A stretch of 64,000 nucleotides of DNA from an uncultured Bacteroidaceae bacterium (GTDB lineage: Bacteria; Bacteroidota; Bacteroidia; Bacteroidales; Bacteroidaceae). A program made the position numbers and the translations under genes. A model generated the notes under the pieces. It was not told the DNA's origin. It made no database searches and worked only from the letters and a program-made list of their open reading frames with translations. Shown here in pieces: positions 1-64,000 of this stretch (its first letter is position 1; every line of letters starts with the position of its first letter). The stretch is taken from positions 113,499 to 177,498 of the forward strand of contig CAJOHO010000002.1 in NCBI GenBank assembly GCA_905234555.1, in the 5' to 3' direction.

Positions 1-260
1 TCTCTCCATTCGTCTTTCACTTTCGTGCCGCCTCTGCCGTTGCAATGAGCGCAGAAGACATTGCCTGAACCTTGGCACATATTGCAGCGTACCTCCTTCT
101 TGCCTAAGCAGAAGTCGCACTCGCGATAACCTTTACCACTACAGAACGCACAAGTACGTTTTTCCAGTCCTGTACCTTCGCAGTTTCTACACTTGGTCTG
201 TGCCTGAGCGTACAGCGATCCTATCGTCATCGCTATACCAATAAGAATAACTCGTTTCAT
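1..260 (-). CDS. Exported small protein with five CxxCxGxG-like (DnaJ zinc-finger-type) motifs; runs off the left edge
   Basis: My translation: MKRVILIGIAMTIGSLYAQAQTKCRNCEGTGLEKRTCAFCSGKGYRECDFCLGKKEVRCNMCQGSGNVFCAHCNGRGG; signal peptide plus CxxCxGxG repeats. Confidence 0.7.
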   Translation of the reverse strand, partial: MKRVILIGIAMTIGSLYAQAQTKCRNCEGTGLEKRTCAFCSGKGYRECDFCLGKKEVRCNMCQGSGNVFCAHCNGRGGTKVKDEWR

Positions 261-322
261 AATTGTATCGTTTTAAAAATTAATAATGTACTATATTTCT
301 TTATAATTGATAATTTAAGTTC

Positions 323-865
323 TTACCACGTCTCTTTCAGGCCTTCCAAGTATCCTTGTGCAAACTTATAGCCTGTGCGGGCAGACTTTTTCAGCCAATC
401 TAAACCTTTCTTTTTATCTATGAATTGTTCAGTAACATATTTTTCGTCTTCAATTTCTTCATCAAATTCGGATCCACCATAGAAGATCCCATTAAAACCA
501 ACATAGTAGAGCCCCAAATCACACATACAGTAGCCACTACCCATTTCAGCTCCTTTTCTGTCCCAGTAGATTTGTTCCAAGAGGTCGAAATCGGTTCCGT
601 CTCCATACCCATACATATAGGCAACCATTTCAATGGCACTCACATTGTTCATCTGGGCAGCTTTGAGGAACCACTTGAAAGCTTCTCCATGATCCTTGGC
701 AACACCCTTGCCGTCTAAGTAGCCTTTTCCTACATTATACATAGCAGTAGGGTCACCCAGCTGAGCCAATTCATGATTGCGGGCAAATGTCTCTTTGTCA
801 CTCGTCTGTGCCGTCGCCGTCAGCGAAACTGACAGAACCAATAAAGATAAAATGTATCGTTTCAT
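323..865 (-). CDS. Sel1-repeat secreted protein
   Basis: ORF; start MKRYILSLLVLSVSLTATAQ (signal peptide); Sel1-like GDPTAMYNVGKGYLDGKGVAKDHGEAFKWFLKAA. Confidence 0.75.
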   Translation of the reverse strand: MKRYILSLLVLSVSLTATAQTSDKETFARNHELAQLGDPTAMYNVGKGYLDGKGVAKDHGEAFKWFLKAAQMNNVSAIEMVAYMYGYGDGTDFDLLEQIYWDRKGAEMGSGYCMCDLGLYYVGFNGIFYGGSEFDEEIEDEKYVTEQFIDKKKGLDWLKKSARTGYKFAQGYLEGLKETW

Positions 866-1127
866 AATCGTATGATTTTTTTTGTTGAACATTAGTTGTA
901 AGTTGGTTGACAATTAGTCATCATTAATTTTGAATAAATCGCTTCCGCTCGACAATACTCAAGTAAACTTGGCATTGTTCTCACTTAATCGCGATTTTGA
1001 CGCTGCAAAGTTAGGTACTTTTCAACCCATTTTCCAAGGTTTTTCCCTAATAACTCGCGGAATTATCCTATTTTCAGACGAAAATCCCTATCATTCAGCC
1101 TCTTTTGCAAACTCTACTTCATGTCTT

Positions 1128-1522
1128 TCTTAGCATCCCATCCACATTGTCTTAGTTCTCAATCCGCATTATCTTAGCTCTCCATCCACATTTTCTTAGC
1201 ATCCTTTCCGCATTTTGTTAACTCAAAATCTCATTATTCTTCGCTCAAATGAAATTTTTAAGTACTTATAAGAAAATTTCCAAGTACTTAGAAATAAATT
1301 TTCAAGTACTTAAAAAAATATTTCCAAGTACTTAGAAAAAAATTTCCAAGTACTTGGAATTTTCACAACTCTTAGCTTATATGAAATTTTGTGTTCGCTT
1401 TGAGAACTTTGAGAGTTTAGTCTTGATGTTGGTAGAGTTCGCTTTGGAAGCTTTTCGTGTTCAGTTTATGGAGGTCCGCAGTTCAGTATTTCTGTTTTAG
1501 AGTTCTGTTTTAGGGCCTGTGG
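1128..1522. repeat. Degenerate 22-bp-period intergenic array, about 18 units (TCTTAG / AAGTACTT / GTTCnG boxes)
   Basis: Boxes at 1128,1150,1172,1194,1216,1238,1260,1282,1304,1326,1348,1370,1392,1414,1436,1458,1480 (then 1501), exactly 22 bp apart. Confidence 0.85.
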
Positions 1523-1642
1523 GGCAAGAATATTGATTAGCTTTGTGTAAAGTTAGGTTGCATTTGTGGCATGAAAAATATAAAAAACAAAAAGAAATGT
1601 CATTTTTATGAGTATAGTGCTCGTTTAATCGAATTTTTACAT

Positions 1643-1650
1643 TATCTTTG
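1643..1650 (+). promoter_or_regulatory. Bacteroidetes-type -7 promoter element (TATCTTTG)
   Basis: TAnnTTTG about 50 bp upstream of the 1701 ORF. Confidence 0.5.
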
Positions 1651-1700
1651 CAGGCAGAATACTCAGTCAACCTATTTTATAAACTAAAACAAACGACAAA

Positions 1701-2222
1701 ATGAAAAAAGGTATGAAGAAAGCTTTGCTGACACTCGCTGTGTTGGCAGCTCCGTTTGCCTTACAGGCACAGACAAAGTTCCACGATGTTGAGGTGCACG
1801 AAGCATCGGGACCCGTAAAGAAGATTGAAGGAAGCCAGATGGGCCAGAAGCAGATCATCAATTTCACGCAGGACGGAAAGATGCAGCAGGACGGCGTCAC
1901 TGACATGAAGTATGATGAGAACGGATACTTGCAGTCTGCCACGATGACGATGAACGACATGTCTCTTTCCTCTACATATCAGTGGGAGAACGGCCAGTTC
2001 AAAGGTCAGAGTGTAAACATCATGGGCCAGTCGATGGTGAACACCTTGAAGCGTGACGACAAAGGTGCTATCATTGGTGCTTCGATGGATATGGGTGGTC
2101 AGAAAATGGATATGGACTACAAAGACATCAAGTACGATGCAAAGGGTAACTGGATCAGCCGCAAGATTTCTGTGATGGGACAGGAAATTGAGCAGACCAG
2201 AACCATTGAGTATTACGAATAA
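1701..2222 (+). CDS. Secreted hypothetical protein
   Basis: ORF with signal peptide MKKGMKKALLTLAVLAAPFALQAQ. Confidence 0.7.
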   Translation: MKKGMKKALLTLAVLAAPFALQAQTKFHDVEVHEASGPVKKIEGSQMGQKQIINFTQDGKMQQDGVTDMKYDENGYLQSATMTMNDMSLSSTYQWENGQFKGQSVNIMGQSMVNTLKRDDKGAIIGASMDMGGQKMDMDYKDIKYDAKGNWISRKISVMGQEIEQTRTIEYYE

Positions 2223-2225
2223 AAG

Positions 2226-2450
2226 AGGACCCACCCCCTTTTCAATGGTCTTTACACCCCCTTCGGTTCCCCCGTTAATCGGGGGACAGAAACCCTCCCT
2301 GCAGGGAGGGGAGTGGTTACTCCACTAATGGGGACTGGTTCAATAAAGCTAAAAAGAAAGAGACTCTCCTTTTTGTGGGAGAGCCTCTTTTTATGCACTA
2401 TATACTCCCCTCCCTGCAGGAAGGGGCAAGGGGGTGGGTCCCCCTTATTG
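2226..2450. repeat. GC-rich dispersed intergenic repeat pair (GGACCCACCCCC / CCCTCCCTGCAGGGAGGGGAGT) in inverted arrangement around a terminator hairpin
   Basis: GGACCCACCCCCTT at about 2226 and AAGGGGGTGGGTCC at about 2429 are inverted copies; related copies inside priA and metH. Confidence 0.7.
2355..2392 (+). terminator. Hairpin GAGACTCTCC...GGGAGAGCCTC followed by T run
   Basis: Inverted repeat plus TTTTT downstream of the 1701 gene. Confidence 0.6.
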
Positions 2451-4571
2451 ATTGAAGAACTTGTAGCGGTAGTCCTGGATGTTGGCTTTGCGGTAGAGGT
2501 CGTTGAAGCTCATGAAGTTGAGGTTTTCCTGAGCTGTAGCCTTGAGTTCAGCTGCTGCGTCGTACTTCTCTTCTGACTTGTGTTCGTCGAGAACCTGAAG
2601 CATGTAAACGCCGTACTGACCCTTCACAGCCTTACCGAAGGCACCCTTCGCAGTCTTGGCTGCAAGTACGCCAACAACTGGTTCGTTGCCTGTGTTGCGA
2701 GGCATCTGAGGATTGCTGAAGGTGTAGAAGTTGATGTGTGAGAGGCTGTCAGCCTGAGCACCCTTCACAGCCTTCGCAGCTTCGATGTTGCTGATGTTCT
2801 TCACGTCAGCAAGAATCTTCTCTGCTTTCTTCTCGTTGGTTACCAGCGGCTTGAGCTGTTCCTTCACCTTCTCGAAGGGCACGAAACCTGGTTCAATCAC
2901 GTCGCTGAGGGCAGCGATGATGTAGTGACCTGCGTCAGCGTCGCCACAACGGTAGATGGCCTGAGAAACTTCACCCTTGCTGGCTTCGTCCATTGCCCAG
3001 CGAACGATGTCGCCAGTCTTAGCGATATTGTTGATGGAACGAACGCCGCCACCTACGTTTGCAGTCTGCACGAAGTAGTTGCTCTTAGGTGCGTTCTCTT
3101 CCAGCTTCTTGATGTCTGTGCCGTTCTGTCCGAGGAAAGCGTTGAGTTTGTTGTACTCAGCGTTGGAAGTTTCCTGAGAGTACTTGAGTTCCTTAGCGAT
3201 AACAGCTACGTTGTACTTCTCAACCGGCTCCTTCTTCTCCATGACGTAAACCACGAGAGTGACGCCGTTCTGCAGCTTGATGAGCTTGGCGCTGTTCTCA
3301 GGAATAGCGAGGATGGTGGGGATGTTCTCAATACCGAAGCCCTGCTGAGCGAGCAGCTGAGTGGAGAACCAAGTGGAGTCGCTGGGCTGGTTGAACTTCT
3401 TGGCGATTTCCTTGAAGTCAGCACCTGCGTTGAGTGCGTTGACTGTGCTGTCGGCACGAGTTTCGATGGTCTTCTCGTCGTTGCCTACAACCTGGAGAAC
3501 GCGAGCCAGCACTTCGTCAGTCTCAGTCTTCTTATCGAGGAGGCGAACGGTGAAGAAGCAGCGTGATTCGGGATCGAAGTCAACGTCTGTGGTTTCACCT
3601 ACCTGAATGCTGGTGGAGTCGGTACCCAGTTTTGCCTGAACGAAAGAGGGGAGGAGATCCTTCTTCAGCAGAAGGTCGGTGTAAGTCATCTTGGAAGAAC
3701 TCTTGCGTACGACGCTGGTGATATCCTTCTTGGTCGTAGCAGCCACGAGTTTCTGCTGCTCAGCTTCCATTTCTTTCTTGGCAGCTTCGCGGTCGGCCTC
3801 ACTTGGGGTAAGCACTACGTCGATGAACTTCACTTCGCGTACTTCGCTCTGCTGTGCAAAGCGTGGCTTCAGCTCTTCATACTTCTTCTTCAGGTCTTCG
3901 TCGCTCACCTTCACGTCCTCGTCCTTCACAGTAGTGAGAGGAACGGAAACGAGGAGCACGTCCTTGTCGGCTGTGCGGTCGGCAAAGTGCTTCTGAGCCT
4001 CGATGGGGTTGCTGATGAGACCCTTAGCCAGAATTGTCTGGTATTTGATAGCTGTGATTTCCTGACGGATCTCGTCCTGCACGAAGAGGTAATAGTCCTT
4101 GAGCTGAGGCTCAGTCTTCGTGATCTGCTCGATATAAACGGGGTCGAGCTGCTGGGTTTCAGGATTGAAGAAAGAACGAACGAGGAGATACATAGCCGAC
4201 TGGATCTGCTGTCCTGCGTAAGTACCTGTGAGCAGGGCGTTTGCCACTTCGTCGTCGCTGGTTGTGAGACCCAGCTTCTTGCACTCTTCGCCCAGGATGC
4301 GGTGCTGCACGAAATTGCGCCAAGCGGTTTCGTTGGCCTGTTCGTCAGCCATCTGACGTCCCTGGTAGAACTGTTCGTTGAAGAACTGGTAATTCTTCAG
4401 ATACTGCTGGAATTCGTCGTAAGGAATTTTTTCACCAGCAATGTTTCCTGCATCGGGCATCTTGCTGCCCGTACACTTGCTAAAGTCGCTGAGGATGAAC
4501 AACGCAAGGGCGATACCGATAGCACTCACCAGCAATACGTTGTGCTTCCTGATTGATTGTAAAACTGCCAT
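2445..4571 (-). CDS. PpiD/SurA-like peptidyl-prolyl isomerase, membrane anchored
   Basis: ORF 708 aa; N-terminal TM helix, SurA_N-like and parvulin-like regions. Confidence 0.8.
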   Translation of the reverse strand: MAVLQSIRKHNVLLVSAIGIALALFILSDFSKCTGSKMPDAGNIAGEKIPYDEFQQYLKNYQFFNEQFYQGRQMADEQANETAWRNFVQHRILGEECKKLGLTTSDDEVANALLTGTYAGQQIQSAMYLLVRSFFNPETQQLDPVYIEQITKTEPQLKDYYLFVQDEIRQEITAIKYQTILAKGLISNPIEAQKHFADRTADKDVLLVSVPLTTVKDEDVKVSDEDLKKKYEELKPRFAQQSEVREVKFIDVVLTPSEADREAAKKEMEAEQQKLVAATTKKDITSVVRKSSSKMTYTDLLLKKDLLPSFVQAKLGTDSTSIQVGETTDVDFDPESRCFFTVRLLDKKTETDEVLARVLQVVGNDEKTIETRADSTVNALNAGADFKEIAKKFNQPSDSTWFSTQLLAQQGFGIENIPTILAIPENSAKLIKLQNGVTLVVYVMEKKEPVEKYNVAVIAKELKYSQETSNAEYNKLNAFLGQNGTDIKKLEENAPKSNYFVQTANVGGGVRSINNIAKTGDIVRWAMDEASKGEVSQAIYRCGDADAGHYIIAALSDVIEPGFVPFEKVKEQLKPLVTNEKKAEKILADVKNISNIEAAKAVKGAQADSLSHINFYTFSNPQMPRNTGNEPVVGVLAAKTAKGAFGKAVKGQYGVYMLQVLDEHKSEEKYDAAAELKATAQENLNFMSFNDLYRKANIQDYRYKFFNQ

Positions 4572-4697
4572 TTTTTAATTATTGATTTTTGTGATTAATT
4601 TTGCAAACTGTTAAGTTTGAGTTTTGGCGAAACACCAAAAATCGTGCAAAGATACAAAAAAAATCTGGAACAGGCTTACAGTTAGGATAAAAAAAGA

Positions 4698-4747
4698 CTA
4701 CTGACGGATAATATTTTCTCGTTTAACGAGTTTTTTACCGTCAGTAG
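4698..4747 (-). terminator. Nested hairpin CTACTGACGG..(CTCGTTTAACGAG)..CCGTCAGTAG
   Basis: 10-bp perfect outer stem and a second inner palindrome, downstream of the TolC-like gene. Confidence 0.6.
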
Positions 4748-4805
4748 AGTGCTTTTAGTCGTTGTTAAGTCAATTCGAATTCTCGAAAGTCGAGCATCTG
4801 AAGGG

Positions 4806-6212
4806 CTACTTCAGCTTTCCAGAAGCACGGAGGTATTTGGTGTGTGCAAGGAGCTGCTGGCAGCGTGCTTCCACAACGTCGGCGCTGGCTTTCTGCCAAA
4901 GTGCCTGTGCATCGAGATAGTCGGAAAGTGGTTCGATACCCACTTCGTAAAGCTGCTTGGACTGCTTCATGTTTTCTTCTGCCTGCTTCAGCGATTCCTT
5001 TGTCAGCGCTACTTCGCTCTGTGCTTCTTCCAGGTTGTTGATGCTCTGGGTGAGCTGGAGGGTGAGTTTCTCATCGATGTCCTGCTGTTCGAGAAGTGCA
5101 ATCTGGTGCTTGGCACGAGCAGAGTTTACCTTATTTGTACGTTCACCAAATGTGATGAGTGGCATCTTGAAGGTCACAGCCACATAGCCCGAACCGCTGT
5201 CGATGAGTTTTTTGCCAGCCAGTTCGCCACCGTTCATGTAGTTGTAGCCTCCGATGAGAGCGAGGTTAGGCATAAATTCGCTCTTGGTCAGCTTTACCTG
5301 CTTTTCTGCCAGTTCTGCCTTCGCCCGCATCAGGTTATGTTCAGGACGTAAGGCAGTGGAACTGTTAACGTCTGCGTTCACTTGGAAGTCGGCAAGGGCA
5401 TCGTTATCCGGTGAAACCACTTCGATGTGTGTGTCGAGCGGAAGTCCCATGAGGTGACAGAGGTTCATGCGTGCCAGACGGTAGGCGTTGTCTGCCTTCT
5501 GGATGGACAGTTGGGCTTCGTTGAGCTTCACCTGCACTTTGAGCTGGTCGTTGTGGGTCTTCATTCCGTGACGGACAGCAGCATCCACATTTTTCTGGAG
5601 TTCCTGCAAGAGCGTCTGGTAACTGCGAGCCACATTGGCGAGTTCTTTCGCACGAACTGCTTGAATATAGGCTTCATCGGTGTTGACAATCACTTCGTTC
5701 TCGGAAAGGCGGATGTTCTCTGTCGCCATCTGCTGTCCGATCTGCGCCATATTGTAGGCTGCCGTGATTTTTCCACCCATGTAAAGCGGTTGCTGCAACT
5801 GGATTCCTCCGATGAGCACGTTCTTGATCTTGTATTCCTTCTTCTGGTCTGGGAAGTCGGCATACTGGTTGAGCGTGTAGCTGCCGTCGGCATTGGGTGT
5901 GACGTTGGGAATGTACTGACCAGCCTCAGCGTTGTAGTAGTAGATGGGAAGATGGCCTCCGGAGATGGTGATGTCACCCTTGGCAGTGGAGTAGTAGTCG
6001 GCTGCGATGAGGTTGACACGCGGATAGTAGAGGCTTTTGTAGGAAGCTGCATCGTAGCTCACCTGTTCACGGGTCAGCTGAGATTTCTTAACGTCCTTGT
6101 TGGCGCTGAGTGCACGTTCGCGTGCTTCGTTCAGCGTGATGGTCTGCTGAGCGGAGAGTTGCGACGAAATCGCAACAAACAGAACAAGGAGGAGACTGTA
6201 TTTTGTTTTCAT
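4806..6212 (-). CDS. TolC-family outer membrane efflux protein
   Basis: ORF; start MKTKYSLLLVLFVAISSQLSAQQ; TolC-type coiled-coil repeats; downstream of RND gene. Confidence 0.85.
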   Translation of the reverse strand: MKTKYSLLLVLFVAISSQLSAQQTITLNEARERALSANKDVKKSQLTREQVSYDAASYKSLYYPRVNLIAADYYSTAKGDITISGGHLPIYYYNAEAGQYIPNVTPNADGSYTLNQYADFPDQKKEYKIKNVLIGGIQLQQPLYMGGKITAAYNMAQIGQQMATENIRLSENEVIVNTDEAYIQAVRAKELANVARSYQTLLQELQKNVDAAVRHGMKTHNDQLKVQVKLNEAQLSIQKADNAYRLARMNLCHLMGLPLDTHIEVVSPDNDALADFQVNADVNSSTALRPEHNLMRAKAELAEKQVKLTKSEFMPNLALIGGYNYMNGGELAGKKLIDSGSGYVAVTFKMPLITFGERTNKVNSARAKHQIALLEQQDIDEKLTLQLTQSINNLEEAQSEVALTKESLKQAEENMKQSKQLYEVGIEPLSDYLDAQALWQKASADVVEARCQQLLAHTKYLRASGKLK

Positions 6213-6216
6213 ATCC

Positions 6217-9200
6217 TTATTTAATTTTATAGAACATAGCGTAGAGCACAGGGATGAAGATGAGTGTGATGAGGGTTCCGACGAAGAGACCACCCATGAT
6301 GGTAACTGCCAAAGAACCGAACATCGCATCAGGAATCAGCGGAATCATACCAAGAATAGTGGTGAGCGAAGCCATCATCACAGGACGCAGACGGCTCTTC
6401 GAACTGCGGATGAGGGCAAGGCGTGGACGCATACCGCTTTCAATCTCGAGCGTTATTTCGTCCATGAGCACAATGCCGTTCTTGATCATCATACCAATCA
6501 GACCCAGCACACCCACAATGGCGACAAAGCCGAAGGGCTTGCCTGTGAGCAGGACTGTAGGAATCACACCGACGAGGATGAGAGGGATGCAGCAGAAGAT
6601 GATGGCTGGTTTCTTGTAATCCTTGAAGAGCATGAGCAGGATAACCACCATGAGGATGATGGCGATGGGGAAGCCTTTGAACAGGTAGCGCATACTCTGG
6701 TCGCTAGCTTTCTTCTCTCCTTCCCACGAGAGGCTGTAACCGGCAGGAAGCGGAATCTTCTCAATCTCTTCAGCAATCGCCTGGCGTGCGTCTTCTGTGC
6801 CAACGCCTGGAACAGGTGAACATTGCACACGCTGGGTACGCTGTCCGTTGTCGCGCATCACGACGGGTTCCTCCCAACGGATGTCGATGCTGCGAGCCAC
6901 TTGCTTGAGTGGGGTAGTGGAAACCAGCGTGCTGATGAGTTCGTCCTTGTTCAGCGTTCCTGTCAGCAGTTGCTGGATGGTGGAGCGGTTGAGCACTTTG
7001 TTGACATTGGGCAGCATACCGAATACAGCTACATTGTCCAGACGTTCGATGTCGTTGCCTTCGTCGTCCGTACACTTCAGGTAGATGCTTTCAGGATGAA
7101 TGCCGTCGTAGAAAGTGCCGATGGGAATACCGCCTGTGTATGCCATGATGGAAGTGGCAACTTCGCTACGGCTCAGTCCGCTGGTGCGTGCAGCAGCCTG
7201 GTCATAGTCGATGGTGAGCGTAGGAACTTGCGGCTCCCAGTCGGTTGTAGGCAGATAGACTTTGTTGCTGGCATTGACGATGGTAAGTGCTGAGTCGCAG
7301 AGACGGTGCAGCACTTCGGGGTCTGGTCCGTGGAAGCAGGCTTCGATAGGATATTTCTTGAACATCAGGTTGTAGCGCTTCAGCTTGATGTAAGCATCAG
7401 GGTAGCGTTTGTTCAGTTCTTCCTGAATGTCGTCGATGCTGTTCACCAGATTCTTGGGTGAATCGAAGTCGATGATGAGTTCTCCATAGGAGAGAGAAGG
7501 AGTAGCGATGCTGCGGACAAGATTGTAACGGCTGGGTGTACCTCCGACGCTGGTGGTGATGTGCGTCACTTCCTTGCGCGTCTTGAGATAATCGCTGATT
7601 TCCTTTAAGTCTTTCTCTACTTGTGTGTAGTTGGTTCCTTCAGGCAGTTTATACTCCATGTAGAGCTGGTCGTATTCCATATCAGGGAAGAACGCCTGAT
7701 TGAGGAAACGATAACCGAAGGCACTGGCTCCCAGCAGTACGAGGGCAATGATGATCATGAGGATTCGGTAGCGCAGACCGAAACGCAGCACACGCTCCAG
7801 CACGGTATAGCTCCATCCGCGATACATCACGCTTGACTCGCCGTTCTCTCCTTTCTCTACAGTGGGGTGCAGCATTCGGTCAGCCATGAGGGGAACGTGT
7901 ACCAAAGCCAGAATCCAGGAAAGCAGCAGAGATACTGCCATCACGATGAAGAGGTCGCGAACATAGACTCCAGCTGTATCTGGACTGAGGAAAATGGGCC
8001 AGAATGCCAGGATGGCGATGAGTGTGGCACCCAGCAGCGGCAATGCTGTCTTTTTGCCGATGTTGGTAAGGGCTTCCTTGCGGGGCTTGCCCATCTTAAG
8101 ATCCACCAACACACCATCGACAATCACGATGGCGTTATCCACCAGCATTCCCATTGCGAGGATGAAAGAGGCAAGGCTCACGCGCTGAAGCGTTCCGTTG
8201 TAGAAGTTCAGCACGAGGAGTGAACCGAAGACGATGGTGAGAAGGCTCATACCGATGATGACACCCGACTTGAATCCCATTGTGAAGATGAGGACAACAA
8301 CCACAATGAGTACAGATTCCAGCAAGTTGATGAGGAAGGTGCTGAGTGCGTTATCCACGCGTTCGGGCTGGAAGAACACTTTGTGGAACTCTACGCCTAA
8401 AGGCATTTCCTGTTTCAGTTCATCAATCTTACTCTCCACCTTCTTACCCACTTGGGTGATGTCCTTGTCGGCTACGCAGGAAATGGAGATTCCCAAAGCG
8501 TGTTCGCCGTCGTAACTCATCTCATTGCGTGTGGGGTCGGCATAGCCTTCATAGACGCGGGCGATGTCGCAGATGCGAAGTTGCTCGTCGTTATGTCCCT
8601 GAATCAGCATTTGGGCAATATCGTCCACTTCCTTGAAACGGTCGTTCACGGTGACGCGAATTCGGTTGTTGCCGTTATCGTAATAGCCCGAGTAAGTGGT
8701 TTTGTTCTGGTTGTTCAGGGTCTGGATGACTTCTGTGGGCATCACGCCTAAGTTCGCCATCTTGTCTTGACTCATCTCGATGTAGATACATTCGGTTCGC
8801 TTACCGTAGATTTCTATACGCGACACACCTTCGATTTCAGCCACATTGCGTTTTACCAGTTCTGCATAATCAGACATTTCGCGGTCGGACAATCCGTCGC
8901 CAGTCAGCGCATAGAACATACCGTACACATCGCCGAAGTCGTCTTTGACAATGGGCGTGCTGGCTCCTGCCGGCAGACCGGATGCACCATTGGTTACCTT
9001 ACGGCGAAGCATATCCCACTGCTGTTCCACGTCATCATCGGAGATGGTGGTCTTCAGTTCAACGGTGATGAGGCTCAGGTCTGCCATCGACTGGCTTTGC
9101 ACATTATCCACAGACGACATCTCGCGGATACTCTTTTCCAGCTTGTCTGATACTTCCAACTCAACCTCGTGAGCTGAAGCACCAGGATAGGTTGTCACCA

Positions 9201-9345
9201 CCATCGCCTGCTTCACCTTGATGGCAGGGTCCTCCAGCTTGGGCATATCGAGATAGCTGATGAAGCCACCCAACACCAGACAGAGAACGAAGAATGTTAT
9301 GAGTTTTCGGTTGTTCAAAGCCCAACCAGAGAAATCGAAATTCAT
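6217..9345 (-). CDS. RND (AcrB/MexB-like) efflux transporter
   Basis: 1042-aa ORF with typical RND TM segments and motifs (MGMLVDNAIVIVDG, GVLGLIGMMIKNGIVLMDEI). Confidence 0.93.
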   Translation of the reverse strand: MNFDFSGWALNNRKLITFFVLCLVLGGFISYLDMPKLEDPAIKVKQAMVVTTYPGASAHEVELEVSDKLEKSIREMSSVDNVQSQSMADLSLITVELKTTISDDDVEQQWDMLRRKVTNGASGLPAGASTPIVKDDFGDVYGMFYALTGDGLSDREMSDYAELVKRNVAEIEGVSRIEIYGKRTECIYIEMSQDKMANLGVMPTEVIQTLNNQNKTTYSGYYDNGNNRIRVTVNDRFKEVDDIAQMLIQGHNDEQLRICDIARVYEGYADPTRNEMSYDGEHALGISISCVADKDITQVGKKVESKIDELKQEMPLGVEFHKVFFQPERVDNALSTFLINLLESVLIVVVVLIFTMGFKSGVIIGMSLLTIVFGSLLVLNFYNGTLQRVSLASFILAMGMLVDNAIVIVDGVLVDLKMGKPRKEALTNIGKKTALPLLGATLIAILAFWPIFLSPDTAGVYVRDLFIVMAVSLLLSWILALVHVPLMADRMLHPTVEKGENGESSVMYRGWSYTVLERVLRFGLRYRILMIIIALVLLGASAFGYRFLNQAFFPDMEYDQLYMEYKLPEGTNYTQVEKDLKEISDYLKTRKEVTHITTSVGGTPSRYNLVRSIATPSLSYGELIIDFDSPKNLVNSIDDIQEELNKRYPDAYIKLKRYNLMFKKYPIEACFHGPDPEVLHRLCDSALTIVNASNKVYLPTTDWEPQVPTLTIDYDQAAARTSGLSRSEVATSIMAYTGGIPIGTFYDGIHPESIYLKCTDDEGNDIERLDNVAVFGMLPNVNKVLNRSTIQQLLTGTLNKDELISTLVSTTPLKQVARSIDIRWEEPVVMRDNGQRTQRVQCSPVPGVGTEDARQAIAEEIEKIPLPAGYSLSWEGEKKASDQSMRYLFKGFPIAIILMVVILLMLFKDYKKPAIIFCCIPLILVGVIPTVLLTGKPFGFVAIVGVLGLIGMMIKNGIVLMDEITLEIESGMRPRLALIRSSKSRLRPVMMASLTTILGMIPLIPDAMFGSLAVTIMGGLFVGTLITLIFIPVLYAMFYKIK

Positions 9346-9413
9346 AGCTTTGTTTCTTTTGTCGTTATTCCGTTATTCCAGAAATTCCGTAATTCCGTGA
9401 TTCCGAAAAGTCC

Positions 9414-10487
9414 TTACAACAGTCCGCCTACGTTGGCTTCAGAGGTGGGAGGAAGAATACGAACTTTCTGTCCGTCTTGCAGGAAGCGTACGCCTGAAGT
9501 CACTACATTCTCACCAGTCTTGATACCTTCTTTCACTTCGATATTTCCGTGGAGGTCAATTTTTCCGACTGTGATGGTGCGTTCATGAACCACTCCTGCT
9601 TTCTCGTCGCAGACGAAGACAACGGTTTTGCCCTCCTTGTGGTTCACGGCAGATGTAGGAACCTTGACGGTTTTGTCAGCGTCGTTGGCGTTGTAACGCA
9701 CATAGACCATCGTGGTCATTCCTGGAGTGATCTTCGAACGGTCGTAGCTGCCGGCAATCTTAAAACGTACGGAGTAGAGCTGGCTGGCGTTGGCTTCCTT
9801 GCTGTAGCTGGAAATTTCAAGAGGGAAGTTCTCGTCGGGCACTACTTCAAACGAACAGAAGGCGCTGACCAGCTGGTCGCGCTTGGCATAGTCGCTGGCA
9901 GGAACGAAAATCTCAATTTCGGTGTCTGCAGAACTGAACATGCTGACTACAGGCATTCCTGCTGAGATGGTCTCACCGTCGGAGTGGAGACGTTTCTGAA
10001 TGTAACCGCTGATGGGCGCATAGAGTTTGGTGTCTGCCAGTTGGTTGCGGTGGTTGGCAAGTTTCTCTGTGATTTGCTGGAGTCCGTAGCGTGCCTTGTC
10101 GTAGTTGGAAGCTGTGGTGTTCCCTTCGTTGTAAAGGGCAATCACACGTTCTGCGTCAGCCTTGATCTGCTCGTATTCTGCTTGTGTGGCAGACAGCTGT
10201 ACACGGTAGTCGCGAGGATCCATCTCTGCGATGAGCTGTCCTCGTCTCACATAGTCGCCTTCTTTCACATACACCTTACGAATGGGACCGCTCACACGGA
10301 AAGCCACATTCACGTCCTCCACACTTTTGGTCTTGCCAGGGAAGGTCAGCATATCGCTGTCGCCCAAGCCTAGGGCAGCTGTAGTTTTTACAAAAGGCAC
10401 TTGCTTTGCCTCTTCTTTTTTCTTGCCACAGGCTGTCAGCAGCAGTCCTGCCAGCAGCAATGTCAGTAGTGCAATGTTTGTTTTCAT
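9414..10487 (-). CDS. RND efflux periplasmic adaptor (MFP/HlyD family) lipoprotein
   Basis: ORF; MKTNIALLTLLLAGLLLTACG lipobox; biotinyl-lipoyl-like hairpin region. Confidence 0.9.
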   Translation of the reverse strand: MKTNIALLTLLLAGLLLTACGKKKEEAKQVPFVKTTAALGLGDSDMLTFPGKTKSVEDVNVAFRVSGPIRKVYVKEGDYVRRGQLIAEMDPRDYRVQLSATQAEYEQIKADAERVIALYNEGNTTASNYDKARYGLQQITEKLANHRNQLADTKLYAPISGYIQKRLHSDGETISAGMPVVSMFSSADTEIEIFVPASDYAKRDQLVSAFCSFEVVPDENFPLEISSYSKEANASQLYSVRFKIAGSYDRSKITPGMTTMVYVRYNANDADKTVKVPTSAVNHKEGKTVVFVCDEKAGVVHERTITVGKIDLHGNIEVKEGIKTGENVVTSGVRFLQDGQKVRILPPTSEANVGGLL

Positions 10488-10655
10488 ATTTCTATTTGTA
10501 TCGTTGAAGAGTGAAAAGCCATTGATGGCTAACTTGTTTAGAATCGGGTGCAAAGTTACGGCTAATTTATGAAATGAGCAAATAATTATGTGTGCAGAGT
10601 TGTCCTTTTTGTCCGATTTAAATAAAATTGGCTATTTTTGCCCAAAAACAAAAAA

Positions 10656-10687
10656 GGCTATCCCTTTACTCACGTAGAAGGATAGCC
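10656..10687 (-). terminator. Intrinsic terminator (GGCTATCC...GGATAGCC, U-tract on minus strand)
   Basis: 8-bp stem followed by CCTTTTTTG on the minus strand after galE. Confidence 0.75.
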
Positions 10688-10746
10688 CAACACAAACACA
10701 AAATAAAACACGACAAAACTACGTAAAATAACGTAGTGTGGGTTGA

Positions 10747-11787
10747 TTATTGGATTCCGTCCGCACGGAGTTTCTCTTGCCACTTCCATGCTGAGCGGAG
10801 TACATCGTCAATTTTAGCTTCGGCTTTCCAACCGAGCACCTTATTTGCTTTATCTACATTGCCCCATACTTTCTCGATATCGCCTTCGCGACGAGGAGCA
10901 AATTCCCAGTTGAGCTTTACGCCTGTGGCTTTCTCGAAACCTTCTACCACTTCCAGCGTGCTGAGTCCGCGACCTGTTCCGATATTGAATACTTCTACAG
11001 GGTCGGAGTCTTCAGTCTCGAGTACGCGTTCCATTGCCTTTACGTGAGCCTTTGCCAGATCCACTACATAAATGTAGTCACGGATGCAAGTACCGTCTTC
11101 GGTGTTGTAGTCGTTACCAAAGATTTTCAGCTGCTTACGGATACCAATGGCTGTCTGGGTAACAAATGGAATGAGGTTCATAGGTACACCGTTAGGCAGT
11201 TCGCCGATGAAAGCTGTGGGGTGTGCACCGATGGGGTTGAAATAGCGGAGGATAATGCTCTTGATAGGAGCACCGCTATGGATATAGTCTTGAATGATTT
11301 CTTCGTTAATTTGCTTGGTGTTTCCGTAGGGCGAAAGTGCCTTCTGGATAGGAGCTTCTTCTGTTACGGGCAGATTCTCCTTGGAGGGCTGTCCGTAAAC
11401 GGTGCAAGATGAAGAGAAGATAATGCCTTTCACGTTATACTTAGGCATCAGTTCCAGCAGGTTAATCAGCGAGTTGAGGTTGTTGCGGTAGTAGAGCAGA
11501 GGCTTTTCTACAGATTCGCCAACAGCCTTGCTGGCTGCAAAGTGGATGATGCCGCTGATATCAGGATATTTAGCAAACACACCTTCCAACGCTGCAAAGT
11601 CACAGCAATCCACCTGCTCGAAGGCAGGACGGATACCAGTAATCTTCTCAATGCCGTCAACAACGCTGGCACTTGAGTTAGACAAATTATCAATGATGAC
11701 TACTTTGTAGCCTGCTTGCTGGAGTTCAACTGTTGTGTGTGATCCGATAAAACCGGTTCCACCTGTGACAAGTACTGTCTCTTTCAT
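10747..11787 (-). CDS. galE: UDP-glucose 4-epimerase
   Basis: ORF 346 aa; TGGTGFIGSHT, FSSSCTVYG, YGNTKQINEEI motifs. Confidence 0.93.
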   Translation of the reverse strand: MKETVLVTGGTGFIGSHTTVELQQAGYKVVIIDNLSNSSASVVDGIEKITGIRPAFEQVDCCDFAALEGVFAKYPDISGIIHFAASKAVGESVEKPLLYYRNNLNSLINLLELMPKYNVKGIIFSSSCTVYGQPSKENLPVTEEAPIQKALSPYGNTKQINEEIIQDYIHSGAPIKSIILRYFNPIGAHPTAFIGELPNGVPMNLIPFVTQTAIGIRKQLKIFGNDYNTEDGTCIRDYIYVVDLAKAHVKAMERVLETEDSDPVEVFNIGTGRGLSTLEVVEGFEKATGVKLNWEFAPRREGDIEKVWGNVDKANKVLGWKAEAKIDDVLRSAWKWQEKLRADGIQ

Positions 11788-12024
11788 TTTGCTGTTTGTT
11801 AATTATCGTGTTGTGATAGTTAGCTAAACTTTTTTGTTCTCGTAAGTGTGCTTTCCACTTAACTGACTGCAAATGTAGACATATTTTTTGAAAGAAAAAA
11901 AGATTTTCGTGTTTTTTTTACAAATAACGCAAAAAAAGTAGTAATTTTGCCAAAAATATTGAAGTTTTGACCACTCTGGGATGAATAAAAAGTGAAAGTT
12001 TATAATTGCACATATATTAGAATA

Positions 12025-13193
12025 ATGTACGCGCGAAGTAGTTGCTTTGTGCTTTTTTTCGTTTTGACGTGCTGGCTATTGACTTCGTGTGTGCATGAAC
12101 AGCCGAAAAGTATCAGCGTTTTCAAGTCGGAAGAGACGGAAGGCAACGAAACGGCTATCTACGACTTGCCAGAAATCCAAAGCGGAGGTGAACTGATTGT
12201 TCTCACGCTCTACGGTCCTACCAGCTATTTCGAGTTCAAGGGTGAAGATTTCGGTAACCAGTTCAAGTTGGCTGAGGCATACGGTAAGAGTATCGGGGTG
12301 ATGGTTCGAGTGGATGTCTGTCGTACGCAGAGCGAGATGGTGGAGAAACTGCTGATGTGGAAATGGCAGATTCCTTACGTGAGCAGGTGGATTATTGCGG
12401 AACAACGGCGATTACCCATTTGCTGGATACACTCTCCACAGTCCAGCACGACAAGTCGTTGCGTTCCGATGGAAACAGAGCTTGGGCTGTACGTCAGTCT
12501 TCTTCCCAGTTGGCGGAATCCGTCAACGACTGGCTCTCTGAAAACGAACCGCAGTTTTTGGCACTTTCTCAGCCGAAGGTTCATGGACACAGAGGCGGCA
12601 ACTACCATTATTATGCACCGACACGCAACACCGCCGCTCCAGTGCGAAATCTGGCGAAGGGAGAGATTTCCGTCTATGATGCTTTGTTCAAGCGCTATTC
12701 GTCCCACTGCGGATGGGATTGGCGTCTGTTGGCAGCACAGGCCTACGAGGAGAGTGCCTTCAATCCTTACGCAGTCTCTTGGGCTGGTGCGATGGGACTG
12801 ATGCAGCTCATGCCGCAGACAGCTCGCGATCTGGGTGTGACGGCAGACCGTGTCTATGACGCAGAGAGTAACATTAGCGGTGCAGTTCGGCTCATCCGTC
12901 AGCTCAACGACCATTATCTCGATGTGCGCTCAAGCGACGAACGCATCAACTTCATTCTTGCTGCCTACAATGCTGGACCTGGTCATGTGGATGATGCACG
13001 CCGGCTGGCTGCCAAACGTGGCTTCCGTTCCGATGTATGGGCAGATGTAGCACCTATCGTTCTGCGAATGTCGCAAAGCGAGTACTACAACGACCCTGTG
13101 GTTCGTCACGGTTATTTCAGGGGAACGGAAACCTATAATTACGTGGCTGATATACGTGCCCGTTGGCAGACCTATCGCACCAAAATCCGTTAA
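12025..13193 (+). pseudogene. MltF-like membrane-bound lytic transglycosylase lipoprotein, split by a frameshift near 12355
   Basis: N-terminal part in the 11992 frame (MYARSSCFVLFFVLTCWLLTSC lipobox, SBP_bac_3-like), C-terminal SLT domain in the 12357 frame (ESAFNPYAVSWAGAMGLMQLMPQTA); adding one A at CTG(A)ATG restores EKLLNVEMADS. Confidence 0.8.
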
Positions 13194-13250
13194 GGTGAAA
13201 AAGTTGAAAACAGGATTCTTACAGTATAGTTTGAACCTGCCTTACAGGAC

Positions 13251-14354
13251 TCACTCAACGGCTTTGCGCAGTTTCTTGGGCAAAGCGTCGCGATTGAGGA
13301 AGATATAGGTGGTGTTGAGGGTCATGTAGTCTCGCGACATATACCAAGTGCCTTTGTACTCACCCACCTTGCCCCACGAATTCTTTACCATGTAGTAGGG
13401 CTTTCCCTGTTCGTCGACCGCTTTTCCGTAAATCACCATCACGTGGTCGTAGGTGAAACGCCAGTCGTCCCACTGTTCCTGACGCATCTGTTGCGTAGGC
13501 TGAACACCCTCTGGCAACTGGGCTAATCCTGTGTAAGTAAAGTCTCCAGACACATCACCTCCCCAAGCTACGGTAAAGCCTGCATCAAGTGCCTGATCCA
13601 ACACTTCCATCAGCTGCTCAATAGGGATATTGTAGCTGGGTTTCAGTCGCCATTTATAAGGAGCTTCAATGACAAACCATTGGTTGAACGGATGGTGGGT
13701 AAAGCTGGTGAGGCTTACGTAGTTATCGAGATTTAGTCCGAGATTTTCTGTAAACGATTTTGGTGTATAGTTCTTACCTTCATACACGAAGGATTCAGGA
13801 CAACGACCCACATATTTCTCGATGATGGTCTGTACGCTGTCTTGCCAATGGGGTAGGGGTTCCTTGACGTCTTTCCTGACGATGCTTCTCACCATCTTTT
13901 CCAGTTCTGGAAAGAACACATTGAAGTTAGCTAACGAGTCACCCGTCAGCGAACCAGGAGCAGGCATCGCGTCTTCTGGACAGATACCGTGCTGGCGAAT
14001 TACGTCCAGCACATCGTCACACGAACCGCCTTCCGAAATCTGGCTGTAGCCGTGCATACGGACATAGTGAGTGGCACAGTCCATGTAGTCCTTGTTCACG
14101 ACGAACATCTCACACAGATCGTAGGTCTTGCCGGTTTGGCGCAGTATCTCACTTTCGAAATAGCCCAGTGTGGCATAGGCCCAGCACGTTCCGCTGCGGT
14201 GCTGGTCCTTCACACTTGTGATCGGGTTCTCCTTGAGAATCGTAAACTGCTTCTGAGCTTTTGATTTCAGCGCTCCGGCAATCAGGTTCTCCTGTGCTGA
14301 AGCCGCTGACGCCAGTAACATCATTGTCAGGAAAACAGAAAATTTCTTTATCAT
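13251..14354 (-). CDS. C1 (papain/bleomycin hydrolase-like) cysteine peptidase, secreted
   Basis: QHRSGTCWAYATLGYFESE active-site Cys region, YDHVMVIYG His, VKNSWG Asn. Confidence 0.85.
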   Translation of the reverse strand: MIKKFSVFLTMMLLASAASAQENLIAGALKSKAQKQFTILKENPITSVKDQHRSGTCWAYATLGYFESEILRQTGKTYDLCEMFVVNKDYMDCATHYVRMHGYSQISEGGSCDDVLDVIRQHGICPEDAMPAPGSLTGDSLANFNVFFPELEKMVRSIVRKDVKEPLPHWQDSVQTIIEKYVGRCPESFVYEGKNYTPKSFTENLGLNLDNYVSLTSFTHHPFNQWFVIEAPYKWRLKPSYNIPIEQLMEVLDQALDAGFTVAWGGDVSGDFTYTGLAQLPEGVQPTQQMRQEQWDDWRFTYDHVMVIYGKAVDEQGKPYYMVKNSWGKVGEYKGTWYMSRDYMTLNTTYIFLNRDALPKKLRKAVE

Positions 14355-14410
14355 ACTTATTTGATAGCCAATAGTTTCTGGTATATTATGTCTGCTTAAT
14401 GACTATAGGC

Positions 14411-15619
14411 TTAATCCCATACGTAAATCCAGTAGTCGATATTGAGGGTCATCCAGACAGAGCCTACTTCGCGAAGGATGTAATACTGAACGCTCTCACC
14501 GCCAAAGAGACGGACATAGAGTTCGAGGCCTTCGCTGGTGGCACACATAGCGTGAATCTCAGGTGCGTGACCCATGAAGTCGCCTTCGTCATCCACGAAC
14601 CAGATGGACTGTCCGTCCTGATAGCCGTCTTCCACCTTTCCGTGGAACTCCCAAGTGGAAGTCACTTCACCTTCAGCGATGCAGACCAAAGCGGCGAGGG
14701 CATCGGTTCCGTTCACCTCGAACTGAACGACGTAGAAGTGGCGTTCGGCTGGCATGAGGTCGGCAATCCATCGCGTGTCCTTAATCTTACGACCTCCGTA
14801 GTAGGTGCTGATGAGGCGCTTCACGTCCTCCGATGCTTTCCTGATGGGTTCGCCTTCCTTCCAGCGGCTGTACTGCAGCGGTTCGTGGGTTTTGAGGAAC
14901 TGGTCGGTCACCACCCAGGGACAGGCTTCGAAGTTGTCGTAACCACGGAACATCTTTGGCATGATGTTGGCATCAGCCAGTTTGAACGTATATTCCGTAT
15001 CATTGCGAACGATGGTTCCATCCTCGTCTTGTTTGGTGTTTTTCTTCTGGTTAGCGAGGCGGACAGCATTCTTGTGGGGTTTGAACATCATCTGGCGGTA
15101 GGCGCTGATATTCTTGATGGGCTTGTCATCCATTTCCCTTACCACCGTAAACGTGTTCTTTGCCTTGTTCATCTGTCGTACGGGCAGCGGAATCTCACGC
15201 AGGGTGAGGTCTTTCTCCGGCGTGCGGTAACGACCCAGATCGCTGATGTCCTCCCAGTAGATGGAGTCAGCAATGGTGTTGGCGTCGAACTTCTTTGCCT
15301 TCACGTCGTCGCCGTTGGGCGTGAACATGAAAGCCTCCGTGTTGTCGTAGTTTGAGATCACCATTGCGAAGTCCAGCGGAGCTGCTTCCTTTGTAGGCAT
15401 GATGCAGTATTTCTGGGGCAGCAGACCTGCATGACGGCGTTGTCCCTCATAGCGCAGGATCGCCTTTTCGCAGCGGTCTGCATACCACTGCTGGTTCTTC
15501 GTCATGTTGTCATAATAACTCTGGTCTTGTGCCTGAACTGAGCCTGCGAAGGCTGTCAGAAAGAATGCGACAGAGAGAAGGGTCTGTCGTGTGTTCGTGA
15601 ATAAGTGTTTTGTATTCAT
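14411..15619 (-). CDS. Secreted hypothetical protein
   Basis: ORF 402 aa with signal peptide. Confidence 0.65.
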   Translation of the reverse strand: MNTKHLFTNTRQTLLSVAFFLTAFAGSVQAQDQSYYDNMTKNQQWYADRCEKAILRYEGQRRHAGLLPQKYCIMPTKEAAPLDFAMVISNYDNTEAFMFTPNGDDVKAKKFDANTIADSIYWEDISDLGRYRTPEKDLTLREIPLPVRQMNKAKNTFTVVREMDDKPIKNISAYRQMMFKPHKNAVRLANQKKNTKQDEDGTIVRNDTEYTFKLADANIMPKMFRGYDNFEACPWVVTDQFLKTHEPLQYSRWKEGEPIRKASEDVKRLISTYYGGRKIKDTRWIADLMPAERHFYVVQFEVNGTDALAALVCIAEGEVTSTWEFHGKVEDGYQDGQSIWFVDDEGDFMGHAPEIHAMCATSEGLELYVRLFGGESVQYYILREVGSVWMTLNIDYWIYVWD

Positions 15620-15741
15620 GTTAAATTGGGTTGATAGTTATTCTGCCTGCAAAGTTAGTTCCTTTTATTTTGAATTGCAAGGAATTCTTCATAAAATGAA
15701 AGATTCTTCCTGAGTTTTACAATTAATATCCATTTTTTTTG

Positions 15742-15749
15742 TATCTTTG
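15742..15749 (+). promoter_or_regulatory. Bacteroidetes-type -7 element (TATCTTTG)
   Basis: About 50 bp upstream of the ABC-F start. Confidence 0.5.
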
Positions 15750-15795
15750 CACCCGATAATAGTAAATCGTCAATCGTCAAATCGTAAATATATAG

Positions 15796-17406
<1,611 letters not shown>

Positions 17407-17420
17407 AGGGTCCTATTAAT

Positions 17421-17903
17421 ATGAAAAAGTTTAACATCACCGTCCCCGTCATCATGAAGACAGAGGACGAACTCAACGAACAGGAGCGCAGACTGTTGGC
17501 AGAAGCCAAGGAAGCCACCTTCCGCAGCTACTCTCCCTATTCCCACTTCAGCGTGGGAGCAGCCGTGATGCTGGAGGACGGCACCATCGTCCCTGGTTCC
17601 AATCAGGAAAACTGCGCCTATCCCTCTGGTCTTTGTGCCGAACGCACAGCCCTGTTCTTTGCCAACAGCCGTTATCCCGACCAGGCCGTGACGATTCTTT
17701 GCTGCGTAGCTCGCGACACATCGGGCAACTTCACCCTGCGACCCATCCCACCTTGCGGCGGCTGTCGTCAGGTGATGGTGGAGACAGAAGAACGCTTCGG
17801 ACGACCCATGCAAGTCATGCTCTACGGCACCGACGGCATCTATTTCATCCCCTCTGCCCGCGACCTCATGCCCGTCAACTTCGATTCATCCTATCTTGAA
17901 TGA
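17421..17903 (+). CDS. cdd: Cytidine deaminase
   Basis: SPYSHFSVGAA, CAERTALFFA, PPCGGCRQVM zinc motifs. Confidence 0.93.
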   Translation: MKKFNITVPVIMKTEDELNEQERRLLAEAKEATFRSYSPYSHFSVGAAVMLEDGTIVPGSNQENCAYPSGLCAERTALFFANSRYPDQAVTILCCVARDTSGNFTLRPIPPCGGCRQVMVETEERFGRPMQVMLYGTDGIYFIPSARDLMPVNFDSSYLE

Positions 17904-17944
17904 CAGTACCTCACGGTTTTCCCGTGAGGAATAATAATCACATT

Positions 17945-18859
17945 ATGAAACGGTTTATTCTTCTCTTTTCACTCTTCACTCTTCACTTTATTACATGTCT
18001 GGCTCAGTCCCGCAACAGCGCGTTCGAACGCTACATCGAGCAGTATAAGGACATCGCCGTCGAACAGATGCGCAAACACGGTATTCCTGCCAGCATCACC
18101 CTGGCACAGGGACTGCTCGAAAGCGGTGGCGGCAACAGCGAACTCGCCCGTAAGAGCAACAACCACTTCGGCATCAAGTGCGGAGCCGACTGGCAGGGAC
18201 GCTACGTCACCCATTTCGACGACAACCGCAACGAACGCTTCCGCGTTTACGACAGTCCGGCACAGGGATTCGAGGACCACTCGCAGTTCCTCCTCAAACC
18301 ACGCTACCAGCGCCTTTTCCGTCTCTCCATCCTCGACTATAAAGGATGGGCACGCGGACTCAAAGCCTGTGGCTATGCCACCAGTCCCACTTATGCCGAC
18401 CGACTCATCGACATCATCGAACTCTATAAGCTGAACGACTTCGACGAAGACCCACGAGCACCCAAATTCGTGATGCCTGAGTATCGCGACGTTCCCGTTC
18501 AGCCTGTCAACCTCTTCCATCCACGTGTTTCCAACAACCGCATCCCCTGCGTTGTTGCACGCCGAGGCGACACCTGGGAATCTCTCTCCCGTGAACTGAA
18601 AATCAGCAAGAAGAACCTGCTGAAGTACAACGAAGCCTTCGAGGAAATGGAGATAGAGGAGGGTAGTTTCGTCTATCTGCAGAAGAAGGCCAGCAAGGGT
18701 CCCGACTCCATGAAGGGCAAGTGGCATAAGATTCAGCGAGGCGAATCCATGTATTCCATCGCCCAGAAGTACGGCATCCGTCTCTCCAGCCTCTACAAGA
18801 TGAACTACAAAGACGCCGACTTCGAACCTGTCGAAGACGACATCCTCCGCGTAAGATAA
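17945..18859 (+). CDS. Glucosaminidase (peptidoglycan hydrolase) with C-terminal LysM domains
   Basis: ITLAQGLLESGGGNSELARKSNNHFGIKC; LysM-like ARRGDTWESLSRELKISKKNLLKYN and IQRGESMYSIAQKYGI. Confidence 0.88.
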   Translation: MKRFILLFSLFTLHFITCLAQSRNSAFERYIEQYKDIAVEQMRKHGIPASITLAQGLLESGGGNSELARKSNNHFGIKCGADWQGRYVTHFDDNRNERFRVYDSPAQGFEDHSQFLLKPRYQRLFRLSILDYKGWARGLKACGYATSPTYADRLIDIIELYKLNDFDEDPRAPKFVMPEYRDVPVQPVNLFHPRVSNNRIPCVVARRGDTWESLSRELKISKKNLLKYNEAFEEMEIEEGSFVYLQKKASKGPDSMKGKWHKIQRGESMYSIAQKYGIRLSSLYKMNYKDADFEPVEDDILRVR

Positions 18860-18874
18860 TTAGCGAAAATTCAA

Positions 18875-19057
18875 GCGTGCACGGTTAATATTTTGTGCAC
18901 GCTCTGTTGAGATTTTGAGCGTGCACGAACGGGTGGTCAGAGCACGCTCAAAATTTTGTTCAAGCACGCTCAAAATTTCGTTCAAGCACGCTTGAATGGT
19001 GGCTCATGTTAACACGAATTTCCGAAAGCATTAACATAAATTTTTGAGCTTGTTAAC
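18875..19057. repeat. 22-bp-period array, 9 units (GCGTGC/GCACGC then GTTAAC boxes); family 1, copy A
   Basis: Boxes at 18875,18897,18919,18942,18964,18986,19008,19030,19052; near-identical copy at 57965-58243. Confidence 0.88.
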
Positions 19058-19113
19058 AGGGGGAAGGGGATAAATGATGATGAAAAACAATGATCAGAAA
19101 AATATTTTTTCAT

Positions 19114-19536
19114 CAAGGGTACACTAATTTTAAGTTATTCTGCTGTTTTTCTGAAAGATAAGCCTCAAAAGGGTACACTTAGGGTACACTAAAGGTACAC
19201 TAAAAAGGGGGTAAGGGTACACTTAGGGTACACTACTTTTGACTTATTTTCACCATTCCCTGTACTTTTTTGCTGATCTTTATACCTTTTTTCATCAAAT
19301 AATTGGTGTTTCGGAAATAGTTGAATCTTCTCGTGTAATTGACAAAACCACAACCTTCTCCCATTAGAAAAAAAGGAACAGAAAAGCAAAAAAAGTCATA
19401 AAAAAGCAAAAAAACGGTCAAAAATAGTGTACCCTAAGTGTACCCTTACCCCTGATTTGGTGTACCCTAAGTGTACCCTTTTGGGGTTTAAATCTCTGGT
19501 TGCCAACAATTTGAACAAAAATTAGTGTACCCTTGA
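19114..19536. mobile_element. MITE-like inverted-repeat element built of 11-bp GGGTACACT iterons
   Basis: 19-bp TIRs TCAAGGGTACACTAATTTT / AAAATTAGTGTACCCTTGA; internal about 70-bp arms with 11-bp-spaced iterons; no counterpart in the paralogous locus at 58.25 kb. Confidence 0.6.
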
Positions 19537-19578
19537 CAAAAATACTTTTTTCAGAGAAAAACAAAGCGAGATTCAGAG

Positions 19579-19806
19579 GACACCTAAAGTACGATTAGTT
19601 GGCAAATATGTAGTTCTTAATGTTCCCCAGTCTTTTCCCTTCGGCTCACAGCCCACCTGTCATATTCCCAATATACAAGTGCAAGGAAATCTGTTTTCCT
19701 GCACTTTTTTCATTTTTTCTCCGAATCGCTTGGCGGTTCGGATTTTTATTACTAATTTTGCAAGTGAACTCCGCCACAAGGCTCCCAGCGAGAGTGGGTG
19801 GAGTGG
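19579..19806 (+). promoter_or_regulatory. Conserved leader block copy A: terminator hairpin, TAATTTTG promoter, ACTCCGCCAC...GGGTGGAGT hairpin
   Basis: Shares several near-identical blocks with 58277-58500. Confidence 0.65.
19673..19707 (+). terminator. Strong intrinsic terminator AAGTGCAAGGAAATCTGTTTTCCTGCACTTTTTTC
   Basis: About 12-bp stem, 4-nt loop and T run. Confidence 0.7.
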
Positions 19807-19854
19807 AATTTATTGAATTAAAAGCATTCGCTATTATTTCGCGTTCAGCCAAGT

Positions 19855-20099
19855 AAGCCTAGGAAACTTTAATTGGAATAATAAGCACGAGATAATACGT
19901 GACAGGTAAGCCTTTGTCGGCTCTTGTTATATGGATATAGCGATGCACACGCAACGCGTGATGCATTCTTGTTCATATACAGGGGTTCCAAGTTATTCCT
20001 AGGCTTCACCTCTTGCTGGACGCAATAAGGTGTATCACGCTTTTTGCGTCTTGGCGTGATTGATAGTTGGGTGCTATTACTAAATAACTATCAATCGCT
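19855..20099 (+). promoter_or_regulatory. Highly structured leader upstream of the RM gene: closed domain AAGCCTAGGAA..TTCCTAGGCTT plus three further overlapping inverted repeats up to the start codon
   Basis: Perfect IRs: 11 bp (19855/about 19996), GACGCAA/TTGCGTC (20019/20044), ATCACGC/GCGTGAT (20034/20054), GATTGATAGTT/AACTATCAATC (20058/20086). Confidence 0.6.
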
Positions 20100-22589
20100 A
20101 TGGCAAATAACCCTCAATACTCCACGAATGAAGTAAAGAAAATACTCTTTCATAATTTGGAAGGAAAGAGTGAAGAGGTTAACTATAAGAAAAACTTCTG
20201 TGAAAAGTACTTTGACAAAGGGACTTGGAGCCTAGATGTGTTAAATCAGGTGGATGTTTTGCTTGTTAACAGAAAGGGCAGATATTTATTGTATATTGAA
20301 TCGAAATATAAGATATCAAATGAGGTTCAGAGAAGAAGAGCCATTGCTCAGGTTATTCTAACGAACAAAAAACAAGATGCCATATTGAGTCGTGTGGCTA
20401 TTATCTACTTAAACGAACACAATGATGACATACTAGAATTGATCGACTGCTCTGATGACTCAGTGATGTATAACAACGACATCAACTGGACTGCAGAGAA
20501 GCCAAGCAACCCAACCAAAGATGCCGTTGACAGAATTAACGATAGGGTAAAGGGCAAAATCACTCGTTTTACAAATGAGGAGATAAAAGACTTCTACGAT
20601 ACTTTCAAGAAAAGTCTGGATACACAGATAAACATTACAGAACAGAACTTCAATGTGGTTTATAATCTGTGGAAAAACGAGGTCCATTTTAAAGAGGCTA
20701 TTGAGGACGAACAGGACCGTATTAACTTATTCCTTGTTGACCTATTGAATGGTACAAAGTATAAGAAGTCAATCATTACGGATATAATAGACCATACGCT
20801 TTTCGAAACAGTGAAAGTGGGAGAAAAAGAAGAAGATACAGATGAGCCATTGATTCGAGAAGGAACAAACCTTAGTCATTATGTAATGATGAAAAATGGT
20901 GAGGTAATTGATGGCTTCAAATACTCTGGTGCTCAGCACTCTTATTATTACACGATAGCTAATGCTGAGGAGTACATTTCATTTTGGAAAAGATATAAAC
21001 GTCCGCCAGAGAAGCATGAGTTTATGAATATCTTGGAACGAAGCAGTAAACTTTATTCTGAAAAATACAGAAGGGATACTGGTGGAGAGTACACACCTAC
21101 ATGCTTTGTGGAATTACAAAACAAGATTCTTTATGAGCATTATAACATGGACGATTATATCGTCTGTGATCCTTGTGCTGGGGTGGGAAACTTGGAAAAC
21201 CAATTTGGCAAGGATTATAAACAATATTGCTACCTTTCTACATTAGAGCAGATGGATGTGGACACCTGCAAGATAAAGGGATTCGAGAATGCCATTCAAT
21301 TTGACTATCTTAAAGACGATAAACAGCCCCAATGGAAATACAAAGGGCGCCTTCTTCCTATTGAAGAAATAGCTAAGCATGAAGGTCGTAAGTTAATGAT
21401 TGTAATGAATCCACCCTATACTCGTAAAAAGGGGTTTGGATATGATTTGGCTATAGAATTCTTCATCAAGGTATTAGCATTACATCCTGATGTTATTGTA
21501 TATTATTGTAAGACGGAGTTCTTTCTTCGGGAAACCATATCGGTCTTTGTTAACTCCAATTACAAAATTGTATCTCATTTGTTTAGTAATGCGAAAGACA
21601 CATTCTTGTTATCGGAATGGTCTGTCAGTCAAGTAATATTTGACAAAGAATCTGGTGTAGAGATAACTAAAGGGCAGGTAATAGCAACGAGATATGACTA
21701 CAATGTACGAACGGGGCATCTTGACTTTCAAAAGACATATTGTTACGATAATTCTCGTCCAGATCTTATAAAGGAAATAGAAAAAGAGATAGTAAAGAAT
21801 CAAGCAAAAGGGTTGGTTTTAGGCCAATGGTGCTATCTGAATAGCTGTATGAAAATAAGTAATGGTGGAAAAGAAAAAGCTAAAAAAATCACATCTGAAA
21901 ACATCAAATGGTGCTTGGTTTCTAAAGGCTTGTGTTTCAATACACATCATAAATATTTCGAATGGAACTATTTGGTGTATAAAGGTCATGTTACTGAAAT
22001 CTCAAAAGAGTTATTATCGGATGCTATCATGTTTTCTTTATTCTATAAAGGAATTCTTTTTTCCAATAAAGGACAAGAAAATTATATTATGCCATTCACA
22101 GCAGAAGAATTAGGTTGTGCCAAGAACGACTTAAATGTACTATTGCCGGAAATGAATGATTTGTTTGGTACTCAGCCATTAGCAAAGCCTTTTGATTTTA
22201 GGGAATTTCTTAAACAATTTGAATTTTCAGCTGAAGCAAAGGCTCTTTATCAAGCGGCATTGGAAATCTTCAAATACTATCATCGAAGCGATGAATATCC
22301 TAACAAGGATTATAATGATAGTTATTATGACATCACCAATGCTATTATGGGAAAGAATGTGAGTTCATTCACTACATTAGACAAGGCAAACGACAAGAGA
22401 ATTACAAAAGTAAAAACGACTAAAGGTACAAAAGGATTTGGACGTAATACAATTGCCTCGGCAGTGGGTAGTAAAGATTTAGAAATATTCTTCAGATTCT
22501 TCGATACACGCGATGTCTTGGCAAAGAAGATAAACAAACAATTGTTAGAACAAAACTTGCTCCTTTGGGAGAGAGAAAATATTTATTAG
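20100..22589 (+). CDS. Putative nuclease-N6-adenine methyltransferase fusion (Type IIG-like restriction-modification enzyme)
   Basis: N-terminal PD-(D/E)xK-like VDVLLVNRKGRYLLYIESKYK; MTase motif I VCDPCAGVGNLE; motif IV VMNPPYTRKKG. Confidence 0.75.
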   Translation: MANNPQYSTNEVKKILFHNLEGKSEEVNYKKNFCEKYFDKGTWSLDVLNQVDVLLVNRKGRYLLYIESKYKISNEVQRRRAIAQVILTNKKQDAILSRVAIIYLNEHNDDILELIDCSDDSVMYNNDINWTAEKPSNPTKDAVDRINDRVKGKITRFTNEEIKDFYDTFKKSLDTQINITEQNFNVVYNLWKNEVHFKEAIEDEQDRINLFLVDLLNGTKYKKSIITDIIDHTLFETVKVGEKEEDTDEPLIREGTNLSHYVMMKNGEVIDGFKYSGAQHSYYYTIANAEEYISFWKRYKRPPEKHEFMNILERSSKLYSEKYRRDTGGEYTPTCFVELQNKILYEHYNMDDYIVCDPCAGVGNLENQFGKDYKQYCYLSTLEQMDVDTCKIKGFENAIQFDYLKDDKQPQWKYKGRLLPIEEIAKHEGRKLMIVMNPPYTRKKGFGYDLAIEFFIKVLALHPDVIVYYCKTEFFLRETISVFVNSNYKIVSHLFSNAKDTFLLSEWSVSQVIFDKESGVEITKGQVIATRYDYNVRTGHLDFQKTYCYDNSRPDLIKEIEKEIVKNQAKGLVLGQWCYLNSCMKISNGGKEKAKKITSENIKWCLVSKGLCFNTHHKYFEWNYLVYKGHVTEISKELLSDAIMFSLFYKGILFSNKGQENYIMPFTAEELGCAKNDLNVLLPEMNDLFGTQPLAKPFDFREFLKQFEFSAEAKALYQAALEIFKYYHRSDEYPNKDYNDSYYDITNAIMGKNVSSFTTLDKANDKRITKVKTTKGTKGFGRNTIASAVGSKDLEIFFRFFDTRDVLAKKINKQLLEQNLLLWERENIY

Positions 22590-22638
22590 GAACTCAAAAA
22601 CTACAAGATATAGCAAAAGAACAATTTGGAAGGTCGAA

Positions 22639-22725
22639 AACACCCATACCGAACGAACACAATCATGGCTCAGGGAACGAATCCTTGAGCCATTTTGATA
22701 AGATCTCATTAATCGTGTGGGTGTT
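22639..22725 (+). terminator. Nested hairpin after the RM gene (AACACCCAtAC..GTgTGGGTGTT around ATGGCTCA..TGAGCCAT)
   Basis: Two nested inverted repeats immediately downstream of the stop. Confidence 0.5.
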
Positions 22726-22765
22726 TATTACTTGGGTATTACAAGTTCTTCAACTCGCTGAAACC

Positions 22766-22906
22766 TTACATGTTTTTCGCCATCTCGAAGTTGCGCTTCA
22801 TATAATTGGCAGCGTCTTCGGAGTTCATTGGCGATTGCCGCCATACGGCTATTTTCCGCATTTTGCGTTCTGTCGTTTCCTTGTGAAACTGATTGAGAAA
22901 GGTCAT
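22766..22906 (-). CDS. Candidate 46-aa small protein
   Basis: MTFLNQFHKETTERKMRKIAVWRQSPMNSEDAANYMKRNFEMAKNM, preceded by TTAACTTTGC promoter-like sequence; overlaps an alternative 61-aa frame (22728..22913). Confidence 0.35.
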   Translation of the reverse strand: MTFLNQFHKETTERKMRKIAVWRQSPMNSEDAANYMKRNFEMAKNM

Positions 22907-23101
22907 AGTCCATTCCTTTTTATTTAAGACTGCTGCAAAGTTAAGAAAAAACGTTGAATCTGCTAAAGAAATGATAAAAAAAACATGATTTGTTCTTCTT
23001 TAGCCAGAGAGAAGAAGAATTATTTTCGTATAGCTTATCATGAGGTGGACACAAATTTAGCAGACCTTAAAAACCATTCTTCTCGATAAAAAGCGAAATT
23101 A

Positions 23102-23235
23102 GTTAAGTGATTTGTGTTTTTCGCTTAACAAATTTTGCGGAATTTGTTAAGTCTGAATCCGAAAATACTTAACAAAAATGAAATAATTTGTTAAGTGATT
23201 CCACTTAATTTGTTAAGTGTTTCCGAATTTTGTTG
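23102..23235. repeat. 22-bp-period array, 6 units (GTTAAG/CTTAAC boxes); family 2, copy A
   Basis: Boxes at 23102,23124,23146,23168,23190,23212; near-identical copy at 60939-61070. Confidence 0.88.
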
Positions 23236-23385
23236 AAAATGGATGTCAATAGACTGGTTCCTACCCTCAACTCCTGATGCATGATTTCAGGATGATTTGA
23301 TTTCTCACGTGATTCTTCTACAGAGTTTTTTGGGGTGTGATTCTGTTTTTTCTCTAAAAAAGTTTGTGGTTTCAAAAAAAAGCTG

Positions 23386-23393
23386 TAACTTTG
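23386..23393 (+). promoter_or_regulatory. Bacteroidetes-type -7 element TAACTTTG
   Basis: Just upstream of tRNA-Asp. Confidence 0.5.
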
Positions 23394-23410
23394 CAGCCAC
23401 AAAACAAAAA

Positions 23411-23484
23411 GGTGCGTTAGTTCAGTAGGTTAGAATACATGCCTGTCACGCATGGGGTCACGAGTTCGAGTCTCGTACGCACCG
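23411..23484 (+). tRNA. tRNA-Asp(GTC)
   Basis: Cloverleaf GGTGCGT..CTGTCAC..GTTCGAGTC..ACGCACC. Confidence 0.93.
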
Positions 23485-23694
23485 CAGAAAAAGGAAGCTC
23501 AAGGCTTCCTTTTTTGGTTTGTTGGCTCACTTGAAAAATCCTGTGTCTGCTTACAGATTGTTGTAAAAAAAACAGGAAAAACTCTTTTGAAGTTTGCAGC
23601 TCTTTGAGAGCTGTTGTGCTAAGTACTATGCCTTGCCTTTAAGAGCAAGCTCTTACGTCCAGCCATACTTCTTATCACATAACTCCGTTATTAC

Positions 23695-23932
23695 AAACAT
23701 CAAAAAGCAAAAACACCGTTACGCTGCGCTTCACTAAAAAAGGCTGCGCATTGTGAGAGATCGGTTATTTAGGACCAAAGGTCCGATGTTTTTGCTTTCA
23801 TTGATTTCAAAGCATGAAATGCTGCGTATGGGGCTGGTGATGGCTGACGGAAGTTTACTTACAGGCAGACAGCATCAGCAGCAGACGCAAATCTTGTAAA
23901 GATTGAAAGCAATGAAAGGGTTTTTGATGTTT
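23695..23932. ncRNA. Candidate structured RNA or miniature element bounded by a 12-bp inverted repeat
   Basis: AAACATCAAAAA/TTTTTGATGTTT outer pair, AAAGCAAAAACA/TGTTTTTGCTTT, CTTTCATTG/CAATGAAAG, GGACCaaaGGTCC, TGCGT..ACGCA irregular stem. Confidence 0.4.
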
Positions 23933-23992
23933 TTGTGTAAATCTAAACACAGACGTTTGTAGGTAATCCTTATAGTTTACGTTTTCTTTATC

Positions 23993-24934
23993 CTAACCTC
24001 CGATGATGGTTTTGATGCCGTGGGTTTCGAAGTGGGTGGCACAGCGTTGCAGGGTTTCTTCGGAAGGAGGAAACATTGGCAGATGCTGTGGGTTGTAGGT
24101 GGACCAGAGGCGTCGGTGCTTGTCTTTCCCTACGTCGTGGTAGGGTAGGAGATTGACCTGGAGAATTCCTTTGTCTGACTTGTCGTGTGGGAGCGAGGCG
24201 ACGAAACGTGCTGTCTGCTCCATGTTCTGGTCGTCGGTATTGATGCCTTCGATGAGGGGAATGCGAATCCAGATGCTGGTGTTCCAACTGCTCAGACGCT
24301 TCAGGTTCTCCAGGATCAGTTCGTTGCCAACACCCGTCAGCTGTTGGTGTCGGGCTGAATCCATGTGCTTGATATCGACGAGGAACAGCTCGCATTCGTC
24401 GGCTACCTGCCGCAGAAAGGCTGTGTCGGGCACATGGAGCGTTGTATCTACGGCTCGGTGGAATCCTCGTTGTCCACAGGCTCGGAGCAGGGATAAGACT
24501 TCTGCCTGAGCCGTGGGAGAGGTGGTGTAGAGCGGTTCGCCTCCGCAAAGGGTGACGCCTCCACCGCTGTCGAGCATGATGTCGCGTTCTTTCTCAATCT
24601 CAGCCAGCAGTTCTTCCTCTGTCCATTCGCGTCCGCACATCTCCAATGCCGTCGTGGGGCAGTTTTCTGCACAACGTCCACACTGGAGGCAACGAACGCC
24701 CGCAACAGGCTGGATGCCGTCGGCAGTCAGCTGGATGGCACCTTGAGGACAGGCTTCCACACAGGTGCGGCAGCCGATACATTTGCTTTTCTTATATGTT
24801 TTCTGGATTTTCGCGCTCCACGACTCAGGGTTGTGGCACCACACACAATGCAGGGGACATCCTTTGAAAAAGAGGGTGGTGCGGATGCCAGGGCCGTCGT
24901 TGATGCTATACCGCTTGATATCGAAAATCGTCAT
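23993..24934 (-). CDS. Glycyl-radical enzyme activating enzyme (radical SAM with two extra 4Fe-4S cluster motifs)
   Basis: GIRTTLFFKGCPLHCVWCHNPES; CIGCRTCVEACPQGAI; CLQCGRCAENCPTTAL; GGVTLCGGEPL. Confidence 0.9.
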   Translation of the reverse strand: MTIFDIKRYSINDGPGIRTTLFFKGCPLHCVWCHNPESWSAKIQKTYKKSKCIGCRTCVEACPQGAIQLTADGIQPVAGVRCLQCGRCAENCPTTALEMCGREWTEEELLAEIEKERDIMLDSGGGVTLCGGEPLYTTSPTAQAEVLSLLRACGQRGFHRAVDTTLHVPDTAFLRQVADECELFLVDIKHMDSARHQQLTGVGNELILENLKRLSSWNTSIWIRIPLIEGINTDDQNMEQTARFVASLPHDKSDKGILQVNLLPYHDVGKDKHRRLWSTYNPQHLPMFPPSEETLQRCATHFETHGIKTIIGG

Positions 24935-24959
24935 AGGAGCGTGGAGACATAGCGACTTG

Positions 24960-26249
24960 TTAGTCTCGTTGGAAGATGTCGCGTGTATAGACCTTGTCCT
25001 TCACGTCGTTGAGGCAGGAGTCGTAGCGGTTGGCGATGATGGCGTCGCATTGTGCCTTGAAGCTTTCCAGATTGTTCACCACACGGCTTCCGAAGAAGGT
25101 GCTTCCGTCGGGGAGTGTGGGTTCATAGACAATGACTTTGGCGCCTTTTGCCTTGATGCGCTTCATGATGCCCTGGATGGCGCTTTGGCGGAAGTTATCG
25201 GAGTTGGACTTCATGGTGAGGCGGTAAACACCTACCACTACTTCGTGTTCCTTGGTGGAGTCGAAGGCGTTCACGCCTGTATAGCTGTAATAACCGGCAC
25301 AGTCGAGCACGCGGTCGGCAATGAAGTCCTTACGGGTGCGGTTGCTATCGACGATGGCTTTGATGAGGTTTTCAGGCACGTCGTTGAAGTTTGCCAGCAG
25401 CTGCTTTGTGTCTTTCGGCAGGCAGTAGCCTCCGTAGCCAAACGAGGGGTTGTTGTAATGTGTGCCGATACGCGGATCGAGACATACGCCCTGAATGATG
25501 GCTTGTGTGTTGAGTCCCTTCATCTCGGCGTAGGTGTCCAGTTCGTTGAAATAGGACACGCGGAGGGCGAGGTAGGTGTTGGCAAAGAGTTTCACGGCTT
25601 CTGCCTCTGTGCTACCCATGAACAGAACAGGGACGTCTTCCTTGAGTGCTCCGTTCTTGATGAGTGTGGCGAATGTCTCGGCTGCTGTCTTCAGGTTTTC
25701 GTCATCGTAGCCTACGATGATGCGGGAGGGGTAGAGGTTGTCGTACAGTGCCTTGCTCTCACGCAGGAATTCGGGTGCGAAGATGATGTTGGGAACAACC
25801 ACCTTGAAGGAGCCGTCGGTCAGACGTTCGCGATAGCTGAACTTCTCACGCACGTGGGCTGTGAAACCTACGGGAACGGTGGATTTGACCACCATCACGG
25901 CATCGGGATTCACCTGGAGCACCAAGTCAATCACTTCCTCTACGTGGCTCGTGTCGAAATAGTTCTTCACGGGGTCGTAGTTGGTGGGAGCAGCAATGAC
26001 GACGAAGTCAGCCTGACTGTAAGCCGTGCGTCCGTCGAGTGTGGCAGAGAGCTTCAGCGGCTTTTCTGCCAGATATTTTTCTATATATTCGTCTTGAATC
26101 GGTGATTCCTTGCGGTTGATTTTATCTACTTTTTCAGGAACCACATCCACAGCTGTCACTTCATGGTGCTGTGCTAACAAAGTAGCGATGCTCAGACCTA
26201 CATATCCTGTGCCTGCCACCGCTATTTTCAAATCTTCAAAGTTTTTCAT
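24960..26249 (-). CDS. ugd: UDP-glucose 6-dehydrogenase family nucleotide-sugar dehydrogenase
   Basis: [37 protein letters not shown]. Confidence 0.88.
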
Positions 26250-26300
26250 TATTTATTAATGGGCTTTATGGGCAATATGGGCTTTATGGGCATGATGGGC

Positions 26301-28241
26301 TTAATGGGTGCTTTCAGCATCCAGCTCCTTGTCGATTTCCTCATATACAGAATTGTTGCTCTTGTACTCAGGAACAATCTGTTTCATCTTGCGCACGGTG
26401 TCCATATTGTTGAAGTGCTTGGAAATGTCAATCAGGTTGTCAATATCCTTGCACACCTGTTCGTAGTCGTATTCGCGAACCTGGGCAATACGAATCTTCT
26501 CGTGGAAGGTGGGTTTGGTGCCTTCGAGTTCGTTGAGCACCTCTTCGTAGAGTTTTTCTCCTTCGCGCAGACCTGTGAAACGGATTTCCACACCTTTGGC
26601 GCCGGAGAGGGCAATCATGCGTTTTGCCAAATCCACAATCTTCACGGGTTCGCCCATGTCGAAGACGAAGATTTCGCCGCCCTTGCCTTTGGTTCCTGCT
26701 TCGAGCACGAGCTTACAGGCTTCTGGAATCAGCATGAAGAAACGGACGATGCGTTCGTCGGTAACAGTAACCGGTCCGCCGTTCTTGATCTGTTCGCGGA
26801 AGAGTGGAATGACGGAACCGTTGCTGCCCAGCACGTTTCCGAAACGGGTGGTGACGAACTGTGTCTTCGACTGCTTGCTGAGCGACTGCACATAAATCTC
26901 GCAGATTCGCTTCGAGCAACCCATCACGTTGGTGGGGTTGACGGCCTTGTCGGTAGAAACCATCACGAATTTCTTCACGCCGTACTTGTCTGCCAAATCG
27001 GCAATCACCTTTGTTCCGTAGATGTTGTTCTGAACGGCAACGCTGGGGTTGTCCTCCATCATCGGCACATGCTTGTAGGCAGCTGCGTGGAAAACATAAT
27101 CGGGACGGCAACGCTGGAAGATATCCTCCATCAGCTCAGGACGGGCGATGGAAGTCACGATGGTTTCGGCAGGAATGTCGGGATAGTCGCGAGCCATCAT
27201 CAGACGGATGTCGTGCTGAGGAGTCTCTGCCTGGTCGATCAACATCATGGCGGCAGGCTTGTAGGCTGCAACCAGACGTACCATCTCCGAACCGATGCTG
27301 CCGGCAGAACCCGTGATGAGGATGTTCTTGCCTTTCAGTTCACGGCCTACGGACTCCATATCCACCTTGATTTCGTCGCGTGGGAGAAGGTCTTCCACAC
27401 TTACTTCGTTGAGCTGCACACCCTTGAAATCTTCCTCTGTCAGCTGACCGTTCTCAATGCTGGCTTCCTTCACCTGTGACGTCATGAAAATCTTCACGCC
27501 GTTGCTGATGAACATATCCTGCAAAGCCTGATTAGCACGGAACTCCCTGACACGAAGCGGACTGATGAGTACACCTTCGATGCGATTATTCTTGAGAACC
27601 TCAGGCAGTTTGTCGTTGACGACATAGACTTTTTCGCCCATCAGACGCAGGTTCTTCGACTTCTCGTCAGTAGTGATGAAACCCTTGAGCAAGAATCGCT
27701 TAGGAACCTGACTACGGATGCTCTTGGCTAAGCCCACACCGCCCGACTTGATACCGAAAATCATCACACGGATTGCTTTCTTGTCGATGGTGGTGAGGTC
27801 GAACAGGGTCTTTACAATGACTCTGACAGCCCACATGAACAGGGTGGCGATGGCAAAGGCAAAGATCAGCTGCTTGTTAGTTAATGCCATGAATGGAGTG
27901 AAGTCCTGCGACTTGGCGATCTGTGTAACGATCAGCGTCAGCACCAAGGAAAGAGCACTTGCATATCCCACTCTCGACAAATCCACAAATGATGAATATC
28001 GTATCACACCGGAATAGGTCCTGAACACTCTGGCACCGATGATGCTCATGGCTGCACAAAGCAAGGATGTGTAGATAACGGTGAAGCGCTCAGCAAAAAA
28101 GGCGTTTGAACGCTTGACAATCCAACATGTAACAAGGGCAGATATCAGCACAATCAGGAAATCCAATGCTAACAAACACCAATAAGGCAGGGTCTTTTTG
28201 GTGAAATACCACTTCAGGATTGAACTAAACGGATTTCTCAT
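26301..28241 (-). CDS. CapD/PglF/WbpM-family membrane nucleotide-sugar 4,6-dehydratase/epimerase
   Basis: Four N-terminal TM helices; ILITGSAGSIGSEMVR; MVSTDKAVNPTNVMGCSKRI. Confidence 0.92.
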   Translation of the reverse strand: MRNPFSSILKWYFTKKTLPYWCLLALDFLIVLISALVTCWIVKRSNAFFAERFTVIYTSLLCAAMSIIGARVFRTYSGVIRYSSFVDLSRVGYASALSLVLTLIVTQIAKSQDFTPFMALTNKQLIFAFAIATLFMWAVRVIVKTLFDLTTIDKKAIRVMIFGIKSGGVGLAKSIRSQVPKRFLLKGFITTDEKSKNLRLMGEKVYVVNDKLPEVLKNNRIEGVLISPLRVREFRANQALQDMFISNGVKIFMTSQVKEASIENGQLTEEDFKGVQLNEVSVEDLLPRDEIKVDMESVGRELKGKNILITGSAGSIGSEMVRLVAAYKPAAMMLIDQAETPQHDIRLMMARDYPDIPAETIVTSIARPELMEDIFQRCRPDYVFHAAAYKHVPMMEDNPSVAVQNNIYGTKVIADLADKYGVKKFVMVSTDKAVNPTNVMGCSKRICEIYVQSLSKQSKTQFVTTRFGNVLGSNGSVIPLFREQIKNGGPVTVTDERIVRFFMLIPEACKLVLEAGTKGKGGEIFVFDMGEPVKIVDLAKRMIALSGAKGVEIRFTGLREGEKLYEEVLNELEGTKPTFHEKIRIAQVREYDYEQVCKDIDNLIDISKHFNNMDTVRKMKQIVPEYKSNNSVYEEIDKELDAESTH

Positions 28242-28501
28242 ATTTCGTAATTATATTCTCTCAACTGCTAAAAAAACTAATCTCTCAAATTATGCTTTGC
28301 ATATTTTGGGTGCAAAGATACGGAAAAAATTCATCGCATCGTTAAAATTCCTAATTTTTTTTACAATTCACAACAATTTTTCTTCCAATAGATACTTTTT
28401 TGTGAATTTTAACGTTGTTATAATAGGAAGTTAAGCAGATTATCCGTAAATTTGCAAACGACAAAGAAAATAGCACCATTGAAACACAATTGCTAATAAG
28501 C

Positions 28502-28972
28502 ATGGAAACACTTCAGGTGAACGGAACTACCAAAGAAGAAAAATACGCAGAACTGCTGCCGCAGATACGTTCGGTGGTGGAAGACGAAACAGATACCATT
28601 GCCAATATGGCAAATGTCGCTGCGATGTTGCACGAGACGTTCGGCTTCTGGTGGACGGGTTTTTACCGTGTTCAGGGCAACGAATTGGTCCTTGGTCCCT
28701 TCCAAGGTCCACTGGCTTGCACACGTATCCGTCGTGGACGTGGTGTCTGTGGAACGGCTTGGGAACGCAATGAAACAGTTGTTGTAGCTGATGTGGATGC
28801 CTTCCCTGGTCATATTGCGTGTAGTAGTGCCTCGAAGAGTGAAATCGTGGTGCCAGTCCGCAAAGCCTACGGCGATGTGGTGGCTGTGCTCGATATTGAT
28901 AGCGATGCGTATGCCACTTTCGACGAAACCGACCGCCTGTGGCTGGAAAAAATTGTAACGCTAATTAAGTAA
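28502..28972 (+). CDS. msrC: GAF-domain free methionine-(R)-sulfoxide reductase
   Basis: WTGFYRVQGNELVLGPFQGPLACTRIRRGRGVCGTAW; HIACSSASKSEIVVPV. Confidence 0.88.
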   Translation: METLQVNGTTKEEKYAELLPQIRSVVEDETDTIANMANVAAMLHETFGFWWTGFYRVQGNELVLGPFQGPLACTRIRRGRGVCGTAWERNETVVVADVDAFPGHIACSSASKSEIVVPVRKAYGDVVAVLDIDSDAYATFDETDRLWLEKIVTLIK

Positions 28973-29060
28973 CTCGGAATACTCGGAGTGCTCAGAGTGC
29001 TCAGATTACTCAGAGTGCTCGGAAATCGGAATACTCGGAATACTCAGAAAAATATAGAAC

Positions 29061-30146
29061 ATGAGAAGTAACGATAATTTTTGCATTATTCTGGCGGGAG
29101 GGATCGGTTCCCGTCTTTGGCCTTCGAGCCGTCAGCAGAAACCCAAGCAATTCCTCGACTTTATGGGAACCGGCGAAACCCTTTTGCAGGCTACCTACCG
29201 GCGTTTTGCTGCGTTTATCAACCCTGAGAACATCATCGTGATGTCGAATCACATGTATGAGTCGTACATCCATGAGCAACTGCCCAATCTGTCTCCTCGC
29301 AACTTGTTGCTGGAGCCGATGCGTCGTAACACTGTTCCCAGCGTGACTTGGGGCTGTGTGGAGATTGCCCACCGAAATCCCAACGCAAGGGTAGTGGTGG
29401 CACCTTCCGATCAGGTGGTGGTCACGCATGAGGAATTTGAGAAGGAAATACTGACAGGACTGGACTATGTGGCTCGCCACGAACGTCTGTTAACGCTTGG
29501 TGTGGTGCCTTATCGTCCTGACACAACTTACGGCTATATCCAGATGGCTGATGAACGGGAAACGGACATCTTTGAGGTACGTGCCTTTACGGAGAAACCC
29601 ACTTTGGAGTTTGCTCAGATGTTTGTGGAAAGCAACGAATTCCTCTGGAATACAGGTCTTTTCATCTGGAAAGCAAAGACTTATCTATCTTCGATGCATC
29701 GGCAGTCGGACTTGTTCGTAGAGATGATGGAAGAGGTGGAGAAGAAGTATACGGAAGGTGAAAGTGTGGGCGGACTGGTGGCAGATTCGTTTGCCAAATG
29801 TCCGAACGTGTCGCTGGAACAAGGTGTGCTGGAGAAACTGGAGAACGTGGATGTGATGATGTGTCACTTCAAGTGGAGTGATATCGGTACTTGGCACGCG
29901 CTCTACGACGTGATGGACAAGACGGAGGATTCGAATGTCCGTATCGGTAAACATGCTTTGCTCTACGACTGCGAGAACTGTCTGGTGAAGTTGCCTTCAG
30001 GCAAGGTGGCTGTTGTCCAGGGACTGAAAGACTATATTGTGGTAGAGGAAAACGACGTGCTGGTGATCTGCAAGAAAGACGATCAGAACGCCATCCGCAA
30101 GTTTGTGAATGACGTTCAGATTAATGTAGGTGACGAATTCGTGTAA
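29061..30146 (+). CDS. manC: Mannose-1-phosphate guanylyltransferase
   Basis: ILAGGIGSRLWPSSRQQKPKQFLD; FTEKPTLEFAQ; WNTGLFIWK. Confidence 0.92.
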   Translation: MRSNDNFCIILAGGIGSRLWPSSRQQKPKQFLDFMGTGETLLQATYRRFAAFINPENIIVMSNHMYESYIHEQLPNLSPRNLLLEPMRRNTVPSVTWGCVEIAHRNPNARVVVAPSDQVVVTHEEFEKEILTGLDYVARHERLLTLGVVPYRPDTTYGYIQMADERETDIFEVRAFTEKPTLEFAQMFVESNEFLWNTGLFIWKAKTYLSSMHRQSDLFVEMMEEVEKKYTEGESVGGLVADSFAKCPNVSLEQGVLEKLENVDVMMCHFKWSDIGTWHALYDVMDKTEDSNVRIGKHALLYDCENCLVKLPSGKVAVVQGLKDYIVVEENDVLVICKKDDQNAIRKFVNDVQINVGDEFV

Positions 30147-30174
30147 TCAGCTGGAAAAACCAGCTGATACGGGA

Positions 30175-31299
30175 TTAGAGTAGCGCCTTGATTTCGGCTT
30201 CGAGGTCTGTGATGTCGTCGCTGCGCTTCACGATTTCGTTGTTGCGGTCGATGATGAAGAAGGTGGGCAGTTGCTGTACGGCGTAGAGCTGGGCAACTGA
30301 TCCGTTAGCATCGCGAACACAAACCCAAGGCAGATTGCCTACGGTCTGTTTCCAGTTGTGTTCGTTGTTGTCAATCGATACCTGATAGATATCGAAACCT
30401 TGTTCGTGGTATTTGTTGTAGAGTTCGCGCAGGAAAAGCACATAGCGCATGGATTCCTGACTCTCATAATTGGAGAAGTCGAGCAGCGTCACCTGGCCTT
30501 TCATCTCAGAGACGGGATGCTGACGTCCGTTCACATCGGGCAATGAAAAACTCAGAATACCAGTTGTCTTCACTTTGGACTCATCGAACTTCAGCTCCTT
30601 CGTCTGTTGGGGTGCAGTGAGTTTCATACTCTTCGTTGCTACGTTCTTGATGGCCTTCGTACGTGGGGAATCAGGATAGCGGGCATCCCAAGCTGTGGCA
30701 ACGGCAGCGAAGCATTTTGCAGATTCACGGTCGGTCTGTGGTTCGAACACAGCCTGCGAAACGGCATAGTATGCGTAGGTGGTGTTGGGAGCTGGATAGA
30801 TGTACTTATCGCGTAGGAGAATCTTATAGGAATCGCGAAGGTGAAGAAGGCTGTCGGTCATCTCGCTGGGGTAGAGCGAAGCGTCTTTCTGTACTTTCTC
30901 TGCCGCTTCACTTAATTCTTTCATCAATTCGTTGATTTCTTTGATTTTCAGAGAACTATCAGAACCTTTCAGAGTATAGTTATCACTCATATCAGCAGCC
31001 TTTGCGTTGATAGAAATAGTCTCGGTAGAATCCACGGAGAAAGGTATGGTTTGGTCTGCCAGACGCAGCAGGTAGAAGTTGGGTGCGGAGGGTGCATCAG
31101 CAGAGAGTTCGAAGGTTCCGTCAGCATCCAAAGTGACAGAATCGAGCACTTGTGCGCCGTTGTCGGTGGTGAGTCCTTCGAGGTAAAGCATCTGGTCAGC
31201 AGCATCTGTGATGACTCCGCTAACTGTAAACTGAGGGTTCTTGTTGCAGGCACAAAGGGTAAGGACAGCAACTGCCATCCAAAGAGTTTTATGATTCAT
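30175..31299 (-). CDS. TlpA/thioredoxin-like lipoprotein with DUF4369-like N-terminus
   Basis: Start MNHKTLWMAVAVLTLCAC lipobox; thioredoxin-like C-terminal fold (LLDFSNYESQESMRYVLFLRELYNKYHEQGFDIYQVSID). Confidence 0.82.
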   Translation of the reverse strand: MNHKTLWMAVAVLTLCACNKNPQFTVSGVITDAADQMLYLEGLTTDNGAQVLDSVTLDADGTFELSADAPSAPNFYLLRLADQTIPFSVDSTETISINAKAADMSDNYTLKGSDSSLKIKEINELMKELSEAAEKVQKDASLYPSEMTDSLLHLRDSYKILLRDKYIYPAPNTTYAYYAVSQAVFEPQTDRESAKCFAAVATAWDARYPDSPRTKAIKNVATKSMKLTAPQQTKELKFDESKVKTTGILSFSLPDVNGRQHPVSEMKGQVTLLDFSNYESQESMRYVLFLRELYNKYHEQGFDIYQVSIDNNEHNWKQTVGNLPWVCVRDANGSVAQLYAVQQLPTFFIIDRNNEIVKRSDDITDLEAEIKALL

Positions 31300-31452
31300 A
31301 TTCTTTTGTTGTTTTGGCAATTCGAGGTGCAAAGTTACGAAAAATCGGGTGAATGACAAATACAAAACATGAAAAAGTGACTTGTCGATTGTGAGAACAT
31401 GCTGCTGGCATGATTTTTGCTGTTTCAAAATTCAGAAAGGAGACCACGAACA

Positions 31453-32199
31453 ATGGCAAAATTTATAGACTATTACAAGATTCTTGGCGTGAAAAAGGAC
31501 ATTCCCCAAGCGGAAATCAAGGCTGCTTACCGTAAACGCTCGAAGCAGTTCCATCCTGACTTGCACCCAGACGATCCGAAGGCAAAGGCGAAGTTTCAGC
31601 TTTTGAACGAGGCCTACGAGGTGCTGAACGATCCCAAGAAGCGTCAGCTGTACGACCAGTATGGCGAACACTGGGATAAGTTGGGTCAGGGTTTCGGAGG
31701 TGCTGGTGGTGCAGGTGGATTCAGCGGTTTCGAAGGCTTTGGTGATGGTGGCTTCAGCTTTAATATGGGCGGCAGCGGCTTCTCCGATTTCTTTGAACAG
31801 CTGTTTGGAGGAATGCGTGGAAAGCGTGCGGGCAAAGGCTTCAGTGGTGCTTATGGAACAGACGGAGGCTTTAGTGGCTTTGGCGGAACTGGTGGCTTTG
31901 GAACTGGCGCTGGCGGTTTTGGCGGTTTTTCACAAGAACCTGCAGACACAGAAGCCAGCGTGACTATTGATATGTTTACGGCTGTGTTGGGCGGTGAGAT
32001 TATCGTCCAGTCGCCATCTGGTAAATTCAAGATCAAAATCAAGCCAGGTACGCAACCAGGTTCAAAGATTCGTCTGAAAGGAAAAGGAACTCCGACTGCC
32101 AACGGAGGCAAGACGGATCTGATTCTGACATTGAATGTCAGCATCCCGACCACTCTGACAGAAAGTCAGCGTCAGTTGCTGGAACAGGCAAGACACTAA
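31453..32199 (+). CDS. DnaJ-domain co-chaperone (CbpA-like)
   Basis: J-domain [34 protein letters not shown]; Gly/Phe-rich linker; short C-terminal domain. Confidence 0.88.
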
Positions 32200-32248
32200 C
32201 CCCTTTGCTTCTCTTCTCACAAAAGGAAGTTAAACGAACTACATGTAG

Positions 32249-35035
32249 TTACGAAAAGAAATCAGGCTTACGACGGCGAGCTTCTTCCAAAGGTAGAGGT
32301 TCGCTGTCTGCTTTCTCGTGATCCTGAGAGAGTTGGGCGTATCGCTGTTGCAATTCTTCAGCATAAACTTGCTGCTGTTCCTTGTTGAGCAGACGGCTGA
32401 TGGCTTGTGCGTTCTGCGAAGCGTCCTTCATCCAGACAACTGGCGCTTGATAGACTGGGGCTATCTTTAGGGCTGTGTGGAGTTCGCTGGTGGTCGCTCC
32501 GCCAATCATCAGCGGAATGTGCAGGTGGCGTTCTTGTAAGGCACGAGCTACATTCACCATTTCCTCCAGCGAAGGTGTAATCAGTCCGCTCAGTCCAATG
32601 ATATCTACTTGTTTCTCAACGGCTTTGTTGACGATTTCTTCCGCAGGAACCATCACACCTAAGTCGATGACTTCGTAGCCGTTACAGCCCAATACCACGC
32701 TGACGATATTCTTGCCGATATCGTGTACGTCACCTTTCACGGTGGCAAGGAGAACACGAGGGGAGTCGGACCCACCCCCAACAGACTCACCCTCTTGGGG
32801 AAGGGTTTGTTGTAGTATCTCCACCGCACGTTTCATCGTTCGTGCTGTTTTCACCACTTGAGGCAGGAACATTTTGCCTGCTCCGAAGAGTTCGCCCACG
32901 TGGTTCATCGCATTCATCAGCGGTCCTTCGATGATGCGGATGGCACTTCCGTATTTCTCTAAAGCTTCTGTTAAGTCCGCTTCCAAGTGCTCCGTCACTC
33001 CTTTGGTGAGGGCGTAGGAAAGACGCTCCTCCAGCGACAGCTTCTCTCGTTCTTCCTGTGGAGAGGCTGTTTGAGGGGTCTTCTCCTGCTTATATTGTTC
33101 TGCCAATTCGATGAGCCGTTCTGTGGCATCGGTCTTGCGGTTGAGCAAGACGTCGTCAATGGCTTCGAGCAAATTTGCATCGATGTCTGCGTAGGTGACC
33201 TTGGTGGCAGGATTGACAATACCGAAATCCTGTCCTACCTGGATGGTGTGGTAGAGAAAGACGGCATGCATGGCTTCGCGGATGTAGTTGTTGCCACGAA
33301 ACGAGAAACTGAGGTTACTGACGCCTCCGCTCACATGGGCACCAGGCAGGTGGTGGCGAATCCATTCGGTGGCGCGGATGAAGTCGAGGGCATAATTGTT
33401 GTGCTCTTCCATACCTGTGGCAACAGCCAGCACGTTAGGGTCGAAGATGATGTCGGTAGTAGGAAAATGCAGTTCATCCACCAGAATACGGTACGCCCGT
33501 TCACAAATATTGATTCTGCGTTCAAACGTGGTGGCTTGTCCTTCTTCGTCGAAAGCCATCACCACAACGGCAGCACCCAGTCTCTGAATCACCTGTGCAT
33601 GACGACGGAACACTTCTTCGCCTTCCTTCAGGGAGATGGAATTGACGATGCACTTTCCTTGCACGCATTTCAATCCTGCTTCAATCACACCCCATTGTGA
33701 GGAGTCTATCATGATAGGAACGCGAGAGATGTCTGGGTCGGACATCATCAGGTTCAGGAAGTTGACCATCTCTGCTTTTGTATCGAGCAGACCGTCGTCC
33801 ATATTTACATCCAGCACTAAGGCTCCGTCCTCTACCTGCTTGCGGGCAATGCTGAGGGCTTCTTCGTAGTTCTTTTCGTTGATGAGTCGCAGGAACTTGC
33901 GTGAACCCGCCACATTGCAGCGTTCGCCCACGTTGATGAAACGACGCTCAGGCGTGAGTTCCAGTAATTCCAAGCCCGACAGCCATAAATTCTGTGGTTG
34001 GGGAACAGGACGATGAAGGTGCTCTGGGTTGACGTTTTTGGCAATCGGAACGAACTTGGCGATGTACTCGTCTGTCGTTCCGCAACAGCCGCCGATGATA
34101 TTCACCAGTCCTTCATCCACATATTCCTGTACCTGGGCAGCCATCTCTTCAGCGGTCTGGTCGTATTGCCCAAGTGAATTGGGCAGACCGGCGTTGGGGT
34201 AGGCGCTGATATAATAGGGTGCATGGTGTGCCAGTTCGCGAAGGAAAGGCTTGAGTTGTCGGGCACCGAAAGAACAGTTAAGTCCGACGGAGAAGATATC
34301 GGCATGCTGGACAGAAGCCAGGAAGGCGTCGAGTGTTTGTCCGGAAAGCGTTCGTCCAGCTACATCGGAGACGGTGACAGAAAGCATGATAGGTACACGT
34401 CTGCTTGTTGCCTTCATGGCGTCTTCTGCAGCGAAGAGTGCAGCTTTGGCGTTGAGTGTGTCGAAGATGGTTTCGATGAGCAAGGCATCCACACCGCCTG
34501 TGAGCAAAGCCGTCATCTGTTCTGTGTAGGCTTCAGCCAGTTGGTCGAAAGTGAGGTTTCGCAGGGCAGGATTGTTTACATCAGGACTGATGCTGCAAGT
34601 GCGGTTGGTAGGACCGATGCTGCCTGCTACGAATCGTGGTTTCTCAGGATGGCGTTGTGTGTATTCGTCAGCCAGTTCGCGTGCAATACGTGCGCCTTCG
34701 AGGTTCATTTCTTTCACAAACGCTTCCACGTGGTAGTCCTGCTGGGAAATGCGTTGGGAAGAGAAGGTGTTGGTCTCGATGATATCGGCACCTGCTTCCA
34801 GATATTTGCGATGGATATCGCGAACGATGTCGGGGCGTGTGAGATTGAGGATATCGTTGTTCCCTTTCATCAGACCAGGAACATCAGCGAATTGCGAACT
34901 GCGGAAATCTGCTTCCGTCAGTCCGTACTGCTGAATCATGGTGCCCATCGCTCCGTCAAGGATGAGTAGGCGCTGGGAGATTATGTCGTGGAGTGTCTGC
35001 ATTTCTTCTTGAGTTTGTTGCGATAATCGCAACAT
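32249..35035 (-). CDS. metH: Cobalamin-dependent methionine synthase, short form lacking the C-terminal activation domain
   Basis: Hcy, pterin, cap and B12 (GDVHDIGKN) domains; ORF ends shortly after the B12 domain. Confidence 0.93.
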   Translation of the reverse strand: MLRLSQQTQEEMQTLHDIISQRLLILDGAMGTMIQQYGLTEADFRSSQFADVPGLMKGNNDILNLTRPDIVRDIHRKYLEAGADIIETNTFSSQRISQQDYHVEAFVKEMNLEGARIARELADEYTQRHPEKPRFVAGSIGPTNRTCSISPDVNNPALRNLTFDQLAEAYTEQMTALLTGGVDALLIETIFDTLNAKAALFAAEDAMKATSRRVPIMLSVTVSDVAGRTLSGQTLDAFLASVQHADIFSVGLNCSFGARQLKPFLRELAHHAPYYISAYPNAGLPNSLGQYDQTAEEMAAQVQEYVDEGLVNIIGGCCGTTDEYIAKFVPIAKNVNPEHLHRPVPQPQNLWLSGLELLELTPERRFINVGERCNVAGSRKFLRLINEKNYEEALSIARKQVEDGALVLDVNMDDGLLDTKAEMVNFLNLMMSDPDISRVPIMIDSSQWGVIEAGLKCVQGKCIVNSISLKEGEEVFRRHAQVIQRLGAAVVVMAFDEEGQATTFERRINICERAYRILVDELHFPTTDIIFDPNVLAVATGMEEHNNYALDFIRATEWIRHHLPGAHVSGGVSNLSFSFRGNNYIREAMHAVFLYHTIQVGQDFGIVNPATKVTYADIDANLLEAIDDVLLNRKTDATERLIELAEQYKQEKTPQTASPQEEREKLSLEERLSYALTKGVTEHLEADLTEALEKYGSAIRIIEGPLMNAMNHVGELFGAGKMFLPQVVKTARTMKRAVEILQQTLPQEGESVGGGSDSPRVLLATVKGDVHDIGKNIVSVVLGCNGYEVIDLGVMVPAEEIVNKAVEKQVDIIGLSGLITPSLEEMVNVARALQERHLHIPLMIGGATTSELHTALKIAPVYQAPVVWMKDASQNAQAISRLLNKEQQQVYAEELQQRYAQLSQDHEKADSEPLPLEEARRRKPDFFS

Positions 35036-35045
35036 ACAAAACTAT

Positions 35046-35513
35046 TTAGTGCTTCAGGGCGCGATCCATTTCGCGGCGGTCTTCTTTCTCTTTGAGGGTT
35101 TGGCGCTTGTCGAATTCTTTCTTACCTTTGGCCAGCGCTATATCGAGCTTTGCCAGTCCTTTCTCGTTGATAAACAGACGGATGGGAACAATTGTGTAGC
35201 CTGGTGTCTTCGAGTCTGCCTCCAGACTGCGCAACTCCCTTTTGTTGAGCAGAAGTTTCCGTTCTCGTCGTTCGGTATGGTTGTTGTAGGAGCCTTGCAG
35301 GTAGAGAGATATGTTCATGTTCTTTACCCACAGCTCCCCATTGGAGAAGTAGCAATAGGTATCGACCAACGATGCTTTGCCTTGACGGATAGACTTGATT
35401 TCCGTCCCCGTCAGGACGATGCCAGCCGTGAATGTGTCGATGAAGGCATAGTCGAAGGAAGCGCGTTTGTTCTTGATGTTGATATGCTGTTGTTTGATTT
35501 CTTTCTTTGCCAT
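35046..35513 (-). CDS. smpB: SsrA-binding protein
   Basis: [39 protein letters not shown]. Confidence 0.95.
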
Positions 35514-35559
35514 CTTTTCTCTAAACTTCTTAATTCACTTTTTACACTTGACCTGCGGT

Positions 35560-35640
35560 CGAGCCTGCTCACGCTCGGCATAGCTCAAACGAGTTTGGCT
35601 CTGCTCTTGCTCAATCGCAGCCTTCACTCTTTACGCTCTA
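35560..35640. repeat. Dispersed repeat containing GGCATAGCTCAAACGAGTTTGGCTCTGC
   Basis: Second copy at about 58005-58075. Confidence 0.6.
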
Positions 35641-36156
35641 CTATCTCTCCCCCTTGGGGGAGCTGGAGGGGGCCTCGATTCTGAAATCCTCCTCGTGCTC
35701 TTTGACATACTGAGCAATGGCGGGCGTGATTTCTTCCTGATAGTCGTCGAGGAACTCGTCGCCCATCTCGTTCATCGTGTCCTGCTGCTCATAGAGTGCC
35801 ATAAACTCTTCCTCACTTAAGTCTGCTTCCAGCTCATTCTTGTGCAGATGGTATTCGCGACGAACATCGAACAGGAACTTTCCGAAGTCTTTCAGCCCCC
35901 ACACTTTCTTCATCATCATGGGGAACGGACCGTCGAGCACATAGGGACCGAAGCCGTTCTGGATGAGTTGCACGAATCCGCCTTCCATCACTTCGTCGAG
36001 CAGGAAGCGGTAAGCCAACAGCGTGTGCTGGTTGGCGTTCAGCTGATCCATGTTGTCGGCAGTCAGTGAGCCTCCGATGTGTTGGAGGTAGGAATCCGTA
36101 AGTTGGTGGATGAAGTCTGTTGCTTCAAGCACTTGGGAGAGGTCTGTTTCGTTCAT
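35641..36156 (-). CDS. DMP19/DUF4375-like hypothetical protein
   Basis: ORF 171 aa; GFVQLIQNGFGPYVLDGPFPMMMKKVWGL. Confidence 0.65.
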   Translation of the reverse strand: MNETDLSQVLEATDFIHQLTDSYLQHIGGSLTADNMDQLNANQHTLLAYRFLLDEVMEGGFVQLIQNGFGPYVLDGPFPMMMKKVWGLKDFGKFLFDVRREYHLHKNELEADLSEEEFMALYEQQDTMNEMGDEFLDDYQEEITPAIAQYVKEHEEDFRIEAPSSSPKGER

Positions 36157-36202
36157 ATTGCGAGCTGATTCGTTCTTTATTCTTGTTCTTTAGGCGAAGT
36201 CA

Positions 36203-38209
36203 TTATTTGTTGATTTCCTTGATGAATCCGTTTCTGTAGGCATATAGGAGTTTCTTGAGGTTCTCCACCTTTGCCAGCAGCGTACGTCCCTTGTCGGTGT
36301 CCTTCACATACATTCGCTTGCTGCTCATTTCCACAATCTGCGTCGAACTCTTGATGTCGTCGCCGCTGATGATGGCTTCGTTGGCTGAGCGGAAAGGCTG
36401 GTGCTGTACGAGGTCAAGACCACGTGAGTGGAACGTGAGGGTGTAGCCGGCGATGCCAGTCTTCGGCTGGTAGGCTTTGGAGAATCCGCCGTCGATGACG
36501 AGCAGCTTGCCGTTCGCCTTGATAGGCGTTTCACCTTTCAGCGTACGTACCGGCACATGTCCGTTGATGATGTGACGGTGTTCGCCTTCCACTCCGAAAC
36601 TGTCGAGAATCATGTCAATCACCTTCTCGTCGTTGTTGTACTGGTAGTAGTAGCCTTTGGCTTCCTTGTGGGTGGTCTTGTCGGCAATGAAGTAACGTTC
36701 GAAGGTGGTCATCTTGTCTTTGTCGAACAGCGGAGAGTCGGGACCGCACCACAGATACCAGATGTAGTCCTGGGCGAAGAGCCGTTCTTCTTCGGGTGTG
36801 TCGCGACTGAAGGCTTCACGCACGATGTAACCGGTCTTCTTCATCAGCTCGATCCCTTTGTACCGCTTGCCGCGAATCTCCACTTCCTTCAGCGAACCGT
36901 CTTCGTTGAGCGGAACGCTGGCGTGGTACATGAGGTTGGAGTTCGCAATGGCGTACATACAGCCGTGAGCCAGCAGACAATCCACATGACGGTGCAGCTT
37001 GTCGCTCGTCAGGAACGAATGGGTGATACGTTGCATCAGCAGTTCTTCCTCTTCGCTCAGGGCGTAAGGATCTTGCGGATTGACGGTGGGCAGGCAGGAG
37101 TCGAGTAGGGGATAGTCCTTGTCGTCCAGACGGATGGTGCCTTTCTGCTGGTCGATGAGGTGAAGCAGTTTGCGGTCTTCCATGTGGAAGTCGGGACGTC
37201 GGTCGATGATGCGGGCTTCCTCCTTGAACTGAATGATGGTGATGGCTTTGTGCATCAGCGCAATCAGACGTCGTGTCTTCTCGTCGATGTTGTTATCCTT
37301 GCCTGGATCGAGCAGTCCGAACTGCGAACAGGGATCATTGGCGTAGGTCTCGAGTGCAAATGTAGCCAGCGGCATGAGGTTGATGCCGTAGCCATCTTCG
37401 AGTGTGGCGAGGTTGCCGTAGCGGAGTGTCAGACGAAGCACATTACAGATGCAGGCACGGTTTCCGGCTGCTGCGCCAAACCACTCGATGTCGTGATTTC
37501 CCCACACGATGTCCCAGTGGCTGTAGTTGCAAAGCGTGTCCATGATGAGGTGGGCACCTGCACCTCGGTCGAAGATGTCGCCTAACAGGTGGAGGCGGTC
37601 GATGGCAAGACGCTGGATGAGTTTGCAGATTTCGATGATGAACTCGTCGGCACGCTGGGTCTCGATGATGGTCTGCACGATGACGTTGTAGTAGCGGTGT
37701 TTCTTCTCACCGTAACCAGAATAGCTTTCGTGGAGCAGTTCTTCGATGATGTAGCCGAACTCGCGTGGCAGTTCCTTGCGGATCTTCGAGCGTGTGTATT
37801 TCGACGACACTTCGCGACAAACCTGCATCAGGTGGTTGAGCGTCACAGCATAGAACTCACCCATATCCTTCTCCGTAGCCTTGATGAGCTGGAGCTTTTG
37901 TTCTGGATAGTAAATCAGGGTGCAGAGTTCACGCTTCTCTGCTTTCTTCAGGGCATCGCCGAAAATCTCGTTCACTTTCCGCTTCACGTAGCCGGAGGCG
38001 TTGCGCAACACGTGGTTGAACGCATCGCTCTCGCCGTGAGGGTCGCTGATGAAATGCTCCGTAGGTTTGGGCAGATTCAGGATGGCCTGAAGATTGATAA
38101 TCTCCGTGCTGGCATCGGCAATGGTTGGATAGCTCTGTGCCAACAGTTGCAGGTAGCGCAGGTCTTCCTTGATGCTTTCTTCGCTGATGATAGTCTCCTT
38201 CTGATCCAT
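36203..38209 (-). CDS. fbp: Fructose-1,6-bisphosphatase class III
   Basis: 668 aa; SDPHGESDAFNHVLRNASG; GDIFDRGAGAHLIMD; WGNHDIEWFGAAAGN. Confidence 0.93.
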   Translation of the reverse strand: MDQKETIISEESIKEDLRYLQLLAQSYPTIADASTEIINLQAILNLPKPTEHFISDPHGESDAFNHVLRNASGYVKRKVNEIFGDALKKAEKRELCTLIYYPEQKLQLIKATEKDMGEFYAVTLNHLMQVCREVSSKYTRSKIRKELPREFGYIIEELLHESYSGYGEKKHRYYNVIVQTIIETQRADEFIIEICKLIQRLAIDRLHLLGDIFDRGAGAHLIMDTLCNYSHWDIVWGNHDIEWFGAAAGNRACICNVLRLTLRYGNLATLEDGYGINLMPLATFALETYANDPCSQFGLLDPGKDNNIDEKTRRLIALMHKAITIIQFKEEARIIDRRPDFHMEDRKLLHLIDQQKGTIRLDDKDYPLLDSCLPTVNPQDPYALSEEEELLMQRITHSFLTSDKLHRHVDCLLAHGCMYAIANSNLMYHASVPLNEDGSLKEVEIRGKRYKGIELMKKTGYIVREAFSRDTPEEERLFAQDYIWYLWCGPDSPLFDKDKMTTFERYFIADKTTHKEAKGYYYQYNNDEKVIDMILDSFGVEGEHRHIINGHVPVRTLKGETPIKANGKLLVIDGGFSKAYQPKTGIAGYTLTFHSRGLDLVQHQPFRSANEAIISGDDIKSSTQIVEMSSKRMYVKDTDKGRTLLAKVENLKKLLYAYRNGFIKEINK

Positions 38210-38310
38210 GTTTCTAAGCTTTGAATCTGCAAAGATAAGGAAAATTCTTTAATTTGCCTGCTTCACAGGCCTAAAATCTGAAAAAACTGCCTGCTACCTT
38301 CCCAAACAGC

Positions 38311-38345
38311 GACGCACATTCACCGATTTGGCAAATGTGCGTCAC
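38311..38345. terminator. 10-bp hairpin GACGCACATT...AATGTGCGTC
   Basis: Perfect inverted repeat in the intergenic region. Confidence 0.5.
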
Positions 38346-38433
38346 TTTTAAGTTAGTCTTATTCTGTGTTTGTGTTGGGCTAAAATATCTTTCTGTTTAG
38401 TAAGAATCTCGTTCTGTTAAGTCAGTCTGTCTC

Positions 38434-38988
38434 TTAATTCTTTCGTCCTGGTCCTGCTTGTCCTCCGTTTTTCCAATGTCCGCCCTGTCCGCCTTGACCT
38501 CCGTTGTTCCATCGGCCAGACTGTCCTCCTTGTCCTGGTGGAGAGAAACGGCGGAGTGCGTACATATTGAATTTGAAGAGTGCTCCGCGAACCTTGTGGA
38601 TCTTCTTCCAGCTGAGCACAGAGTGGAACTTCTTGTAGTAGGTCTGCTCGATGGTCTTGTTGTCGATTTCGAGTGCCAGACACTTCTTCAGCGTACGTTC
38701 GTAGTCCGCTTCGCTGCTGTTTTCGTTGCAGGATGCCATGAGTCGTGTGGCTTCCATGTTGTTCTGACGTTCCAGCTCCAGCATTTTGTGGATCATGGGG
38801 AAGAGACGTTGCGCTTCCGACTCTGTGAGACCGGCATCACGTGTGACAAAGGATTCCAGCTCCTTGTTGTAGTTTTCAGGAGAGAACTGTCGTCTGTCTC
38901 TGCCTCCGTTCCCGCCCTGTTGATTCCATTGCGCCATTGCGCAGAGGCTCATGGTGAGGCAAAGGGTTATGAGGGTGATTCGTTTCAT
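38434..38988 (-). CDS. Secreted Spy/LTXXQ-like hypothetical protein
   Basis: Signal peptide; helical region; last gene of an ECF-sigma operon. Confidence 0.55.
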   Translation of the reverse strand: MKRITLITLCLTMSLCAMAQWNQQGGNGGRDRRQFSPENYNKELESFVTRDAGLTESEAQRLFPMIHKMLELERQNNMEATRLMASCNENSSEADYERTLKKCLALEIDNKTIEQTYYKKFHSVLSWKKIHKVRGALFKFNMYALRRFSPPGQGGQSGRWNNGGQGGQGGHWKNGGQAGPGRKN

Positions 38989-39055
38989 TGTTGTTTTGTT
39001 TTTAGTTGTGTTTGGGCTTGGTTAAAAAGAGGTCTGATGGTGTCGCAAAGGAGTT

Positions 39056-39490
39056 TTACATTCCGGCTCCGGAGAGGTAGTTGTAGATGTCTGCCTCATC
39101 GACAAGTGCGTAGCTGAGTGCTTCTTCGCTGTACTCGTCGTAGCCGTATTCGTCCTCCTGCATGTTTGTGTTGTTCTGGGCTAAAGCCTGCTGAGTGGAC
39201 TGTGAGCCTGTGCCGTTCTGGATGTCAGGACCTGAACTGGTGACCCAGAAGAAAGCACCTGCGATGCAGGCAGCAGCCGCCGTAGTAAGGAACCACGTGA
39301 TACGTGAACGCTTGGCAGCGCGGTTGTGGCTCTTCAGCTCAACAACCTTGCTGGCAGTCTGGTTCTGCTCTGCGCGTGGTTCTTCAGGCAACTGACTCAT
39401 CACTCGCTCCGTGAGATTCTCGAAGTATCCCTTGGGAGTGGTGAAGGGGTTGCGCTTCTCCAATTGGTCGATGTTGAACTTCTGCTTCAT
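39056..39490 (-). CDS. Small single-TM protein, probable anti-sigma-like partner
   Basis: One central TM (ITWFLTTAAAACIAGAFFWVTS) directly downstream of the ECF sigma factor. Confidence 0.55.
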   Translation of the reverse strand: MKQKFNIDQLEKRNPFTTPKGYFENLTERVMSQLPEEPRAEQNQTASKVVELKSHNRAAKRSRITWFLTTAAAACIAGAFFWVTSSGPDIQNGTGSQSTQQALAQNNTNMQEDEYGYDEYSEEALSYALVDEADIYNYLSGAGM

Positions 39491-39606
39491 GACTTTATTG
39501 AGTTTTTTTGTGGCTTGGTCTAAAGCTGGTGTTTAGAACCAGTCTAATTCGTTTGACTATGATTGTTTTGGAAAGTTTAATCGGTTGGGTGAAAAAATCG
39601 AAAAGT

Positions 39607-40182
39607 TTAATCGTGCTGATGGAAAAAATCTTCAATTTTCTTGACAGCAAGGTGGTAAGAAGCTTTGAGCGCACCCACGCTGGTACCTGTAATCTCCGAC
39701 ATATCCTCGTATTTCATCTCCTGGTAGTACTTCATGGTGAAGACGGCCCGTTGTTTGGAGGGTAGGGAAGCGATGGCTGCCTGCAGGAGGGCTTCTGTCT
39801 CGTCACCGTCGAAGTAAGGATCGCTTTGGAGGGTGTTGGCGAGTGTGAGGGTGCTGCCTTCGTCGTCGTCGTCACCCAGGGGTGAGGTATCGATGGAGAT
39901 GGTCTCGTGCTGGTGGCTGAGGAAGGTAAGTGCTTCGTTGTAGGCAATTCGGAACAGCCACGTCTGGAGTTTGCTGTCGCCTCTGAACGTATGCAGGCTG
40001 CTCCAAGCCTTCACGAACGTATTTTGCAGCACGTCGTCAGCATCGTCGTGGTAGGTCACCATACGGCGAATCTGCCAATAGAGGCTTTGCCCATAGATAT
40101 TCACCACGTCTTCGAAGGCGCGGCGTTGGGTCTGTGGGTCACGTAAGCGGCTGATCAGTTCTGCTTCGTTCACTTGCTTCAT
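39607..40182 (-). CDS. ECF-subfamily RNA polymerase sigma-70 factor
   Basis: DDVLQNTFVKAWSSLHTFRGDSKLQTWLFRIAYNEAL; LPSKQRAVFTMKYYQEMKYEDMSEITG. Confidence 0.93.
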   Translation of the reverse strand: MKQVNEAELISRLRDPQTQRRAFEDVVNIYGQSLYWQIRRMVTYHDDADDVLQNTFVKAWSSLHTFRGDSKLQTWLFRIAYNEALTFLSHQHETISIDTSPLGDDDDEGSTLTLANTLQSDPYFDGDETEALLQAAIASLPSKQRAVFTMKYYQEMKYEDMSEITGTSVGALKASYHLAVKKIEDFFHQHD

Positions 40183-40253
40183 ATTCTATCAGACGGGGTA
40201 AAGGGTGAAAAGTTTAAGGCGAAGCGAAATTTACACTCAATTATGTTCAAAAA

Positions 40254-40294
40254 AATAGTTGACGTTAGATGCCGGGCATCTTCAATCAACTATT
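40254..40294 (-). terminator. Nested hairpin AATAGTTGA(..AGATGCCgGGCATCT..)TCAACTATT
   Basis: Downstream of the CTD mini-protein gene. Confidence 0.6.
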
Positions 40295-40340
40295 CTGTTA
40301 TGCTTATGGAAGAAAAACGTGCGGTACGAGGGGCGGCTTC

Positions 40341-40652
40341 TTATCTCAGATAGACCTTGCGAGCCACTTTTCCTACCTTCACGATGTAGCAACCTTTGGG
40401 AAGTTGGTTCAGATCGATGCTCTTGCTGTTGCTGTCGATACGATAGGAGACAACCTTTACACCTGTCATGTTGTAGATTTCCACCATCTGGTGTTCTGCA
40501 TTCTTGATGTAGAGGGTAGCGTCATTCACAGCGATGCTCACCTCTTTCTGCTCTTGTTCGATGGTGGTGCGCTGGATGTCTTGGGCATTCATCTGCGCTG
40601 GAGCTGCAAGGGTGAATGCCAATATAGCAATGGAAAGTATCTTTTTTATCAT
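40341..40652 (-). CDS. 103-aa secreted protein that is essentially only a type IX secretion C-terminal sorting domain
   Basis: Signal peptide plus VEIYNMTGVKVVSYRIDSNSKSIDLNQLPKGCYIVKVGKVARKVYLR (type A CTD pattern). Confidence 0.75.
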   Translation of the reverse strand: MIKKILSIAILAFTLAAPAQMNAQDIQRTTIEQEQKEVSIAVNDATLYIKNAEHQMVEIYNMTGVKVVSYRIDSNSKSIDLNQLPKGCYIVKVGKVARKVYLR

Positions 40653-40876
40653 AGGCTTTTAGTCTTTAATAAGGTCATTATACACCTTTTCGAGTGCAAA
40701 AATAGAATTTGTTTCTGAATTGTGCAAGAAAATTTCAAAAAAAATTCACAAAAAACACAATTTTTTTCTTTTTGCAGCGTTAAAGCCTCCGATTTTGCTA
40801 CTTCTTCCTTAACTTTTTCGCTTTTTTTTCCGTTTTTCCTCTTCTCCGTTACCAGCCATTCTGTCTATGGGCTTCG

Positions 40877-41791
40877 CTATACGTCTAAGGTCAGTCCTTC
40901 GTCGGCAAGGAGGGTGTTGGGGAATACTTCCTGTGCTTCACGCAGGAGGAGGTTTTCGTCTTCGTAGCGTTGGGAGAAGTGTCCGATGAGGAGGCGTTTG
41001 GCATGAGCAGCCAAAGCGATTTGTGCTGCCTGACGTGCTGTGGTGTGGTGGTATTTCTCTGCCCGTTGGAGGTTGTCGTCTGCGTAGGTGGCTTCGTGGT
41101 AGAGCAGATCCACACCTTCCAGATAGTCGGCAATGTCTGGTTTGTAGATGGTGTCGGAACAGTAGGCGAAGGAACGTGGTGCTTCGGCTGGTGTGACCAA
41201 TGCTTCGTTGGGAATGATGCTGCCGTCCGGCAAGGTGAAGTCCTGTCCTGCCTTGATGTTGTTGATTTGCCAGACAGGAATATCGTAGCGTTCGATGGCT
41301 TCGCGACGGATATGCGGAAGGAGCGGTTTTTCGCGGAAAAGATAGCCGCAGCAGCGGATTCTGTGTTGCAGGGGAATGGAAAAGACCGTGAGGCTATGGT
41401 CTTCGTAGATGGGGGCAAAGGCTTTGGTATCGACGGTGTGGAAAACCACTTCGAAGTCGAGGTTGGGGCAGAAGTAGTCGATTTGCGGCTGGAAGACGGG
41501 TTCCAGGTCGGCAGGACCGTAGATGTGGAGTGGGGCAGTACGTCCCAGCAGGTTCTGGGTGGAGATGAGTCCCATCAGTCCGAAACAGTGGTCGCCATGC
41601 ATGTGGGTGATGAAGACGGTCTGCATGCGGTTGAGGTGCACGTGGTTGCGACGCAAGGCCAGCTGTGTGCCTTCTGCACAATCCACCAGAAAGTATTTCT
41701 CGCGGATATTGACAATGTGGGCACTTCCGTTGTGGCGCATCGTGGGAAGGGCGCTCCCACAACCCAGGACTGTGACTTGGAACTTCTCCAT
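40877..41791 (-). CDS. rnz: Ribonuclease Z
   Basis: FLVDCAEGTQLALRR; FITHMHGDHCFGLMGLIST; HEATYADD. Confidence 0.93.
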   Translation of the reverse strand: MEKFQVTVLGCGSALPTMRHNGSAHIVNIREKYFLVDCAEGTQLALRRNHVHLNRMQTVFITHMHGDHCFGLMGLISTQNLLGRTAPLHIYGPADLEPVFQPQIDYFCPNLDFEVVFHTVDTKAFAPIYEDHSLTVFSIPLQHRIRCCGYLFREKPLLPHIRREAIERYDIPVWQINNIKAGQDFTLPDGSIIPNEALVTPAEAPRSFAYCSDTIYKPDIADYLEGVDLLYHEATYADDNLQRAEKYHHTTARQAAQIALAAHAKRLLIGHFSQRYEDENLLLREAQEVFPNTLLADEGLTLDV

Positions 41792-41825
41792 ATATATATA
41801 ATAAGGTATAGAGTTGTCAAAAAAA

Positions 41826-41893
41826 TCAAGGATTTTAAGGATTTTAAGGCATCCGTTTGCACGGAAGATCCTCGTCATCCTTAAAATCCTTGA
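41826..41893 (-). terminator. 15-bp perfect inverted repeat TCAAGGATTTTAAGG...CCTTAAAATCCTTGA
   Basis: Between rpsA stop and rnz start. Confidence 0.6.
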
Positions 41894-41913
41894 AAGTGAG
41901 TGCTTATGTCGGA

Positions 41914-43830
41914 TTATTCAGCTGCTTCTTCAGCTTTCTCAGCTACAGGAGCTTCTTCAGCAGTCTCTTCTGCCTTTGCAGGCTCTTCTGCCTTAGCGGC
42001 CTTAGCCTTTGTAGCCTTAGCTGGCTTCTCTGCCTTTGCAGTCTCAGCTTCCATGTTAGCCTTGAGGTTAGCGAGAGCGTCGATGTCACCCAGCGTTGTG
42101 CTGGCAGCCTTGTTCTGGATCACAGGAGCAGCTTCCTTCTCCTTGCGAGCAGTCTTCTTGGCAGCAGCAGCGGCCTTCTTGGCTTCACGAGCTTCAGCAC
42201 GTGCTACATCTTCGTAGATGCGGCTGTGGCTGAGGATGATGCGCTTAGCGTCCTTGTTGAACTCGATTACCTTGAACTCGAGTTCTTCGCCCAGCTGAGC
42301 CTGGCTTCCGTCTTCCTTCACGAGATGCTTAGGAGTAGCGAAGCCTTCAACACCGTATTCCAGAGCAATCACAGCACCCTTGTCGAGTACTTCGATGATC
42401 TTACCTGTGTGTACGCTGTCCTGAGTGAAGATAGTCTCGAAGTTGTTCCAAGGATTCTCCTCCAGCTGCTTGTGACCAAGGCTGAGACGACGGTTCTCCT
42501 TGTCGATGTCGAGTACCTGAACTTCGATAGGTGCACCAACCTGAGTGAACTCTGATGGGTGCTTGATCTTCTTGGTCCAGCTGAGGTCGCTGATATGGAT
42601 AAGACCGTCAACACCTTCTTCAATCTCAACGAATACGCCGAAGTTAGTGAAGTTGCGAACCTTAGCGGTGTGCTGGCTGCCAACAGGATATTTCTCTTCG
42701 ATGTTCTCCCAAGGATCAGCCTTCAGCTGCTTGATACCCAGACTCATCTTACGCTCTTCGCGGTCGAGAGTGAGGATAACGGCATCAACTTCGTCGCCAA
42801 CCTTCAGGAAGTCCTGAGCTGAGTGGAGATGAGCACTCCAGCTCATTTCGCTCACGTGGATGAGACCTTCTACGCCAGGAGCAATCTCGATGAATGCACC
42901 GTAGTCGGCCATCACTACTACCTTGCCGTGAACCTTGTCGCCCACCTTCAGCTCGCTGTCGAGTGCATCCCATGGATGTGGAGTGAGCTGCTTCAGACCG
43001 AGGGCGATGCGCTTCTTCTCGTCGTCGAAGTCGAGGATTACTACGTTGAGCTTCTGATCGAGTTCAACCACTTCCTTCGGATCGCTTACGCGGCCCCAAG
43101 AGAGGTCTGTGATGTGGATGAGACCGTCAACACCACCCAGGTCGATGAATACGCCGTAGCTGGTGATATTCTTAACCGTACCTTCGAGGATCTGACCCTT
43201 CTCCAGACGGCTGATAATTTCCTTCTTCTGAGCTTCAAGCTCTGCTTCGATAAGAGCCTTGTGGCTGACAACAACGTTGCGGAACTCCTGGTTGATCTTC
43301 ACAATCTGGAACTCCATGGTCTTGCCAACGAATGTATCGTAGTCGCGGATAGGCTTCACGTCGATCTGGCTGCCTGGCAAGAATGCCTCTGTACCGAATA
43401 CATCGACAATCATACCACCCTTTGTGCGGCACTTCACGAAACCCTTCACGATTTCCTTGCTCTCCATTGCTGCGTTTACACGCTCCCAAGAACGAGCGGC
43501 ACGAGCCTTCTTGTGAGAAAGCACCAGCTGACCCTTCTTGTCTTCCTGATTCTCAATGAATACTTCTACTGTGTCACCTACCTGAAGGTCAGGGTTGTAG
43601 CGGAATTCGCTTCTTGCAATGACACCTTCGCTCTTGTAGCCGATGTTTACAACTACTTCGCGATCGTTGAGGCTGCTGACGGTTCCGTCAACAACGTCGT
43701 TCTCAGCTACCTTGTTCAGTGTAGCCTCGTAAGCTTTGGCAGCTTCAGCCTTCTCAGCGGCAGAGAAACCTTCGTTCTCAAATGCCTCCCAGTCGAAGCT
43801 TTCCAGCGGTTGAATGTTTTTTGTTTCCAT
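41914..43830 (-). CDS. rpsA: 30S ribosomal protein S1 with long Ala/Lys/Glu-rich C-terminal tail
   Basis: Multiple S1 domains (GVEGLIHVSEMSW, GVDGLIHISDLSW). Confidence 0.94.
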   Translation of the reverse strand: METKNIQPLESFDWEAFENEGFSAAEKAEAAKAYEATLNKVAENDVVDGTVSSLNDREVVVNIGYKSEGVIARSEFRYNPDLQVGDTVEVFIENQEDKKGQLVLSHKKARAARSWERVNAAMESKEIVKGFVKCRTKGGMIVDVFGTEAFLPGSQIDVKPIRDYDTFVGKTMEFQIVKINQEFRNVVVSHKALIEAELEAQKKEIISRLEKGQILEGTVKNITSYGVFIDLGGVDGLIHITDLSWGRVSDPKEVVELDQKLNVVILDFDDEKKRIALGLKQLTPHPWDALDSELKVGDKVHGKVVVMADYGAFIEIAPGVEGLIHVSEMSWSAHLHSAQDFLKVGDEVDAVILTLDREERKMSLGIKQLKADPWENIEEKYPVGSQHTAKVRNFTNFGVFVEIEEGVDGLIHISDLSWTKKIKHPSEFTQVGAPIEVQVLDIDKENRRLSLGHKQLEENPWNNFETIFTQDSVHTGKIIEVLDKGAVIALEYGVEGFATPKHLVKEDGSQAQLGEELEFKVIEFNKDAKRIILSHSRIYEDVARAEAREAKKAAAAAKKTARKEKEAAPVIQNKAASTTLGDIDALANLKANMEAETAKAEKPAKATKAKAAKAEEPAKAEETAEEAPVAEKAEEAAE

Positions 43831-44149
43831 AAAAAAAATAAGTTTTTTTAATTAATAATGTTAGACATTATGTTGTTTGATGGTCCCTGCGACACCCTTT
43901 TATGGAGAAGGGCACGCAAAAACCTTGCAAAGATACGGAAAAATTCCGAAATAAAATAATTTTTCAGCAGAAATCTTCATTTTTTCGTCTGACTTCTACA
44001 AAGTTGCCTCCAAAATGCCCATTCTCAGTCCTTTTCAAAAGCAAATTCCAATTCTTCTTATGTCTTCCCACGATAGCACCTCAACTCAACCAGTAAACCG
44101 TTTTTGTGCGAATTTTTGTGTTTTATTTGGTGGTTCGAGGGAAAAGTAG

Positions 44150-44157
44150 TAACTTTG
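44150..44157 (+). promoter_or_regulatory. Bacteroidetes-type -7 element TAACTTTG
   Basis: Upstream of the glycyl radical enzyme gene. Confidence 0.5.
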
Positions 44158-44242
44158 CAGGCAAATAACAATCACCTAGGAAACTCCCATCCCAGACGCC
44201 AATAAATTCCACTTAAAATCGCCAATAACTGACTATAAAGAT

Positions 44243-46645
44243 ATGAGCAACTTTCCCATTAAAAATCCTGCCAACGAAGGCGGAATGAACGAGCGCATCA
44301 AGCGACTGCGCCAACAGAACTTCGATACCCCTACGACGCTGAGCATCGAACGTGCACTCATCGAAACGGAGTTCTACAAGAAGAACTACGGAACGATGCC
44401 CATCGCTGTGCTGAGAGCCAAGAACTTCTATGAAATCTGCAAGAAGAAAACTCTCTATATCGGTGAGGATGAACTGATTGTGGGTGAACGCGGACCTGTG
44501 CCAAAGGCTGTTCCTACTTTTCCGGAACTGACTTGCCACAGCGTTGAGGACCTCCACACGCTCGATACTCGCGAACTGCAGAGTTACCACATCTCGCAGG
44601 CTGACATCGACACGTATGAACGCGAGGTCATCCCTTACTGGGCTGGCAAGACGCAGCGTGAACGCATCTTCAATCATGTGTCGAAGGAGTGGGAGGAGGC
44701 TTATCATGCAGGTGTCTTCACGGAGTTCATGGAACAGCGTGCTGCCGGTCATACGGCGATGGACGGACGGATGTACCGCGAAGGCTTGCTCGACATGAAG
44801 GCTCGCATCGAAAAGAAGATCAGCGAACTGGATTATATCTACGACCCTGAAGCTACGGACAAGCAGCAGGAGCTGGAGGCTATGTCCATCAGCTGCGACG
44901 CCGCCATCCTCTTTGCTGAGCGGCATGCGGAACTGGCGGAGGAGATGGCTGCAAAAGAGCAGAACCCACAACGTAAGGCTGAGCTGGAGAAGATTGCCAG
45001 CGTGTGCCGATGGGTGCCGGCTCATGCACCTCGCGACTTGTGGGAAGCCATTCAGATGTATTGGTTCGTGCACCTGGGTACGGTGACTGAGCTGAACGGA
45101 TGGGACTCGATGAATCCTGGTCACATCGACCAACATCTTTTCCCGTTCTACGAAAAGGGACTGGCTGACGGTTCGCTCACTCGCGACAAGGCGAAGGAGC
45201 TGATTTCCTGCCTGTGGATCAAGTTCAACAACCAGCCTGCGCCTCCGAAGGTGGGTGTGACAGCCCTCGAGAGCGGTACTTATAACGACTTCACCAATAT
45301 CAACATCGGTGGTGTGAAACGCGACGGAAGCAGTGCTGCCAACGAGATTTCCTTTATGATTCTGGAGATTCAGGAGGAGCTGCACGAGTTGCAGCCAGGC
45401 CTCTCCATTCATATCGCTGAGAATACCCCCGACGACTTCCTGATGGCAGGTCTGAAGGTGATTCGTCAAGGTCACGGCTATCCTTCTGTCTTCAATCCCG
45501 ACACCTACGTCAAGGAAATGGTGCGTGCCGGCAAGACTGTGGAGGATGCCCGCGAAGGCGGATGCTCTGGTTGCATCGAAGTAGGTGCTTTTGGCAAGGA
45601 AGCCTATCTGCTGACAGGTTATCTCAACACGCCTAAGATTCTGGAAATCACGCTGAACAACGGCTTTGACCCCATCTCGCAGAAGCAACTGGGACTCCAG
45701 ACTGGCGATCCTCGATCGTTCAAGTCTTTCGAGGAACTCTACGATGCCTGGCACAAGCAGATGATCTATTTCGTGAACCTGAAACTCAGCGTGAACAACT
45801 ATATCGAACGGATGTTCTCGCTCTACGCACCTGCTACTTTCCTCAGCCTCTACATCGATGACTGTATCGACAAGGGCAAGGACTACTACAGCGGTGGTGC
45901 ACGTTATAACACCACTTATATCCAATGCACTGGTTTGGGAACCATTACCGACTGTTTCACAACCCTCAAGAAGCATGTATTCGAGGACAAGCGTTACACG
46001 ATGGACCAGATGTTGGATGCCGTGAAGAAGAACTGGGAAGGCGAGGAAGTGCTCCGTCAGTATATCCGCAACCACACGCCGTTCTTCGGCAACGATGACG
46101 AATATGCCGACTCGATTGCTGTTCGGGTCTATGAGGATTTGGTGAAGGCGATTGAGGGACGTCCCAACACACGAGGGGGACAGACTCATCTGAACATGCT
46201 TTCTACCACCTGCCACAACTATTTCGGCTCTGTCTGTGGTGCTTCTGTCAACGGACGCTTTGCCCATTTCGCCATCAGCGACGGTACTTCGCCGGCTCAC
46301 GGAAGCGACTCGCACGGACCGACGGCTGTCATCAAATCGTTGGGAAAGCTCGACCAGACCAAGAGTGGCGGAACCTTGCTCAACGTTCGCTTCACGCCTC
46401 AGCTCTTCAAGCGCGACGAGGATATCAAGAAGTGTGCCTCGCTGGTTCGTACTTACTTTAAGTTCGGCGGTCACCACATTCAGTTCAACATCGTTGACAC
46501 AGCCACTCTGCTCGATGCGCAGAAGCATCCTGACCAGTACAAGGACCTCCTGGTCCGCGTAGCCGGCTATTCCGATTATTTCAACGATATGACTGAGCAG
46601 TTGCAGAACGAAATCATCGCCCGCACGGAGAACGATGCAGTATAA
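44243..46645 (+). CDS. Glycyl radical enzyme (PFL-like; possibly trans-4-hydroxy-L-proline dehydratase type)
   Basis: GGCSGCIEVGAFGKEAYLLTGYLN active-site Cys; RVAGYSDYF glycyl radical motif near the C-terminus. Confidence 0.88.
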   Translation: MSNFPIKNPANEGGMNERIKRLRQQNFDTPTTLSIERALIETEFYKKNYGTMPIAVLRAKNFYEICKKKTLYIGEDELIVGERGPVPKAVPTFPELTCHSVEDLHTLDTRELQSYHISQADIDTYEREVIPYWAGKTQRERIFNHVSKEWEEAYHAGVFTEFMEQRAAGHTAMDGRMYREGLLDMKARIEKKISELDYIYDPEATDKQQELEAMSISCDAAILFAERHAELAEEMAAKEQNPQRKAELEKIASVCRWVPAHAPRDLWEAIQMYWFVHLGTVTELNGWDSMNPGHIDQHLFPFYEKGLADGSLTRDKAKELISCLWIKFNNQPAPPKVGVTALESGTYNDFTNINIGGVKRDGSSAANEISFMILEIQEELHELQPGLSIHIAENTPDDFLMAGLKVIRQGHGYPSVFNPDTYVKEMVRAGKTVEDAREGGCSGCIEVGAFGKEAYLLTGYLNTPKILEITLNNGFDPISQKQLGLQTGDPRSFKSFEELYDAWHKQMIYFVNLKLSVNNYIERMFSLYAPATFLSLYIDDCIDKGKDYYSGGARYNTTYIQCTGLGTITDCFTTLKKHVFEDKRYTMDQMLDAVKKNWEGEEVLRQYIRNHTPFFGNDDEYADSIAVRVYEDLVKAIEGRPNTRGGQTHLNMLSTTCHNYFGSVCGASVNGRFAHFAISDGTSPAHGSDSHGPTAVIKSLGKLDQTKSGGTLLNVRFTPQLFKRDEDIKKCASLVRTYFKFGGHHIQFNIVDTATLLDAQKHPDQYKDLLVRVAGYSDYFNDMTEQLQNEIIARTENDAV

Positions 46646-46687
46646 CCCAAGTCGTGAGCGGAAACGCTCTTTGCAAAAGTCAAGAAT

Positions 46688-46722
46688 AAGCCCCCAAAAG
46701 TCACAACGACTTTTGGGGGCTT
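46688..46722 (+). terminator. 15-bp perfect hairpin AAGCCCCCAAAAGTC...GACTTTTGGGGGCTT
   Basis: Directly after the GRE gene. Confidence 0.8.
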
Positions 46723-46814
46723 GTTGATTGGACTCTATCCTGAAGACCTGTTGAAAAGAGGGTTGGTTGGGTTGAGGCGTTGCGCCTACTGATGTGTCAG
46801 GTCTGATGAGAGGC

Positions 46815-47918
46815 TTAGTGTCTTTGTCTTCTGACAGAAACGCGAGGTGCGGCTGATCCTGACGAGGAGGATGAACTCTTCTCCTTCTTGGGTTTTTCAG
46901 CTTTTTCTGTGCGTCGGGCAGATCGGGCAGACGATGAGCTGGCTGCTTTCTTTGCCTTCTTCGAACCCTTGGCTGCCTGTTCGGCTGCTTCGAGGGAATC
47001 CTTCAAAGCGAGGGCTGCGCTATCCACAGGTGCCTTCCAGATGTGTTCCTCGAAGTCTGTCATTTCTTTCTCAATGCGCTTCTGCTCCTTCACCAGCAGG
47101 CTGTCGCTGGGGTAGAGCTGAGCCAAGGCCTTGCCCTGCATGTTCGTCGTCATGAAGATTTTGCCCTTATAGCGGTTGGTGGCGAAGTAGTCTGCCATCG
47201 ACATCGTGGCTGCCTGGTTGATGTTCGATGTCATTAGCATGTGCTGGCTGAGGAAAGGCTCAATGTCCTCCATCTTCACCCAGAAGAGCGGCCAAAGGCG
47301 TTCGTCGGTGGAGAAATAGTCGTCGCTGCGGTAGAGGATGGGGCAGAGGGCTGTGACGCGTGTGTGGTAGGTGGCTGTGTTCTGGTCGTAGTAGGAGCTT
47401 TCCTTTACGTAGAAGCCTTTCACCTCGTCGCTGGGCACGTCGATATCCTCGATCTTGTACTGGTTCCCGTTCTTTTCATAGGGGATGCTCCATTTATCGA
47501 CAAAGGTCTGGAAGTGCATGCGGTTTTCAGGTCTGAAGTCTTCAATACCACTTTGGTTGGGTTCATAAACGGGCAGTTTTCCGGTGCTGAACAGACGGAA
47601 CATCACAGCGAAGAGGTCCTGCTGATCTCCCATAGGCTTCTGGGGATAGTAGAGTGCTGCGTTCTCGTCCTTCATGAGGTCGAGCTGACGGTAGATATCG
47701 CGTCGCCAGGTGACGTCCTCCGGCATGTTGACAGCCGTTGGGAACATGAGGTCTGCACGGCTGGTTGTGCTGGTGTTGCCAGCAGTCTGCTGCCTTCTCT
47801 GCTGCGTGGTGTTGGTGCGGCTGTTGTTGCTCTGCACACGCGACTTCTGAGGCTGGGCCTGAGTACTGAGGCTTACCAGCATGAGGCCGGCAGCGATGAT
47901 CGCCTTTATCTGTTTCAT
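46815..47918 (-). CDS. gldN: Type IX secretion/gliding protein GldN (PorN)
   Basis: Gene order porP-gldKLMN; secreted protein with GldN-like central region. Confidence 0.88.
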   Translation of the reverse strand: MKQIKAIIAAGLMLVSLSTQAQPQKSRVQSNNSRTNTTQQRRQQTAGNTSTTSRADLMFPTAVNMPEDVTWRRDIYRQLDLMKDENAALYYPQKPMGDQQDLFAVMFRLFSTGKLPVYEPNQSGIEDFRPENRMHFQTFVDKWSIPYEKNGNQYKIEDIDVPSDEVKGFYVKESSYYDQNTATYHTRVTALCPILYRSDDYFSTDERLWPLFWVKMEDIEPFLSQHMLMTSNINQAATMSMADYFATNRYKGKIFMTTNMQGKALAQLYPSDSLLVKEQKRIEKEMTDFEEHIWKAPVDSAALALKDSLEAAEQAAKGSKKAKKAASSSSARSARRTEKAEKPKKEKSSSSSSGSAAPRVSVRRQRH

Positions 47919-47987
47919 AATTCTTTCGTTATTTCGTGATTACGGGATTACGTCTTTTCGTTATATCGTCTTTTCGTTATGCGGCTG

Positions 47988-49556
47988 TTAGTTGACAATG
48001 ACTTCGAGTGCGTAGGGCAGGGTACGTTCGATGCCGTCGGGACCGATGGCGTGAACACGTGAGATGTTGAAGCGTTTTCCGCGAGCCAGTCCGCGCATCA
48101 TGGAGATCTGACGTTCGCTGAAGTTGGCTCCTGATGACTTTTCGAGCAGGGCGTTACCCAGGTTGTCTGTGAAGACGGTTTCGAAGCTGATGACGCGGAA
48201 CGGAATGTCGAGCAGACCGTCGTCGATGGCTGCGCTCACACCTGGAGTTGCCAGCAGGGCTGCCTTTCCAATCGGCATACCACCCTTGTAACGGTTGACG
48301 TTGCCAGCTGGGTCTTTCACAGCGAGGAAAGCCGACGGGTCAGGCAGTTTGCGTACGTGGAAGGTGAACTGTCCCATTTCCTGCTGACGACCTTCGTTCT
48401 GAGCCGTCACGGTGATGGTGACATCGCTGCCCACAGCCGTGGGTACGGCGATATAGCTGCCGTCGCCTTTCTTGGTGAGTGTTCCGCCCGACATCGTGGC
48501 GTTGATCTTGTTTACAGGAACGCCAGGAACGCTGACGCTGATGGGGTTCTCGTAACCGGCGTAGAGCATGTTCATCATCGTTGCCGACACTGTGGCGGTG
48601 GGTTCCACAACGGTATAGGGCTGTGTGAATTCCCTGCGGATGACTTCGCCGTCGCCGTTTCGCATCTGCAGATAACCGCGAAGGGTGAATTCGCCTACGG
48701 AGTTGCAGATGGTTTCGTAGCGTCCGTTGGTAGAGGAGATGAGGCGGTCGCCGATATAGATTTCAGGACGGGCCGTGGTATCGACAGCTGCCATGATGAT
48801 CTGTGCCGAGAATCGTCCGCCTCGCACGATGGTCTGTGCGCTGGGGATGACGTAGGCATTGATTTCGTTCACACGCACGTCCTTCACGTCGATATTCGAA
48901 ATGAGCTGGTGGAGGATTTCGCCTTCAGCGGCACGCACGTCGTTCTGGAGTTTTGTCAACAGGGTGACGGCTGCTGCCACTGGTGTGTTCTCAAACATAT
49001 ATTGCTGCCAGTTCTTGCCCAAGGTCTGACCTTTCTGGGGTACGGCAGTGGAGAGGTTGTCGCGAATGATTCGGCGCTGAATGGAGTCGTCCACCATCTT
49101 CACCACACGCTCACGATAGGAGTTGATGGCATCGTAGAGGGCTTGTCCCTGACCTACGCCAGGAGCCAGCATCACGTGGGTGGCAGCTTCCAAGTTCTCC
49201 TTATTATTGATGTTGTGGAGGTCAGCTTCCTCGCCATCGACCTCGCGGACGATTTTCCACTTCAGTTCTTCAGCAAACTGATATAAGGAGTCTGATATGT
49301 TCTTCACCATTTCAGCCTTGGCGAACCACTCGCGCACCTTTTCCGGATTCTGCTCCATCGCAGCTTCCATCGCAGCGTAGGTGGCTGCGTTCTGGGTGGT
49401 GGCGTTGGCAGCAGAGCGGTTCAGTCCTTCATCGACGAGTGAGAAGCCGTTGAGCACATCCGATGACACGTTGAGGGCAAGCATGGCCATCAGTACGACG
49501 TACATCAGATTGATCATCTTCTGACGTGGTGAGATTCTTCGTTTCTGTATTCCCAT
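47988..49556 (-). CDS. gldM: Type IX secretion/gliding protein GldM (PorM)
   Basis: SPRQKMINLMYVVLMAMLALNVSSDVLNGF N-terminus typical of GldM. Confidence 0.95.
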   Translation of the reverse strand: MGIQKRRISPRQKMINLMYVVLMAMLALNVSSDVLNGFSLVDEGLNRSAANATTQNAATYAAMEAAMEQNPEKVREWFAKAEMVKNISDSLYQFAEELKWKIVREVDGEEADLHNINNKENLEAATHVMLAPGVGQGQALYDAINSYRERVVKMVDDSIQRRIIRDNLSTAVPQKGQTLGKNWQQYMFENTPVAAAVTLLTKLQNDVRAAEGEILHQLISNIDVKDVRVNEINAYVIPSAQTIVRGGRFSAQIIMAAVDTTARPEIYIGDRLISSTNGRYETICNSVGEFTLRGYLQMRNGDGEVIRREFTQPYTVVEPTATVSATMMNMLYAGYENPISVSVPGVPVNKINATMSGGTLTKKGDGSYIAVPTAVGSDVTITVTAQNEGRQQEMGQFTFHVRKLPDPSAFLAVKDPAGNVNRYKGGMPIGKAALLATPGVSAAIDDGLLDIPFRVISFETVFTDNLGNALLEKSSGANFSERQISMMRGLARGKRFNISRVHAIGPDGIERTLPYALEVIVN

Positions 49557-49614
49557 CTATTTGATTTACGATTTGACGATTTACAAATTACGATTTTCCT
49601 TTGGGGAATCTTTC

Positions 49615-50604
49615 TTATCCGATTTTGATTTTCAAGGCATCGACCATGCGTTCGTACAGTCCGTTCAGCTCTGCCAGCTTTTCGGCCAGGAGCTTGGTCT
49701 GGGTGTTGACGTCGTCGATGGTAGAACTCTGCTGGCCCACACTACGCAGCTGCATCTCGTAGAATCGGTTGATGCCAGTAAGCGTGCGGTTCATGGTCTC
49801 CATCTCCTCGGAGTCGCGAGTGAGACGTGCCGACTGCTCTGCCACCTGCTTGAGGATGTCGGTCAGTTCGTTGAGCTGATCGACGTATGCTTGGGTGGCT
49901 TCCTGCATTTCCGGTGTCATGCCTGGATAGAGAGGTACCTTGACAGAAGAGATGGATGCAGCCAATGCAGCCGGATCTACGGTTGCACCTTCTGTGCCTT
50001 CTTCGGATGGTTCTCCGCTGCCCATCACGATGGTTGCCGGCTGCTCGCCTGCACCTTCGCCGCTGACTGGTGGCACATAGCCCGAACCGCCACCACCGAT
50101 GATGATGGTTCCGCCGCCGATGGCTCCTCCACCAACAACCACTGGACCTTGTGCAGGAGCACCACCGCCAATGACGATGGGGCCTTGTGCTGCACCGCCC
50201 TGAGCCACAGGTGCTGATCCTTCCTCGCCAGTTGTGGCTTCACCGCCACCTGCCACGATGGGGGCACCGCCAATCGGTCCGCCTGCAATGACCGGTCCGC
50301 CTGCCATCACTGGAGCACCTGTCGTCACTGGTGCACCGTTGGCAACCTGGGCTGGTTCTGCTACAGCATCGTCATCGTCATCTTCCCAAGGTACATCGAA
50401 ACCTGACAAGAAGAAGACGAACACTTCGGTTCCCATACCGATGAAGAGCATGAGGTCTGCACCGGCGATGTGGGTGAGTTTGAAGAGCGCACCCAAGATC
50501 ACGATGGAGGCACCCCAACTATATGCTAAATTCAAGAATGTCTGTCCTGACTTGGTGTGCAACCAGCCTTGGATGGCATTGAGCGGAATTCTTTTCTTTC
50601 CCAT
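49615..50604 (-). CDS. gldL: Type IX secretion/gliding protein GldL (PorL) with Gly/Val/Ala-rich insert
   Basis: Two N-terminal TM helices (YSWGASIVILGALFKLTHIAGADLMLFIGMGTEVFVFFLSGF); position between gldK and gldM. Confidence 0.92.
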   Translation of the reverse strand: MGKKRIPLNAIQGWLHTKSGQTFLNLAYSWGASIVILGALFKLTHIAGADLMLFIGMGTEVFVFFLSGFDVPWEDDDDDAVAEPAQVANGAPVTTGAPVMAGGPVIAGGPIGGAPIVAGGGEATTGEEGSAPVAQGGAAQGPIVIGGGAPAQGPVVVGGGAIGGGTIIIGGGGSGYVPPVSGEGAGEQPATIVMGSGEPSEEGTEGATVDPAALAASISSVKVPLYPGMTPEMQEATQAYVDQLNELTDILKQVAEQSARLTRDSEEMETMNRTLTGINRFYEMQLRSVGQQSSTIDDVNTQTKLLAEKLAELNGLYERMVDALKIKIG

Positions 50605-50666
50605 CTTATATTTAAGGATTTAGAGATTACTATTTATGTTTCTTTGCAACTGATGGCAAAGTCCTG

Positions 50667-52112
50667 CTATTTCTGTTTCTTGATTTTCTCGGATGTGCCT
50701 ACCTGCGAGCGGACGCAGCGGAAGCCGACGAACGAACGGCCTACGTTCTGGTATTCGCTGGAGCGCCAGGCTGACTTGATGAAGCTCTCGGGGTCTTTCC
50801 ACGAACCACCACGCACGGATTTGCGTTTCAGGGCGTAGGGGTCTTCCTTGGCTGCATTATACTTTAAGGTAGGATTCATGTCGCTCATGGACAGCACTCC
50901 AGCCTCCGTGAAGACGGTTGAAGTCCATTCAGCCACGTTTCCTGCCATATCGTAGAGACCGTTGGAGTTGGCACTATAGATGCCTACTTTCGAGGTGATC
51001 AGGTTGCCATCGACGGTGTAGTTGCCTCGGTCGGGCTTAAAGTTGGCATAGAAGCAGCCGCTTTCGCTCTTCACGCCTTCTTGGTTCCAAGGCAGTTCGT
51101 TGCCGTCCTTGCCACGTGCGGCGTATTCCCATTCAGCTTCGGTCGGGAGGCGGTAACGCTGGATATACTTGGCGTTAGGACCTAAGCCGCGGATAAGGAA
51201 GTCGGTGCGCCAGTTGCAGAAAGCGTTGGCCTGTTCCCAGTTCACACCCACTACAGGATATTGGTTGTAGTTGGAATGGCTGAAATACTGGCGCATGTAG
51301 ATTTCGTTCTCTGCGTTCTGGAAGTCGTTCACCCAGCAGGTGGTATCGGGATAGATGTTCACGATGTAGGTGTTGACGAAGTCCCACATGGAAGACAGCG
51401 GACGTGTGATGGTCTCACGAACGATGACACCCTCGTCGTTGATGTAGGCTGTGTCCTTCGAAATCATCACCACCTCGTTGGGGTTTACCTGTACGTCGGT
51501 GTTCAGGTTGCGTTCCGCTGGATTCAGACGGTACTTACGCTGCGCAGCCATCACATAGTCGAAGGTTTCGTAGCGATAGTTCATCTGGCTGGCATCCAGC
51601 ATCCTGGTTCCGTCGAATGGATGGGTGATATAGACGCTTTCGATGGCGCGCTGTTGGTCTTCGTCTGGATTCTTCCAAGGAATGGACTTGTTCCAGTTGA
51701 GGTGTGGGGTGATGGGGTCGCCGTTCTTGTCTTCCTCAATCTTGAACGACTCGTCGCCGCCGTAGGCTGGATCGGCCAGACGTTCGCGGATGATGCTGTC
51801 GCGCACCCAGAAGACAAACTGACGATACATGGAGTTGGTCACTTCGTGTTCGTCCATCCAGAAGGCATCCACGGAAATCTCACGCTGTGGCATTTGCTTG
51901 CCCCAGAGCGAGTCCGTGTTCTCCGTACCCATTTTCAGGGAGCCGCGCTTCACAAGCACCATTCCGTAGGGTGCCGGTTCCTGCAGCGTGCTGCCTGCTA
52001 CACCAGTTACTTCACCGCCGGCAGCTCCTGAACCTGAACGGCTCGTGCCGCCCATACAGGAAACGATGAGCAGGCCTGCGGCTAATGAAACGATTGACAA
52101 TAACTTCTTCAT
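50667..52112 (-). CDS. gldK: Type IX secretion lipoprotein GldK (PorK), FGE-sulfatase-like domain
   Basis: Lipobox; WMDEHEVTNSMYRQF; RLPTEAEWEYAARGKDG; VRGGSWKDPESFIKSAWRS. Confidence 0.93.
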   Translation of the reverse strand: MKKLLSIVSLAAGLLIVSCMGGTSRSGSGAAGGEVTGVAGSTLQEPAPYGMVLVKRGSLKMGTENTDSLWGKQMPQREISVDAFWMDEHEVTNSMYRQFVFWVRDSIIRERLADPAYGGDESFKIEEDKNGDPITPHLNWNKSIPWKNPDEDQQRAIESVYITHPFDGTRMLDASQMNYRYETFDYVMAAQRKYRLNPAERNLNTDVQVNPNEVVMISKDTAYINDEGVIVRETITRPLSSMWDFVNTYIVNIYPDTTCWVNDFQNAENEIYMRQYFSHSNYNQYPVVGVNWEQANAFCNWRTDFLIRGLGPNAKYIQRYRLPTEAEWEYAARGKDGNELPWNQEGVKSESGCFYANFKPDRGNYTVDGNLITSKVGIYSANSNGLYDMAGNVAEWTSTVFTEAGVLSMSDMNPTLKYNAAKEDPYALKRKSVRGGSWKDPESFIKSAWRSSEYQNVGRSFVGFRCVRSQVGTSEKIKKQK

Positions 52113-52208
52113 ATTTCTTAAGTCTTTGTTATCTTTTTCTAAGTTTCCTAGTTTTCCTAGTTTTTCTAGTTTTCCTAGTTTTCCTAGTCTTTCCTATTAT
52201 TCCTTATT

Positions 52209-53153
52209 TTATAAAAATCTCACACTTTTGTGACGGTTTCTTCCTTTTTTAAATAAGTCGAGGTCGGTTTGGTAGCCGACGGTCAGTTCGTGCGAACCAT
52301 TGATGAGTCCTACGCCTGATGTGTACATCTGATAGCTGTAACCTAGCCAGACTCCGTGAAAGTTGCCTCCCACCATGAAGGTGGCTGAGATGTCAGGACT
52401 GTAACCTACACCTGCATAGAACGAACGCCCCTCGAACTCGTATTGCAGCTTGCATTGTATGTCTTCGCGCCAGTCATGCTTCATGTTGGTCATCACCATG
52501 AACGATGGCTGTAAGGATAGAAACGTATTTTTTAGGCGAATATTACATCCACCCATCAAATAATACATTCTGTCGAACGAAAATTCATATTTTTCCTGCA
52601 TTAAGATGGTTGGTGCCATCAAATGGTGACTACTCGCACCTACCCAGTATTTCGGGTGGAGAAAGTAGATACCTGCTGCAAAATCCACATGTTGTCCGTT
52701 GGCTTCCGACGAAGGAAGGGCGGGGTCGTTCTGGTCTTTTACCTTCAGCCCGCTGGGATCGATCTTCTCTGTGAGGATGGCACCCTGCACACCGATGGCG
52801 AGACGGGCTTTCTTGCCGATCTTCATGTTGTAGGCATATTGCAGACCTATTTTCTGGGTCGTAAAGATGCCAAACTTATCGCTCAGCAAACTCACGCCAG
52901 CTCCATGGCGAGGTCCCAGAAAGAAAACCGGCAGGTCGGCACCTAAATACATCGTAGCAGGAGCGTTGTCGTAACCAACGAATTGCATGGAGTAGGCTCC
53001 TGCGATGCTCAGTTTCCCGTCGATGCCGGAAACTGCTGGGTTATAGTACGATTTCAGTCGCGTGTAGTCAGAAAACTGCACGTCGTTCTGCGCCATTGCC
53101 TCCACAGAGAGGCACAGCAACAGGGCTAAAACTATGCGTACTTTTGCGCCCAT
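52209..53153 (-). CDS. porP: PorP/SprF family type IX secretion membrane protein
   Basis: QNDVQFSDYTRLKSYYNPAVSGIDGKLSIAGAYSMQFVGYDNAP. Confidence 0.9.
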   Translation of the reverse strand: MGAKVRIVLALLLCLSVEAMAQNDVQFSDYTRLKSYYNPAVSGIDGKLSIAGAYSMQFVGYDNAPATMYLGADLPVFFLGPRHGAGVSLLSDKFGIFTTQKIGLQYAYNMKIGKKARLAIGVQGAILTEKIDPSGLKVKDQNDPALPSSEANGQHVDFAAGIYFLHPKYWVGASSHHLMAPTILMQEKYEFSFDRMYYLMGGCNIRLKNTFLSLQPSFMVMTNMKHDWREDIQCKLQYEFEGRSFYAGVGYSPDISATFMVGGNFHGVWLGYSYQMYTSGVGLINGSHELTVGYQTDLDLFKKGRNRHKSVRFL

Positions 53154-53288
53154 TCTGAGAAAATAACGACTGAAGGCCGGTTTTATTGCCTTTCTATAAG
53201 AAAAAACACACAACTTTCGTTAATTCCTTTGTTACTTCGAAGATTTCCGTTAACTTTGCAGTCAAATTCATAAGAATAGTCACAAACG

Positions 53289-53885
53289 ATGAAACGAATC
53301 CTTCTTTTGTCCTTCCTCATAACAGCCTCCACGCTGCAAGCCCAAATCAAACTGGGTGTGAAGGCTGGCGTCAGCACTACCGACTTTGTGCTGGGCAGCC
53401 AGTGTTTCGACTCTCCATACCACGGGGGTGTGTTCATTGGCGGCATTGCCCAGTTTAAACTGCCGCTCACGGGGCTCTATCTCGATGCCAGCCTGCTCTA
53501 CGAAACACGACGTATCAGCATGGAGAATGAGGCTGATTCGCATGTTGACCACGAAACAATCAAATACCTCACCCTTCCCATCAATGCAAAGATCGGGCTG
53601 GGAATGGGTAGTGTTTTCGGTGCCTATGTAGCTACAGGTCCCCAATTCTCATTCAATCTCGGTGAGAAAAAGATTTGGGAACAGAATTATGACATCAATG
53701 GTGCGTTTTTCAGTTGGAATATAGGTGGAGGCATTCAAATCCTCCATAAGATACAGGTGGGCTACAACTACAACATCGCTGTCAGCAAGACTGCTGAAGT
53801 CGATACCCATAACCTCTACACCAATATCCGTCACAGCAACGTCAAGGAAAACGTCCACCAGTTCATCATCACCTACCTCTTCTGA
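53289..53885 (+). CDS. Outer membrane beta-barrel protein (porin family)
   Basis: Signal peptide; KLGVKAGVSTTDF start of OMP_b-brl; terminal aromatic (YLF). Confidence 0.75.
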   Translation: MKRILLLSFLITASTLQAQIKLGVKAGVSTTDFVLGSQCFDSPYHGGVFIGGIAQFKLPLTGLYLDASLLYETRRISMENEADSHVDHETIKYLTLPINAKIGLGMGSVFGAYVATGPQFSFNLGEKKIWEQNYDINGAFFSWNIGGGIQILHKIQVGYNYNIAVSKTAEVDTHNLYTNIRHSNVKENVHQFIITYLF

Positions 53886-53893
53886 TCAAACCC

Positions 53894-55966
53894 ATGTTTG
53901 CCGATATTCTCCTGCCCGTCCCCTTCGAAAGCTTTACTTACTCCGTTCCTACCGAAATGGAGCAAGGTCTTTGCGTTGGTTCGCGTGTGCTGGTAGAACT
54001 CGGCAAGACCAAGAAATATGCAGGCATCGTTCTTCGTCTCCACCAGTCCCAACCTACTGGTGTACAGGTAAAACCCATCCTCAGCGTCTTAGATGCCAAC
54101 CCCATTGTTACCAATCGTCAACTCTCTTTCTGGCGTTGGCTGGCAGACTATTATATTTCGCCTTTTGGCGACGTCTATAAAGCTGCCTTCCCTGGTAGCA
54201 TGAAGCAGGAAAAGGAGAAGACCCGCCCCCAGCCCCTCCCTTGCAGGGCGGGGAGTAATTACTCCAATAATGGTGCACTGCAATTCGGTTTCGAGACTTT
54301 ACCTCCTCCTTCACCACTCACCCCTGCCCAGCAGGAAGCATACGACTCCATCCTAAAGTCCGTTGGTGATGGATCCCATATCACACTCCTTCATGGTGTT
54401 ACATCATCAGGTAAGACAGAGATATACATCCATCTCATTCAGAGATTCTTAAACGAAGGTAAACAGGTACTTTACCTCCTGCCGGAAATTGCGCTCACCA
54501 CACAAATCACCCAACGGCTTCAGCGCTTCTTTGGCGATGCCTTGGGAGTCTATCACTCCAAGTTTACCGACCGTCAACGTACAGAGGTGTATATGCGCCA
54601 GCTCAGTCCTCAGCCTTACGGACTCATCCTTGGTGTCCGTTCCTCTGTCTTCCTGCCTTTCCAGAACCTCGGACTCGTCATCATCGACGAAGAGCACGAA
54701 ACCTCTTACAAACAACAGGAGCCTGCCCCTCGCTATCATGCACGAAGTGCAGCCATCATGCTTGCGCGTCAATACGGAGCCAAGACGCTCTTGGGAACCG
54801 CTACACCCAGTCTGGAGACTTACCATCTGGCTCAGACGGGTCGTTACGGCTATGTGTCTCTCACTCAACGCTATGCCGACATGCAGCTGCCAGAGATCGA
54901 AGTGGTGGATATAGCTCGTTTGCGCTTCCAGAAACGAATGAAGGGCGCTTTCTCCCAGCAGCTCATTGACGCTGTGCAAGAGGCTTTGGATCGAAAAGAA
55001 CAGGTGATCCTCTTCCAAAATCGACGTGGCTTTTCTTCTTTCCTTGAGTGCAAGGAGTGTGGATGGGTACCTCGTTGTCAGCATTGTGACGTCTCACTCA
55101 CTTACCACAAACGACAGAACCAGCTCGTCTGTCATTACTGTGGTGCTGTCTATGCGCTCCCTGAGCGCTGTCCTGCATGTGAGGAAAAGGATCCCCAGAG
55201 TCAGACGGTCTCCTTGTCTGGAAAGTTTATTACAAAAGGAACTGGTACAGAGCGGATTGAGGAGCAGATTTCCGAGCTTTTCCCTTCGGCTCGAATTAGC
55301 CGTATGGATCTTGATACAGCCAAGACTCGTGGTCAGTACCAGCGTGTCATCGATGAGTTCTCCGACTACCAAAGCGATATCCTCATCGGCACACAGATGG
55401 TGAGCAAAGGCCTTGACTTCGACCGCGTTAGCGTGGTGGGTATCCTCGATGCCGACACGATGCTCAACCAGCCCGACTTCCGTTCTTACGAACGCACTTT
55501 TCACATGCTGGCTCAAGTGGCTGGGCGAGCAGGACGTAAGGGACATCGTGGACGGGTCATCCTTCAGACCCGCTCTGCAGACAATCCCATTATCCAGCAC
55601 GTTGTCAACAACGACTACGCAGCTATGTATCAGGAGCAGATGGAAGAGCGCCAGCTTTTCCGCTATCCGCCCTTCCGACGCATCATCTATGTTTATTTGC
55701 GTCATCGCGACAACGATCTCCTGCAACATCTTGCGGATGAGCACGCAGCTCTCCTGCGTTCTGTCTTCGGCGACCGAGTCTTGGGTCCTGATACGCCACC
55801 CGTAGGTCGCATTTCCTCCTTTCATATCCGCAAAATCATTCTCAAGATAGAACCGACAGCCTCCATCTCCTCTGTCCGCAATTCTCTCCTGAAGCTCCAA
55901 CAGCAACTCTTCACGCGCCCATACGCTACAAACCTCAATGTCTTCTACGACGTTGATCCCATGTAA
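53894..55966 (+). CDS. priA: Primosomal protein N' (replication restart helicase)
   Basis: LLHGVTSSGKTEIY; IIDEEHETSYKQQ; zinc-binding CKECGWVPRCQHCD / CHYCG. Confidence 0.95.
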   Translation: MFADILLPVPFESFTYSVPTEMEQGLCVGSRVLVELGKTKKYAGIVLRLHQSQPTGVQVKPILSVLDANPIVTNRQLSFWRWLADYYISPFGDVYKAAFPGSMKQEKEKTRPQPLPCRAGSNYSNNGALQFGFETLPPPSPLTPAQQEAYDSILKSVGDGSHITLLHGVTSSGKTEIYIHLIQRFLNEGKQVLYLLPEIALTTQITQRLQRFFGDALGVYHSKFTDRQRTEVYMRQLSPQPYGLILGVRSSVFLPFQNLGLVIIDEEHETSYKQQEPAPRYHARSAAIMLARQYGAKTLLGTATPSLETYHLAQTGRYGYVSLTQRYADMQLPEIEVVDIARLRFQKRMKGAFSQQLIDAVQEALDRKEQVILFQNRRGFSSFLECKECGWVPRCQHCDVSLTYHKRQNQLVCHYCGAVYALPERCPACEEKDPQSQTVSLSGKFITKGTGTERIEEQISELFPSARISRMDLDTAKTRGQYQRVIDEFSDYQSDILIGTQMVSKGLDFDRVSVVGILDADTMLNQPDFRSYERTFHMLAQVAGRAGRKGHRGRVILQTRSADNPIIQHVVNNDYAAMYQEQMEERQLFRYPPFRRIIYVYLRHRDNDLLQHLADEHAALLRSVFGDRVLGPDTPPVGRISSFHIRKIILKIEPTASISSVRNSLLKLQQQLFTRPYATNLNVFYDVDPM

Positions 55967-56039
55967 CGTGCTTCCCTTTCTTTTTCTTATTATATTATAT
56001 AGTTTCTCTTTTTAAGAAGAGAACCCTATATAAAAGATC

Positions 56040-56075
56040 ATCCGCAACACCCCTGTCGGAGTATTGCGGATGGAT
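56040..56075. terminator. 9-bp hairpin CATCCGCAA...TTGCGGATG
   Basis: Between convergent priA and the small lipoprotein gene. Confidence 0.6.
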
Positions 56076-56095
56076 GAGTAGGGTAGGGAACACCC

Positions 56096-56473
56096 TTACT
56101 TCAGATTGCTGACGAAGTTGGCAATGCTGGAAGCATCAATACTGCTGGCATCAAGACCCGTGATTGCATCGATGGCGCTGTTAACGATAGTGTTGTCACC
56201 GACTACACTCTTGATCTGAGCAGCATTGTCCTTTACGATCTTCTGGTAATTGGGCAGCTGATCCTTCAGGGCTGTGATGTTCTCAACAGTAGCAAGGGCT
56301 TTAATCTTGTCCTTGATGGTGCCCAGCACCTTTTCAATACCCTTCTGGTCTTTCTTCTCAATCTGTTCAGTGAGCTGCTTGCCCAGTTCCTCAGATTCGT
56401 CCTTGGGTGCGTTACCACATGCAGCAAAGGTCATTGCCACTACGGCAAATGCCATTAACAAAAATTTCTTCAT
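56096..56473 (-). CDS. Small lipoprotein, hypothetical
   Basis: Start MKKFLLMAFAVVAMTFAACG lipobox. Confidence 0.65.
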   Translation of the reverse strand: MKKFLLMAFAVVAMTFAACGNAPKDESEELGKQLTEQIEKKDQKGIEKVLGTIKDKIKALATVENITALKDQLPNYQKIVKDNAAQIKSVVGDNTIVNSAIDAITGLDASSIDASSIANFVSNLK

Positions 56474-56668
56474 AATAGTTGTTTTTAAATAGGTGAATAA
56501 ATAGTTGAATAAATAGTTGTTTTCGTTTGATGGTGCAAAAGTACCTAAAATACTCAATATGGCAAAATTCTGAGCATATAATTTTTAGAAAAAGCAAGTA
56601 AAAACAACTTTTTTTGCTGTTTTCTGAAAAAAAAGCCTGGAAAATTTTGTCAGTTTCAGAAAAAGCTG

Positions 56669-56676
56669 TACCTTTG
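56669..56676 (+). promoter_or_regulatory. Bacteroidetes-type -7 element TACCTTTG
   Basis: Upstream of the tRNA cluster. Confidence 0.5.
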
Positions 56677-56741
56677 CACTCGCTTTCGGAAAGGAAGTCA
56701 AAAAAGCAAGCGGCTTGACACTAAAAAATCCACTCCGAAAC

Positions 56742-56816
56742 GGGCGTTTAGCTCAGCTGGTTCAGAGCATCTGCCTTACAAGCAGAGGGTCGGCGGTTCG
56801 AATCCGTCAACGCCCA
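56742..56816 (+). tRNA. tRNA-Val(TAC)
   Basis: Cloverleaf; anticodon TAC. Confidence 0.93.
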
Positions 56817-56859
56817 CGCAAGAGTGATGAAAATCACGATTTGCACTTCATTTGTGGAC

Positions 56860-56933
56860 GGCTCGTTAGCTCAACTGAATAGAGCATCTGACTACGGATC
56901 AGAAGGTTATAGGTTTGAATCCTATACGAGTCA
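56860..56933 (+). tRNA. tRNA-Arg(ACG)
   Basis: Cloverleaf; anticodon ACG. Confidence 0.88.
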
Positions 56934-56946
56934 CAAGCAAGGTACA

Positions 56947-57029
56947 GGGCATATTCCAGAGTGGCCAAATGGGGCAGACTGTAAATCTGCTGGCTTTCGC
57001 CTTCGGTGGTTCGAATCCATCTGTGCCCA
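56947..57029 (+). tRNA. tRNA-Tyr(GTA)
   Basis: Long variable arm; anticodon GTA. Confidence 0.92.
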
Positions 57030-57079
57030 CGACTTGAAGAAGCGTCTTCGGAAGGTCATAGTAGAACTTTGAATATTCT

Positions 57080-57152
57080 GCGGAAGTAGCTCAGTTGATA
57101 GAGCACTAGCCTTCCAAGCTGGGGGTCGCGGGTTTGAGCCCCGTCTTCCGCT
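57080..57152 (+). tRNA. tRNA-Gly(TCC)
   Basis: Cloverleaf; anticodon TCC. Confidence 0.93.
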
Positions 57153-57167
57153 CAAGTTCAAAAGTCC

Positions 57168-57241
57168 GCCTCTTTAGCTCAGTTGGCCAGAGCACGTGAT
57201 TTGTAATCTCGGGGTCGTTGGTTCGAATCCGACAAGAGGCT
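57168..57241 (+). tRNA. tRNA-Thr(TGT)
   Basis: Cloverleaf; anticodon TGT. Confidence 0.93.
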
Positions 57242-57340
57242 CAAGGTTTTTCTGAGTTGGGAGGATATCCAATCCGACAAAGCCTAAGAGCTTTGGAGAA
57301 GATATCGTCCGACAAGGTCAAAACATAACCCTTTGCATAA

Positions 57341-57422
57341 GGAGAGGTGGCGGAATGGTAGACGCGCTACTTTGAGGGGGTAGTGGGCTCAGCCCGTGGG
57401 AGTTCGAGTCTCCTCCTCTTCA
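57341..57422 (+). tRNA. tRNA-Leu(GAG)
   Basis: Long variable arm; anticodon GAG. Confidence 0.9.
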
Positions 57423-57439
57423 CTTAGCAAAGAAAACAT

Positions 57440-57513
57440 GCTTCAGTAGCTCAGTTGGTTAGAGCACATGACTGTTAATCATGGGGTCGTTGGTTCAAGC
57501 CCATCCTGAAGCG
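57440..57513 (+). tRNA. tRNA-Asn(GTT)
   Basis: Cloverleaf; anticodon GTT. Confidence 0.92.
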
Positions 57514-57525
57514 CAAAACAAAGAT

Positions 57526-57598
57526 GCGTCCTTAGCTCAGTTGGTAGAGCAATTGACTCTTAATCAATGGGTCCAGGGTTCGAGCCCCTGAGGGCGTA
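57526..57598 (+). tRNA. tRNA-Lys(CTT)
   Basis: Cloverleaf; anticodon CTT. Confidence 0.92.
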
Positions 57599-57653
57599 CA
57601 AAGGGATGAAGGGTACATCACCCGAGCGTGAGCACCATCATCCCTTATTTTTT

Positions 57654-57738
57654 GGAGAGATGGCAGAGTGGTCGATTGCATCGGTCTTGAAAACCGACGT
57701 ACTGAGAGGTACCGGGGGTTCGAATCCCTCTCTCTCCG
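57654..57738 (+). tRNA. tRNA-Ser(TGA)
   Basis: Long variable arm; anticodon TGA. Confidence 0.93.
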
Positions 57739-57911
57739 CAAACGCAAAGGCTGGTTGAAGAAATTCAACCAGTTTTTTTGTAGGTAGGGAAGGAAAGTTC
57801 ACTTTTATTCCACTAACCTACAAAAAAGACTGAGGCACTTGTGCCAGCCTTTGCGTTTAGACGGTCTCCGCGGGAGCGTCTGGGATGCGCGAAGCGAATC
57901 CCTCTCTCCGC
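57721..57911. mobile_element. Possible miniature insertion between duplicated tRNA-Ser 3' ends
   Basis: CGAATCCCTCTCTCTCCGC (57721-57739) repeated as CGAATCCCTCTCTCCGC (57895-57911), flanking about 155 bp of nested inverted repeats. Confidence 0.45.
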
Positions 57912-57915
57912 TGAA

Positions 57916-57950
57916 AGTCCAATGAGTAACATCGTTGGACTCTTTTTTGC
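57916..57950 (+). terminator. Intrinsic terminator AGTCCAA...TTGGACTCTTTTTT
   Basis: 7-bp stem plus T run closing the tRNA cluster. Confidence 0.75.
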
Positions 57951-57964
57951 GTTCAAGAGAGGTT

Positions 57965-58243
57965 GTTAACTCTGGCGAAAAATTCGTGCGTGCATGGTTG
58001 AGTTTTTACTCTTCCTCTGTCACTCAGCATAGCTCAAACAAGTTTTGCTCTGCCTTCGCTGCTCCATCGGTTTACATTTTGAGCACGCTCTGTTGAAATT
58101 TTGAGCGTGCACGAGTGGGTGGTCAGAGCACGCTTGAAATTTTGTTCAAGCACGCTCAAAATTTCGTTCAAGCACGCTTGAATTGCGCTGCGTGTTAACA
58201 CGAATTTCCGAAAGCATTAACATAAAATCTTGAGCTTGTTAAC
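57965..58243. repeat. 22-bp-period array family 1, copy B, interrupted by a GGCATAGCTCAAAC-type dispersed repeat
   Basis: Boxes at 57965,57988, then 58083,58105,58128,58150,58172,58194,58216,58238. Confidence 0.88.
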
Positions 58244-58276
58244 AGGGGGGTAGATAGTAAAGAAAGATTCTGATGA

Positions 58277-58500
58277 CACCTAAAGTACGATTAGTAGGCA
58301 AATATGTTGGTCAGAATGTTCATCTCTCCCCATCCGGCTCACAGCCCACCTGTCATATCCCCAATATACAAGTGCAAGGAAATCTGTTTCCTTTCTCTTT
58401 TTTCATTTTTTTCTCAACAATATTTCCTTGATTCAGTTTTTATTGGTAACTTTGCAGGTGAACTCCGCCACAAAGCTCTTTCGAGTGTTGGTGGAGTGGG
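58277..58500 (+). promoter_or_regulatory. Conserved leader block copy B (TAACTTTG promoter; ACTCCGCCAC..GGTGGAGT hairpin)
   Basis: Blocks near-identical to 19579-19806. Confidence 0.65.
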
Positions 58501-58518
58501 ACATAACATCGTCGAATA

Positions 58519-59241
58519 ATGAAAGTAAAAGTCATGAAAACAAGTATGAAGGCATTATACTTATTATCTATGCTTTTTCTTGTTGCTTGCAATCCGAGGT
58601 TGCAACAGCAGGAGAAGTCCCTAAGTGAGCAACGTGCTGAGACGGATACAGTTTTGGCTTTTCAGGGCATCAGAATATCTGAGCCTTTGGATTCTGCTCG
58701 CTATTATGAACTTGTAAAAGACCTTCCGGTTAAGCTATATACTGAAAGTAAGGATGAATTTACTTTTGATTTAGTCCAAATAAACGATGGAACTGCATAT
58801 CCAGGCGATATAGTCCACCGTCTCTCTTTGCAAGGAAATGTTGATAAGTCATACAATTTCCTTCACCTCATTGGATTGTATGTTGATAATTATGGGGATT
58901 TTTCGTACTACCAGCGTCTTGACCAAGAGGGCGAAGCTATGGGAACTTTCCCTTTAGGAGAAAAGAGTGAACTTAGTGGGAAACCTTGGACATATCAAGA
59001 TGCAATGAATGATTTTATGGAACATTGGAATTCCACGCTTTATCAGTTTGTTTTTGTTTGGGAATGGAAAAACCAATCCGTCATTCTTTTATATAATCCT
59101 CATGAACTCTCATTAAATAGTTCGGTAATTTATCTTGATGATGGTTTTACAACACGTCAGGCCGAAGAAAAAAGAAAGCAGAGGTTGAAAGAAGCAGAGG
59201 AACGCCAAATAGAAGAGGCGATAAAACGTCAACAGATATAA
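58519..59241 (+). CDS. Lipoprotein, hypothetical
   Basis: ORF with LLSMLFLVACN lipobox. Confidence 0.7.
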   Translation: MKVKVMKTSMKALYLLSMLFLVACNPRLQQQEKSLSEQRAETDTVLAFQGIRISEPLDSARYYELVKDLPVKLYTESKDEFTFDLVQINDGTAYPGDIVHRLSLQGNVDKSYNFLHLIGLYVDNYGDFSYYQRLDQEGEAMGTFPLGEKSELSGKPWTYQDAMNDFMEHWNSTLYQFVFVWEWKNQSVILLYNPHELSLNSSVIYLDDGFTTRQAEEKRKQRLKEAEERQIEEAIKRQQI

Positions 59242-59291
59242 TTGTTTTTAAGGGTCTTCATTATCTCACAATAGAAAAAACAATAAAAATA

Positions 59292-60011
59292 ATGAGCCGT
59301 AAAACTTATTTGATAGTATCTCTTGTTCTTGTTGCATTGATAGGATGTGGCAAAGATGAAGAAGAGGAGATTATAGAAGAAGAAACTAATGAATATATCA
59401 ATTCAGAAGCTGAATCAAATAGATATAGTCGTAGCGAAAGTGCAGAACAGAATCTTCTGATTAATGGTGGATTAGAGGAATGGAACTTTTTCCTACCAGG
59501 CAGTCCAAGTGATTGGTCTATACCTCATAATGAATATGTTCAACGCAATAAATCAATTGTTTATGAAGGAAATTTCTCTGCAAAGATGCAGTCAGAACAA
59601 ACAGGTGAAACTGCAAGAATAGATCAAAGAATATCAGTTGTCCCTAACCATAAATTAAGGATTCGTTTCCATTATTATGTAGAACAATGGAAATCCAAAG
59701 GAGCAAGAACTTATTGCTATTTCAGAACAGCGGCTGCAGAAGCTTACAACATCTCAACAGATGAATTGGAAGACTTTTATGGCAAAGATACTTATTACAT
59801 CATTCGTGGGGGAGGATATGGGTTAACATATTTCCCTCACGCGTTGAATGTTTGGCAGACTTTTGATGAAACAATTGAAGTCCCCCCAACAGCCAATTAT
59901 TTTGTTTTTGGGATTAATAGCTATCACGGAACAACCATCTACGTTGATGACTGCTGGGTTATTGACGTAACAGACACAAGTACAACAGGTATAACTCCTG
60001 TTTGGATTTAA
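59292..60011 (+). CDS. Lipoprotein with possible carbohydrate-binding-like beta-sandwich
   Basis: LVLVALIGCG lipobox; NLLINGGLEEWNF..SVVPNHKLRIRFHYYVEQW resembles CBM-like 'NGDFE' domains. Confidence 0.65.
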   Translation: MSRKTYLIVSLVLVALIGCGKDEEEEIIEEETNEYINSEAESNRYSRSESAEQNLLINGGLEEWNFFLPGSPSDWSIPHNEYVQRNKSIVYEGNFSAKMQSEQTGETARIDQRISVVPNHKLRIRFHYYVEQWKSKGARTYCYFRTAAAEAYNISTDELEDFYGKDTYYIIRGGGYGLTYFPHALNVWQTFDETIEVPPTANYFVFGINSYHGTTIYVDDCWVIDVTDTSTTGITPVWI

Positions 60012-60104
60012 AAGAAGAAAGCACAGGATTTCAACGAAGACTCCGAAACCGTCCAACGATTACAGGAATGAAAAAACGAACAAGAATTTGCATTCTCCGG
60101 TTCG

Positions 60105-60665
60105 TTAATCTCCTCCGAAATCCACTTTGGCAGCGACGGCAAAGCCGATTTCGTGGTTGGAGTAGTTGAGGGAGAGTTCCAGGAACTTGGTTGTGTAGGC
60201 TAAACGTACACCGTAAACGAAGTCGTGCCCGCGATGACCATGTGGTGCTTCAAACTCCTCGTTGCCGATCTTGATGCTCACGTCGCAACGGAGAAGTCCC
60301 ACGTAGGGCGTAAGCGAAATGTTGTTGCCCCATTTTCCATAGCGGAACGAAGGCCCCGCCTTCACCAAACATGTTGCAACATTTTCTTTGTAACCTTGCC
60401 CTCCTTTGTATGTGTCACGAGAAAAATAGGCTAAGCCTATGTATAACGACATGATTTGGGCATTAAGTGCCAGCAGATGAACTGGCATGATGTCGCAATA
60501 CACATCACCTCTGAGTGGGGTGTGGAGATAGTCATAACCAAGTCCCAGCGAACCAGAGGTGTTCCACCCTAACTTTACCACGTTGTCTGGGTCGTCGTAC
60601 ATTTCCTGCGCCCTCATGTTAGCTGTGGCTGATAGCAACAATAAAAGAAAAATAGACCTTTTCAT
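60105..60665 (-). CDS. Small outer membrane beta-barrel-like secreted protein
   Basis: Start MKRSIFLLLLLSATANMRAQ; alternating beta pattern. Confidence 0.6.
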   Translation of the reverse strand: MKRSIFLLLLLSATANMRAQEMYDDPDNVVKLGWNTSGSLGLGYDYLHTPLRGDVYCDIMPVHLLALNAQIMSLYIGLAYFSRDTYKGGQGYKENVATCLVKAGPSFRYGKWGNNISLTPYVGLLRCDVSIKIGNEEFEAPHGHRGHDFVYGVRLAYTTKFLELSLNYSNHEIGFAVAAKVDFGGD

Positions 60666-60938
60666 AAGCTTTATGTTTAGGTTTTGCTGCAAAGTTCGGA
60701 TAAAAATATGACATTTCCAAACTATATTCATTCGAATTTTATGTCTTCGGAAATATTTAGGGAAAACCAAACAAAGCCGTATGAAAAGCCGTACAGAGAA
60801 TAGGAGAAATCCGCACCATCTTTTCTAATCATTAGGGAAAGGATTATTTATATACTCAATAATTCTCATAGACTCTGATTCGTTCGCTGATGATGCGGGG
60901 ACTTCAGAAACGGCTCTTTTCGATAAAAAACGAAATTA

Positions 60939-61070
60939 GTTAAGTGATTTGTGTTTTTCGCTTAATAAATTTTGCGGAATTTGTTAAGTCCGATTCCGAA
61001 AATACTTAACAAAAATGAAATAATTTGTTAAGTGATTCCACTACATTTGTTAAGTGTTTACGGATTTTGT
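60939..61070. repeat. 22-bp-period array family 2, copy B (GTTAAG/CTTAAY)
   Basis: Boxes at 60939,60961,60983,61005,61027,61049; about 90% identical to 23102-23235 by eye. Confidence 0.88.
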
Positions 61071-61133
61071 TGAAATTGGATGTCAAGGAGCAGTTGTGCC
61101 ATCATTGCTGATGTCTGATGGGAGAAGGGTGGT

Positions 61134-61745
61134 TTAGATTTCGTCGATGCTGACGATGCCGTGGGTGACGGCATAGATGGTGAGGGCTGAGACGGAATGG
61201 AGATGGAGTTTCTCACAGATGTTCTTGCGGTGGGAAACGACGGTGGGGAGGGAAATGAAGAGGCGTTCAGCTATCTCTTTATTGATGAATCCGCGAACGA
61301 CGAGGGCGAGGACTTCGGCTTCGCGTTTACTGATTTCGATAGATGGTCCGATAACGTCTTTCTCAGGGATACTTCCGTGATGGAATCCTCCGTGCTGGGG
61401 ATTTCCGTGTCCGTGCTGATGGAGCTGGAGGAGGGATTTCACGAGTTCGTGCTCCATCTGGGCGGTATTGAGTGTGTGGAATCGTTCAAATTGTGTGCTA
61501 GCCATTGGTTGGGCGGTGAGCACGATGGTTTGGTGGGGACGCTGAAGGAAGAATTCGGAATGGGTGAGCAGAATCTGGGCTGACACGAAATAATGGATGA
61601 AGGGTGTCTGCGCTGCTTCTTCCTCCATCTCGTCAAGAGACGAGAACACACTCACATCGACCATGGGAATGAGGTCGCAGATGAGTGACTTCAGTCCCAT
61701 GGCTTCGAGTGTGTTCTGGTCTATGATGGCGATGCGTGGTGTCAT
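61134..61745 (-). CDS. LuxR-type HTH response-regulator-like transcription factor
   Basis: C-terminal ISKREAEVLALVVRGFINKEIAERLFISLPTVVSHRKNICEKLHLHS. Confidence 0.88.
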   Translation of the reverse strand: MTPRIAIIDQNTLEAMGLKSLICDLIPMVDVSVFSSLDEMEEEAAQTPFIHYFVSAQILLTHSEFFLQRPHQTIVLTAQPMASTQFERFHTLNTAQMEHELVKSLLQLHQHGHGNPQHGGFHHGSIPEKDVIGPSIEISKREAEVLALVVRGFINKEIAERLFISLPTVVSHRKNICEKLHLHSVSALTIYAVTHGIVSIDEI

Positions 61746-61751
61746 GAACGC

Positions 61752-62792
61752 CTACTGTTCTCCTTTGTCGGCAATAGCGTCGAGTTCCTTGCCTGAGAGC
61801 TTGGCGAGGATCTTGGCTTCGAGTTCCTCTGCGAGTTCGGGATTGTCAGCCAGCAGTTTCTTGGCAGCGTCGCGTCCTTGAGCCAGTTTCTGGTTTTCGT
61901 AGGAGAACCAGCTGCCGCTCTTCTTGATGATGCCCAACTCTGCACCCAAGTCGATGATTTCGCCTGTGCGGGAAATGCCTTCGCCGAACATGATGTCGAA
62001 CTCTGCTTTGCGGAATGGAGGTGCCACCTTGTTCTTTACGACTTTGACTTTCACGGTGTTACCCAGAACGTTATCGCCGTCCTTGATGGCCTGACCCTTG
62101 CGGATGTCGAGGCGGACGGATGAGTAGAACTTCAGGGCATTGCCACCTGTTGTGGTTTCGGGATTGCCGAACATGATACCGATCTTCTCACGTAACTGGT
62201 TGATGAAGATACAGGTGGTCTTGGTCTTGCTGATGCTGGAGGTGAGCTTGCGGAGAGCCTGACTCATGAGTCGGGCCTGCAGTCCCACTTTGTTGTCGCC
62301 CATCTCACCTTCAATTTCTCCCTTTGGCGTAAGGGCTGCCACAGAGTCGATGATGATGATGTCGATGGCTGAGGAGCGGATGAGCTGGTCGGCAATTTCG
62401 AGTGCCTGTTCACCGTTGTCGGGCTGGGAGATGTAGAGATTGTCAATATCGACACCGAGTTTCTGCGCATAGAAACGGTCGAAGGCATGCTCTGCATCGA
62501 TAAACGCTGCGATGCCTCCTGCTTTCTGTGCTTCGGCAATGGCGTGAATGGCGAGGGTGGTCTTACCTGAGGATTCAGGACCGTAGATTTCGATGATGCG
62601 TCCCTTGGGATAGCCGCCTACACCCAGCGCTGCGTTGAGTCCGATGGAACCGGTTGGGATGACATCGACATCTTCCACTTTGTCATCACCCATCTTCATG
62701 ATGGAGCCGTGACCGAAATTCTTCTCTATTTTCTCCATTGCTGCCTGCAATGCCTTCAGTTTTTCTAACTTTGGATCTTGTTGTTGTGCCAT
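61752..62792 (-). CDS. recA: RecA recombinase
   Basis: [48 protein letters not shown]. Confidence 0.97.
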
Positions 62793-62834
62793 TTATGTGA
62801 GTTTTTAAGTTTTTAAGTTTTTGAGTTTTTAAGT

Positions 62835-64000
62835 TTAGAGTTCGAGGTCGCCGTCGAAGACTTCGTGCCAGGGGAGACCTTGGGTGTTGAGCTGTTCCAT
62901 GAAGGGATCGGGATCGAAGTCTTCCACGTTCCAGACGCCTGGCTTCTTCCAGATGCCTTTGAGGAACATCATGGCACCAATCATGGCGGGTACGCCTGTG
63001 GTGTAGCTTACGCCCTGCATGCCTGTTTCCTTGTAGGCTGCTTCGTGCGAGCAGTTGTTATAGACGTAGTAGGTGCGTTCCTTGCCGTCCTTGATTCCAC
63101 GGATGCGGCAGCCGATGCTGGTTTCACCTTCGTAGTTCTCGCCGAGTTCCTGTGGATTGGGCAGTACGGCCTTGAGGAACTGGAGGGGAACGATCTTCAC
63201 CTTAGCTGTCTTTCCGCTTCCGTCTGCAAACGGAGCTTCGTACTCAATCTCGTCGATGCGGCTCATGCCGAGGTTCTGGATCACATCGAGGTAGGTGAGG
63301 TATTGCTGTCCAAAGGTCATCCAGAAACGTGCCCGGCGGATGGTCGGATAGTTCTTGACGAGCGATTCCAGCTCTTCGTGGTGGAGGAGGTAGGACTCGC
63401 GTGGACCAATGTTAGGGTAGGTGAGGGGCTGGTGGAATTCCAGCGGCTCAGTCTCAATCCATTTACCGTCTTCGTAGTAGAGGCCTTTCTGGGTGATTTC
63501 GCGGATGTTGATCTCAGGATTGAAGTTCGTGGCGAAGGCCTTGTGGTGGTTGCCTGCGTTGCAATCGACGATGTCGAGATACTGAATCTCGTCGAAGTGG
63601 TGTTTGGCAGCGTATGCCGTGTAGATACCGCTCACGCCTGGGTCGAAACCGCAGCCGAGGATGGCGGTCAGACCAGCTTCCTCGAATCGTTCTTTGAACG
63701 CCCATTGCCAAGAGTACTCGAAGTGGGCTTCGTCGCGTGGTTCGTAGTTGGCGGTGTCGAGGTAGTTCACTCCTGACTGCAGACAAGCCTCCATGATGGT
63801 GAGGTCCTGATAGGGCAGCGCAAGGTTCATCACGATTTCTGGCTTGAATTCGTTGAACAGCGCCACCAGTTCTTCCACATTGTCAGCATCCACTTTGGCA
63901 GTTGAGAAGACAGGCATCGGCTTTCCTTCGCGAGCTTTCTTAATTGCTTTGACGAGCTTCACGCATTTTTCACGCGTGCGGCTGGCGATCATCACTTCGG
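62835..64000 (-). CDS. Carboxynorspermidine dehydrogenase-like (saccharopine dehydrogenase family), runs off right edge
   Basis: ILGCGFDPGVSGIYTAYAAKHHFDEI; DVVDCNAGNHHKAFATNFNPEINIREI. Confidence 0.82.
   Translation of the reverse strand, partial: EVMIASRTREKCVKLVKAIKKAREGKPMPVFSTAKVDADNVEELVALFNEFKPEIVMNLALPYQDLTIMEACLQSGVNYLDTANYEPRDEAHFEYSWQWAFKERFEEAGLTAILGCGFDPGVSGIYTAYAAKHHFDEIQYLDIVDCNAGNHHKAFATNFNPEINIREITQKGLYYEDGKWIETEPLEFHQPLTYPNIGPRESYLLHHEELESLVKNYPTIRRARFWMTFGQQYLTYLDVIQNLGMSRIDEIEYEAPFADGSGKTAKVKIVPLQFLKAVLPNPQELGENYEGETSIGCRIRGIKDGKERTYYVYNNCSHEAAYKETGMQGVSYTTGVPAMIGAMMFLKGIWKKPGVWNVEDFDPDPFMEQLNTQGLPWHEVFDGDLEL

Follow-up and report, generated by a model that had tools for sequence, protein, structure and literature searches.

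Intergenic palindrome arrays with a 22-bp pitch in an uncultured Bacteroidaceae bacterium and its relatives

Between two divergent genes of an uncultured Bacteroidaceae bacterium, a row of short boxes recurs every 22 bp while the sequence of the boxes changes. Why would the spacing be kept where the repeated word is not? An earlier note, made from the sequence alone, had described the row as a unit word that drifts in blocks with its phase kept, and had taken this as pointing to a phased protein-binding array, or else to curved DNA, and knew of no described element like it. We followed these claims through the window (the whole 64,000-nucleotide stretch that was analysed), through G000, the genome from which the window comes, and through its relatives.

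A phased array between two divergent genes

The window array separates the two genes and their two promoter-like sites, which are laid out as follows.

323..913, minus strand: flanking gene for a secreted Sel1-repeat protein (Pfam PF08238), with a probable start near 865
1006..1013, minus strand: TAACTTTG, promoter-like site for the leftward Sel1-repeat gene
1121..1252, no strand: left flank, six in-register units with words at 1128, 1150, 1172, 1194, 1216 and 1238
1253..1362, no strand: core, five 22-bp units, each with the dyad AAGTACTT
1363..1516, no strand: right flank, six in-register words at 1370, 1392, 1414, 1436, 1458 and 1480
1643..1650, plus strand: TATCTTTG, promoter-like site for the rightward gene, with the array outside it
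1701..2222, plus strand: flanking gene for a 173-aa secreted protein with relatives in two species of the genus

Both promoter-like sites rest only on a match to the -7 promoter consensus, which in Bacteroidota is TAnnTTTG. A Pfam search with the 173-aa protein returned no family.

In the core, AAGTACTT starts at 1260, 1282, 1304, 1326 and 1348, an exact 22-bp pitch, and the dyads carry near-palindromic arms (AATTTCC-AAGTACTT-GGAAATT). The words of the left flank are TCTTAGC (four times), TGTTAAC and TCTTCGC, and those of the right flank are CTTAGC, GTTCGC, GTTTAG, GTTCGC, GTTCAG and GTTCAG; a seventh right-flank box, at about 1501, lies about 1 bp out of register. The box positions in the earlier note were thus correct, save that its last box is one base off.

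Identity at lag 22 over 1128-1522 is 0.563, against 0.282 +/- 0.024 in 1000 dinucleotide-preserving shuffles. None of the 1000 shuffles matched this value at lag 22, and none of 300 did so at any lag from 4 to 59. The claimed excess over shuffled DNA therefore held, and the absence of excess that would have refuted the note was not observed. Taken by itself, the left flank reaches 0.65 (0/1000 shuffles). The right flank reaches only 0.41 and is weak in isolation, since 3/1000 shuffles attain this identity, and 24/300 when every lag is allowed. When the array is removed from the window's intergenic DNA, the strongest lag is still 22, and the window holds further arrays in the same pitch.

18868..19066, no strand: second phased array, of AGCGTGC/GTGCACGC units, then AGCACGCT, then TGTTAACA-type units
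23102..23233, no strand: weaker phased array of GTTAAGT/CTTAAC units with alternating orientation and 22-bp pitch (chain at G000:C2:136599)
58076..58251, no strand: third phased array, with AGCACGCT at 58127, 58149 and 58171

The second array has three AGCACGCT words at 18941, 18963 and 18985, after which come three TGTTAACA-type units; the 22-bp register holds throughout. Positions 18888-19063 and 58074-58250 are near-identical intergenic copies of about 175 bp, each of eight 22-bp units and 39 kb apart, and are therefore evidence for recent whole-array copying.

Other repeats occur in the window. At 19116-19226 and 19426-19486, short AGGGTACACT repeats, partly spaced by 11 bp, occur together with an inverted set (AGTGTACCCT) about 200 bp away, beside the second phased array; the two sets look like an inverted-repeat element or an operator pair. 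At 52134-52204, the 9-bp sequence TTTCCTAGT is repeated in tandem about seven times, mostly in intergenic DNA, and bears no relation to the 22-bp register.

Arrays across the genome and the genus

G000 (2.49 Mb in 67 contigs, 81% complete) holds 12 dispersed AAGTACTT arrays of 3-6 words each (mode 5), as well as arrays of other words. Neighbouring AAGTACTT words, with starts allowed to lie 12-42 bp apart, form 43 pairs, of which 41 are at 22 bp, one at 21 and one at 23. Pairs of AGCACGCT are likewise at 22 bp in 22/23 cases, and the AAGTACTT cores of separate loci are 74-94% alike in block order. The register extends to unlike words, because pairs of them (GTTAAC, GTTCGC, GCGTGC and others), counted over 483 kb of G000, also peak at 22, 44, 66 and 88 bp (18, 14, 17 and 14 pairs, respectively, against 0.8 per other distance). 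For the same reason, the description of a word that drifts in blocks while phase is kept proved right.

The flanks of the 12 AAGTACTT arrays, with the cores excised, give a lag-22 z of 12 (11 excluding the window), which makes the right-flank register convincing once pooled, and 56 of 59 flank words keep exactly to the phase of their core. When the 24 flanks are pooled, in-register words carry 10.0, 9.0, 7.4, 5.1, 2.8, 1.4, 0.9 and 0.7 bits of information at units 1-8, of which units 7-8 are background; the flank words thus fade symmetrically over about five units. Such a graded, symmetric profile is what a complex that nucleates and spreads would leave, an inference made without binding data.

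Most sampled species of the genus carry many short intergenic 22-bp palindrome arrays, and the possible refutation that relatives would lack them failed, as sister species have them. Random stretches from 12 sister species contained 24 intergenic arrays of period 22 and no more than three for any other period from 10 bp upward. Across 20 other genera of the family we found 14 arrays in total, five with period 22 and four with period 44 (alternating units), and 79 kb examined from five other families contained no arrays. Counts rest on 0.45-0.79 Mb per well-sampled species; in two such relatives the density of 22-bp arrays is 79-191 per Mb, with other repeat lengths nearly absent. Word-free detection in 0.77 Mb of G007 returned 150 arrays, 149 of them intergenic; this is some 190 per Mb, where control lags yield 2 per Mb. 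Sixty of the 150 fall outside every named word class, and on a protein-binding reading the presence of several unrelated words in one genome requires several proteins or very loose recognition.

The words vary by species and are mostly dyads: GAAGGCCTTC in G007, AAGTGCTT/AAGCACTT in G008, GAGCGCTC in G010, GGGGAcGTACTC in both G004 and G002, and CAAACAATATTGTTTG in another genus. Neighbouring GAAGGCCTTC words in G007 are 22 bp apart in 78/79 cases, and the 12-bp spacers between them comprise 74 distinct sequences among 78. Word and pitch are thus preserved in G007 arrays, and the spacer sequence is free. Distances between G008 words, with 21-23 bp permitted, are 22 bp in 95/98. Core size goes with the species, at three words in 31/37 G007 arrays and four in 25/33 G008 arrays. 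The G007 flanks are symmetric and phased, with GCGC-centred, GAGTGCGCTC-like words at units 2 and 3 on both sides.

These data also bear on two alternatives. Curved DNA failed as a shared property, as G+C-rich arrays of relatives (GAAGGCCTTC, with spacers such as GTGTGGTTTCGG) hold the 22-bp pitch without A-tracts. The view that the row does not reflect recent duplication held in part: recent copying is plain for some units and for whole arrays, and one G010 array is a perfect 22-bp tandem repeat (TTTATTTCAACCGCAGACGAAA, four times), but duplication alone is insufficient because words in register have unrelated sequence.

Real 22-bp rows were also found in Bacteroides merdavium, Parabacteroides, Bacteroidaceae RGIG9197, Prevotellaceae MAGs and one locus of Segatella copri iA622. 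The AAGTACTT word is not widely dispersed in the six genomes searched among these carriers, and most single matches to exact AAGTACTT pairs in named genomes are at about chance level (an estimated 60 or so in 257 Gb). The rows in Bacteroides merdavium (sampled stretch 7000-7150) and Parabacteroides sp. include AGTACT-centred ones; as these are named Bacteroidales outside the genus, the pitch may predate it. Separately, stretches of G002, G006 and G009 contain intergenic arrays of period 7 (lags 14, 21 and 28; 10 in 468 kb), the second commonest repeat class in the genus and seemingly independent of the 22-bp class.

Gene calls trained genome by genome place the arrays in intergenic DNA in 37/37, 35/35 and 16/16 cases, and in 72/73 of a larger G007 sample. 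A crude ORF count had put 22/39 G007 arrays within ORFs, an artefact of spurious ORFs in G+C-rich DNA. Convergent, tandem and divergent gene regions all carry arrays. In G008, those between tandem genes lie close to the upstream stop codon, and those between divergent genes lie mid-region and clear of both promoters; 15/35 are upstream of both genes.

Arrays are also regularly spaced along the chromosome. Compared with a random choice of intergenic regions, G007 has no gaps shorter than 3.5 kb (0/28 against 30% expected, P<0.0003), with a mean gap of 8.7 kb. G008 shows the same trend with less force. Its CV is 0.62 where 0.91 is expected (P=0.0045); applying a 150-bp cut-off leaves the CV at 0.62, against 0.85 expected (P=0.018), but the short-gap fractions then lose their significance. 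Orthologous gene sides share arrays between species in six cases against 2.25 expected (P=0.014). Because this sharing is only slightly above chance, sites appear to turn over, no single site seems essential, and we rejected the idea of conserved positions.

A docking model and its candidate binders

We think it likely that the arrays, as a class found throughout the genome, are docking rows in helical phase for an architectural protein that binds cooperatively as a dimer; binding, cooperativity and the architectural role are inferred. What the analysis shows is how the arrays are built, that their register is exact and their core number fixed, that they lie between genes at regular intervals with species-specific words, and that their arms do not covary. 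The proposal that pitch is conserved rather than sequence, and that this points to a phased protein-binding array, is thereby supported well beyond the window locus, albeit without binding data.

According to this model, dimers of a sequence-specific DNA-binding protein would sit every 22 bp on the same face of the DNA, in cooperative contact with one another. The complex would nucleate on a core of 3-5 strong dyads, whose number and word depend on the species, and would extend from there about five units outward on each side over in-register words of declining strength, so that roughly 240-330 bp would be covered. The complex would then bend, wrap, bridge or insulate the chromosome. We favor architecture over control of one regulon because the arrays lie between transcription units, are evenly spaced and have no shared neighbours. 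The turnover of sites between species, the variety of words within one genome and the recent copying of some arrays weigh against the model.

In G007, G000 and G008 alike, the positions of the two arms beside the word are essentially independent of each other. In G007, for example where the left arm has A or G and the right arm T or C, the two are paired in 0.42 of cases against 0.46 expected; G008 has mixed small deviations, and G000 a slight excess at one position (0.64 against 0.50). This lack of covariation makes selected hairpins or cruciforms unlikely. Half-sites that vary independently at a fixed pitch are what a DNA-binding dimer would leave, although this too is inferred and not backed by binding data.

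Which protein might bind? HU proteins usually bind DNA with little sequence specificity. The HU-HIG proteins have an HU domain with added parts and are expanded in the genus of G000. One G000 array sits just upstream of an HU-HIG gene and, on the contigs examined, 5/7 strong HU-HIG genes have an array no more than 600 bp away, where 0.97 would be expected (P=0.0004). One of these hits had suggested the proximity test in the first place, which makes the result partly post hoc; without that case the count is 4/6. The G000 HU-HIG gene at C16:88206-88568 has an array beside it. A further neighbouring pair occurs at G010:C113 (gene 10532-10888, array 11056-11128). In G002 and G004, which have many HU-HIG genes, none was found beside the single array word searched there.

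Strong matches to PF18291 are present in G000, G001, G002, G004, G006, G007, G008, G010 and G011, which include all array-rich species, and only weaker, HU-domain-only matches in G003, G005, G009, G012 and eight other families. The four genomes of the latter group together have one 22-bp array in 148 kb, against 25-191 per Mb in well-sampled carriers, a comparison that rests on small samples and does not control for kinship. HU-HIG or HU-like matches number 20 in G004, 11 in G011 and 10 each in G000 and G002, and 1-4 in eight other families of the order. HU-HIG proteins are thus a possible binder and our best candidate, a lead for which there are no binding data. By analogy, Lrp/AsnC proteins offer a mechanistic model and are a weaker candidate. 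AsnC-domain genes number 1-3 in every genome of the genus and do not single out array carriers, because in control genomes they are also common in unrelated bacteria and archaea; nothing ties them to the arrays.

Rival readings, known systems and significance

The rival that survives best, which we still consider unlikely, is a selfish dispersed repeat like a REP/BIME or MITE, in which a transposase spreads a palindrome, tandem amplification builds the row and target immunity spaces the copies. The similarity of AAGTACTT cores at different G000 loci (74-94%) and the near-identical 18888-19063 and 58074-58250 copies favor it, the arrays are dispersed, intergenic, palindromic and species-specific like REPs, and target immunity could yield even spacing. 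Against it, the transposase family PF01797 (Y1_Tnp/RAYT), present in 22/61 genomes of the family, has no match in the 81% complete G000 at E<=0.001. Column profiles of 55 G007 and 25 G008 arrays show only phased words outside the core and no conserved ends, spacers are nearly all distinct while words and pitch are exact, unlike in a decaying mobile element, and the phased flank words of unrelated sequence belong to no copied element.

A mechanistic ruler seems similarly improbable. Here the footprint of a replication or repair enzyme duplicates DNA in 22-nt steps and the copies then diverge, with no binding platform. Perfect 22-bp tandem copies such as the G010 repeat, and the many unrelated G007 words that all have period 22, speak for it. 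However, the words are dyads that are retained while spacers randomise, core copy number is fixed by species, flank information drops symmetrically and the arrays are evenly spaced.

Much less likely is an RNA element, that is, rows of transcribed hairpins acting as terminators, mRNA stabilisers or structured RNA. The core does fold well as RNA (-32 kcal/mol, z -8), and G008 arrays in tandem pairs closely follow stop codons. Strong folding is uninformative, though, because palindromic DNA folds well by construction; the arms vary essentially independently, a row of hairpins has no need of an exact pitch, and many arrays, including that of the window, lie upstream of both divergent genes and outside transcripts. 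An Rfam search found no family at the gathering score, only sub-threshold microRNA-like matches to the palindromes.

We give as little credence to ordinary operators of a many-target regulator, for instance of the Lrp/AsnC type with dyad rows two turns apart. For this reading, the Lrp-type BarR of Sulfolobus occupies 4-5 sites spaced by two helical turns and wraps the DNA (PMC10201364), and all genomes of the genus have AsnC-domain genes. Yet arrays occur in all gene orientations and avoid promoters, their positions turn over between species, and AsnC genes fail to discriminate carriers. A comparison of array-neighbour genes (Sel1, sugar kinase, OTCase, OmpA, TPR, HU-HIG, AMP-binding, TonB receptor, sigma factor, PBP, Wzc-like and others) found no shared function, and we rejected operators of a single regulon on these unrelated neighbours.

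We also rejected a minisatellite or VNTR (74 distinct spacers among 78; core number fixed at three in 31/37 and four in 25/33 arrays), CRISPR (which has identical repeats of about 25-40 bp and unique spacers of about 30 bp at one or few loci, whereas the arrays have 8-10 bp words and 12-14 bp spacers dispersed genome-wide) and a phage origin (viral contigs lack the G007 word pair, and a AAGTACTT triple was found there once).

Known systems resemble the arrays in part. In the Lrp/AsnC-type rows of FL11, AsnC and BarR, dyad centres are about two helical turns apart and the DNA is wrapped on an octamer (PMC10201364, PMC2995911), a geometry that the 22-bp pitch meets. Those rows belong to single promoters or regulons, whereas the arrays number tens to hundreds at gene boundaries; they are also set apart by an exact pitch, a core of fixed size, graded flanks, words that are specific to the species and the lack of a demonstrated Lrp link. 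REP/BIME/REPIN elements share intergenic, palindromic, dispersed and species-specific character; REPs, however, are hairpins of 20-40 bp associated with RAYT transposases, and they lack a fixed helical pitch, a fixed copy number and unrelated words in register. The BrickBuilt MITE of Porphyromonas gingivalis consists of 23-nt intergenic tandem repeats at 19 loci, with 1 to 23 copies per locus (PMC4596501). Its Bacteroidales host and intergenic repeats of similar unit length are reminiscent of the arrays, but its leader, tail, terminal inverted repeats, 23-nt unit and variable copy number have no counterpart in them.

The matS/MatP, SBS/SlmA and NBS/Noc systems have tens of dispersed, dimer-bound palindromic sites per chromosome. 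These are single sites and not phased rows, their words are conserved across related genera, and they are limited to macrodomains or depleted near the terminus. Plasmid iterons (R6K, P1, RK2) are initiator-binding repeats with a pitch of about 22 bp and cooperative binding; they form one array at a replication origin, in contrast to the chromosomal, dispersed arrays with different words described here. In the open-access literature that we searched, we found no element of this kind. We judge the element itself to be new, a point that the earlier note had left to be checked, without excluding a description elsewhere; its presumed mode of binding has known analogues.

The docking model can be taken further, to an undescribed bacterial chromatin system. 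A dimeric protein, perhaps HU-HIG, would nucleate on 3-5 species-specific dyads, spread in 22-bp steps and form evenly spaced posts, about 9-12 kb apart, at transcription-unit boundaries; as part of the same joint reading, the recognition word would change fast between sister species while the geometry stays fixed. We hold this bolder version only tentatively and think it less likely than not.

The lag-22 register of intergenic DNA is itself a simple, sequence-independent search criterion. If the model is true, chromosomes would be marked about every 10 kb by rows of binding sites whose geometry is conserved and whose words vary by species. A DNA-binding specificity and hundreds of its sites would be co-evolving quickly, and the arrays would provide a testable handle on chromosome organisation in Bacteroidota, which are abundant gut bacteria.

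Follow-up and report, generated by a model that had tools for sequence, protein, structure and literature searches.

A structured leader RNA of attenuator-like layout ahead of a predicted DNA methyltransferase gene and of diverse accessory operons in Bacteroidales

Background

How newly acquired restriction-modification operons are restrained is an old question, and the answers so far have mostly been control proteins. Among described intergenic elements, the BrickBuilt MITE of Porphyromonas gingivalis is dispersed between genes in about 19 copies, with a core of 23-nt tandem repeats and with leader and tail parts (PMC4596501). The repeat arrays described below resemble it in being dispersed intergenic copies with a 22-23-nt repeat core; they differ in their 22-bp phase, in the several unrelated words found within one genome, and in having words that are inverted or palindromic. 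The BrickBuilt leader is a part of the MITE (PMC4596501), whereas the leader that concerns us here is a separate promoter plus RNA.

We analyzed two loci, A and B, in a window (the whole stretch of DNA under study, 64,000 nucleotides from an uncultured Bacteroidaceae bacterium). Our main reading, to which we assign a probability of roughly 0.7, is that locus A is a methyltransferase gene of restriction-modification type, preceded by a promoter of its own and by a structured leader RNA about 340 nt long, that this RNA belongs to an order-wide class, and that it would control its operon in cis in the manner of an attenuator or riboswitch.

Results

Layout of the two loci

A preliminary description had proposed that both loci follow the order array 1, leader block, cargo, array 2, and this order is indeed present at A and at B (features are on the plus strand unless stated otherwise). 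At locus A, array 1 (18875-19064) begins 16 nt past the stop codon of a glucosaminidase gene and consists of GCGTGC/GCACGC words in 22-bp phase, with three GTTAAC words as its tail. The leader block (19575-19806) contains shared upstream DNA with a Bacteroidota-type promoter (19575-19761; TAATTTTGC at 19753-19761); partial copies of this upstream DNA are found elsewhere in the source genome. The structured leader RNA (19761-20099; minimum free energy [MFE] -125 kcal/mol, z -7.3) is followed by a gene for an 829-aa protein of DNA adenine methyltransferase fold (20100-22589; NPPY motif), a type IIG-like restriction-modification candidate, and then by array 2 (23063-23250; GTTAAG/CTTAAC words, 22-bp phase).

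At locus B, array 1 (57981-58249) is broken by a foreign insert of about 70 nt from another repeat. The leader block (58271-58500) has the shared upstream DNA and promoter (58271-58455; TAACTTTGC at 58447-58455) and hairpin 1 of the structured RNA (58455-58500), the remainder of the RNA being missing; this hairpin matches R1, a model of the first two hairpins, at E 1.2e-7, with B itself a member of the R1 training set. The cargo comprises two open reading frames with lipoprotein-like N termini (240 and 239 aa; 58519-60011, with starts at 58519 and 59292; no Pfam family) and a further minus-strand reading frame at 60105, and a GTTAAG array 2 (60900-61088) follows. DNA identity between the two loci is 91% for array 1, 80-81% for the leader and 91-94% for array 2. 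Locus B is best explained as a decayed copy that has retained the promoter and hairpin 1. Both loci lie near tRNA genes, as had been noted (tRNA-Asp at 23411 near A, and a tRNA cluster at 56742-57739 near B).

One detail of locus A had been overlooked. Between array 1 and the leader lies a MITE-like inverted-repeat element of 465 nt (19091-19555; 19082-19564 with its flanking direct repeats; no strand assigned), which carries GGGTACACT words and 38-nt terminal inverted repeats and is flanked at either end by a perfect 9-bp target repeat, GAAAAACAA. The element is missing from B, where array 1 and the leader are only 21 nt apart. Relatives of it, carrying GTTAGG or GTACCC words, adjoin GCACGC arrays at four other places in the source genome (C59, C1-end, C20 and C13).

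The predicted methyltransferase gene and the cargo of the window

The 829-aa protein of locus A has no sequence match in Pfam or PDB. A Foldseek search with a low-confidence structural model returned CamA (E 2e-6), and TaqI and a type I M subunit (both 1e-5), and the NPPY motif is invariant in three sequences. On this fold, taken from a low-confidence model, and this motif, the gene at 20100-22589 is predicted to be a DNA adenine methyltransferase. Close homologues occur only in G315 (62%) and G305 (51%), and the leader RNA is absent at both. PADLOC returned nothing for the cargo of A and B, and NCBIfam gave only chance-level matches below cut-off.

Fold and covariation of the leader RNA

In the leader of locus A we distinguish hairpin 1 (19768-19804), helix P1 (19841-19849/20015-20023; GCGTTCAGC/GCTGGACGC), helix P2 (19857-19865/19996-20004; GCCTAGGAA/TTCCTAGGC), an alternative helix that competes with P1 (20019-20025/20044-20050; GACGCAA/TTGCGTC) and a hairpin preceding the start codon (20058-20096). 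Across 62 sequences the nested helices P1, P2 and P4 covary strongly. Paired cells make up 88%, compared with 72% after shuffling (a percentage that leans towards structure, because the nested helices guided the alignment), and double-changed cells number 300, compared with 78. P2 is paired in all 62 sequences, with double changes at all six of its pairs, and the covariation signal is destroyed when a helix partner is slid. Compensatory changes thus keep the helices, as expected of a structured RNA under selection.

P1 measures 8.6 bp between the strands of one sequence and 4.4 bp with the strands of other sequences. The two alternative pairings, which were left unfitted in the alignment, behave in the same direction: the P1'/P1'' helix reaches a length of 8.2 with its own strands and 6.5 with others (permutation maximum 7.1), and P6, in which an internal GGGCA-like loop pairs downstream, reaches 6.3 and 5.6 (maximum 6.1). 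P1 and the downstream helix are mutually exclusive and enclose a hairpin with a U run (the U run as read from the alignment), so that at the level of sequence the leader has two exclusive helices, one of them round a terminator-like hairpin. The promoter -7 box lies immediately 5' of the RNA at nearly all of the family loci listed, and the start codon falls at +264 to +339 at most of them. Attenuators and riboswitches are laid out in this way, and our best guess for the function is cis-regulation by attenuation. A coding reading of the leader was also tried and rejected: an open reading frame with an in-frame indel is common to A and B, A has no ATG, and a copy on C9 contains a stop.

Spread of the leader across the order

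Two places in another genus match the 3' end of the leader block (its -7 box and first hairpin) at 72-74% identity (E 7e-10), and one of them precedes a D12 methyltransferase. A DNA pattern search found four full leaders in rumen-type Bacteroidales MAGs (three in RGIG6563 and one in RUG13277), preceding four operons: one with a 1550-aa protein, one with a methyltransferase pair, one TPR/MazG-like, and another. With R1, which was built with A included, we found matches in 28 of 400 genomes of the family. R2, a model of the RNA body built from 33 sequences, matches in 142 of 394 genomes of the order, belonging to 87 of 207 genera, often with several copies each. The leader of A lies at the edge of the class (R2 score 21.8 bits, E 0.0018) and has an enlarged inner domain; R2 splits this leader when it is run unfiltered on a short stretch. 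Its membership rests on DNA identity, on a second A-like member (L276) and on the same helices.

The covariance models of Rfam 15 gave no match to the A leader at E up to 5, and no leader match at the gathering score in 16 family loci; one locus (L068) has a single chance-level match to an Rfam sRNA, away from the leader. A blastn search of phage and plasmid collections with the L243 leader found nothing, and one viral pattern scan for the leader was empty. Our literature search, which left most subscription papers outside its reach so that an earlier description is possible, found no account of the leader. As far as tested, then, the class is undescribed.

Cargo behind the leader

Within the family, about 26 of the 38 first genes behind the leader are methyltransferases (Eco57I-type, 7; EcoRI-type, 6; MmeI-type, 5; HsdM, 4; N6/N4, 2; D12, 1; and the gene of the window), as assigned by Pfam on representatives and by BLAST cluster for the remainder. 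The other cargo in the family includes SNF2/PLD helicases, DUF6056 with a glycosyltransferase, MBOAT, DprA, TPR and BspA-type genes, and in the wider order we found methyltransferases, DarT, BspA, Fib_succ_major, shufflon-type and PD40 proteins. Because cargo outside the family is so varied (surface proteins, a channel, TPR), the case for a role specific to defense is weaker. Some leaders (L245, L260, L267 and L276) are followed by no clear gene.

Leaders that are 89-92% alike head unrelated genes (L239, L246 and L262). The swapped cargo that the preliminary description had looked for therefore exists, but behind the RNA leader and across species. Its notion of one non-coding frame round different cargo likewise applies to the leader, which is a structured RNA found nearly identical before unrelated operons across genera.

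The source genome has a third leader RNA, on C20, where the order is array, leader, EcoRI-type methyltransferase and GmrSD/HNH endonuclease. At seven loci elsewhere (L202, L204, L206, L280, L285, L289 and L295) the gene upstream of the leader is often of AlbA_2, DUF1016 or Bro-N type, as judged by N-terminal resemblance alone; such genes possibly belong to the same islands as the leaders.

Arrays as dispersed repeats

The window contains six phased chains of 6-mers at period 22 but lacks them at periods 15-20 and 24-33, and none occur in five order-3 Markov shuffles, indicating that the arrays are not due to chance. Two more adjoining arrays, with TCTTAG and AAGTAC words, lie at 1128-1199 and 1260-1355, and a chain of three arrays at L158 (2347-2745) resembles this pair. 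The source genome (a draft of 2.49 Mb in 67 contigs) holds about 12 strong copies of array 1 and seven of array 2. An arbitrary 457 kb sample of it contains 13 arrays at period 22, compared with 0-2 at periods outside 21-23, and the words in that sample vary widely (TCTTAG, AAGTAC, GCGTGC, GTTAAG and others). Several copies of array 1 begin within 16 nt of a stop codon; their 3' ends differ, and no target repeat was identified around them.

We sought arrays 1 and 2 in 60 relatives, 12 of them in the same genus, and found neither; other species of the genus have 22-bp arrays built of yet other words. One relative (G011) has a different 22-bp array after the orthologous glucosaminidase gene, with no cargo, and its own relative G004 lacks an array there. 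Given the scatter of the copies, the variety of words and the contrast between G011 and G004, arrays 1 and 2 belong to a dispersed class of 22-bp-phased intergenic repeats and are specific to their species. Most arrays fold well as RNA hairpins; those with TCTTAG and GCACAG words do not (z -0.1 and +2.0), which rules out RNA hairpins as a general account and leaves the 22-bp phasing as the common trait. In a 22-bp array of another genome (G010; L134, 8260-8380), the palindromes of successive units co-vary, from TGGAAC/GTTCCA to TGGTAC/GTACCA.

Arrays in relation to the leader

Arrays 1 and 2 mostly occur apart. Seven of the nine array 1 copies with readable downstream DNA have no array 2 nearby, five of the seven array 2 copies have no array 1, and of all copies in the genome only those of A and B bring the two within 5 kb of each other. 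We found no third bracket in which both borders recur round different cargo, and the two-sided bracket of the preliminary description, with arrays as recognition sites, is not supported. Relatives provide no clean empty site at A or B, because their downstream gene order varies.

The link of array 1 with the leader, by contrast, is supported in part. At A, at B and at the weaker leader copies of C59, C13 and C1, an array of GCACGC type is found no more than 1 kb upstream of the leader, and on C20 one stands just upstream of it; the pairing is thus found at four loci besides A and B. At five of these six loci (all but B) the array has an inverted-repeat element next to it. In other genomes, 6 of 40 leader loci have a 22-bp array, with other words, in the roughly 330 nt preceding the RNA, and none of 601 other tiles has one; this link is suggestive only, since the control tiles are mostly coding. 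The best explanation for array 2 is an independent repeat that stands downstream at both loci by chance or through local duplication; array 1 is best explained as often lying just upstream of leaders in the source genome, yet without being a cassette border.

Discussion

Two functions for the arrays have to be weighed. We consider quite improbable the first suggestion, in which cargo is exchanged between arrays 1 and 2 and the arrays provide the homology or recognition sites. The array 1 copies of A and B are indeed each other's closest, as sister copies (tree support 98/99), and the array 2 copy closest to that of A is that of B (88%), which may reflect joint copying of part of the unit; both loci sit at gene-order breakpoints in the genus, beside their tRNA genes, and C20 likewise ends at tRNA-Leu. 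However, the array 2 pairing forms no supported clade, C20 repeats the array-leader-methylase order of A with no array 2 downstream, and the solitary habit of most copies and their absence from the relatives searched argue against exchange between them. It is also unlikely that the 22-bp arrays are operators for a DNA-binding protein that controls the leader promoters: the two-turn phasing, the mostly palindromic words and the arrays upstream of all three leaders of the source genome (and of some leaders elsewhere) would suit this role, but such arrays occur in about 8% of that genome's intergenic regions 120 nt or longer, arrays also lie between convergent genes, the words are species-dependent, and the comparison tiles were mostly coding.

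For the leader itself, one alternative is a role in protein binding or processive antitermination, comparable to that of put or EAR RNAs, by which polymerase could read through long acquired operons. A single leader before many unrelated and often long operons would fit this, as would the hairpins with U runs that lie between promoter and gene in many copies; we nonetheless rate it as rather doubtful, because P1'/P1'', the alternative helix that forms with a sequence's own strands, is better suited to a local switch and no partner protein was identified. Very improbable, in our judgment, is an element that acts as DNA, its folded single strand serving cargo recombination as at integron attC sites. 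Cargo is swapped behind near-identical leaders, and several copies lie near contig ends, but the element is positioned exactly between the promoter -7 box and the gene start, its conserved helices include G-U pairs, and no integrase or transposase gene was recognized beside it in the loci read.

The attenuator or riboswitch-like reading, which we prefer, would work as follows. The P1' strand can pair either with P1 or with the downstream P1'' round the hairpin and U run, and the leader would thereby act in cis to set operon output to some signal. The class heads differing accessory operons, mostly for DNA modification and restriction and also for helicases, glycan modification and surface proteins, and leader and cargo would recombine, so that a single regulatory head could serve many operons. 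That the RNA senses a common signal of phage attack or envelope change across the order, and so sets unrelated restriction-modification, helicase and surface operons that acquire it by recombination, as a swappable regulatory head for phage defense, is a tentative extension that we regard as less likely than not. If our reading is true, a large conserved leader RNA on many unrelated methylase and surface operons would constitute a general RNA answer in the Bacteroidales to the restraint of acquired operons; the RNA is present in over a third of the order genomes sampled, yet missing from Rfam 15.

Compared with known systems, DUF805b RNA (RF02914) is likewise a cis-regulatory RNA family; it differs in being a 35-nt motif, to which the main leader has no match and which we found at one locus only. 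The copy there (L280, 1446-1481 on the minus strand; E 2.7e-7) lies directly behind a structured leader. Integron cassettes and defense hotspots share with these loci the varied accessory genes behind a common non-coding head near tRNA genes; they differ in that no attC-like site was seen at the loci read, no integrase was recognized among the genes near A, B and C20, and the loci have no common right border. Riboswitches and attenuators are a further likeness. Their cargo is unlike that of the leader, which is not confined to one metabolic pathway and heads genes for DNA modification, restriction and the cell surface, but the promoter-proximal 5' leader, the nested conserved helices, the competing helix at a hairpin with a U run, and the use of one class before many operons are features that the two have in common.
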